From the IMG/VR virus record IMGVR_UViG_3300021376_005272, positions 1 through 30,923 of that record: 30,923 nucleotides of DNA; one strand, 5' to 3'. The notes under the pieces are model-generated. The model worked only from the letters and a program-made list of their open reading frames with translations. It ran no database searches and was not told the origin of the DNA. The stretch is from a virus. The position numbers were made by a program, and so were the translations under genes. Below, one piece after another: positions 1 to 30,923 of this stretch; the stretch's first letter is position 1, and every line of letters starts with the position of its first letter.

Positions 1-594
1 CAGTGGTTATGGAGAGGAGAAGAAAAAGAGTTCCAGTATTTAATTAATAGATGGAAAGGACAAGGCGTATATGACGATATTAAAAACGGTAATATACATA
101 TCATTTGGACTGGTGGTGAGCCTACAATTAAAGGTCATCAGGAAGCTATAACTAACTTCTTTAAGTATTGGAGTACTATAGAAAACTTTGAAAACTACAA
201 AGTCTTTAATGAAGTTGAAACAAATGGCACTGTAGTTATTGAAGAAGATCTCTTTAATATTTTAGATCAAATTAACTGCTCACCTAAACTAGCTAATTCA
301 GGTATGACTAAAAAGCAACGTTTTGTTGAAGCTGGTCTTAGACGTATTATGGAACATAGTAATTACCAGTTTAAATTTGTTATTAGTACTGAAAATGATG
401 TTATAGAAATATTTGAAGATTTTGTTAAACCGTTAGATATACCACTTAAAAATGTAGTGTGTATGCCTGGTTTAGATGATGTTAAGGATTTTGAAGAGCG
501 TACTCAATTCTGTTTAGAGATGGCTAAGAAGTATAGATTCAGAGGATTAACACGTTTACATATTGCCGCTTGGAATAAAACATTAAACGTATAA
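1..594 (+). CDS. queE: 7-carboxy-7-deazaguanine synthase QueE, 5'-truncated
   Basis: Frame 1 is open from base 1, so the gene starts upstream of the window and 197 C-terminal residues are visible. QueE is a radical-SAM enzyme converting 6-carboxytetrahydropterin to 7-carboxy-7-deazaguanine. The visible part carries the family's TGGEP motif (about residues 39-43), NEVETNGT (about 72-79) and SPKLANSG (about 94-101). The CxxxCxxC cluster motif would lie upstream and cannot be checked. An internal ATG at 304 is not the start because the family motifs lie before it. The role fits the downstream QueC-like, DpdA, QueF and FolE genes, although about 2.9 kb of small genes intervene. Confidence 0.93.
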   Translation, partial: QWLWRGEEKEFQYLINRWKGQGVYDDIKNGNIHIIWTGGEPTIKGHQEAITNFFKYWSTIENFENYKVFNEVETNGTVVIEEDLFNILDQINCSPKLANSGMTKKQRFVEAGLRRIMEHSNYQFKFVISTENDVIEIFEDFVKPLDIPLKNVVCMPGLDDVKDFEERTQFCLEMAKKYRFRGLTRLHIAAWNKTLNV

Positions 595-595
595 T

Positions 596-802
596 ATGAA
601 AATAACAGTAATATTTGATGAAGAAACAGTAGAAAGAAAATGTATATTTAATGAAAATAATTTTATACAAGGTAATAATTTTGGACCGGGAACAATAGTA
701 CTAGGTTTAGATGGAAAGGTATATGAGAATTATGGAACAGAAGAAAAGCCGTTTTGGGAAGAAGTATTTGATGCTAGTTATAAAATAACATTAAATGTAT
801 AA
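596..802 (+). CDS. Hypothetical protein, 68 aa
   Basis: I do not recognise this family. The start follows the queE stop by one base (TAATATG), the commonest junction in this window, which supports a real co-transcribed gene. The protein is acidic and appears to be a small beta-rich soluble domain with no signal peptide, membrane segment or cysteine pair. It has internal Gly-rich turns (NNFGPGTIVLGLDGKVYEN, about residues 27-45). Confidence 0.6.
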   Translation: MKITVIFDEETVERKCIFNENNFIQGNNFGPGTIVLGLDGKVYENYGTEEKPFWEEVFDASYKITLNV

Positions 803-803
803 T

Positions 804-977
804 ATGAAAAACTATTATAGTTTCTGGTCAAAACGAATTATTAGTGATGCTTTAAAAGCAATTAAATTAATTATTGGACTAGGATTATCAGTAGGAATAG
901 GTTTTGAGATTAGTTTACCAATAGGCTTTATGTTCTTTGGTTATGTATTAGTTGATACATTAATTGATAAAAATTAA
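804..977 (+). CDS. Small membrane protein, 57 aa
   Basis: Start 804 is preferred over the in-frame ATG at 795 because it again gives the TAATATG junction after the previous stop. The N-terminus is short and basic, followed by about 35 hydrophobic, Gly-rich residues (LIIGLGLSVGIGFEI...PIGFMFFGYVLV) that could form one or two membrane helices. It heads a run of four tiny membrane or hydrophobic genes. Function unknown. Confidence 0.55.
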   Translation: MKNYYSFWSKRIISDALKAIKLIIGLGLSVGIGFEISLPIGFMFFGYVLVDTLIDKN

Positions 978-981
978 AATT

Positions 982-1080
982 ATGATAGGAATTGGATTAT
1001 CAAAATTTTTTATAATTATAATACTATCCTACCTTACATTAATAACAATAGAAGATATTAATAACTCTATAAAAAAATAA
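982..1080 (+). CDS. Predicted 32-aa membrane peptide
   Basis: This short reading frame starts 4 bases after the previous stop and ends 3 bases before the next start. The peptide has one hydrophobic helix (about residues 3-22, KFFIIIILSYLTLITI) and a short polar tail ending in lysines. The regular spacing and membrane character suggest a real gene, but coding of so short an AT-rich frame cannot be proven by eye. Confidence 0.4.
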   Translation: MIGIGLSKFFIIIILSYLTLITIEDINNSIKK

Positions 1081-1083
1081 AAC

Positions 1084-1257
1084 ATGAAAAAATTCAGCAC
1101 TAGTGAACTTCTTATTCTTATAGTAACTATAGCTTGTATTTTCGTTACTGAATATATTTACTTAGTTCAAAATGAACCACATAAAGCAATATTTATTGGT
1201 TTATGGCCCCCAACAATGTTAAGCTTAATAAATTTTATTAATAGTAAAAAACAATAA
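1084..1257 (+). CDS. Predicted 57-aa membrane protein
   Basis: It begins with a Lys-rich start (MKKFSTSE), then a strongly hydrophobic helix at about residues 9-29. A second, weaker hydrophobic stretch around residues 36-52 (FIGLWPPTMLSLINF) is followed by a basic tail, suggesting a two-helix inner-membrane protein. The next gene starts on the base after its stop. No family recognised. Confidence 0.45.
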   Translation: MKKFSTSELLILIVTIACIFVTEYIYLVQNEPHKAIFIGLWPPTMLSLINFINSKKQ

Positions 1258-1353
1258 ATGGATGATATTATATTTTTAATTTTTATTATTGGAATATCTG
1301 CTCTTATGATTTATATGATCGTAGATGTTTTCAATCAAACTAAGGATTTATGA
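1258..1353 (+). CDS. Predicted 31-aa membrane peptide
   Basis: The start abuts the preceding stop and the end overlaps the next ATG by 4 bases (ATGA), which is typical translational coupling. It is a single hydrophobic helix (about residues 4-25, IIFLIFIIGISALMIYMIVDVF) with acidic residues at the N-terminus. Function unknown. Confidence 0.42.
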   Translation: MDDIIFLIFIIGISALMIYMIVDVFNQTKDL

Positions 1354-1556
1354 AAGAGTTAGATCTTCATGGTATATCCCGTTATGATTTACAAGATTTA
1401 GTTGAAAATTTTATTTTAATAAATAATACTCCGTTTAGAATAATAACAGGATATTCTGAAAGAATGAAAAAACTAACTATAAATATATTAGATAAACATA
1501 AATTTAAATATCACACTCCAGCTCATAATCCCGGAGAAATAATTGTAATAAATTAA
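1350..1556 (+). CDS. Smr-domain-like protein, 68 aa
   Basis: The sequence reads as a minimal Smr (small MutS-related) domain. LDLHG is at residues 4-8, a helix follows, then ITGYSERMK (about 32-40, the TGxG-like loop), a second helix, and a C-terminal strand with NPGEIIVI. Smr domains are nucleic-acid nickases or RNA-binding modules, for example in ribosome rescue. The gene overlaps the preceding stop by 4 bases. The second motif (TGYS rather than TGxG) is slightly off, so nuclease activity is uncertain. Confidence 0.6.
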   Translation: MKELDLHGISRYDLQDLVENFILINNTPFRIITGYSERMKKLTINILDKHKFKYHTPAHNPGEIIVIN

Positions 1557-1568
1557 AAATTTTACGAA

Positions 1569-1721
1569 ATGGAAATTAAAGACAAAAAACAACATATTGA
1601 ATTTTTACTTGCTGAGATACAAGTATTAAGATCAAGATTTGAACCTACTGATACAGGTCATCTTCGCACTACAGTCAATGTATTAGAAGAGAGAATTAAA
1701 GAACTTTTAAATTCTTTATAA
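1569..1721 (+). CDS. Small helical (coiled-coil) protein, 50 aa
   Basis: This short frame lies between two credible genes. It starts 12 bases after the Smr-like stop and is followed by a TAATATG junction. It is highly charged with two amphipathic helices (about residues 5-24 and 33-50) rich in Glu, Leu and Lys, consistent with a small dimeric coiled coil. No family recognised. Confidence 0.5.
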   Translation: MEIKDKKQHIEFLLAEIQVLRSRFEPTDTGHLRTTVNVLEERIKELLNSL

Positions 1722-1722
1722 T

Positions 1723-2058
1723 ATGGGACAACAACACGTACCTCTTAAAATTGATGATAAAGGCTATGTTATAGCTGTAGGATCAGTTAACGATGATAAC
1801 TATGATGAGTGTTTGATATGTGGTAAAAAGACACCTTATACAAGATCAACTCATATTGATCTAAGGTATGGATATGTAGAAGGAGCAGGACAAGGTTGCT
1901 ATCAACCCCAAGTTTGCAATAAGTTAATAGAACCTATTGATCCACCAAATGATCACTTAAAACATTTTTTAGTATCATTTCATACAGTTAAATCTACACC
2001 TAATGATCAAGAGTTAGGAGCAAAGGTTAGAAAATTATTTTGGGATACTTTTAATTAA
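1723..2058 (+). CDS. Hypothetical protein with Cys pairs and a PNDQELG tail, 111 aa
   Basis: The family is not recognised. CLIC (about residues 30-33) and a later CYQPQVC (about 59-65) could form a small zinc site. The C-terminal about 20 residues (PNDQELGAKVRKLFW) closely match the end of the protein at 20964-21275 (PNDQELGNKIRALY), so the two share a C-terminal element. The start sits one base after the previous stop. The next gene follows one base after its own stop, so it sits in the same transcription unit as the epimerase. Confidence 0.62.
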   Translation: MGQQHVPLKIDDKGYVIAVGSVNDDNYDECLICGKKTPYTRSTHIDLRYGYVEGAGQGCYQPQVCNKLIEPIDPPNDHLKHFLVSFHTVKSTPNDQELGAKVRKLFWDTFN

Positions 2059-2059
2059 A

Positions 2060-3007
2060 ATGATAGCTACACAACCAACTCTAGATGCTAACTTTATGTA
2101 TAAGTGGATTACTAAAAAGAGCGGTAGGGGTATGGTAAATAGAAAAGTACTTGTAACAGGCGGATGTGGATTTATTGGCTATGCTTTAACAAAAGACTTA
2201 TTGCGCAGGGGTTACGAAGTAGATATTATCGATAACTTTTATATTGGTAGAGAAGCAAAAATAGCTAAAGGTTCAAGCTTTTTAGGAGGTGATGTGAGAG
2301 CAATGGAAAATATACCTTTAAAAGAGTATAAGTATATATTTCATTTAGCAGCATTAAGTAGAATACAACCATCATTTAAGGCTGAGCAGCTAACAATCTC
2401 AATCAATACAGTCGGAACAGTAGAAGTAGCTCGATATGCAAAAAAAGCTAATGCTAAGTTAATATATGCAGGATCGTCTTCAAGACACCATGATCCGTTG
2501 ATTTCTCCTTATGCATTAACAAAACATATGGGAGAAGAATGGATTAAGATGCTTAAAGGAGTATATGGTTTAAATGCAGAGATAGTCAGATTCTATAACG
2601 TATATGGAAGAGGCGAATTAGTAGATTCGCATATGGCTGCAGTCATTGGAGTTTGGAGAGCACAAATTAGAAAAAATAATCCTATAACAATTATAGGTGA
2701 CGGAGAACAACGCCGTGACTTTACCTATATAGATGATATTGTAGACGGATTGATTAGAGTAGCCGAATCGAATGAAAAGCATGAGGATGCTTGGGAGCTT
2801 GGTACAGGTAAAAATTATTCGATCAATGAGGTAGCAGATATGTTTATTAAAAAGTTTAAATGCGAAAAAATATTAATATCTGAGCAAAAGGGAAATTACC
2901 GTGAAACTATTAGACTAAATAACGACGCTATTGAGCGTCTAGGATGGCAGCCTGTAGATCGTTTAAAAGAATATATAAATTCGTTATATGAAAAAGACAA
3001 CAGCTGA
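2060..3007 (+). CDS. NAD-dependent nucleotide-sugar epimerase/dehydratase
   Basis: Extended short-chain dehydrogenase/reductase of 315 aa. The Rossmann NAD motif GGCGFIG lies at about residues 33-39, an acidic residue ends strand 2 (DIIDN), a Ser-rich active-site strand follows (YAGSSS) and the catalytic YxxxK is in SPYALTKHMGEEW. RFYNVYGRG and the DFTYIDDIVDG motif are typical of UDP-glucose 4-epimerase or dTDP-glucose dehydratase relatives. Exact substrate cannot be read. Start 2060 follows the previous stop by one base. An internal Met at 2132 would trim an atypical 24-residue leader and is a plausible alternative. It could supply an activated sugar to the glycosyltransferase locus at 22556-30306. 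Confidence 0.88.
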   Translation: MIATQPTLDANFMYKWITKKSGRGMVNRKVLVTGGCGFIGYALTKDLLRRGYEVDIIDNFYIGREAKIAKGSSFLGGDVRAMENIPLKEYKYIFHLAALSRIQPSFKAEQLTISINTVGTVEVARYAKKANAKLIYAGSSSRHHDPLISPYALTKHMGEEWIKMLKGVYGLNAEIVRFYNVYGRGELVDSHMAAVIGVWRAQIRKNNPITIIGDGEQRRDFTYIDDIVDGLIRVAESNEKHEDAWELGTGKNYSINEVADMFIKKFKCEKILISEQKGNYRETIRLNNDAIERLGWQPVDRLKEYINSLYEKDNS

Positions 3008-3245
3008 AAGTTTTTACGAAGCAATTAAGCACGTCGGTGCCGGTAGCCTATACTATCTGACTTATAAAAATGATGTAGAATCTGAATTTGTTTTCGAACC
3101 CTTAGTCATAGACACTAAGGACAGAGATCTTACAATAAAGATTTTAAAGAGAGTTATGGAGCGTCCCGATTTTATAGCCTTTCCTGGAACGCCTGAAGCT
3201 TACGAATTTATGCGTGGAGATTTTGAAGACTCAGTAGAAAATTAG
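2988..3245 (+). CDS. Hypothetical protein, 85 aa
   Basis: It overlaps the epimerase 3' end by 20 bases. This is a small soluble, acidic alpha/beta protein with no recognised motif; conserved-looking segments are ESFYEAIKHVGAGSLYYLTYKN and MERPDFIAFPGTPEAYEFM. No membrane segment or cysteines. Context suggests an accessory gene in the queE-queC interval. Confidence 0.6.
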   Translation: MKKTTAESFYEAIKHVGAGSLYYLTYKNDVESEFVFEPLVIDTKDRDLTIKILKRVMERPDFIAFPGTPEAYEFMRGDFEDSVEN

Positions 3246-3256
3246 TATATTAAAAG

Positions 3257-3469
3257 ATGACAATAACTTTAACAAAAGAAACAATTTATATAGGTATAAT
3301 AGTACTTTTAATTGTTTTACAAGTAATTCAATGGGTAGCAATTAAAAAACTGCAGAACGAATGTGACAGGATTTGGGAGCAATTAGGTACCTTAGTATCT
3401 GGTGTTACCAATCAAATAATTTCTATTCAGAAAGATCTCGGTAGTAAAGAAGATAAAAAAGCCGGTTAA
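3257..3469 (+). CDS. Single-pass membrane protein with coiled coil, 70 aa
   Basis: An N-terminal helix (about residues 9-28, ETIYIGIIVLLIVLQVIQWVAIK) is followed by a charged helical region with heptad-like spacing to residue 65 and a Lys-rich end. This is a small membrane-anchored coiled coil similar in plan to the protein at 20411-20686. Function unknown. Confidence 0.6.
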   Translation: MTITLTKETIYIGIIVLLIVLQVIQWVAIKKLQNECDRIWEQLGTLVSGVTNQIISIQKDLGSKEDKKAG

Positions 3470-3520
3470 GGAGCTAATCGGATAATAAAATAATACGCTC
3501 TTTATTTAAATTTTTAACAG

Positions 3521-4411
3521 ATGAAAAAACAAGTTGTGCTTTCACTTAGTGGCGGGATGGATTCTTCGTCATTACTTCTTCATTTATTAGCTAACGGTTA
3601 CGAAGTAACAGCTCTATCTTTTGATTATGGACAAAAACATCGTGTTGAATTAGAGCGTGCTCAATCATTAGTAAAGTACATCAATTCATATTGTGTTGTA
3701 GACGAAGAATCTAAAACAGTAGATTATCCTTATTTTGTAACACATCAAACTATTAAATTAAAAGGATTACAAGAACTACTTAATTCAGCATTAGTTGAAG
3801 GCGGACAAGATGTACCGGAGGGCCACTATCAACAAGAGAATATGAAAGAGACAGTAGTTCCTAACCGGAATAAGATCTTTAGTTCAATTATACAGGCAGT
3901 AGCTTTATCTATTGCTACCAGGCCAATAACTGATGATTGCACTATAGGACAGAATGTTATGATTGCATTAGGTGTGCATGCGGGCGATCATGACATCTAT
4001 CCGGATTGCCGTCAAGAATTTAGAGACGCTGATATGGAAGCATTTAGAATCGGCAATTGGAATTCAGAGTTAGTCAGCGTCTACACTCCCTATCTTGAAA
4101 TGAATAAGTACGATATCCTGGTAGATGGTGAAGACTGCTGTGAAGAATTAGGCTTAGACTTTAACGAAGTATACAAGCGTACTAATACTTCATATAAACC
4201 AATTAAGCATTATTACCGTCCAGAGACCTACGCATTTAAATGGTATTCAGATTATAAATCAGCTGCATCAGTAGAACGTATTGAAGCATTTATTAAACTA
4301 GATCGTCCCGATCCTGTAGAATATGCTGATGAAAACGGGCCTGTAAGTTGGGAAGTAGCTAGAGCACATGTTGAGCAAGTATTATTAGAACATAAAAAAG
4401 TAAACATATGA
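3521..4411 (+). CDS. queC: QueC-like 7-cyano-7-deazaguanine synthase lacking zinc cysteines
   Basis: QueC uses ATP and ammonia to turn 7-carboxy-7-deazaguanine into preQ0. The PP-loop SGGMDS is at residues 10-15, followed by SFDYGQKH (33-40), VPNRNKIF (113-120, family VPGRNxxF), and GVHAGDHDIYPDCRQEF (151-167, family GVNxxDYSGYPDCRPEF). At 296 aa it is longer than the usual about 220-240. In the C-terminal region, where the family has a Cys followed by CxxCxxC, the aligned positions are S224, D244, S247 and S250. The flanks (TxTSYxP and SVERIEAF) still align, so the zinc site appears lost rather than the domain. Its stop overlaps the next start by 4 bases. Activity on the normal substrate is likely but not certain. 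Confidence 0.88.
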   Translation: MKKQVVLSLSGGMDSSSLLLHLLANGYEVTALSFDYGQKHRVELERAQSLVKYINSYCVVDEESKTVDYPYFVTHQTIKLKGLQELLNSALVEGGQDVPEGHYQQENMKETVVPNRNKIFSSIIQAVALSIATRPITDDCTIGQNVMIALGVHAGDHDIYPDCRQEFRDADMEAFRIGNWNSELVSVYTPYLEMNKYDILVDGEDCCEELGLDFNEVYKRTNTSYKPIKHYYRPETYAFKWYSDYKSAASVERIEAFIKLDRPDPVEYADENGPVSWEVARAHVEQVLLEHKKVNI

Positions 4412-5187
4412 CAAAAATAAGTCACGAAATACCTAAACAGTTATTTCCTTATCATGACCTAATCAGTGACTACCCTTATGTACTAGGGCATTTACTAAAT
4501 AACGATAGAGGTTATACTGAGTTTTATAAAAAGAAGCTTAAAGAAGCCTCTTATTCTATTCTCGATAATTCTGCATTTGAATTAGGTCAATCAATATCCG
4601 GGGAAGAGTTGTACGAACTAGGAGAAGAATTTAGACCTAGCCACCTTGTATTACCTGATAAGGTTAACGACTACAGGCAAACTATTGCAAATGCAGTAGA
4701 GTACTTAGGTAAATATAAATCCGATAATTTAAAGTATATCGGGGTATGTCAAGGAGATACTTTTGAGCAAATTGCTGATTGTATCGATTTTTATGTTGAA
4801 AAAGATATTGATATTATTGCCTTGCCTTTCGATCTAGTACCTGATTCTGATCATGTAACTGTACGGTTTAGGTTTTTGAATTGGTGGTATGCCAGTAGGT
4901 ATAAGTTTTTTGGAGGTTCCTATAGGTTTCATCTTTTAGGATGTCAAAACCCTGTAGAGTTTCAACTCTATAGGTATAATCAAAGTCATTTGCAACGCTA
5001 CATTTATTCTCTTGATACTAGCTCACCAATCGTCAACGGCTGGTCCGGTAATAGATTAGGACCTAACGGACTTACATCCTCTAAACCAAAAGATAAATTA
5101 GCTGATAATTTAGATATTAAGCTAAAAGAAGAACAAATAAATTTAATTTTCGAAAACGTAAAAACCTTCCGCTCCTATGTTAAGTAA
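4408..5187 (+). CDS. dpdA: DpdA-like DNA 7-deazaguanine transglycosylase
   Basis: DpdA enzymes are tRNA-guanine-transglycosylase relatives that swap guanine in DNA for a 7-deazaguanine base. ILDNSAFE (51-58) corresponds to the TGT DSGGFQ general-base motif (D53). LVLPDKVNDYRQT (80-92) and IGVCQGDTFEQ (111-121) match the PD and VQG substrate-pocket loops. SLDTSSP (201-207) offers D203 as the candidate nucleophile. The C-terminal zinc-binding Cys of tRNA TGT is absent, as expected for DNA-acting members. The 259-aa length fits a short phage subfamily. Coupled by 4-nt overlap to the QueC-like gene and followed directly by queF. The subfamily (DpdA1-4) cannot be assigned by eye. Confidence 0.83.
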   Translation: MTKISHEIPKQLFPYHDLISDYPYVLGHLLNNDRGYTEFYKKKLKEASYSILDNSAFELGQSISGEELYELGEEFRPSHLVLPDKVNDYRQTIANAVEYLGKYKSDNLKYIGVCQGDTFEQIADCIDFYVEKDIDIIALPFDLVPDSDHVTVRFRFLNWWYASRYKFFGGSYRFHLLGCQNPVEFQLYRYNQSHLQRYIYSLDTSSPIVNGWSGNRLGPNGLTSSKPKDKLADNLDIKLKEEQINLIFENVKTFRSYVK

Positions 5188-5188
5188 T

Positions 5189-6094
5189 ATGACCGATGTA
5201 GCCTCTAAAACCCTTGGTTCGGCTAATTCCTATGCTGTTTATACAGATACATTTGATCCTTCACAGTTAAATCCTATGCCACGTATTCTTGCACGTCAAG
5301 ATTGGGGTATTAAAGGAGATGAATTTGTAGGCTTTGATACTTGGCATTGTCACGAAGCTACTTTTCTACTTAGCAATGGACTTCCAGTAGCAGGTACCTT
5401 AAAAGTTATCTGCCCTGCAAATTCAGAATTCATGGTAGAATCTAAATCTTTTAAACTCTATTTGAATACCTTTGATATGTGTAAGATGGGAGATACTTTA
5501 GAAGAAGCTATCGACAATTACGAAAAACAGGTAAAAAAAGATATCAGTAAAGCAATTGGAGCTGAAGTGAGAGTAGGCTTCTTTAGATCAGGAGACGATA
5601 CTAGATTGAATCAAGATCCAGGCCGTGGTTATAGTGACTTGTTTACTGAAATAAACTCCCAAGAATTAGAGTCTATGGAAATTGCTGATTATAAAGGACA
5701 AGGAAAGTATAATGTAGTAACTAAAGAAGGTAGTGGTCCTAATATGTATATGTACTTTACTAATATTCTAAGATCTAGATGTCGACATACAAAGCAAAAA
5801 GATACTGGAGCTGCTTACTTTGCTATTAAAACTAAGCAAGGTGTTGTAAATAAATTAGAACTGCTAAAGCTTGTTATTTCCTTACGCGAGGTAAACGAAT
5901 TTCATGAATTCTGTGCCGAGAAGTTATTTACTGAAATTATGTCGAACCCTAACGTAGAAGACTGTAGCGTAATGTTATTATATGCCCGTAGAGGTTCTTT
6001 AGATATCTGTCCAGTACGTGTTTCAAACGAAAGACTTCTTAATAGCGTTTTAAATAACGTTAGAATGTTTAGTACAAAAGCAATGGGGCAATGA
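5189..6094 (+). CDS. queF: NADPH-dependent 7-cyano-7-deazaguanine reductase QueF
   Basis: QueF reduces preQ0 to preQ1. The protein has the long two-domain layout of E. coli QueF. The NADPH motif ESKSFKLYLNTF is intact (about residues 84-95), the catalytic Cys is in RSRCRHTKQKDTG (about C198) with the general-acid Asp seven residues on, and substrate-binding His-Glu is in NEFHEFCAE. The reductase motif argues against the amidinotransferase paralogue QueF-L. I chose 5189 (TAATATG after the dpdA stop); an ATG at 5177 adds four residues. Its presence says the final base is beyond preQ0, at the preQ1 level or further. The 3' end overlaps the next start. Confidence 0.94.
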   Translation: MTDVASKTLGSANSYAVYTDTFDPSQLNPMPRILARQDWGIKGDEFVGFDTWHCHEATFLLSNGLPVAGTLKVICPANSEFMVESKSFKLYLNTFDMCKMGDTLEEAIDNYEKQVKKDISKAIGAEVRVGFFRSGDDTRLNQDPGRGYSDLFTEINSQELESMEIADYKGQGKYNVVTKEGSGPNMYMYFTNILRSRCRHTKQKDTGAAYFAIKTKQGVVNKLELLKLVISLREVNEFHEFCAEKLFTEIMSNPNVEDCSVMLLYARRGSLDICPVRVSNERLLNSVLNNVRMFSTKAMGQ

Positions 6095-6657
6095 TAAAAG
6101 TTCAAGAAAACTGGGGAATACTAATATCTCAGACCGGATCCGAGATTATTGCTATAGCTAAAGAAACCGGGTTTCTCCCTAGTCTCCTTGTTACTAATAG
6201 ATTAAGTAAGATATCTGATGATAACCTGAGATTCTTTGGAGAAAATAGTGTAACAATAAAGACAATACCGTTTAAGCCTGTATTAAAAGATTATCTTTTT
6301 CCTGAACTACTTGAAAAAAAGCTAATTACTTTACATGGATTTTTGAGAATATTACCTACTGGGTTTTTTAGTGAATACAAAGGCAAAATTTATAACGGTC
6401 ATCCTGCACTCATTACTCGCTATCCTGAATTAAAAGGCTTTAATAAACAAGAAGATATTGTTAAAAATCATGAAAAGTACCCCGTTTGCGGCTCAGTAAT
6501 TCACGAAGTAATTCCGGAATTAGATTCAGGGGAAGTTATAATAACAGCTAGTATCGAAAATACCGCAAAAACTGTAGACGAAGCATATTCTATTTTACGG
6601 ACTACGTCTCTTCTTACTTGGGTAGAATTTTTTAAGAATACTTGGACCTTTCAGTAA
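6091..6657 (+). CDS. dpdN: Formyltransferase, predicted (d)PreQ1 formyltransferase (DpdN-like)
   Basis: This resembles glycinamide ribonucleotide formyltransferase (PurN fold), which transfers formyl from 10-formyl-tetrahydrofolate. LHGFLRILP (81-89) matches the PurN LAGFMRIL strand. The catalytic triad is readable as N102 and H104 in YNGHPALI and D145 in ELDSGEVI. It lacks neighbours from purine synthesis and is coupled by 4-nt overlap to queF. Phage clusters with DpdA and QueF are known to contain such a formyltransferase, named DpdN and predicted to make 7-(formylamino)methyl-7-deazaguanine. The substrate here is therefore an inference from context. A sugar-amine formyltransferase is the main alternative, but the epimerase and glycan genes are distant. 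Confidence 0.78.
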   Translation: MIKVQENWGILISQTGSEIIAIAKETGFLPSLLVTNRLSKISDDNLRFFGENSVTIKTIPFKPVLKDYLFPELLEKKLITLHGFLRILPTGFFSEYKGKIYNGHPALITRYPELKGFNKQEDIVKNHEKYPVCGSVIHEVIPELDSGEVIITASIENTAKTVDEAYSILRTTSLLTWVEFFKNTWTFQ

Positions 6658-6685
6658 ATATTCATATATTATATAAAATATTTAA

Positions 6686-7195
6686 ATGAAAATATTACTT
6701 GGATCTCACGGGACCGGAAAAACTACCTTACTTAAAGAGGTTGCTACTAATTATCCCGGGTATTATGTTACTGATGGTTTCTCAAGACCTGTTATTAAGA
6801 TAGGCAAGCAGCTGGAATTATCAGGTTATGAAAAGCAATACGTAATAAATGAACTATCTGCTTGGGCTTATCAAAATTACTTAACACATAAAAATGTAAT
6901 TAGTACTCGAAGTATTGTTGATTGTATTATTTACTCCCAAATTTTAGCCCCTAATCTTGATATTGAAAACCTTATTACTCTATTTGAAGAAACTAAAGAT
7001 CAAGTAGAACGTTTTTTTTATATACCTGTTGAGTTTGATTTTGAAGCCGATCCTGATCGCTTAAGTCAAGAATTGCAATTAAAAATAGATCAAGTTATAA
7101 GAGAATTTATGATAAATTATATTCCTAAAGAAAAAGTAGTTATATTAAAAGGTACAGTAGAAGAACGTTTAAAATCGATATCCTTATATCTTTGA
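6686..7195 (+). CDS. P-loop NTPase/kinase-like protein, 169 aa
   Basis: A Walker A motif GSHGTGKTT occupies residues 6-14, with the plan of small NadR/AAA_28-type ATPases or nucleotide kinases. A candidate Walker B/lid region lies near the VISTRSIVDCIIYSQ segment (about 71-85). It sits between the formyltransferase and folE, so a role in the modified-base pathway (for example a nucleotide kinase) is possible. The sequence does not reveal the substrate. A 28-bp AT-rich gap precedes it. Confidence 0.7.
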   Translation: MKILLGSHGTGKTTLLKEVATNYPGYYVTDGFSRPVIKIGKQLELSGYEKQYVINELSAWAYQNYLTHKNVISTRSIVDCIIYSQILAPNLDIENLITLFEETKDQVERFFYIPVEFDFEADPDRLSQELQLKIDQVIREFMINYIPKEKVVILKGTVEERLKSISLYL

Positions 7196-7198
7196 ATT

Positions 7199-7909
7199 AT
7201 GAGTAGAGATAAACATATTAAAATTGAAAAACTAGAGCTTGCACAAGCTGGCCATGCTAACGGTATTAGTACTTTTTTGCGAGACGCAATTAAAGAAGGA
7301 AGAAATTGTTTAACTGAAGGTGAAAAGAAGCTTATTATTGAAGCTGCTTCTTTACATTACGGCAATTTTCTAACTGCTTTAGGAGTTGACTGGGAAAACG
7401 ACCCTAATAGCTCGAATACTCCTATGAGAGTGGCTAAGGCCTACGTAAACGACTTATGGAAAGGTAGATATGAGCAGCTAGATTCTGTGACTAGCTTTCC
7501 GGCTGACGGTTATGACGGAGTAGTATTTGAAGGAGGTATCCCTATTACGAGTATGTGTAGTCACCATCATCAGACTATTAACGGCCTGTGTCATATCGCT
7601 TACGTGCCGACCCTTAAAAGTAGGGTAGTAGGTCTAAGTAAACTTAACCGAATTGTAGAGCATTTTAGTAGAAGAGGTTCAATTCAAGAACAATTAACTG
7701 TAGCTATTCATAATGCTGTAGATAAAATTTGCGAAGATAATATTGGTGTTGCAGTAATGATTGAAGCAACTCATAACTGTGTAAGCTGTAGAGGTGTAAA
7801 GCATCAAGGTGCTAATATGAAGACCTCTAAGCTATCAGGATGCTTTTTAGTAGAAGATGCTGCACGAGCTGAATTTTATGAGTTTATTAAAGGTTACCCT
7901 AGGAAATAA
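7199..7909 (+). CDS. folE: GTP cyclohydrolase I, FolE
   Basis: FolE converts GTP to dihydroneopterin triphosphate, the first step to 7-deazaguanines. Family landmarks are clear: NTPMRVAKAYV (73-83), the zinc ligands C120 and H123 in TSMCSHHH, GLSKLNRIVEHFSRR (145-159), QEQLT, and the third zinc Cys (about C194) in THNCVSCRG. An N-terminal about 40 residues precede the conserved core. It starts 3 bases after the P-loop gene and completes, with QueE, QueC and QueF, all steps but QueD. In phages folE typically marks base modification rather than folate synthesis. Confidence 0.96.
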   Translation: MSRDKHIKIEKLELAQAGHANGISTFLRDAIKEGRNCLTEGEKKLIIEAASLHYGNFLTALGVDWENDPNSSNTPMRVAKAYVNDLWKGRYEQLDSVTSFPADGYDGVVFEGGIPITSMCSHHHQTINGLCHIAYVPTLKSRVVGLSKLNRIVEHFSRRGSIQEQLTVAIHNAVDKICEDNIGVAVMIEATHNCVSCRGVKHQGANMKTSKLSGCFLVEDAARAEFYEFIKGYPRK

Positions 7910-7918
7910 TTTACAAAA

Positions 7919-8455
7919 ATGTTAAATGCACAACAAATCCTCGAAGAAGGATTACTTAAGTTAGATAATACTAAAGGTAAAGTAGCTCAAGTTGGTTATG
8001 ATATAACCCTTAAAGAGGTAAATAGAGTAGGTGATCCAAACGGAATCGACGAAAAACTTGTATATAGAAAATTCAAGATAGGTAAAGTTTTAAAGAATAA
8101 AACTGAATTAACTACTTATACTCCAGTTGAAACTATTCGTCTTGAAGAAGTTCAAGGATGGCTTTTGCATCCAGGTACATATGATATTGCATTTTGGGAA
8201 GGCTGTAGAATTCCAGATAATCGTGTAGCTTTTATTAAACAACGATCATCATTATGGCGTAACGGTACTTTAATTAATTCGCCCGTATTTGATCCTGGTT
8301 TTGAGACTGAAAATATAGGAACAATTATGTTAGTAACTCAAACGATTTTTATCGAAAAAGACGCTCGTGTAGCTCAAATATATTTTCACGAATGCACTCC
8401 AGCTGAAGAATATAACGGTCAGTGGCAAAACGATAAGCAGCGATCTTCCCTGTAA
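7919..8455 (+). CDS. dUTPase/dCTP deaminase superfamily protein
   Basis: The fold is indicated by QVGYDITL (about 25-32), KQRSSLWRNG (the RSSL motif), VFDPGFETENIG (the D-GF/GY catalytic loop) and RVAQIYF. The end (YNGQWQ) resembles the C-terminal motif of dCTP deaminases. The Glu needed for cytosine deamination by Dcd (in LEFYN-type segments) is replaced by Val in IMLVTQ, as in dUTPases. Hydrolysis of dUTP is therefore slightly more likely than dCTP deamination, but both remain possible. It ends the modification/nucleotide operon and would limit uracil in phage DNA. Confidence 0.82.
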   Translation: MLNAQQILEEGLLKLDNTKGKVAQVGYDITLKEVNRVGDPNGIDEKLVYRKFKIGKVLKNKTELTTYTPVETIRLEEVQGWLLHPGTYDIAFWEGCRIPDNRVAFIKQRSSLWRNGTLINSPVFDPGFETENIGTIMLVTQTIFIEKDARVAQIYFHECTPAEEYNGQWQNDKQRSSL

Positions 8456-8465
8456 AGTATATATT

Positions 8466-8473
8466 TATATTTG
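8466..8473 (+). promoter_or_regulatory. Possible Bacteroidetes-type -7 element
   Basis: TATATTTG fits the -7 consensus TAnnTTTG exactly and lies in the 157-bp gap before the 8613 gene. No TTTG is found at the expected 19-nt spacing upstream, so this is weak. The rest of the gap holds a GGTTAC...GTAACC inverted repeat (about 8565-8606) and no gene. Confidence 0.25.
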
Positions 8474-8612
8474 TAAAAACATTTTTAAACACTTTAAGAA
8501 ACAGGTCTATTCATTAAAGAATCAAACTAGTAGCGTTCAGATAAATTTTAAATCTCTACTGCAGTGGTTACGAACGGATTATTAGTAAATTTAGACAGCA
8601 GTAACCCTTGAT

Positions 8613-8936
8613 ATGGAAAATTTTGATCCAAATAAAGAATCTGAAGGTCTTGGCGACACCATTGCTAAGGTTACTAATTTTCTAGGTATAGATAAAGTAG
8701 CTGAAGGTTTAGCTAAATTAGCGGGGGCTAAAGATTGTGGTTGTAGTAGACGTAAGGATCTACTTAACGAATTGTTTCCATATAATCACTCCGTCAGAGA
8801 ATTTAAAGTCTTAAAAGATTTTAAGCACGATAGTACTCTATTTAAGCAAGGTACAACTATACACGTAGCTAAAACAAGTAAAATTCGTAATAATATATTA
8901 AATTTAGTAAGGGACGGAATATTAGAAGAAGTATAA
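8613..8936 (+). CDS. Small Cys-motif phage protein, 107 aa
   Basis: The N-terminal half has GLGDTIAKVTNFLGIDKVAEGLAKLAG then CGCSRRKDLLNELFPY (about 42-57). I recall this arrangement from many phages of Bacteroidetes and T4-like groups as a short conserved peptide, but its role is not known to me. The C-terminal half (FKVLKDFKHDSTLFKQGTTI) looks like a small SH3-like beta domain. It follows an intergenic region with a promoter-like element and heads the bS21/membrane protein/DNA polymerase run. Confidence 0.7.
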   Translation: MENFDPNKESEGLGDTIAKVTNFLGIDKVAEGLAKLAGAKDCGCSRRKDLLNELFPYNHSVREFKVLKDFKHDSTLFKQGTTIHVAKTSKIRNNILNLVRDGILEEV

Positions 8937-8939
8937 AAT

Positions 8940-9119
8940 ATGATAATAGTAAATATAAATGGCTCAGTTGAACATGCTTTGAAGCAATATAAAAATAAAC
9001 ATAATAAAATAGGAATAATAAAAGAATTAAGAGATAGAAAGACCTTTATTAAACCTTCAGTTAAACGTAGAACTGAAATTTTAAAGGCTCGATACGTAGA
9101 GTCTAAAAAAATAAAATGA
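8940..9119 (+). CDS. rpsU: Ribosomal protein bS21, phage-encoded
   Basis: The 59-residue product matches bS21 throughout: MIIVNINGSVEHALKQYK at the start, then GIIKELRDRKTFIKPS (24-40) and KRRTEILKARY (42-52), with the strongly basic composition expected. bS21 binds the 30S platform near the anti-Shine-Dalgarno region and influences initiation. Phage copies are known and are thought to be incorporated into host ribosomes. The start is 3 bases after the previous stop and the stop overlaps the next ATG (ATGA). A 59-aa gene is easily missed by length cut-offs. Confidence 0.9.
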   Translation: MIIVNINGSVEHALKQYKNKHNKIGIIKELRDRKTFIKPSVKRRTEILKARYVESKKIK

Positions 9120-10135
9120 AGATAGATAAATATAATAAGCTAAGAGTAAAGCTTGAGGTGCATAAGCTTGAGCAAAACTATTTTACTTTAGATAGAATAC
9201 TCTACTACTTTTCTTTTCTTGGTAATATATTCCTTATTTACTTTGGATACTTTTTTGTAAAGTCAATTACTGATAGTATCCCTCCTTTATTTCCTTTTCA
9301 GGATACTTTTTTTGCTATTTTCGTAGCACTTTTCCTTACTGGCTATGAACTAACTAAAAGGTTTGTCTTAGAACAATTGTCAATTAGCATTTTGCAAATA
9401 AAAAAATTTACTTATTCTATAGCTGTAGGATCAGTTATTTTTATGGGATTAATGGCAGGAAGCTTCTACCTATCAATAAAAGGAGCTCATAGATTAATTG
9501 ATGATTCAGAGACTATTCAAACCACTCTTGAAACTAGTATTTCATTGAAAGCCGATTCTATTGCGAAATATTACGATAAAGAGATTAATTATTACAGAAC
9601 CCAGCCTTCTAAGTCAAGGGTAGATAGACAATATAGGGATTCAATAGTTGCTTCCCTGCAAAAAAGTAAAGAGACGAAATTAAACGAAATAGAGGATAAG
9701 TCTAAAGAAAAAACGGCTAGCAAGCTGGACGTAAGTAGCGAGAATTCAACAGCATTTTTCTTTATAACTGTATTTTTGGAATTATTAATCTTAGTAGGCG
9801 TAGGTTTTAACGCATACTATACTATAGGGAGTTACGACGAAACTAAGAAACTCCTACAAACTCCCAAATTCAAGCAGTTGGAGCTTAACTTAAAACTACT
9901 TAAATTGTACTATCAAAACGGTAAGAAGTTAGCTGGTGACCCTACTCTATCTTTCAGCAAATTTCAATCTCTTGTACAGACTGCAGGCTTATACTGCTTT
10001 CAGAAAGACCTAAAAGCGTTTACTACTTTATGTCAAGAGCTCGAAATCGCTAGAGAGTCTAGGGGTAGAAAAAAAGAGTTAACTATGTCTTACGATCAAG
10101 CAAAAAAATTGATAGAAAATCAAGAAGGTTTTTAA
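9116..10135 (+). CDS. Multi-pass membrane protein with cytoplasmic or periplasmic coiled coil, 339 aa
   Basis: Hydrophobic helices are visible at about residues 29-50, 63-85, 99-120 and 213-235. Between the last two lies a charged, helical stretch (about 125-205). A basic soluble tail of about 100 residues follows. No enzymatic motif seen. The plan of four helices with a long helical insert suggests a membrane scaffold or host-interaction protein. Coupled by ATGA overlap to bS21, and its stop overlaps the start of the polymerase by one base. Confidence 0.7.
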   Translation: MKIDKYNKLRVKLEVHKLEQNYFTLDRILYYFSFLGNIFLIYFGYFFVKSITDSIPPLFPFQDTFFAIFVALFLTGYELTKRFVLEQLSISILQIKKFTYSIAVGSVIFMGLMAGSFYLSIKGAHRLIDDSETIQTTLETSISLKADSIAKYYDKEINYYRTQPSKSRVDRQYRDSIVASLQKSKETKLNEIEDKSKEKTASKLDVSSENSTAFFFITVFLELLILVGVGFNAYYTIGSYDETKKLLQTPKFKQLELNLKLLKLYYQNGKKLAGDPTLSFSKFQSLVQTAGLYCFQKDLKAFTTLCQELEIARESRGRKKELTMSYDQAKKLIENQEGF

Positions 10136-12444
10136 TGCAGCAAAAAAGTTATGTTATAGTAAATAATAAAGAAACGTTAAAAGAGTTAGTTCAGCATATA
10201 GCAACTAGCGAGTACGTAGCGTTAGATACTGAAACCGATAGTTTGAATCCTAGAAAGGGTCGAATTATCGGCTTTTCTATTTCTGGTGAAGTAGGTAAAG
10301 GTTACTATATGCCTATAATGGTATGGAATACTGATAGACTCGAAGAAGTAGTTATTGAAGGAAAAAACGCTAACGTTTTAGCTAAATATGTTATTAAGCA
10401 ATTAATAGGGAAGAAAGTTATTTGTCATAACGCTTCTTTCGACTTACGTTATATAGAGAATTTTTACGGAATTAACTTGTTAAATTATTTGCATGCTGAT
10501 ACTTCTCTACTTGTGCATACAGTAAAAGAAGAAGGAGCATTTGGATACGGTAATCCTTTTGGATTAAAAAGTATTGCTATAATGGTTCAAAAGGAAATCG
10601 GTTTAGATGTAGAAACTGAAGCTAATGAAGAACAAATAGCTCTTAAAGAGAGTATAAAAGCAAATGGCGGTTCAACTTCTAAGGAGAATTATGAGATATA
10701 CAAAGCTGATTTAGTGGTACTATCAAAGTATGCAGCAGCCGATACCGACTTGACGCTACGTATCTATCATCACTTTTACAAAATATTAGTAGAGGAAGGT
10801 CTTGAAAAGTTTTTCTTTGAAGACGAGGTGATGCCTGTTTATAGAGAGGTTACTATACCGATGGAGAAACACGGTATTAGATTAGATATCTCTCTTATTA
10901 AAGAAACTAAAGATAGAATAACTAAAGACCTCGAAGTGCAGGCAACAGCAGTACTCAAAGAGTTATTAAAAGAGCCTAAAGTACGCAAATGGATTATTGA
11001 TCAAGCGGTAGAAGCGTATCCTCCAAAAAGCAAAGGTATATTTGCCCAACGTCTACTCGAGCAAAATAATATCGATCTACCTAAATCAAATAAGACAGGT
11101 AAATTTACTATAAATAAAGCGGCTATATTAGCTCTATCTCCTTCTACTATAAAGGATTACTTGATGACTGGTGATATAGAAAATCTCACTAAAGATCAAA
11201 TTGTTAAAGTTAGTTTATCTTTATGGAAAGAGGATAATGACGGCCAGTTCTTTAATATACAGTCTAAAGATCAAATGGGTAAGATAGCTTTTGATGTATT
11301 AGGTGAGAAATCGATTTCAACAACTACTAAAGGAAAGGCTCAATTTGACGAAGATATGATCCAATCCATAAAGGACAAATATTTATGGGCAAATCATTTA
11401 CGCTTATACAATAAACTTACTAAAATTAAAACTGCATACGTAGATCGATTTTTTGATTCAGCTGAGGATGGTAGATTTTATCCTTATTTCAAGCAGAACG
11501 GTACTGTATCAGGAAGATACGGATCAGATATGCAGCAGTTGCCTAAGCCACTAGAGCCAGGTCAAGAGGAAGATTTAATTATTGGATATACAAACCTTGT
11601 AAGAGCTTTCTTTATTGCTGACGAAGGCACTAAGATACTTGATACTGATTATGCATCTCTGGAACCTCGGGTATTTGCTACAGTAGCAGGTGATCAAGGT
11701 CTGAAAGATATTTTTAATAATGATTTAGATTTTTATTCTCATATTGCTATAAAAACCGAAAAGCTTGAAGGAGTAAGTGCCCATACCAAAGCTCCTAATT
11801 TTCTTAAAAAAATAGATCCCGTCAAAAGACAGACTGCAAAAGGTTATGCGTTAGGTGTACCGTACGGAATGTCCGGATATGCCCTAGCAATGTCGTTAGG
11901 AGTAGATAGGAAAGAAGGAGAAAGACTTGTAGAAGGTTACTTAGATGGATTTCCTGAATTAAGAAAGTGGAGAGAGAATTCTAGAAAGTTTGTTAAAGAG
12001 AACGGCTATATTAAGAATAAGGTAGGTCGAATCAGGCATTTGCCACAGGCTAAGGAAATCTATTCTGCCCTAGGGGATAGGCTTATTGAAGACTGGAGGT
12101 TTAGAAAAGATTTGGAGAGAGAGTATGGAGTAGAGTACACAACTGGTTTGTATAGAGATTATAAAAATGCACTTAACAACTGTTTAAACTTTCAAATTCA
12201 GAGTTATTCAGCAAGCATAGTAAACCGTGCAGCCCTACAAATCAATAGGAGATTCAAGGGAGAAGGCATTAGAGGGCAGGTAATTTGTCAAATTCATGAC
12301 CAACTAGTATGCCAAGTTAAAGAAGAAGACGTAAAACGTGCATGCGAAATAGTACAAGACTGTATGGAGAATACAACTAAGCTAGAAGGTGTGCAACTTA
12401 TTGCCGATCCGGAAGTTTCGGTTAATTTTCGTGATGGACACTAG
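10135..12444 (+). CDS. polA: Family A DNA polymerase with 3'-5' exonuclease
   Basis: 769 aa, lacking the 5'-nuclease domain. Exonuclease motifs are intact: DTE at 31-33, HNASFD with D103, and YAAADTD (199-205, D203). Polymerase motif A is DTDYASLEPR (503-512, D505 metal ligand, E510 steric gate), motif B is KRQTAKGYALGVPYG (564-578), and motif C is HDQ (721-723) where most family members have HDE. D722 is retained, so activity is expected. It is the phage replicative polymerase candidate. The last gene of its run, it is followed by a 108-bp gap with repeats. Confidence 0.96.
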   Translation: MQQKSYVIVNNKETLKELVQHIATSEYVALDTETDSLNPRKGRIIGFSISGEVGKGYYMPIMVWNTDRLEEVVIEGKNANVLAKYVIKQLIGKKVICHNASFDLRYIENFYGINLLNYLHADTSLLVHTVKEEGAFGYGNPFGLKSIAIMVQKEIGLDVETEANEEQIALKESIKANGGSTSKENYEIYKADLVVLSKYAAADTDLTLRIYHHFYKILVEEGLEKFFFEDEVMPVYREVTIPMEKHGIRLDISLIKETKDRITKDLEVQATAVLKELLKEPKVRKWIIDQAVEAYPPKSKGIFAQRLLEQNNIDLPKSNKTGKFTINKAAILALSPSTIKDYLMTGDIENLTKDQIVKVSLSLWKEDNDGQFFNIQSKDQMGKIAFDVLGEKSISTTTKGKAQFDEDMIQSIKDKYLWANHLRLYNKLTKIKTAYVDRFFDSAEDGRFYPYFKQNGTVSGRYGSDMQQLPKPLEPGQEEDLIIGYTNLVRAFFIADEGTKILDTDYASLEPRVFATVAGDQGLKDIFNNDLDFYSHIAIKTEKLEGVSAHTKAPNFLKKIDPVKRQTAKGYALGVPYGMSGYALAMSLGVDRKEGERLVEGYLDGFPELRKWRENSRKFVKENGYIKNKVGRIRHLPQAKEIYSALGDRLIEDWRFRKDLEREYGVEYTTGLYRDYKNALNNCLNFQIQSYSASIVNRAALQINRRFKGEGIRGQVICQIHDQLVCQVKEEDVKRACEIVQDCMENTTKLEGVQLIADPEVSVNFRDGH

Positions 12445-12481
12445 TTTTCTTTAAACAGATATATTTATTATAAATAAATAA

Positions 12482-12495
12482 GGTACTTAGTAGGC
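12482..12495. repeat. Left arm of 14-bp inverted repeat enclosing hsp20
   Basis: GGTACTTAGTAGGC is perfectly complementary in inverted orientation to 12998-13011. It lies 58-71 bases upstream of the Hsp20 start in a gap that also contains AT-rich palindromic sequence (about 12460-12480). Confidence 0.75.
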
Positions 12496-12552
12496 CTTAA
12501 GTTTTGAAACATTTATTAATCGTTCACCGTAAGGGAACACAAATTTAAAACT

Positions 12553-12990
12553 ATGACAGCACTTTTTCGTGCGTTCGAGCTCGATCCGTTTGACTTGCTA
12601 TGGAAAGACCTAAAAGAAGCACAAGCACATTTTTCTGCAATTACGCAGAGAGTAACCCATCCTGTTGATATTTTCGAAACTAAAAGCGGTATTCGTTTTG
12701 AAATAGCCGCAGTAGGCCTTAGTGTCGAGGATATTCTTATTTCTGTTGAGAATGATTCTCTTAGAATTTGTTACGATAAACCTGCACAACAGGAAGAAAA
12801 TCATCCAATTTATAAGGGTATTAAGAGATCAAGTTTTGATCTTACTTGGAAAATTTCAACTAAGTTCGACTTAAGTAACCTTGAAGCATCTCTCGATAAA
12901 GGTCTTTTGACTTTAAATATACCAATTGCTGTAGGTAAAGCTACTCGAAAAATTTCTATTACTACACCTAAAGCTTTTCTTGAGAATTAA
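12553..12990 (+). CDS. Small heat shock protein Hsp20
   Basis: An alpha-crystallin domain is evident: PVDIFETKSGIRFEIAAVG (about 37-55), LSVEDILISVENDSLRI, SSFDLTWKISTKFDLSNLEASLDKGLLTLNIPI and an IxI-type tail (KISI, about 135-138). The length of 145 aa is usual. Hsp20 proteins are ATP-independent holdases; phage copies are known in cyanophages and T4-like phages. It opens the chaperone block and is the only gene between the two arms of a perfect 14-bp inverted repeat, which may regulate or punctuate its message. Confidence 0.94.
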   Translation: MTALFRAFELDPFDLLWKDLKEAQAHFSAITQRVTHPVDIFETKSGIRFEIAAVGLSVEDILISVENDSLRICYDKPAQQEENHPIYKGIKRSSFDLTWKISTKFDLSNLEASLDKGLLTLNIPIAVGKATRKISITTPKAFLEN

Positions 12991-12997
12991 ATAAGTA

Positions 12998-13011
12998 GCC
13001 TACTAAGTACC
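12998..13011. repeat. Right arm of 14-bp inverted repeat enclosing hsp20
   Basis: GCCTACTAAGTACC is the exact reverse complement of 12482-12495. It begins 8 bases after the hsp20 stop and ends 4 bases before the next ATG, where a paired RNA would block initiation of the 13016 gene. Confidence 0.75.
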
Positions 13012-13015
13012 AGTT

Positions 13016-13204
13016 ATGTTTACACTTACTAAGCAGTTTATTCCATTTAATAGCAAACTCTTTTTAATTAAAAAAATTATTAAGGAAGATGATTTTCCCG
13101 TAATAGAAGTCTGGAAAGAGTATCTTCAGGCCGATACAATATTAAAGAAAGAAGGATTACTTTATTTTTTAGTAACAGTTGAAGATTTGGAGATTATTTC
13201 TTAA
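13016..13204 (+). CDS. Hypothetical protein, 62 aa
   Basis: A small basic/hydrophobic protein (MFTLTKQFIPFNSKLFLIKK..., VIEVWKEYLQADTILKKEG) with a probable beta-alpha-beta layout and an acidic end. No family recognised. It lies between hsp20 and groES, with its start only 4 bases from the inverted-repeat arm. Confidence 0.6.
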   Translation: MFTLTKQFIPFNSKLFLIKKIIKEDDFPVIEVWKEYLQADTILKKEGLLYFLVTVEDLEIIS

Positions 13205-13224
13205 ATTAAATTAAAATAAAAAGT

Positions 13225-13596
13225 ATGTCGAAGTTACAACCGTTAAATGGGTATTTAATTTTAAGACCTATAGAAGAAGAGGAACAAATGTATGGTAATA
13301 TTGTTATTCCAGATTTAGGAAAAGAGAGGCCTGAGATGGGAGAAGTGATTGCTGTCTCTGCTACGTATAATTTTAATTCTGATAAACTAGTACTTTCAAA
13401 TCTTGAATTAGGAGACAAAGTTCTTATCCCTAAACTAGGTTCTCTAAGAATCACTGTAGAAAGCGAAGAATATTTTATTTGCAAAGAGCAAGACGTCTAC
13501 GCAAAATTAAGCGGACAATTAAGTGTTTTATCAGTTCTTAAAGAGACAGTAGTTGATCCTGATTTTGAAAAATACAACAACAGTAAAGTATCATAA
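13225..13596 (+). CDS. groES: Co-chaperonin GroES
   Basis: LQPLNGYLILRPIEEEEQMYGNIVIPD (4-30) matches the GroES N-terminus and mobile loop. The IVI triplet is the part that docks on GroEL. EMGEVIAV, GDKVLIPKLG and EEYFICKEQDVYA complete the beta-barrel. At 123 aa it exceeds the usual about 95, with an insertion (about 50-62) and about 25 residues after the barrel, somewhat recalling enlarged phage co-chaperonins such as T4 gp31. An A-rich leader precedes the start. groEL begins one base after its stop. Confidence 0.94.
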   Translation: MSKLQPLNGYLILRPIEEEEQMYGNIVIPDLGKERPEMGEVIAVSATYNFNSDKLVLSNLELGDKVLIPKLGSLRITVESEEYFICKEQDVYAKLSGQLSVLSVLKETVVDPDFEKYNNSKVS

Positions 13597-13597
13597 A

Positions 13598-15220
13598 ATG
13601 ACAACAACAGTATTTGGAATTGAATTAAAAAATAAGTTACTTGCGGGTATTAAAAAATTAAATGAATCGGTAACTTCCACTTTAGGGCCAGGAGGCCGTA
13701 CAGTGTTAATTAAAGAAAAATCTGGCGAAGTAAAAGTAACTAAAGACGGAGTTACAGTAGCTCGTTCCTTTCACGAACTTGAAGACCAGGTTGAAGACCT
13801 TGGTGCCCAGCTAGTAAAGCAGGTATCCATAAAGTCTGCTAATGAAGCAGGAGACGGAACTACTACCTCTACTCTTCTTGCTACAACAATGGTTGAAGAA
13901 GGATTAAAGCTTATTAATCAAGGATCTAACCCAGTAGAGGTTAAGAAAGCTATTGAGGTTTACGTAAAAGAAGTTATCGATAACTTAAAAAAAATATCGA
14001 AAGATATTTCCTCTCAAGATCAAATTCGTCAAGTAGCAGCTATCTCTGCAAATAACGATATTGAGATAGGCAATCTAATATCAGCTGCTATTGAAAAAGT
14101 AGGAAGAGAAGGTATTGTTACTATTGAAGAATCTAAAACAGGTGAAACTGCTTTGGAGATAGTAGAAGGTATGCAGTTTGATAGAGGATACAAATCCCCA
14201 TACTTCGTTACTAATAATACTACAATGCATGCAGTCTTGAATGAACCTTATATTCTTATTTACGATGGCCGTATCACTAAAGCTGCTGATATTTTAAATT
14301 CGTTAACTAAAGCCAACTCCGATCAAAAAGCTTTACTAATAGTAGCTGAAGATATAGAAGACGAAGCGCTTGCTACTTTGATAGTAAATAAAATGCGCGG
14401 TATAGTTTATGTAGCAGGAGTAAAAGCTCCTGACTTTGGGGAACGCCGTACTTTAATCTTAGAAGATCTAGCTATTTTAACCGGGGGACAGGTAATTTCT
14501 AAAAATAAAGGACATAAACTAGAGAAAATAACCCCGTTACAGTTAACGGAATTTTTCGGAGTCGCAAGAACTGTTACGGTATCTAAAGAAACCACTACTA
14601 TAGTTGATGGCAAAGGTAATATAGATGCTATAAGCTTAAGAGCTGAAGAGATAAAAGATCAAATTGAAAAAGCTACATCATTTTATGAGAAAGAAAAGCT
14701 TCAGGAGAGGCTTGGTAAATTAGTTGGCGGAGTAGCTATTATTTCAGTAGGAGGAAATTCCGATATTGAGATTAAAGAAAAGAAAGATAGGGTAGAAGAT
14801 GCTTTGTTTGCTACTAAAGCAGCTCTAGTAGAAGGCGTAGTTCCTGGTGGAGGACTTGCATTAATTACAGCATTCGAAAATATTAAATTACCTTTAACAT
14901 CAAGCGATGAGCAAAAAGGTTGGAATATAGTTAAAAGAGCTTGTCATGCTCCTTTCAAAGTAATTTTAACAAACTGTGGTATTGAAGATCACTACCGTAT
15001 TTTAAGTGAAATTAAGAATTATGAAAGTCAAGAATCAGCTCACACTTATGATGCTAAAAATCAAAAAGTAGTAGAGGCAACTGAAGCAGGTCTTCTTGAT
15101 CCGACTAAAGTCACACGTACTGCTCTTGAAAATGCTGCCTCCGTAGCAGGTACTATACTAACAACAGAATCAGTAATTTTCGAAAAAAAAGACGATAAGA
15201 AAAAAGATGAAGAAATTTAA
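13598..15220 (+). CDS. groEL: Chaperonin GroEL, full length
   Basis: 540 aa with all family landmarks: [12 protein letters not shown] near the start, the nucleotide loop [11 protein letters not shown], the apical-domain [15 protein letters not shown] and [25 protein letters not shown], which contains the catalytic ATPase Asp. The start at 13598 gives [11 protein letters not shown], one base after groES; the longer frame from 13553 overlaps groES and adds an unlikely leader. The C-terminus ends in a Lys/Asp/Glu-rich stretch (DDKKKDEEI) rather than the usual GGM repeats. With GroES and Hsp20 it provides a phage-specific folding system. Confidence 0.97.
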
Positions 15221-15308
15221 AAAATATACTAATAGCTTCTGATTTAACTAGAATTCCTATTTATTTATGGATGTTTATATTAAGTTTTTAATAATTTAAA
15301 TTTAAGGT

Positions 15309-16073
15309 ATGAGAGTAGTTCTTATAAGTGATACTCATACTAGACATAAGTATTTAACTTCGAAGGGAACGGGAAACATTCTCAAAGAAGGCGACTTGTT
15401 AATACATGCAGGAGATTTTTCTAGTGTTGGTCAAAAAGGAGAAGTTCAAAATTTTATTAAATGGTTAGACCAGCAATCAAAAAACTATACATACGGAGCT
15501 ATTTTTATAGCTGGAAATCATGATAGGAGTTTTGATCCAAAATATTTTAGAGAGTATGAAGATAACGATTTATGGGGCGATTTTTCGCACCTTAAAAAGC
15601 CCGAGTGGGTTTGTAATATTTTATCTGATCTTAAATCTAGCAGTTCTAGCGTTACTTATTTGGAAAACCAGGACGTAACTGTAAATAAACTTAAGATATG
15701 GGGATCTCCTGTAACGCCTTGGTTTTTTGGAGAAAAGTGGGCTTTCAATAAACAAAGAGGAGCTGAAATAAAAGAGGTTTGGAATAAAATTCCAGTAGAT
15801 ACTGATATTATAATAACCCACTGTCCTGTTATAGGTCGGTTAGATTATGTTCCATCTACTAAAGAATATGCAGGATGTGAAGAATTAAGAAATAAGATTG
15901 AAGAAATAAAACCAGTACTACATGTATGTGGACATATACACGAAGGGTATGGAGAAAGTATAGTTAACGGTACAGTATATGTAAACGCTAGCATATGCGA
16001 TCGATTTTATGACCCTATAAATAAACCTATTGTAATTGATATTGATATTAAAAATAAAAATGTAATTTATTAA
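15309..16073 (+). CDS. Calcineurin-like metallophosphoesterase
   Basis: Dimetal motifs appear in order: ISDTHTRH (6-13), GDFSS (about 36-40), GNHDRSF (about 65-71), ITHCP (about 169-173) and CGHIHEGYG. The 254-aa size is typical of single-domain members of the Rv0805/YfcE-like branch. The substrate may be a cyclic nucleotide, nucleotide or phospho-adduct and cannot be inferred. An 88-bp AT-rich gap after groEL precedes it, and the next gene starts 2 bases after its stop. Confidence 0.92.
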   Translation: MRVVLISDTHTRHKYLTSKGTGNILKEGDLLIHAGDFSSVGQKGEVQNFIKWLDQQSKNYTYGAIFIAGNHDRSFDPKYFREYEDNDLWGDFSHLKKPEWVCNILSDLKSSSSSVTYLENQDVTVNKLKIWGSPVTPWFFGEKWAFNKQRGAEIKEVWNKIPVDTDIIITHCPVIGRLDYVPSTKEYAGCEELRNKIEEIKPVLHVCGHIHEGYGESIVNGTVYVNASICDRFYDPINKPIVIDIDIKNKNVIY

Positions 16074-16075
16074 TA

Positions 16076-16426
16076 ATGGAAAATAAAACTTTTGATTTTG
16101 CAAAGTATCAAGGAGTCTTGTTAAAACTCACTAAAACAGAAGATAGAAGATTTTCTGATAATCACCCTAATGGCGTTGAGGTCGGACGTGTAGAAAAAGG
16201 ACTTCTTCATTTAGAGAATTCCAATAAGTACCAATGCGTGTTTATTCTAGACGGACCTGACCGCTACTTTCATACATCACAGGTTTTAGAAATTTGGGAA
16301 CATGAAGGATATGATTTAGTGAAAACTCTTAACTCTACTTATAAAATTGAACCACAAATAGTATCGATTCCAGGTGAACAGCAAAAACATTCTGTAGATA
16401 TTGTTTCATCAGAGAAAAATTCTTAA
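16076..16426 (+). CDS. Hypothetical protein, 116 aa
   Basis: Likely a small beta-rich soluble protein; no known motif. DGPDRYFHTSQVLEIWEHEGYDLVKTLNSTYKI (about 61-93) looks like a conserved core. The tail is polar. It is packed between the phosphoesterase and thioredoxin genes. Confidence 0.6.
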   Translation: MENKTFDFAKYQGVLLKLTKTEDRRFSDNHPNGVEVGRVEKGLLHLENSNKYQCVFILDGPDRYFHTSQVLEIWEHEGYDLVKTLNSTYKIEPQIVSIPGEQQKHSVDIVSSEKNS

Positions 16427-16443
16427 TTTTACAAAAAAGAAGT

Positions 16444-16695
16444 ATGGTATATTATTTTACTGCAGCCTGGTGTGGACCTTGTAAAATGTTTAAGCCAATA
16501 GTCCAAGAAGTAAGCTCGGAACTTGAAATCGGCATAGTTTATGTAGACGTAGATCAGCAGAGAGATATGGCGATGAAGTACGGTGTAACAAGTGTTCCAA
16601 CTATAATGATTGAAAACAACGGAAGTGTTTTATATAGAAATTCCGGCGTTATATCAAAATCGCAATTAAAACAAGCTTTATCACAATTCAGGTAA
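16444..16695 (+). CDS. trxA: Thioredoxin
   Basis: The redox motif WCGPCK sits at residues 9-14, with cis-proline in VTSVPT (about 55-60) and a Gly/Ser C-terminal helix. At 83 aa it is a minimal thioredoxin that begins directly at the second strand, lacking the N-terminal helix. It may reduce ribonucleotide reductase or act with the polymerase, as T7 recruits host thioredoxin; a family A polymerase is encoded 4 kb upstream, so the latter is only a suggestion. Confidence 0.93.
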   Translation: MVYYFTAAWCGPCKMFKPIVQEVSSELEIGIVYVDVDQQRDMAMKYGVTSVPTIMIENNGSVLYRNSGVISKSQLKQALSQFR

Positions 16696-16728
16696 ATTAT
16701 ATCGTAAACTCTAGCAACCATCTATATT

Positions 16729-16754
16729 CTTGTAATACCTTGACACCTTACAAG
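16729..16754 (+). terminator. Hairpin in the gap after thioredoxin
   Basis: CTTGTAA (16729-16735) pairs with TTACAAG (16748-16754) around a 12-nt loop. A T-rich run follows at 16761-16771, not immediately adjacent, so this is at best a weak terminator or a leader element. The rest of the 136-bp gap is AT-rich and has TATATTTATA at 16784 and an A-rich leader before 16832. Confidence 0.35.
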
Positions 16755-16831
16755 CCTTATCTTTACTTTTTAGTCTAATTTTATATATTTATAACTAATA
16801 ATTACACATAAAATAAAAATAAAATAAAATC

Positions 16832-17722
16832 ATGAAAAAAATTGCAAAAATTTTAATTGCACTCGGAATTGGTTCTCTCATAGCAGGAGCAATTTTATGG
16901 AATTGGAATCAACCAACTCCAACTCCACCTCAACCATTACCAACAGTAGATACAACACAATACACTGATGTCGTGTTAGTAAACAAATCACAACTTGATT
17001 CAGTTCAAGTGTGGGTTACCCTCCAAGCAGGAGAATCAATTGTTGGTCTATTTGGTATGGACTCTTCGAACATGTTCAACAGTCAATCAGATGTTGGTAA
17101 CTTTTGGGCTAAAAAAGGTATTGAATATCACTTAGGCGATACAACCGCTTTAACTGGTGTTATCGTTACATGGGGAGTTCAAAACCAAGCGTGTACAGCT
17201 GCACAAGCTGCAGGTTATCCATTCGGTATTAATAATTTCGAATTTACGGTAAATACATGGTGGCAAAACGGTGAGCTAACAGGTGCGGGCGAATCATTTG
17301 ATATCACATGTGTTGATGGACTACATTCCATACTACAACAAAACGTAACTTCATTCGGTCCGAGAGTAGATTCCGTCCTTTCTCCAAATTTCGGAGCATT
17401 TTGGGATTTCGGATATAAAGATAACACAGGAAAACTTAAGCCATTCGTTGGTTCAACAAACGGTGCTACTTTTGCTGAATGTGTAAATATTCCTGGTGTA
17501 TTCCCTTACCAATGTGATTGGGGATACAGACAGTATTCACCACCTCCAGCATGTAGTAATCCTTCCTATCCTGTAAAATGTTCTGATAAATGGGGACAAA
17601 TAAATACGTCTCAAACAAATAGACAAGGTCAAGGTGGTCAAGTCATTTGTACATTTATAGGATTTACAGCTGACCTACAACCAGGTTCAGGTGATAGTGC
17701 TTCAACCTTAAAGGTAAAGTAA
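16832..17722 (+). CDS. Membrane-anchored extracytoplasmic protein, weakly thaumatin-like
   Basis: The first 24 residues form a signal anchor (KKIAKILIALGIGSLIAGAIL) followed by a Pro/Thr linker (about 27-38) and a 250-residue domain. That domain has several Cys, many Trp/Gly/Asn and strands such as NNFEFTVNTWW and FDITCVDGLHS, faintly recalling the thaumatin/GH64 VDG motif. Low-charge composition (Gln, Thr, Ser, Asn) differs from its neighbours and suggests a secreted, disulphide-containing protein. A long A-rich leader (AAAATAAAATAAAATC) suggests strong expression. Function unknown; a fibre or host-surface-binding role is conceivable. Confidence 0.65.
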   Translation: MKKIAKILIALGIGSLIAGAILWNWNQPTPTPPQPLPTVDTTQYTDVVLVNKSQLDSVQVWVTLQAGESIVGLFGMDSSNMFNSQSDVGNFWAKKGIEYHLGDTTALTGVIVTWGVQNQACTAAQAAGYPFGINNFEFTVNTWWQNGELTGAGESFDITCVDGLHSILQQNVTSFGPRVDSVLSPNFGAFWDFGYKDNTGKLKPFVGSTNGATFAECVNIPGVFPYQCDWGYRQYSPPPACSNPSYPVKCSDKWGQINTSQTNRQGQGGQVICTFIGFTADLQPGSGDSASTLKVK

Positions 17723-17801
17723 AAAGATTTCATCTAATAATCAGCCGCTAAGGCTACGCAGGATCAATATCTTTTGCTTTATAGTTAGTTCTTTATAATA
17801 T

Positions 17802-18209
17802 GGGGGAGTCCAGGTATTGCTCCGTAATGTGAAGGTAATACTACATGCAGGCGTTTGGATATGTCGCCTTTAAACAAATTTTCAAACAATAAATGACGAA
17901 ATGTCAACAATGACCTATGATGACCTAGTGGCATTTGTAGGTGCTGAAGAGTACGCATACGCGGCTTAGTAAGCTTGGGGCAGCTGATAGCCTCGCAACA
18001 GAACAGCAGCGAGTCGTACGCTATAGAGACGGCATCCGGACGCATATTGCGAGCCGTGAGTTTCCTAGTTTAGAGTAAAATTAGGTGGTGGAAGGCACGC
18101 TAACCAAAACTAGTGGCCCCAACTACTGATCAGCTTGCAGATCTAAGCATGTGATACGCTGGTGTTATTGTTCCTTATGGATACACGGGTTCGATTCCCG
18201 TCTCCTCCA
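17802..18209 (+). ncRNA. ssrA: tmRNA (transfer-messenger RNA)
   Basis: The 5' GGGGGAG (17802-17808) pairs with CTCCTCC (18202-18208) as the acceptor stem, with discriminator A18209. ACGGG-TTCGATT-CCCGT (18185-18201) is a perfect T-arm. Upstream of the tag, GGCG/CGCC (17850-17853, 17865-17868) and TTTG pairing to CAAA (about 17883-17886) outline pseudoknot PK1. The tag frame 17940-17969 reads G-A-E-E-Y-A-Y-A-A-stop, followed by tandem TAA, ending in the AA needed for ClpXP-type proteolysis. Helices expected for PK2-PK4 follow the tag. CTA rather than CCA follows the discriminator, so CCA would be added. No protein gene belongs in this stretch. Confidence 0.94.
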
Positions 18210-18231
18210 CTATTTATAGATGTAAAAGAGT

Positions 18232-18366
18232 ATGAAAACGTTACTTACATCTATATCTTTTTCATTAAGCACCTTTATAGTAGTACAACCTACTGGTGTA
18301 TATACAGGAAATTTTTCAAATAAATTAAAGACCGGGCCTATAAAAGGTAACAAAAATGATACATAG
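18232..18366 (+). CDS. Predicted 44-aa exported or membrane peptide
   Basis: MKTLLTSISFSLSTFIVVQ looks like a short signal or anchor, followed by a polar, Asn/Gly/Lys-rich tail. It lies 22 bases past the tmRNA and 14 bases before the beta-barrel gene. Small size makes it uncertain. Confidence 0.4.
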   Translation: MKTLLTSISFSLSTFIVVQPTGVYTGNFSNKLKTGPIKGNKNDT

Positions 18367-18380
18367 TTAAATAAAGTATT

Positions 18381-19238
18381 ATGAAAAAATGTATTTTATT
18401 TGTTTTTTTAATATTCTTATTACAATTTTCAACTTTTTCTCAAACTGAAAAAGACCAGAAATTATCAATTCGTAATAATATTTCTTCACAATCAACTACT
18501 GCTACATCGCGAATCACAACCACCGAAAGTTTCGATAAACAAGAAATAAAAAGAGAACAATATAGGTCTAAACAAAACACTTTTAAACCGCCTTCTCCAC
18601 CGATGTGGGGTGGAATTGGCGGATGGAATCAATGGCGTAGATGGGGAGCTCCATATTTCTACAATAATGTTTATGATTGGAATGTATACGACAGATGGGG
18701 ATATAAAAAACCTGCAAAAATATTTCAGCATTTAAATGGTAAAAGAGATACTATTATTAGTAAAAAAAATAAAGTTAGAGTTGGTATTAATTTATCAACG
18801 AATAATGAACTTGGAGCATGGTTTACAATTGGAAAAGGCGTTTATTTAAAAGGGCAGTTTAACAAAATTATGAGTGGTGACCGCTCTGAATTTTATAATC
18901 ACTCAAATGTGAATTTTTATAATGCTTCAACAGTTTGGAATGACCAGAGATTAGTAGATATAATTAAAGGATGGTCAGTATATTTTGGAGTAGGAAGGGA
19001 AATGAAACATTTTGGTGTTAATTTATCATTTGGTATAGGAAACGAGCAGGAAAATTTTCAGTTTTATGATGAGCTGAAAATACTTTCTAATAATGGAAGA
19101 TACTCGTTTAAAAACTTTATAGACAATTACGTTTCAACAAGTGTTGGAATTACTCATGATTATAAATTTGTATCAATTTCTGCAGATTATGACCCATTTA
19201 GAAAGACGTTTTGGTTAGGAACTGGGTTTAATTTTTAA
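18381..19238 (+). CDS. Outer-membrane beta-barrel protein, secreted
   Basis: A signal peptide covers residues 1-20 (MKKCILFVFLIFLLQFSTFS/Q). A low-complexity polar region and a Trp/Pro-rich segment (PPSPPMWGGIGGWNQW, about 71-86) follow. From about residue 130 alternating strands such as RVGINLST, GAWFTIGKGVYLKGQF, VYFGVGREM and FGVNLSFGIG lead to the C-terminus FWLGTGFNF. A terminal Phe after an amphipathic strand is the BAM-recognition signature. A phage-coded outer-membrane protein may alter receptor access or superinfection; that role is inference. Host-derived origin is possible. Confidence 0.72.
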   Translation: MKKCILFVFLIFLLQFSTFSQTEKDQKLSIRNNISSQSTTATSRITTTESFDKQEIKREQYRSKQNTFKPPSPPMWGGIGGWNQWRRWGAPYFYNNVYDWNVYDRWGYKKPAKIFQHLNGKRDTIISKKNKVRVGINLSTNNELGAWFTIGKGVYLKGQFNKIMSGDRSEFYNHSNVNFYNASTVWNDQRLVDIIKGWSVYFGVGREMKHFGVNLSFGIGNEQENFQFYDELKILSNNGRYSFKNFIDNYVSTSVGITHDYKFVSISADYDPFRKTFWLGTGFNF

Positions 19239-19239
19239 T

Positions 19240-19563
19240 ATGATTACAGTAACAGAAACAGCAAGTAAAAAAATCCATGAATTAATAAATCAAAGTGGAT
19301 TCAATAAACCATATCTTCGTGTTGGAGTTAAAGGTGGAGGCTGCTCAGGCTTAACTTATGAATTAGAATTTGATACGGATAAAAAACAAGGTGATGAATT
19401 ATTTGAAGATAAGAACGTAAAAATTTTAGTTAACATGAAATCTTTATTATATTTATTTGGCACTGAATTAGAATTTAGTGATGGATTAAATGGTAAAGGA
19501 TTTCAATTTATAAACCCAAATGCAAATAGAACCTGCGGTTGCGGAGAATCGTTTGCAGTATAA
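19240..19563 (+). CDS. iscA: A-type Fe-S cluster carrier (IscA/ErpA/HesB)
   Basis: 107 aa with Cys at 35, 99 and 101 (GGGCSG and CGCGESF), the three cluster ligands at exactly the classical IscA spacing. RVGVKGGGCSGLTYELEF and GKGFQFINPNA complete the signature. It delivers or holds [2Fe-2S]/[4Fe-4S] clusters. The phage encodes likely Fe-S clients, QueE (radical SAM) and the Cas4-like nuclease at 21262. It starts one base after the barrel gene stop. Confidence 0.95.
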   Translation: MITVTETASKKIHELINQSGFNKPYLRVGVKGGGCSGLTYELEFDTDKKQGDELFEDKNVKILVNMKSLLYLFGTELEFSDGLNGKGFQFINPNANRTCGCGESFAV

Positions 19564-19593
19564 AAATAAGAATTAAGTTTATGTAGCAAGCTA

Positions 19594-19648
19594 AATAATA
19601 ATCAAAAATAACACTACATACAAATAGTCATTAATAATAATCAAAAAT
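19594..19648. repeat. Direct repeat in intergenic gap
   Basis: AATAATAATCAAAAAT occurs at 19594-19609 and again at 19633-19648. Between and around them, TATGTAG (19580-19586) and CTACATA (19614-19620) could pair. The gap is 92 bp and holds no gene. Confidence 0.5.
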
Positions 19649-19655
19649 CAAGAGT

Positions 19656-19898
19656 ATGAGATGGTTTAAATCGCTGTTTGATGACAGCAACACAATTAAT
19701 GAAAAAGCAGTTGTAGGATTTGGTGCATTTATTATGATGGTAATTACTCTAGTAATAGATATTATTACAGGAGTAATGGGAAAAGATATGCCTATACATG
19801 AATTTGTATTTGATGGTTTTATGATAATAGTTCTCGGCTCTTTTGGTATTGCATCAGTCGACAAGTTTATCAATAAGAACAAAAGCGACGAAAAATGA
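19656..19898 (+). CDS. Holin-like membrane protein, 80 aa
   Basis: Two hydrophobic helices (about 20-40 and 53-69) with a short polar turn, a charged N-terminus and a Lys/Asp/Glu-rich C-terminus match the general shape of class II holins. MGKDMPIHEFVFDGFMII recalls inner-membrane proteins annotated as phage holins or membrane chaperones, but sequence alone does not prove lysis function. The stop overlaps the next ATG by 4 bases. Confidence 0.55.
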   Translation: MRWFKSLFDDSNTINEKAVVGFGAFIMMVITLVIDIITGVMGKDMPIHEFVFDGFMIIVLGSFGIASVDKFINKNKSDEK

Positions 19899-20008
19899 AA
19901 AATCTGTCAAAAGAGGAGTTGGTAAGCAGGTTAGAGGCAATAGTCGGAACAATTATGGGTATAAAGTATGCTACCAAAGAGGCAAAAAAGGAAAACGCCA
20001 CTATCTAA
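19895..20008 (+). CDS. Predicted 37-aa peptide
   Basis: Coupled by ATGA overlap to the holin-like gene and ending 3 bases before a clear terminator, which supports translation. It is a short Lys/Glu-rich helix (NLSKEELVSRLEAIVGTI) with no signal. Could be a lysis-timing partner; function unknown. Confidence 0.45.
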   Translation: MKNLSKEELVSRLEAIVGTIMGIKYATKEAKKENATI

Positions 20009-20011
20009 GAG

Positions 20012-20040
20012 AAGAGATTTGCTGTAAACTCTTTTTTTTT
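20012..20040 (+). terminator. Rho-independent terminator
   Basis: AAGAG-A-TTT (20012-20020) pairs with AAA-CTCTT (20026-20033) over the loop GCTGT with one bulged A, followed by an unbroken T run to 20040. It closes the beta-barrel/IscA/holin-like run just before a candidate promoter. Confidence 0.8.
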
Positions 20041-20049
20041 ATTTAAATG

Positions 20050-20080
20050 TTTGTAATTTAAAATAAAATACTTATATTAG
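20050..20080 (+). promoter_or_regulatory. Candidate Bacteroidetes-type promoter for the tRNA cluster
   Basis: TTTG (20050-20053), a 19-base spacer and TATATTAG (20073-20080) fit the Bacteroidetes consensus TTTG-N19-TAnnTTTG with one mismatch. It sits 10 bases after a terminator and 39 bases before the first tRNA-like gene, where a promoter is expected. Confidence 0.6.
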
Positions 20081-20118
20081 TATACTGAAGACGGTTTGAA
20101 AGCGTTTACAAAACGGAG

Positions 20119-20191
20119 TGACTATTAGCTCAGAAGGTTAGAGCAAGCCCTAAATCAGGCCGTGCCACTGGTTCGATTCCAGTATAGTCAC
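20119..20191 (+). tRNA. tRNA-like gene, anticodon unassignable
   Basis: TGACTAT pairs with ATAGTCA (20184-20190), the D stem is GCTC/GAGC and the T-arm is ACTGG-TTCGATT-CCAGT. The interior (20145-20166) does not fold into a 5-bp stem with a 7-nt loop and T33; GCC/GGC gives only 3 bp around an eight-base loop CTAAATCA. It is a close paralogue of the next tRNA, and one acceptor pair differs in a compensated way (A:T versus C:G), so selection on the fold is suggested. It may be an odd decoder, a decaying copy, or carry a sequence error. Confidence 0.6.
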
Positions 20192-20198
20192 CTTATAC

Positions 20199-20272
20199 TG
20201 ACTCTTAGCTCAGTTGGTGAGAGCGGCTGACTCATAATCAGTAGGTGACTGGTTCGATTCCAGTAGAGTCAA
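20199..20272 (+). tRNA. tRNA with CAT anticodon (Met, or Ile2)
   Basis: A complete cloverleaf: acceptor TGACTCT/AGAGTCA, D-arm GCTC-AGTTGGTGA-GAGC, anticodon arm GCTGA-CTCATAA-TCAGT with T33 and CAT at 20233-20235, variable AGGTG, T-arm ACTGG-TTCGATT-CCAGT, and discriminator A. CCA is not encoded. The CAT anticodon reads AUG (Met) or, if lysidine-modified, AUA (Ile); sequence alone does not decide. Confidence 0.92.
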
Positions 20273-20273
20273 C

Positions 20274-20372
20274 GAACAGGGTGGCGAAAAAGAGCGGGCA
20301 TATGACCGCCGAAGGTTAGACGTAGACGAAAGTCTGCCGCAAGGCGTGAAGGTTCGATTCCTTCCCCTGTTC
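20274..20372 (+). ncRNA. tRNA-like RNA with abnormal interior, about 99 nt
   Basis: GAACAGGG (20274-20281) pairs with CCCTGTTC (20365-20372), an eight-pair acceptor-like helix. GAAGG-TTCGATT-CCTTC is a standard T-arm, and GCC-GCAA-GGC (20336-20345) looks like a type II variable arm. No normal anticodon arm is present: AGAC-GAAA-GTCT (20324-20335) is a tetraloop hairpin, and GCGG...CCGC (20294-20309) is an extra hairpin with an eight-base loop. It is not a readable Leu, Ser, Sec or His tRNA. It may be a rearranged or inserted tRNA or a non-decoding mimic. Confidence 0.5.
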
Positions 20373-20373
20373 C

Positions 20374-20391
20374 AAGTTACTGCTCTTTGAC
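20374..20391. repeat. Left arm of inverted repeat enclosing the 20411 gene
   Basis: AAGTTACTGCTCTTTGAC begins 2 bases after the tRNA-like helix. Its first 14 bases are the exact reverse complement of 20698-20711, and the whole 18 pairs with 20694-20711 in RNA with two G-U pairs. Confidence 0.8.
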
Positions 20392-20410
20392 ATATAAGGA
20401 GAGACAAATT

Positions 20411-20686
20411 ATGGAAACACTATCATTCATTTTAGGGATAGCGTCTGTGGTGGTTATTGCTACGGCAATAGTTGCTGTTTACGCATTCGTTAAGGTAAAT
20501 AAAGTACAAATACGAGTTAATGATCTAGAAACGTTATTATCTCGTGAAAATGAAAACATTCTCAGAATAATTAATACTGAAATTCAAAACGTATCTAGAC
20601 ATGTTGATAATGTTGAAAGAGATATTTACAGTCAAATGGATTCACGTTTTGATAGATTAGAAAATAAATTAACTAACAAAAAATAA
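20411..20686 (+). CDS. Membrane-anchored coiled-coil protein, 91 aa
   Basis: One N-terminal helix (about residues 4-25, LSFILGIASVVVIATAIVAVYAFV) is followed by a charged coiled coil to the end. AAGGAGA (20396-20402), 8 bases before ATG 20411, is the strongest Shine-Dalgarno sequence in the window, where most starts have none; this sets the start over an upstream TTG at 20387. It lies alone between the arms of an 18-nt inverted repeat. Function unknown; a similar plan is seen at 3257-3469. Confidence 0.7.
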   Translation: METLSFILGIASVVVIATAIVAVYAFVKVNKVQIRVNDLETLLSRENENILRIINTEIQNVSRHVDNVERDIYSQMDSRFDRLENKLTNKK

Positions 20687-20693
20687 AAAACAA

Positions 20694-20711
20694 GTTGAAG
20701 AGCAGTAACTT
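20694..20711. repeat. Right arm of inverted repeat, followed by T-tract
   Basis: GTTGAAGAGCAGTAACTT pairs with 20374-20391 across the whole 20411 gene. The T-run that overlaps its end (20710-20715) gives a terminator-like layout if the long-range helix forms. Confidence 0.8.
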
Positions 20712-20743
20712 TTTTCTTATAATAAAAGTATAAACTAGATAAT

Positions 20744-20977
20744 ATGCTGCAAAAGCAAGTGAATCTTAACATATCTCTTGATAAGACTATTTCCATTACA
20801 TGCGACGAGTGTGGAAATGATAAATTTACGCAAGTAACCTTCTTACGAAAAGTAAGCAAATTCATTGCCGGTACTGACAGCGACGCTCTTATACCTATTC
20901 CGAGTTTTGCTTGTAGTAAATGCGGATACGTAAATAAAGAGTTTCAACCTAAAAATTTAGCTAATGACTTGGAATAG
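20744..20977 (+). CDS. Zinc-ribbon protein, 77 aa
   Basis: CDEC (about residues 20-23) and CSKC (about 57-60) make one four-Cys zinc ribbon with a loop of about 33 residues between pairs. IPIPSFACSKCGYVNKEF is a segment I associate with small T4-like phage zinc proteins of unknown role. Its 3' end overlaps the next start by 14 bases. Confidence 0.72.
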   Translation: MLQKQVNLNISLDKTISITCDECGNDKFTQVTFLRKVSKFIAGTDSDALIPIPSFACSKCGYVNKEFQPKNLANDLE

Positions 20978-21275
20978 AGATTTAGGGGCTATTACAATTA
21001 CAAACGGACCTGGAAGACCTGAGGATAGTATTACGAAAGCGGTTATTAGCGATTTAAACAGTAGAGCTGATAGAGGTTGGAAAAAGTATAATTCAACACT
21101 TAGTCAAAATAATCACGAAAATATGCTTCAGCATGCTTATGAAGAAGCTTTAGATTTCGCTCAATACTTAAAGAAAGAAATAACGACTCTTAATACTGTT
21201 CAGGATTTAGTTAAACAGTACCCTAACGATCAAGAGTTAGGTAATAAAATAAGAGCGTTATATGACAAAAGATAA
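20964..21275 (+). CDS. MazG-like all-alpha nucleotide pyrophosphohydrolase family protein
   Basis: GWKKYNSTLSQ (about 28-38) followed by HAYEEALDFAQYLKKEI (about 46-62) resembles a common phage family with the ExxExxxD-like helices of MazG/NTP-PPase folds. The first metal-binding helix is less clear, so catalysis is uncertain. The C-terminal PNDQELGNKIRALY repeats that of the protein at 1723-2058. The stop overlaps the next gene by 14 bases. Confidence 0.62.
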   Translation: MTWNRDLGAITITNGPGRPEDSITKAVISDLNSRADRGWKKYNSTLSQNNHENMLQHAYEEALDFAQYLKKEITTLNTVQDLVKQYPNDQELGNKIRALYDKR

Positions 21276-22131
21276 AACTGTATCATTTTCTCAATATCAA
21301 ATCTATAAGACTTGTCCACACCAATGGTACCTATCTTATGTTAAAAAGCTACAACCTTTTAAGCCTTCAGTACATTTAATTTTCGGTACAGCCTTCCATG
21401 AAACATTACAAAACTATTTAAAGGTAATGTTCGAGGTATCGATCTCTGCAGCAGATAAGATCGATCTACCTACTTATTTTAAAACTAGGTTTATAGAATT
21501 ATATAAGGAGAACTCAGTAGTAAGCCATTTCTCAAATCCTGAAGAACTAAGCGAGTTCAATGACGATGCAGTAGCGATATTAAATTTTATTAAAAGAAAG
21601 CGAGGGTTATTTTTTAAGAGAAAGAATCACGAGCTCGTTGGTATAGAGATTCCTATTAACGGGACTATTGTAGAAGAATTGAAGTTCGTTAAGATGAAAG
21701 GTTTCATTGATCTCGTTATATATAATAAAATTCTCGATAAGTATACTATTTACGATATTAAGACTTCTACAAGAGGCTGGTCTGACTACGAGAAGAAAGA
21801 TCAAACTAAAATTAATCAAATTCTTTTGTATAAACGGTTTTTCTCAGCTTTACGCAATGTTCCTGAAGATAAGATAGACATACAGTTTTTTATAGTACGT
21901 AGAAAAATCAATGAGAATCTTGAGTTTGCCCCTAAGAGAGTACAGGAGTTTATACCCCCACACGGGATTAGGAAAGTAAAGAATGCTTTTGAAGATTTTC
22001 AAAGTTTCGTAAATGATGTCTTTAATTTAGAAGGAGGGTATCAAGAAAAGATTTATTTTAAAAATATAGCTAAGTGCAAATTTTGCCCCTATTTCGATAA
22101 ACCAGATCTTTGCGACAGAAAAAACAACTAG
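21262..22131 (+). CDS. PD-(D/E)XK nuclease, Cas4/RecB-like with Fe-S cysteines
   Basis: 289 aa. SFSQYQIYKTCPHQWYL at the start carries the first Cys (C18). FGTAFHE (H46), GFIDLV (D150), YDIKTS (D165-x-K167) and QILLY (186-190) give the catalytic RecB-family set. The end has CKFCPYFDKPDLC, three further Cys, giving the four-Cys [4Fe-4S] arrangement of Cas4 and AddB. Likely a DNA exonuclease for replication or recombination. No CRISPR array or other cas gene is nearby, so it is not evidence of CRISPR. Confidence 0.9.
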   Translation: MTKDKTVSFSQYQIYKTCPHQWYLSYVKKLQPFKPSVHLIFGTAFHETLQNYLKVMFEVSISAADKIDLPTYFKTRFIELYKENSVVSHFSNPEELSEFNDDAVAILNFIKRKRGLFFKRKNHELVGIEIPINGTIVEELKFVKMKGFIDLVIYNKILDKYTIYDIKTSTRGWSDYEKKDQTKINQILLYKRFFSALRNVPEDKIDIQFFIVRRKINENLEFAPKRVQEFIPPHGIRKVKNAFEDFQSFVNDVFNLEGGYQEKIYFKNIAKCKFCPYFDKPDLCDRKNN

Positions 22132-22182
22132 TGATATATAGTTTTAGATATAGATCGTACTATTTATTAATAAACCAAGTAT

Positions 22183-22389
22183 ATGCATATCGGCAAAAAA
22201 GGAGATATCCTGACAACAGTCAGGCTTCAAGATGAATTATTTGAAGCCTTTAAGCAAGAGGGCTTAAAGAATAGGATTACAATGAGAAATCTTTTAGAAA
22301 GAGCTATGTTCCTTTACCTTACAAACGAAGACTTCAAAAGAACTATTAATAATCAATTAAGTGCTCGTTATATCAAACCAACAGAATAA
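22183..22389 (+). CDS. Ribbon-helix-helix-like small DNA-binding protein, 68 aa
   Basis: A beta strand (ILTTVRLQDELFEAFKQEGL) followed by two helices (NRITMRNLLERAMFLYL) matches the Arc/CopG ribbon-helix-helix pattern. At 68 aa it would act as a dimeric regulator. AT-rich gaps lie on both sides; the downstream 166 bp before the glycosyltransferase locus could hold its operator, but no clear palindrome is seen. Confidence 0.65.
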   Translation: MHIGKKGDILTTVRLQDELFEAFKQEGLKNRITMRNLLERAMFLYLTNEDFKRTINNQLSARYIKPTE

Positions 22390-22555
22390 GTTTAAGTATT
22401 CAAAAATAGGCATGAGATTGTTATATATTTTGTTGGAAACTTATAAAATTATTTAAAATTATACGAAAACTTTAATTATAGTTCTATGAATTATACTATG
22501 ATAATATACTGTCTCAAGCAATTAAAAAAGTGAAAGATATAAATCTATAAATTAC

Positions 22556-24001
22556 ATGTCAAAAGAAGGTTATATTCCAAAAGAGCAGAGAAAAAAAATA
22601 CTTTTGCTTGCAGACGATATTCGATTTACCTCTGGAATATCTACAATGGCTAAAGAGATAGTTATCGGAACCTCTCATCGCTTAAACTGGGTTAACTTAG
22701 GCGCAGCTATTACACACCCAGAAGCAGGTAAAAAACTTGATTTATGCGCAGATACAAACACTTTAGCGAAGATCGAAGATGCTTCGGTTTTTATATATCC
22801 TCACTCAGGTTATGGATCTCAAGAGATCTTACGTCAATTAATTGAAATCGAAAAGCCTGATGCTATCGTTTTCTTTACTGATCCTAGATATTGGATCTGG
22901 CTTTTTCAGATAGAGAATGAAGTAAGAAAGAAAATACCAATGGTATATCTTAATATATGGGACGATTTACCTGCACCTCTCTATAATAAAGCTTATTATG
23001 AATCTTGTGATGCATTGATGGCTATCTCAAAGCAAACTTTTAATATTAATAAGCTAGTACTTGGAGAAAAAGCTAAGGACAAAGTAATAAAATATGTTCC
23101 TCACGGTATCAACGAGGAAGTATTCTATCCCATTACTCCTGAAATGACAGAAGACTATAGTAAGGTTAAAGAGAAGAAAAAGAAGTTTTTTGGAGAAAAT
23201 CAACCTAATTTCGTTATTCTTTATAACGCGCGAAATATTAGAAGGAAGTGTGTACCTGATTTGATAGTAGGTTATGTTGAATTTTGCAATCAGTTGCCTC
23301 TAGAAGAAGCTAAAAAATGTGCATTACTCCTACACACACAGCCTGTAGATGATAACGGAACCGATCTTCCGGCAGTTATCGAGCTGTTATGTGATCCTGA
23401 GAGACATAGGGTAGTATTTTCTACTGATAGAAACTCTCCTTATGATATGAATATATTATATAACTGCTGTGACGTAGTAGCCCTCGTCTCTTCTAATGAA
23501 GGATGGGGACTGTCGCTTACTGAAGGTATGATGTGTGGTAGGCCTATAATTGCAACAGTTACCGGAGGAATGCAAGATCAAATTAGATTTGAAGATAAGC
23601 AAGGCAATTGGATAGAGTTTAACGAAAACTTTTGTAGCAATCATTTCGGAACTTATAAGACTCACGGCAATTGGGCATTCCCCATATTTCCTAGCAATAT
23701 TAGTCTTGTAGGGTCCGTACCTACTCCGTATATCTTTGACGACAAAGCCGACTTCCGAGATATCGCTATTCAAATATCTGCTTGTTATAAATCAGGCGAG
23801 AATTTCCGTAAGTTTATCGGAGCGGAAGCTCGAAAATGGGTAACTTCGGACGAATCTATGATGTCAGCTAGAGCTATGTGTAAAAATGTTATAGATACAC
23901 TTGAAGAGACTTTTGCTAAATGGAAGCCGAGACCAAGTCACGAATTTATTAAGATATCAAAATTACCTAAGAAAAAAATTATACATAAGCTAACTTATTA
24001 A
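22556..24001 (+). CDS. Family 4 glycosyltransferase (GT-B fold)
   Basis: 481 aa. The EX7E motif is E315-GWGLSLT-E323, preceded by CDVVALVSSN and followed by GMMCGRPIIATVTGG, typical of retaining GT4 enzymes. DDIRFTSGISTMAKE near the N-terminus is the acceptor-side loop. Sugar and acceptor are not readable. It opens the glycan locus after a 166-bp gap and is followed by a second GT4 with a one-base gap. Confidence 0.92.
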   Translation: MSKEGYIPKEQRKKILLLADDIRFTSGISTMAKEIVIGTSHRLNWVNLGAAITHPEAGKKLDLCADTNTLAKIEDASVFIYPHSGYGSQEILRQLIEIEKPDAIVFFTDPRYWIWLFQIENEVRKKIPMVYLNIWDDLPAPLYNKAYYESCDALMAISKQTFNINKLVLGEKAKDKVIKYVPHGINEEVFYPITPEMTEDYSKVKEKKKKFFGENQPNFVILYNARNIRRKCVPDLIVGYVEFCNQLPLEEAKKCALLLHTQPVDDNGTDLPAVIELLCDPERHRVVFSTDRNSPYDMNILYNCCDVVALVSSNEGWGLSLTEGMMCGRPIIATVTGGMQDQIRFEDKQGNWIEFNENFCSNHFGTYKTHGNWAFPIFPSNISLVGSVPTPYIFDDKADFRDIAIQISACYKSGENFRKFIGAEARKWVTSDESMMSARAMCKNVIDTLEETFAKWKPRPSHEFIKISKLPKKKIIHKLTY

Positions 24002-24002
24002 A

Positions 24003-25316
24003 ATGAAGCAGTTCTGTGTTATTTCAGCTCCGCCGGATACTTATAGCGGTTATGGAGCAAGAGCGAGGGATTTTATAAAAGCAGTTTACGAACTAAAAAA
24101 AGATCAATGGGATATAAAAATTATGTCTCAGAGATGGGGTAGTACTCCTTGGGGTTTTATAGATGATAATCTAGAGGAGTGGGGATGGATGAAACCTCTT
24201 TTAATAAACAATCAGTTACCTAAGCAACCAGATGTATGGATACAGATTACGGTTCCAAATGAATTTCAGCCTGTAGGTAAAGTAAATATCGGAGTAACTG
24301 CCGGAATAGAGACTACTGTATGCGACCCCGAATTCATTATAGGATGTAATAAAATGAATTTAGTTTTAGTATCTTCTAATCATGCTAAAAAAGTATTTGA
24401 AAGTACTACTTATGAGCAGAGGGATAAAAATAGTAACGCTGTAGTTGAAATAATTAAAATAAAAGCCCCTGTAGAGATATTATTTGAAGGTGTAGATTTA
24501 AATAAGTATTTTTATATCCCTAAAGAACAATTAGAGTGTACTCCTCTTGTCAATAATCTAAATAGTATTTCAGAGCAATTTAGTTACTTATTTGTGGGGC
24601 ATTGGCTCCCAGGAGACTTCGGCGAAGATAGAAAGAATACGAGTCTTTTAATTAAGATATTTTTAGAATCGTTTAAAGATAAAAAAGAACAACCAGCCTT
24701 GATTTTAAAAACTTCTCAAGCTGGTGCTAGCATAATGGATAGAGATGAGGTATTAAGAAAAATAGATATAATTAGAGAAAGCGTAGAAGCAAAAAAACTT
24801 CCAAATATTTATCTCGTACACGGTGATTTAGATGATAAGGAGATTAACAATTTATATAATCATCCAAAAGTGAAGGCTTTCGTATCTCTAACTAAAGGAG
24901 AAGGCTTCGGTAGACCATTAGCTGAATTCAGTCTATCTAAAAAACCTTTAATCGCTTCAGGATGGTCCGGTCATACTGATTTTTTGAACCCTGAATTTAG
25001 CATCCTTCTCCCAGGAGAAATAACTCCCGTACATCCTTCAGCATTTGCAAAAGGGCTAATTATAGAAGGCTCATCTTGGTTCTCAGTCAATCATTCTGCA
25101 GCTGCCCAAGCTTTAGTTGACGTTTATAAAAATTATAGTAAATTTGAAGGACCTGCTAAGAGGCAAGCTTATAAAATTAAAAATGAATTTAACTGGGACA
25201 ACATGGTCTTAGTTTTAAATGAATATTTAAACCGTTACGTACCTGAACAAAAAGAGATAGTATTACCTAAGCTAAAAAAAATTGAACTTCCTAAACTTAC
25301 AAAATTAACTTTATGA
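24003..25316 (+). CDS. Family 4 glycosyltransferase (GT-B fold)
   Basis: 437 aa. SAPPDTYSGYGARARDF near the start is the Gly-rich donor/acceptor loop, and E300-GFGRPLA-E308 is the EX7E motif. KPLIASGWSGHTDFL follows. It overlaps the next gene by 4 bases. Probably adds a hexose in the same glycan as the preceding enzyme; specificity unknown. Confidence 0.92.
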   Translation: MKQFCVISAPPDTYSGYGARARDFIKAVYELKKDQWDIKIMSQRWGSTPWGFIDDNLEEWGWMKPLLINNQLPKQPDVWIQITVPNEFQPVGKVNIGVTAGIETTVCDPEFIIGCNKMNLVLVSSNHAKKVFESTTYEQRDKNSNAVVEIIKIKAPVEILFEGVDLNKYFYIPKEQLECTPLVNNLNSISEQFSYLFVGHWLPGDFGEDRKNTSLLIKIFLESFKDKKEQPALILKTSQAGASIMDRDEVLRKIDIIRESVEAKKLPNIYLVHGDLDDKEINNLYNHPKVKAFVSLTKGEGFGRPLAEFSLSKKPLIASGWSGHTDFLNPEFSILLPGEITPVHPSAFAKGLIIEGSSWFSVNHSAAAQALVDVYKNYSKFEGPAKRQAYKIKNEFNWDNMVLVLNEYLNRYVPEQKEIVLPKLKKIELPKLTKLTL

Positions 25317-25555
25317 CATCTAAAGAATTTACTACCTGGTTAAAAGGATTTTCTAAAGCAGCTAATTCGTACAATATTACTCCCGAGCAATGGGATACTA
25401 TTCTAGAAGAACTTAATAAAGTACAAGACACGTTGTCTTTTCCTGATTATAGTCCTAAGCCTAATGCAACATCAGATATGCCCGAACCTATAAAGATTTG
25501 GCATTCTACTAACACTAATCTACTTCTAAAAGATAAAACGCTACTGAATGACTGA
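25313..25555 (+). CDS. Hypothetical protein, 80 aa
   Basis: Small helical protein (FTTWLKGFSKAANSYNITPEQWDTILEELNKVQDTL); I recall this pattern (FxxWLxGfxea...t.eqw..I.e.L..V) from phage proteins of unknown function. A flexible C-terminal part follows. Overlaps both neighbours by 4-8 bases. Confidence 0.65.
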   Translation: MTSKEFTTWLKGFSKAANSYNITPEQWDTILEELNKVQDTLSFPDYSPKPNATSDMPEPIKIWHSTNTNLLLKDKTLLND

Positions 25556-25991
25556 TCAGATGATAATATGCCCTAAATGTGGATGCGACGGCTGCTACGT
25601 AACACCCATAAACGAAACTAAATTTAATTATTTCTGCTGGGGATGTGGCTTTCAGACTAACGATTTAATGAAGCAAGGAGAGTTTAATTTTGAAGAATAC
25701 GAAGAAACTCTACCTGAACTTTATAAGGATACTAAATTTGTAGATAATCAACAGAGAGTATGGTATCCAATTAGTATCAACATATCCGATAGAGGCACTG
25801 TTTTTCTGAATGGAAAGACTAAAGAAGAAACGCAATGGTCGGCTATTAAAGTAATTCCTTTAACCGAGGAAGAAAAAAAGCAACCGAAGTATAAAAATTT
25901 ATCCTATAAATCTGATGCTAAATCAATCAAGCACTTTGGAAGTGATTTTATAGAAGCGTGTGATTATATTGGAGTATTTAATCAAGAATAA
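25548..25991 (+). CDS. Zinc-ribbon phage protein, 147 aa
   Basis: CPKCGCDGCYVTP (8-20) and CWGCGF (about 30-35) form an N-terminal four-Cys zinc ribbon. The remaining 110 residues (YKDTKFVDNQQRVWYPISINI, AIKVIPLTEEEK) resemble a conserved phage domain without known function. Overlaps the previous gene by 8 bases and the next start by one. Its placement inside the glycosyltransferase run may be incidental. Confidence 0.68.
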   Translation: MTDQMIICPKCGCDGCYVTPINETKFNYFCWGCGFQTNDLMKQGEFNFEEYEETLPELYKDTKFVDNQQRVWYPISINISDRGTVFLNGKTKEETQWSAIKVIPLTEEEKKQPKYKNLSYKSDAKSIKHFGSDFIEACDYIGVFNQE

Positions 25992-26605
25992 TGTTCAGAA
26001 TAAGTTACGCTGTTACCGCTCATAACGAGCACGAGGAATTAGCTCGTCTACTTGATCAGCTAGATAGAGGTATCAGAGACGTAGACGAGGTAGTTATTCA
26101 AGTTGATACTTCTGTAACTAAAGAGGTATTGGAAGTTATAAGCAGGTATCCGGCATTCTCACTATGGCAGTTTCCGTTGAAGGGCAACTTTGCTGCATTC
26201 AAGAATAATCTGAAGAGCAAATGTACTGGAGAATGGATATTCCAGATCGATGCAGATGAATATCTATACCCTGAATTATTATTGAATTTACCTGAAATAT
26301 TAGCTGCAAATCCTACTGTAGATCTTTTCTTGGTACCTAGAATAAATTTAGTAGAAGGTCTAACTCAAGAGCATATTCAGAAATGGAGATGGCATGTAAA
26401 CGATACCGGCTATGTTAACTTCCCTGATTACCAAACAAGAATACTCCAAAATTCCCCGAAGATTAGCTGGGTAAGTAAAGTACATGAAGTAATTATCGGA
26501 CATAGTAATTATGTTATGCTTCCTGCAACTGAAGAGTTTTGTTTAATACATAAGAAAGGAATAGAGAGACAAGAAAGTCAAAATGCTTTTTATAATACAT
26601 TTTAA
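25991..26605 (+). CDS. Family 2 glycosyltransferase (GT-A fold)
   Basis: 204 aa. ISYAVTAHNEHEELARLLDQL is the GT2 opening, DEVVIQVD the second strand, and FQIDADEYLYPEL (D87-A-D89) the DxD-type metal site. SWVSKVHEVI is the later segment typical of SunS/WaaE-like transferases. It is short relative to about 250-300 aa relatives but includes the core catalytic fold. Confidence 0.88.
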   Translation: MFRISYAVTAHNEHEELARLLDQLDRGIRDVDEVVIQVDTSVTKEVLEVISRYPAFSLWQFPLKGNFAAFKNNLKSKCTGEWIFQIDADEYLYPELLLNLPEILAANPTVDLFLVPRINLVEGLTQEHIQKWRWHVNDTGYVNFPDYQTRILQNSPKISWVSKVHEVIIGHSNYVMLPATEEFCLIHKKGIERQESQNAFYNTF

Positions 26606-27537
26606 TGAAAAGTTTAAAAGTAGCAATATATGAATCATTAGATCATTTCGTTCCTGGAGGAGTTGGATGGTATGAAGGACTAGAAAACCTAGGTCACGAA
26701 CCTTATATTCTTGAATTTAAATATGACTTAAACGCATACGAGCTTCCAGAAAGTCCAGATCTCTTAGTTATTATGGGAATAACTCCTGAGATGTTAATAC
26801 CTGTTTTAACGTTTAAAGACAAACATCCAAGCACTAAAATTATTGTTAATTTTTCTGGCTTTAAAGATTACTTTTTAAGATTAAAAGGGGTAGTAGATCT
26901 TTGGATAGAGCCATTTATGAAGCATGAATATGTTAAAAAGAAGTTTGAAGAAAATGGACTGCCGGTAGCATTCTTACCTCTAGCAGCTACTCAAAGTATT
27001 TACTATAAAACTGTAAACGAATTTAGTAAAACCTACGATGTAAGCTTTGTAGGAGGATTCGGAGGCCAAGGACATGGATATAGATATCAAGATGTTTATT
27101 TATTTCCTGTGATCGATAGAGGTTATAAGGGTTTCTTTGGAGGCTTCTATTATAAAGGTATAAACTATCCTACCGTTAAATACTCTTTTTTAAATGAAGT
27201 ATATAACGCTACCAAAGTAAATTTGAACTTCCATTACGACCAACAAAAAAGAGAGCAGTTAGACCAAGAAGGATTTAAGTTAGATTTTAATACTAGGGTT
27301 TATGAAATAGCATTAAGTAATAATTTCCAAATAAGCGATCATCCCGAGGTGTTAAATGTTTTTGACGGGGCTATTCCTTATATTTCGAAAGAGGATTGGA
27401 TAGACGCTATTGACTTTTACTTAGATAAACCTGATCTAAGAGCGGAGCTAGCATTAAGAGCAAATCAAATATGTCTTGAAAAGCATACATGGAAACAAAG
27501 AATGATAGAATTTTTTAATATACTTTCAAACAAGTGA
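26605..27537 (+). CDS. CgeB-like glycosyltransferase
   Basis: 310 aa. The N-terminal half is a Rossmann-like GT-B domain (KVAIYESLDHFVPGGVGWYEGL). The C-terminal KLDFNTRVYEIALSNNFQISD resembles the NxRxFEixaCGgf.ltd motif of CgeB-type GT-B enzymes. Start and previous stop share one base. Sugar unknown. Confidence 0.75.
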   Translation: MKSLKVAIYESLDHFVPGGVGWYEGLENLGHEPYILEFKYDLNAYELPESPDLLVIMGITPEMLIPVLTFKDKHPSTKIIVNFSGFKDYFLRLKGVVDLWIEPFMKHEYVKKKFEENGLPVAFLPLAATQSIYYKTVNEFSKTYDVSFVGGFGGQGHGYRYQDVYLFPVIDRGYKGFFGGFYYKGINYPTVKYSFLNEVYNATKVNLNFHYDQQKREQLDQEGFKLDFNTRVYEIALSNNFQISDHPEVLNVFDGAIPYISKEDWIDAIDFYLDKPDLRAELALRANQICLEKHTWKQRMIEFFNILSNK

Positions 27538-27538
27538 T

Positions 27539-28174
27539 ATGACTACAGTAACTTACGATACTACTACCTTTCCATTTAAAGAAGCTATTGAAAAACTATT
27601 TGAGGTTAATGATCTTGCTTTATTAAATGATGAAGTAGATGTTTTCAAGAGAGAGAATGATCAAAGTACAAAGTACCATAAAGCTTTCTACGAGTGGGCG
27701 CGAACAGATTCATTCGAAAAGCTCTACAATAGTTTCATTCTTAAAGTAGTTAAACCTTTATATGGCGAACAGATAGTATATCAAGCAATTCCTACCTTCA
27801 GAGTTGCTTACCCTAATAATATTGCCGTTGGAGAGTTTCATAAGGATAAAAATTATAGAGACGTTAAATGGGCAGGAGAAGTAGATGAAGATAATTTCTT
27901 CTTACCTTTTACTGAGGCCTTCGATACTAATACTATTTGGGTAGAATCTGAAGAAGATAAAGGGGATTATCTACCTATAGAGTGTAAGTATGGAGAATTG
28001 GTACAGTGGGATGGTGCCAATCTAAGACATGGAAATAAAATTAATATAACAGGTAAGTGCCGAGTTAGTGTAGACTTTAGGGTTATGACTTATTCTAGAT
28101 ACAAGCCAAGTGAGTATGGTTCTATAAATACTAAAACTAAATTCCAGATAGGAGGTTATTATAGAACTGTATAA
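27539..28174 (+). CDS. StrG-like 2-oxoglutarate/Fe(II) dioxygenase-fold protein
   Basis: 211 aa. H101-x-D103 in GEFHKDKNY and H164 in LRHGNKINITGKCRVSVDFRV, with downstream Arg, form the HxD...H facial triad plus 2-oxoglutarate Arg of the double-stranded beta helix. The overall pattern recalls streptomycin-biosynthesis StrG proteins. It may oxidise a sugar or an acceptor in this locus; substrate unknown. Confidence 0.72.
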   Translation: MTTVTYDTTTFPFKEAIEKLFEVNDLALLNDEVDVFKRENDQSTKYHKAFYEWARTDSFEKLYNSFILKVVKPLYGEQIVYQAIPTFRVAYPNNIAVGEFHKDKNYRDVKWAGEVDEDNFFLPFTEAFDTNTIWVESEEDKGDYLPIECKYGELVQWDGANLRHGNKINITGKCRVSVDFRVMTYSRYKPSEYGSINTKTKFQIGGYYRTV

Positions 28175-28185
28175 AACTATACAAA

Positions 28186-28764
28186 ATGATTCTAAAAAAA
28201 ATTTACGAAACAATTATTAGTACTACACCTGAAACAATTAATAATGTTGAAGTAGAGGAACTATCCTTGAATATTACAGATCATAATTATAGGAATTTTT
28301 TTACTGACAAAGCAGGAAGAGAGCATTATAGACTGCTAGTAAATATTGCCAGTTTAGTTAGTAATGAAATTATTATAGACCTAGGGACTCACATAGGATG
28401 TTCATGTTTAGCACTAGCATCAAATAAAACTAATACTGTTCATTCGTTTGACCTAGTTGATAGAAGAATGGTAAATCAGCCTACTGATAACTGCTATTTT
28501 TATGTAGAGAATATTTTAGATACTGAAAAGATTCAACTGTTTGAGAAAAGTAGTATAATAATTTTAGATACAGCTCATGACGGTCCTTTTGAAAACGCCG
28601 TTTATGAATATCTTAAAAAAATAAACTGGAAAGGAATTTTACTTCTCGATGACATTTATTTAAATGATGCTATGGTAAGTTATTGGAATGAAATAACTTA
28701 TGAAAAAAAAGACATTACTAATTTAGGACATTTTAGCGGAACAGGTATAGTTCTTTTTGATTAA
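28186..28764 (+). CDS. Class I SAM-dependent methyltransferase-like protein
   Basis: 192 aa. Motif I is IIIDLGTHIGCS (62-73), with an acidic residue after strand 2 (HSFDLVD), a strand-4 ILDTAHDG, and GILLLDDIYLND, as in methyltransferase family 24 sugar O-methyltransferases. Likely methylates a sugar of the glycan made by neighbouring enzymes. Two bases separate it from the next GT2. Confidence 0.78.
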   Translation: MILKKIYETIISTTPETINNVEVEELSLNITDHNYRNFFTDKAGREHYRLLVNIASLVSNEIIIDLGTHIGCSCLALASNKTNTVHSFDLVDRRMVNQPTDNCYFYVENILDTEKIQLFEKSSIIILDTAHDGPFENAVYEYLKKINWKGILLLDDIYLNDAMVSYWNEITYEKKDITNLGHFSGTGIVLFD

Positions 28765-28766
28765 CT

Positions 28767-29525
28767 ATGAATAAATTTATTATTCTTACAGCAGCATATA
28801 AGGTTTCTAGATGGATTGAGATGTACGTTAATATGCTTAAGTTTCAATCCTATAAAAACTTCGAGGTGTATTTTGTTGATGATGCATCTCCAGATAATAC
28901 TATAGGGAGGTTGATAGAAGAGATAGCTGGAGATACCAGGTTTCATATTTTTAAAAACGAATTTAATGCCGGATCCCCATTAGAAAATATTGTTAAAGCC
29001 TTCGATTATGCTAATCCTGCAGATGAAGATATCATTGTTAATATAGACGGGGACGATTGGCTAGCTTCAGTGTTCGTTTTACAGTATCTAAATAGCGTCT
29101 ACAATAACACACAATGTTGGCTGACTTATGGTAACTATCAAATGTACCCAAGCGGACAATTAGGCGGACACGCATCTCTTTCTATTCCGAATGAAGTAAG
29201 TGATGCAAATGCTTACAAGCAATATCCTTTTGTATCCAGTCACTTACGGACTTACAAAGCAGGCCTTTTTAAAAAAGTCGATAGGAACGATCTGTTAGAT
29301 CCTAGAACAGGTAAGATTTATACTGAAGCGAGTGATCTAGCGCTTATGTTTCCTATGCTTGAAATGGCTGGGAATAAAAGAGCTATTAAAACAGATGACA
29401 TACTCTTGATTTTGAATAGAGAGAATGAAATGAATGAAGCTAAATTAGGGTTGAATAAACAAAAAGAAACAGAAGCGATTATTAGAACAAAGCAGAAAGT
29501 CTATGACAGGATTCATAACCTGTGA
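28767..29525 (+). CDS. Family 2 glycosyltransferase (GT-A fold)
   Basis: 252 aa. IILTAAYKVSRWIEMYVNML at the N-terminus, VYFVDDASPDNT (34-45) as nucleotide-binding strand and NIDGDDW (92-98) as the DxD metal site. SSHLRTYKAGLF is a typical post-DxD acceptor segment. Overlaps the fucosyltransferase start by 23 bases. Confidence 0.93.
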   Translation: MNKFIILTAAYKVSRWIEMYVNMLKFQSYKNFEVYFVDDASPDNTIGRLIEEIAGDTRFHIFKNEFNAGSPLENIVKAFDYANPADEDIIVNIDGDDWLASVFVLQYLNSVYNNTQCWLTYGNYQMYPSGQLGGHASLSIPNEVSDANAYKQYPFVSSHLRTYKAGLFKKVDRNDLLDPRTGKIYTEASDLALMFPMLEMAGNKRAIKTDDILLILNRENEMNEAKLGLNKQKETEAIIRTKQKVYDRIHNL

Positions 29526-30306
29526 TATTTTAGGTCCAGGAGACGGTAAGTATAATTTCGGATTATGTAACCAAATGTTTCAGGTAGCAGCTTTGTATAG
29601 TCATGCTTATGATAATAACCTTAAAGTTACATTTCCTCAAATTAAGAATCCTTCTTTTGGTAACTATCACCATAATATTTTTTCTAAGGTACCTCGAGAA
29701 GATATTGATGCTAGTAAGTTTTTTTATCTAGAATTGAATTATGGATATCATGATCTCAAATCACATGATGATATTATCTATAGAGGTTATATGCAATCTG
29801 AAAGATATTTTGCTCATAACCGTCAATTAATCCTAGATCTATTTTCTCCTACCGATCAGATAAAAAAGTATATTGAAGATAAATACAGAAAAATTCTAAG
29901 CTGTAATGCTTTATCAATTCATATACGGAGAGGCGATTATGTAAACTTGCCTAACCATCATCCGATTGCAAGTAGTGAGTACTATACAAGAGCAATCAAG
30001 TATCTAACTTCAAATACTCAGATTGATAGTTATGTAATTTTTAGTGATGATATAAACTACTGTAAAGGAGTATTTGGAGAATCAGAAGATATTACTTATA
30101 TTGAAAGAGAAGAAGACTATATCGATCTATACCTAATGTCATACTGTAATCATAATATTATCGCCAATAGTACTTTCAGCTGGTGGGGAGCATGGCTTAA
30201 TCAAAATCAAAATAAAATAGTCATAGCACCTAAGGAGTGGTTCGGTCCTGCAAGAATAGATCTAGATACACGAGATCTGATCCCTGAAACTTGGATAAAA
30301 CTATAG
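29503..30306 (+). CDS. Alpha-1,2-fucosyltransferase-like (GT11)
   Basis: 267 aa. NFGLCNQMFQVAAL (18-31) matches the GT11 GxLGNQMFQYA region with Cys in place of Gly. SIHIRRGDYV (138-147) binds GDP, and IIANSTFSWWGAWL (about 220-233) is the family motif III. Transfers fucose, or a related 6-deoxysugar, from GDP-sugar to galactose-type acceptors. It implies a fucosylated glycan; GDP-fucose synthesis genes are not in the window, so the host or other phage genes must supply donor. Confidence 0.93.
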   Translation: MTGFITCDILGPGDGKYNFGLCNQMFQVAALYSHAYDNNLKVTFPQIKNPSFGNYHHNIFSKVPREDIDASKFFYLELNYGYHDLKSHDDIIYRGYMQSERYFAHNRQLILDLFSPTDQIKKYIEDKYRKILSCNALSIHIRRGDYVNLPNHHPIASSEYYTRAIKYLTSNTQIDSYVIFSDDINYCKGVFGESEDITYIEREEDYIDLYLMSYCNHNIIANSTFSWWGAWLNQNQNKIVIAPKEWFGPARIDLDTRDLIPETWIKL

Positions 30307-30307
30307 C

Positions 30308-30721
30308 ATGGAAAATATTTACAGTAAGCATGAGACTGAAGTTTTACTTCACATTATCGTTCGAAAAGAAGATATGGCTCCTGGAAGAAAAGATATCGTT
30401 TCTGAAGAGAATTTTATTCAATGTTCTATCCTCAATATGGAACAGGGTAAAACTTTTAGACCTCACAGACATATTTGGAAAGAGAGAACAAGAGATGTAA
30501 TTGCACAAGAGAGTTGGATTGTAGTTCAAGGCAAAGTAAAATGTATTTTCTACGATTTAGATGATACTATTATTGCTGAGCGTATTTTAGAACCAGGAGA
30601 TGCAAGCTTTACTCTTCAAGGAGGACATAATTATTTAATACTAGAAAATAATACGTTAGTTTACGAATATAAAACAGGTCCGTATGAAGGACAAGCTTTA
30701 GATAAAACATTTATAGGTTAA
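30308..30721 (+). CDS. Cupin-fold protein (WbuC/FdtA-like)
   Basis: 137 aa. FRPHRHIWKERT (about 50-61) supplies the cupin His pair and Glu, then ESWIVVQGKVKCIFYD and EPGDASFTLQGGHNYLI complete the second cupin motif. Similar small cupins occur in O-antigen loci as WbuC-type proteins or sugar ketoisomerases. Position just after the fucosyltransferase supports a sugar-related role. Confidence 0.75.
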   Translation: MENIYSKHETEVLLHIIVRKEDMAPGRKDIVSEENFIQCSILNMEQGKTFRPHRHIWKERTRDVIAQESWIVVQGKVKCIFYDLDDTIIAERILEPGDASFTLQGGHNYLILENNTLVYEYKTGPYEGQALDKTFIG

Positions 30722-30724
30722 TCT

Positions 30725-30923
30725 ATGAGAATATTATTATTATTTTTATTACTTATTTCAAATGTCTTTGCCCAAGACACAATTACAATTTATCATAAAG
30801 CTTATTCTACTACATTTAGTAAATCAAAACACTATCCTGTTAAAGTAGAATGGTGGTTAACTAAAAGTAAGTTAATATGTGATACTAAAGCTAAACGTGG
30901 TGATAAATTTATTTCTGACCCTA
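30725..30923 (+). CDS. Secreted protein, possibly DNA/RNA non-specific endonuclease, 3'-truncated
   Basis: The frame runs off the window after 66 residues. MRILLLFLLLISNVFAQ is a signal peptide. TITIYHKAYSTTFSKSKHYPVKVEWWLTK and KRGDKFISDP resemble the N-terminal part of secreted NUC1-type endonucleases (with the RxxxFxxDP pattern) common in Bacteroidetes. The catalytic DRGH motif would lie beyond the window, so the call is tentative. Confidence 0.6.
   Translation, partial: MRILLLFLLLISNVFAQDTITIYHKAYSTTFSKSKHYPVKVEWWLTKSKLICDTKAKRGDKFISDP

What the first reader, a model, noticed from the sequence alone, without database searches (positions are those of the whole stretch)
17802..18209. Phage-encoded tmRNA with a GAEEYAYAA tag
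Acceptor stem, T-arm, PK1 and a tag with tandem stops are all present, so the gene looks functional. tmRNA is rare in phages. With bS21, the Smr-like protein and tRNAs it suggests phage control of ribosome rescue. The tag differs from the common ALAA ending, which might change protease choice.
Basis: partly seen in the sequence, partly recalled or inferred. Interest (0 to 1): 0.72.

Follow-up and report, generated by a model that had tools for sequence, protein, structure and literature searches.

The report
Phage tmRNA with long conserved tag
This virus of (probably) Bacteroidota bacteria carries its own working-looking copy of the RNA that rescues stuck ribosomes, and the peptide it would attach to unfinished proteins is 24 residues long rather than the 8-9 first read, with a core that about 130 related viral sequences share and that host-type copies lack.

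Summary
The tmRNA gene is real: ARAGORN and Rfam both find it at 17802-18209, with a 7-bp acceptor stem carrying G3-U70, a T-arm, PK1 and tandem stops. The reading frame does not begin at GAEEYAYAA (or ARAGORN's AEEYAYAA) but 7 nt after PK1, at GAC 17895, giving DEMSTMTYDDLVAFVGAEEYAYAA** (24 aa). Evidence: host-type Bacteroidota tmRNAs resume at the same RNA position; A at -4 is invariant; ARAGORN itself calls the long tag in most relatives; variation is codon-structured; N-terminal indels are whole codons. About 130 viral contigs share the core S-T-M/W-T-F/Y-D/E-D-x-M-A/S-F-V-G-A, followed by a variable degron (DYAVAA, DYALAA, EYAYAA, DEATFA). The core is the best-conserved part of the RNA. 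One core pattern was absent from 84,980 bacterial/archaeal species genomes; tag queries found nothing in isolate phages or plasmids. Host-type tags are 9 aa (GENNYALAA). None of 66 phage records searched encodes SmpB. Best reading: a phage tmRNA that rescues ribosomes with host factors and adds a long, phage-specific tag, probably changing the fate of tagged proteins. New variant of a known kind.

The parts
17802..18209 (+). tmRNA (ssrA) gene, one-piece, up to discriminator A; CTA instead of CCA follows at 18210-18212
   Evidence: ARAGORN, Rfam RF00023 56.2 bits
17802..17808 (+). acceptor stem, 5' strand GGGGGAG (G3 of the G3-U70 alanine identity pair)
18202..18208 (+). acceptor stem, 3' strand CTCCTCC (U70), followed by A73 at 18209
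18185..18201 (+). T-arm ACGGG-TTCGATT-CCCGT
17849..17887 (+). PK1: stem 1 AGGC 17849-17852 / GCCT 17866-17869; stem 2 GTTTGGA 17853-17859 / TTCAAAC 17881-17887
   Evidence: pseudoknot possible in 44 of 53 distinct relatives' regions
17888..17894 (+). frame-setting spacer AATAAAT with A at -4 of the resume codon
   Evidence: A at -4 in 35/35 distinct relatives at the fixed position; A86 rule in PMC2481249
17895..17966 (+). tag reading frame DEMSTMTYDDLVAFVGAEEYAYAA (24 codons), resume codon GAC
17904..17945 (+). conserved tag core STMTYDDLVAFVGA
   Evidence: most conserved segment of the RNA, mean pairwise identity 0.81
17946..17966 (+). variable C-terminal degron EEYAYAA
   Evidence: varies among relatives
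17967..17972 (+). tandem stops TAG TAA
8946..9095 (+). bS21 gene (matched part); context only
   Evidence: PF01165 47.2 bits

Best explanation
A functional phage tmRNA that is charged with alanine, pairs with host SmpB and EF-Tu, enters ribosomes stalled on cut or unfinished mRNAs, and adds Ala plus a 24-residue tag, DEMSTMTYDDLVAFVGAEEYAYAA, to the nascent chain. The tag has two parts: a conserved phage-specific core (STMTF[D/E]DLMAFVGA in the family) and a short variable degron (EEYAYAA here). Shown by sequence: the RNA fold, the alanine identity pair, the resume site, and selection on the encoded peptide. Inferred: ribosome rescue in infected cells, use of host SmpB, and degradation by a host AAA+ protease. 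Most likely role of the core (about 50%): recognition by a particular host protease or adaptor, so that the phage sets the fate of tagged proteins, much as the long Mesoplasma tag is matched to Lon.
For: tmRNA; covarying acceptor and T-stems with G3-U70 in 117/118; PK1. Tag start: resume codon at RNA position 94, versus 95-97 in host-type Bacteroidota tmRNAs, aligned with their GGC; -4 A invariant; ARAGORN gives the long tag in most relatives. Peptide selection: pN/pS 0.25 in frame against 1.6 and 2.3 in the other frames on polymerase-anchored loci; whole-codon N-terminal indels; core identity 0.81 versus 0.43-0.72 elsewhere in the RNA. DEMSTMT[F/Y]DD absent from 84,980 species genomes. No SmpB in 66 records.
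Against: No RNA or peptide has been observed. Host unknown. Codons 1-4 and 7 of the tag vary little even at third positions, so part of the constraint there may be on RNA. No protease, adaptor or partner is identified; no phage SspB, no constant neighbour gene. One close relative (L009, 91% polymerase identity) uses an unrelated 26-aa tag on nearly the same RNA, so the core is not indispensable.
Confidence: 0.85

Rival explanations
1. Ordinary phage tmRNA with a short tag (AEEYAYAA or GAEEYAYAA); the sequence between PK1 and the tag is an RNA spacer or hairpin.
For: ARAGORN calls AEEYAYAA here; TAGGT|GCT has U at -5 and A at -4; TGACGAAATGTCA at the tag start could form a small hairpin (sequence).
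Against: Its -4 base is not conserved (GTT/ATT codons in relatives); the start would lie 55 nt after PK1 instead of 7; relatives are called with the long tag; variation upstream is codon-structured in the same frame and indels are whole codons.
Confidence: 0.06
2. The long tag is simply a longer unstructured handle: the extra residues help an AAA+ protease grip folded proteins, and the core has no specific partner.
For: Long ssrA tags exist elsewhere (Mesoplasma, PMC9382460); L009 has a 26-aa tag of unrelated sequence, of similar length.
Against: A plain spacer would not keep S, T, D, F and G at fixed places in 90 distinct tmRNAs whose RNA has diverged to 43% identity in PK2-4.
Confidence: 0.25
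3. The core is an effector peptide: tagged fragments bind and alter a host target (protease, membrane or ribosome exit tunnel) rather than only being destroyed.
For: The core is better conserved than the degron's variable positions and one relative (L124) has lost the hydrophobic AA end.
Against: No target known; nearly all tags keep a degron-like ending.
Confidence: 0.2
4. A decaying or inhibitory tmRNA copy that titrates SmpB, like the stub in mycobacteriophage DS6A.
For: DS6A precedent (PMC4131195); the Rfam score is modest (56 bits).
Against: All parts are intact, with compensatory changes in stems and purifying selection on the tag. Exons that would join cleanly are kept around a group I intron in L106.
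Confidence: 0.03

Closest known systems
Bacterial tmRNA/SsrA (Rfam RF00023), Bacteroidota form with tag GENNYALAA / GETNYALAA
   Same: One-piece gene, G3-U70 acceptor, T-arm, PK1, resume codon at the same RNA position, A at -4
   Different: Tag 24 aa instead of 9; resume codon GAC (Asp) instead of GGC (Gly); a conserved internal core; RNA only about 44-54% identical in the tRNA-like domain; carried by a phage
Known phage tmRNAs (mycobacteriophage Bxz1 group, Bacillus phage G, Melnitz/pelagiphages; PMC4131195, PMC9004378)
   Same: Complete tmRNA gene on a phage genome, here also without a phage SmpB
   Different: Melnitz type is two-piece and riboswitch-linked; no DNA similarity to any isolate phage; tag core not found in isolate phages
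Mesoplasma florum long ssrA tag, read by Lon (PMC9382460)
   Same: Tag much longer than usual, matched to a protease other than ClpXP
   Different: Cellular, unrelated sequence, ends NYAFA; protease matching known there, not here
Group I introns in the tmRNA T-loop (PMC11915505)
   Same: Relative L106 (and L096) carry such an intron (RF00028, 96 bits); the window gene has none
   Different: On a phage genome; insertion between loop bases 2 and 3, which by my reading of the paper's numbering is its position 3, reported there only from Bacteroidia

Membership tests
tmRNA (ssrA) | Match to the tmRNA covariance model above the gathering score | tested here: met
   RF00023 56.2 bits vs 47
tmRNA (ssrA) | tRNA-like domain with 7-bp acceptor, G3-U70 and T-arm | tested here: met
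   Sequence and covariation in 118 family loci; G3-U70 in 117
tmRNA (ssrA) | PK1 shortly upstream of the resume codon | tested here: met
   PK1 17849-17887, 7-nt spacer
tmRNA (ssrA) | A at -4 of the resume codon | tested here: met
   35 of 35 distinct relatives
tmRNA (ssrA) | Translated tag frame ending in a stop | tested here: met
   24 codons then TAG TAA; coding pattern among relatives
tmRNA (ssrA) | Alanylation, SmpB binding and tagging activity | not testable with these tools
   Needs experiment
Bacteroidota host-type tmRNA tag (GENNYALAA) | 9-aa tag starting with Gly and ending NYALAA | tested here: not met
   Tag is DEMSTMTYDDLVAFVGAEEYAYAA; host-type tags
Two-piece (permuted) phage tmRNA of Melnitz type | Permuted gene order | tested here: not met
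   One-piece, collinear match to RF00023 positions 1-374
SspB-type adaptor system | Phage-encoded SspB | tested here: not met
   PF04386: 0 of 40 records

The most novel reading that the evidence does not exclude
A widespread family of Bacteroidota-phage tmRNAs reprograms trans-translation: a conserved phage-only tag core redirects proteins from stalled ribosomes to a chosen host protease, adaptor or other target, which the host's own 9-aa tag does not use.
Probability: 0.4. Interest if true: 0.8.

Novelty: new variant of a known kind. Interest (0 to 1): 0.62.

Why it matters
Phage tmRNAs are listed in surveys, but I found no report of what their tags do. This family gives a clear, testable handle: a peptide more conserved than the RNA that carries it, present in about 130 viral contigs and not seen in bacterial genomes with the pattern tested. 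It could show which protease or adaptor phages use in Bacteroidota. It also warns that tag starts called by ARAGORN, or by eye, can be wrong.

Tried and rejected
Short-tag reading (reader and ARAGORN): rejected on resume position, -4 base and codon pattern. Core kept for RNA structure alone: rejected because third codon positions vary and N-terminal indels are whole codons, although codons 1-4 and 7 vary little and may carry some RNA constraint. Antisense ORF 17785-18045: an antisense ORF family overlaps the tag in only 12 of 81 loci. Linked phage partner gene: no gene family lies near the tmRNA in more than 28 of 81 loci. Phage SspB: 0 of 40; phage ClpP in 8 of 40. PDB sequence match to the tag: none. 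Amphipathic helix in the core: moment not above shuffles (fraction 0.27). In one search the A at -3/-4 was imposed by my search rule, and a few resume codons there are mis-set; only the fixed-position count is independent. Sequences gathered by amino-acid patterns bias pN/pS downward, so one search used loci found without the tag.

Full report
OBSERVATION. ARAGORN finds a tmRNA at 17802-18210 with tag AEEYAYAA**; Rfam RF00023 matches 17802-18212 with 56.2 bits against a gathering score of 47, E=1e-19. The acceptor stem is GGGGGAG/CTCCTCC with the G3-U70 pair and discriminator A; the T-arm is ACGGG-TTCGATT-CCCGT; CTA instead of CCA follows. The surroundings are phage-like: DNA polymerase A, GroES/GroEL, Hsp20, queuosine-type genes, glycosyltransferases, in a virus record of IMG/VR. 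The polymerase's nearest isolate is Flavobacterium phage immuto at 55% identity, so a Bacteroidota host is likely but not shown.

THE TAG WAS READ TOO LATE. The frame of GAEEYAYAA is open upstream to a point 7 nt after PK1: AATAAAT|GAC GAA ATG TCA ACA ATG ACC TAT GAT GAC CTA GTG GCA TTT GTA GGT GCT GAA GAG TAC GCA TAC GCG GCT TAG TAA, i.e. DEMSTMTYDDLVAFVGAEEYAYAA. GAC is base 94 of the RNA. Host-type Bacteroidota tmRNAs lying in (pro)phage contigs have their resume codon at 95-97 and tags GENNYALAA, GETNYALAA, GESNYALAA, GEENYALAA; MAFFT aligns their GGC with our GAC. In E. coli the resume codon lies 11-12 nt after PK1 and A86 (-4) is the key frame signal (PMC2481249). Here -4 is A in 35 of 35 distinct sequences at the fixed position. 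The -4 base of ARAGORN's start is not conserved: some relatives have GTT or ATT codons there, which put U at -4.

RELATIVES. A degenerate pattern for DEMSTMT[F/Y]DD finds 46 viral contigs and none in 84,980 bacterial/archaeal species genomes. In all about 130 viral contigs. ARAGORN itself calls the long tag (DEMSTMTFDDLMAFVGADYAVAA and similar) in most of those it detects. N-termini differ by whole codons: DEMST, D-VELST, DN-VELST, A-EELSS, VELST, D-NELST. The C-terminal degron varies: DYAVAA, DYALAA, EYAYAA, DLAVAA, EYAVAA, DEATFA. tblastn of two tags against 50,697 isolate phages and of one against 72,556 plasmids found nothing.

SELECTION ON THE PEPTIDE. Patterns that fix amino acids bias such tests, so I used tmRNAs found through the polymerase gene and Rfam only: nine distinct cores give pN/pS 0.25 in the tag frame against 1.6 and 2.3 in the other two frames; third codon positions are more variable (permutation p=0.0005). 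Over 90 distinct tmRNAs the tag core is the best conserved part of the RNA: mean pairwise identity 0.81, against 0.60 and 0.72 in the two halves of the tRNA-like domain, 0.54 in PK1 and 0.43 in PK2-4. That comparison does use pattern-gathered sequences, so part of the core's lead is by construction; the polymerase-anchored set shows the same motif independently, in all but one tmRNA type (L009).

SELECTION ON THE RNA. In 118 family loci with a complete tRNA-like domain, acceptor pairs 4-7 and T-stem pairs 1-4 switch between standard pairs, and G3-U70 is present in 117. PK1 can form in 44 of 53 distinct 5' regions, mostly with a 7-12 nt spacer; shuffled sequences reach the same score in 57 of 1060 trials. 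L106 (and L096, cut by the stored stretch) has a group I intron (RF00028, 96 bits) inside the T-loop, with exons that would join to the L107 sequence. These are signs of a working RNA.

MECHANISM. SmpB is absent from 66 related phage records, so host SmpB is presumably used. Alanylation, entry into stalled ribosomes and template switching follow from established tmRNA biology (inferred). The tag would end in a small hydrophobic A[V/L/Y]AA, the kind of end read by ClpX-type proteases (inferred). The function of the core is open. No phage SspB and no constant neighbour gene were found, which points to a host partner. The long Mesoplasma florum tag, read by Lon (PMC9382460), is the best functional analogue for a long tag matched to another protease. 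I put about 50% on protease/adaptor choice, 25% on a mere extended grip, 20% on an effector role.

LIMITS. No expression data. Host not identified. The viral records are mostly fragments, so absence of SmpB or SspB is not proven for any one phage. Phage tmRNAs as such are known: 402 of 18,146 phages (PMC9004378), and 79 unique sequences in the 2025 database, which used RefSeq viruses (PMC11915505). Text searches for the tag strings found no relevant paper.

Noticed in passing
L106:5655-5878 and the 3' end of L096: Group I intron inside the T-loop of a phage tmRNA; exons would join to the intact T-arm seen in L107.
   Followed up: partly
L009:9420-9811: Nearly the same tmRNA backbone as the window but an unrelated tag, ATREKRIAEGGAILASLFSEKYAVAA; a scan for its end found only this contig. 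Looks like a tag swap.
   Followed up: partly
L124:4160: Tag ends early, DEMSTMTFDDLMAFVGADYE*, without the usual hydrophobic AA end.
   Followed up: no
window 20119-20192: tRNA with an apparent 8-nt anticodon loop (ARAGORN 'aaat'; Rfam 40.6 bits); L009 has a similar one, 'aaaa'.
   Followed up: no
window 20275-20372: Degenerate tRNA-like element with a long extra arm, 23.8 bits, below the Rfam cut-off of 29.
   Followed up: no
window 17789-17801 and the same place in relatives: A TTCTTT motif, boxA-like, lies within 30 nt upstream of the tmRNA in 58 of 118 loci; others have a TATATTTACAT promoter-like sequence there.
   Followed up: no
window 8946-9095; 1350-1556; 12553-15220: bS21, a weak Smr-like ORF with LDLHG, and Hsp20, GroES and GroEL genes: a protein-quality-control neighbourhood.
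   Followed up: partly
records G022, G037, G039, G042, G111, G118, G122, G124: ClpP-family (PF00574) proteins in 8 of 40 records searched, nearly all tmRNA-bearing; could be head proteases or true ClpP.
   Followed up: no
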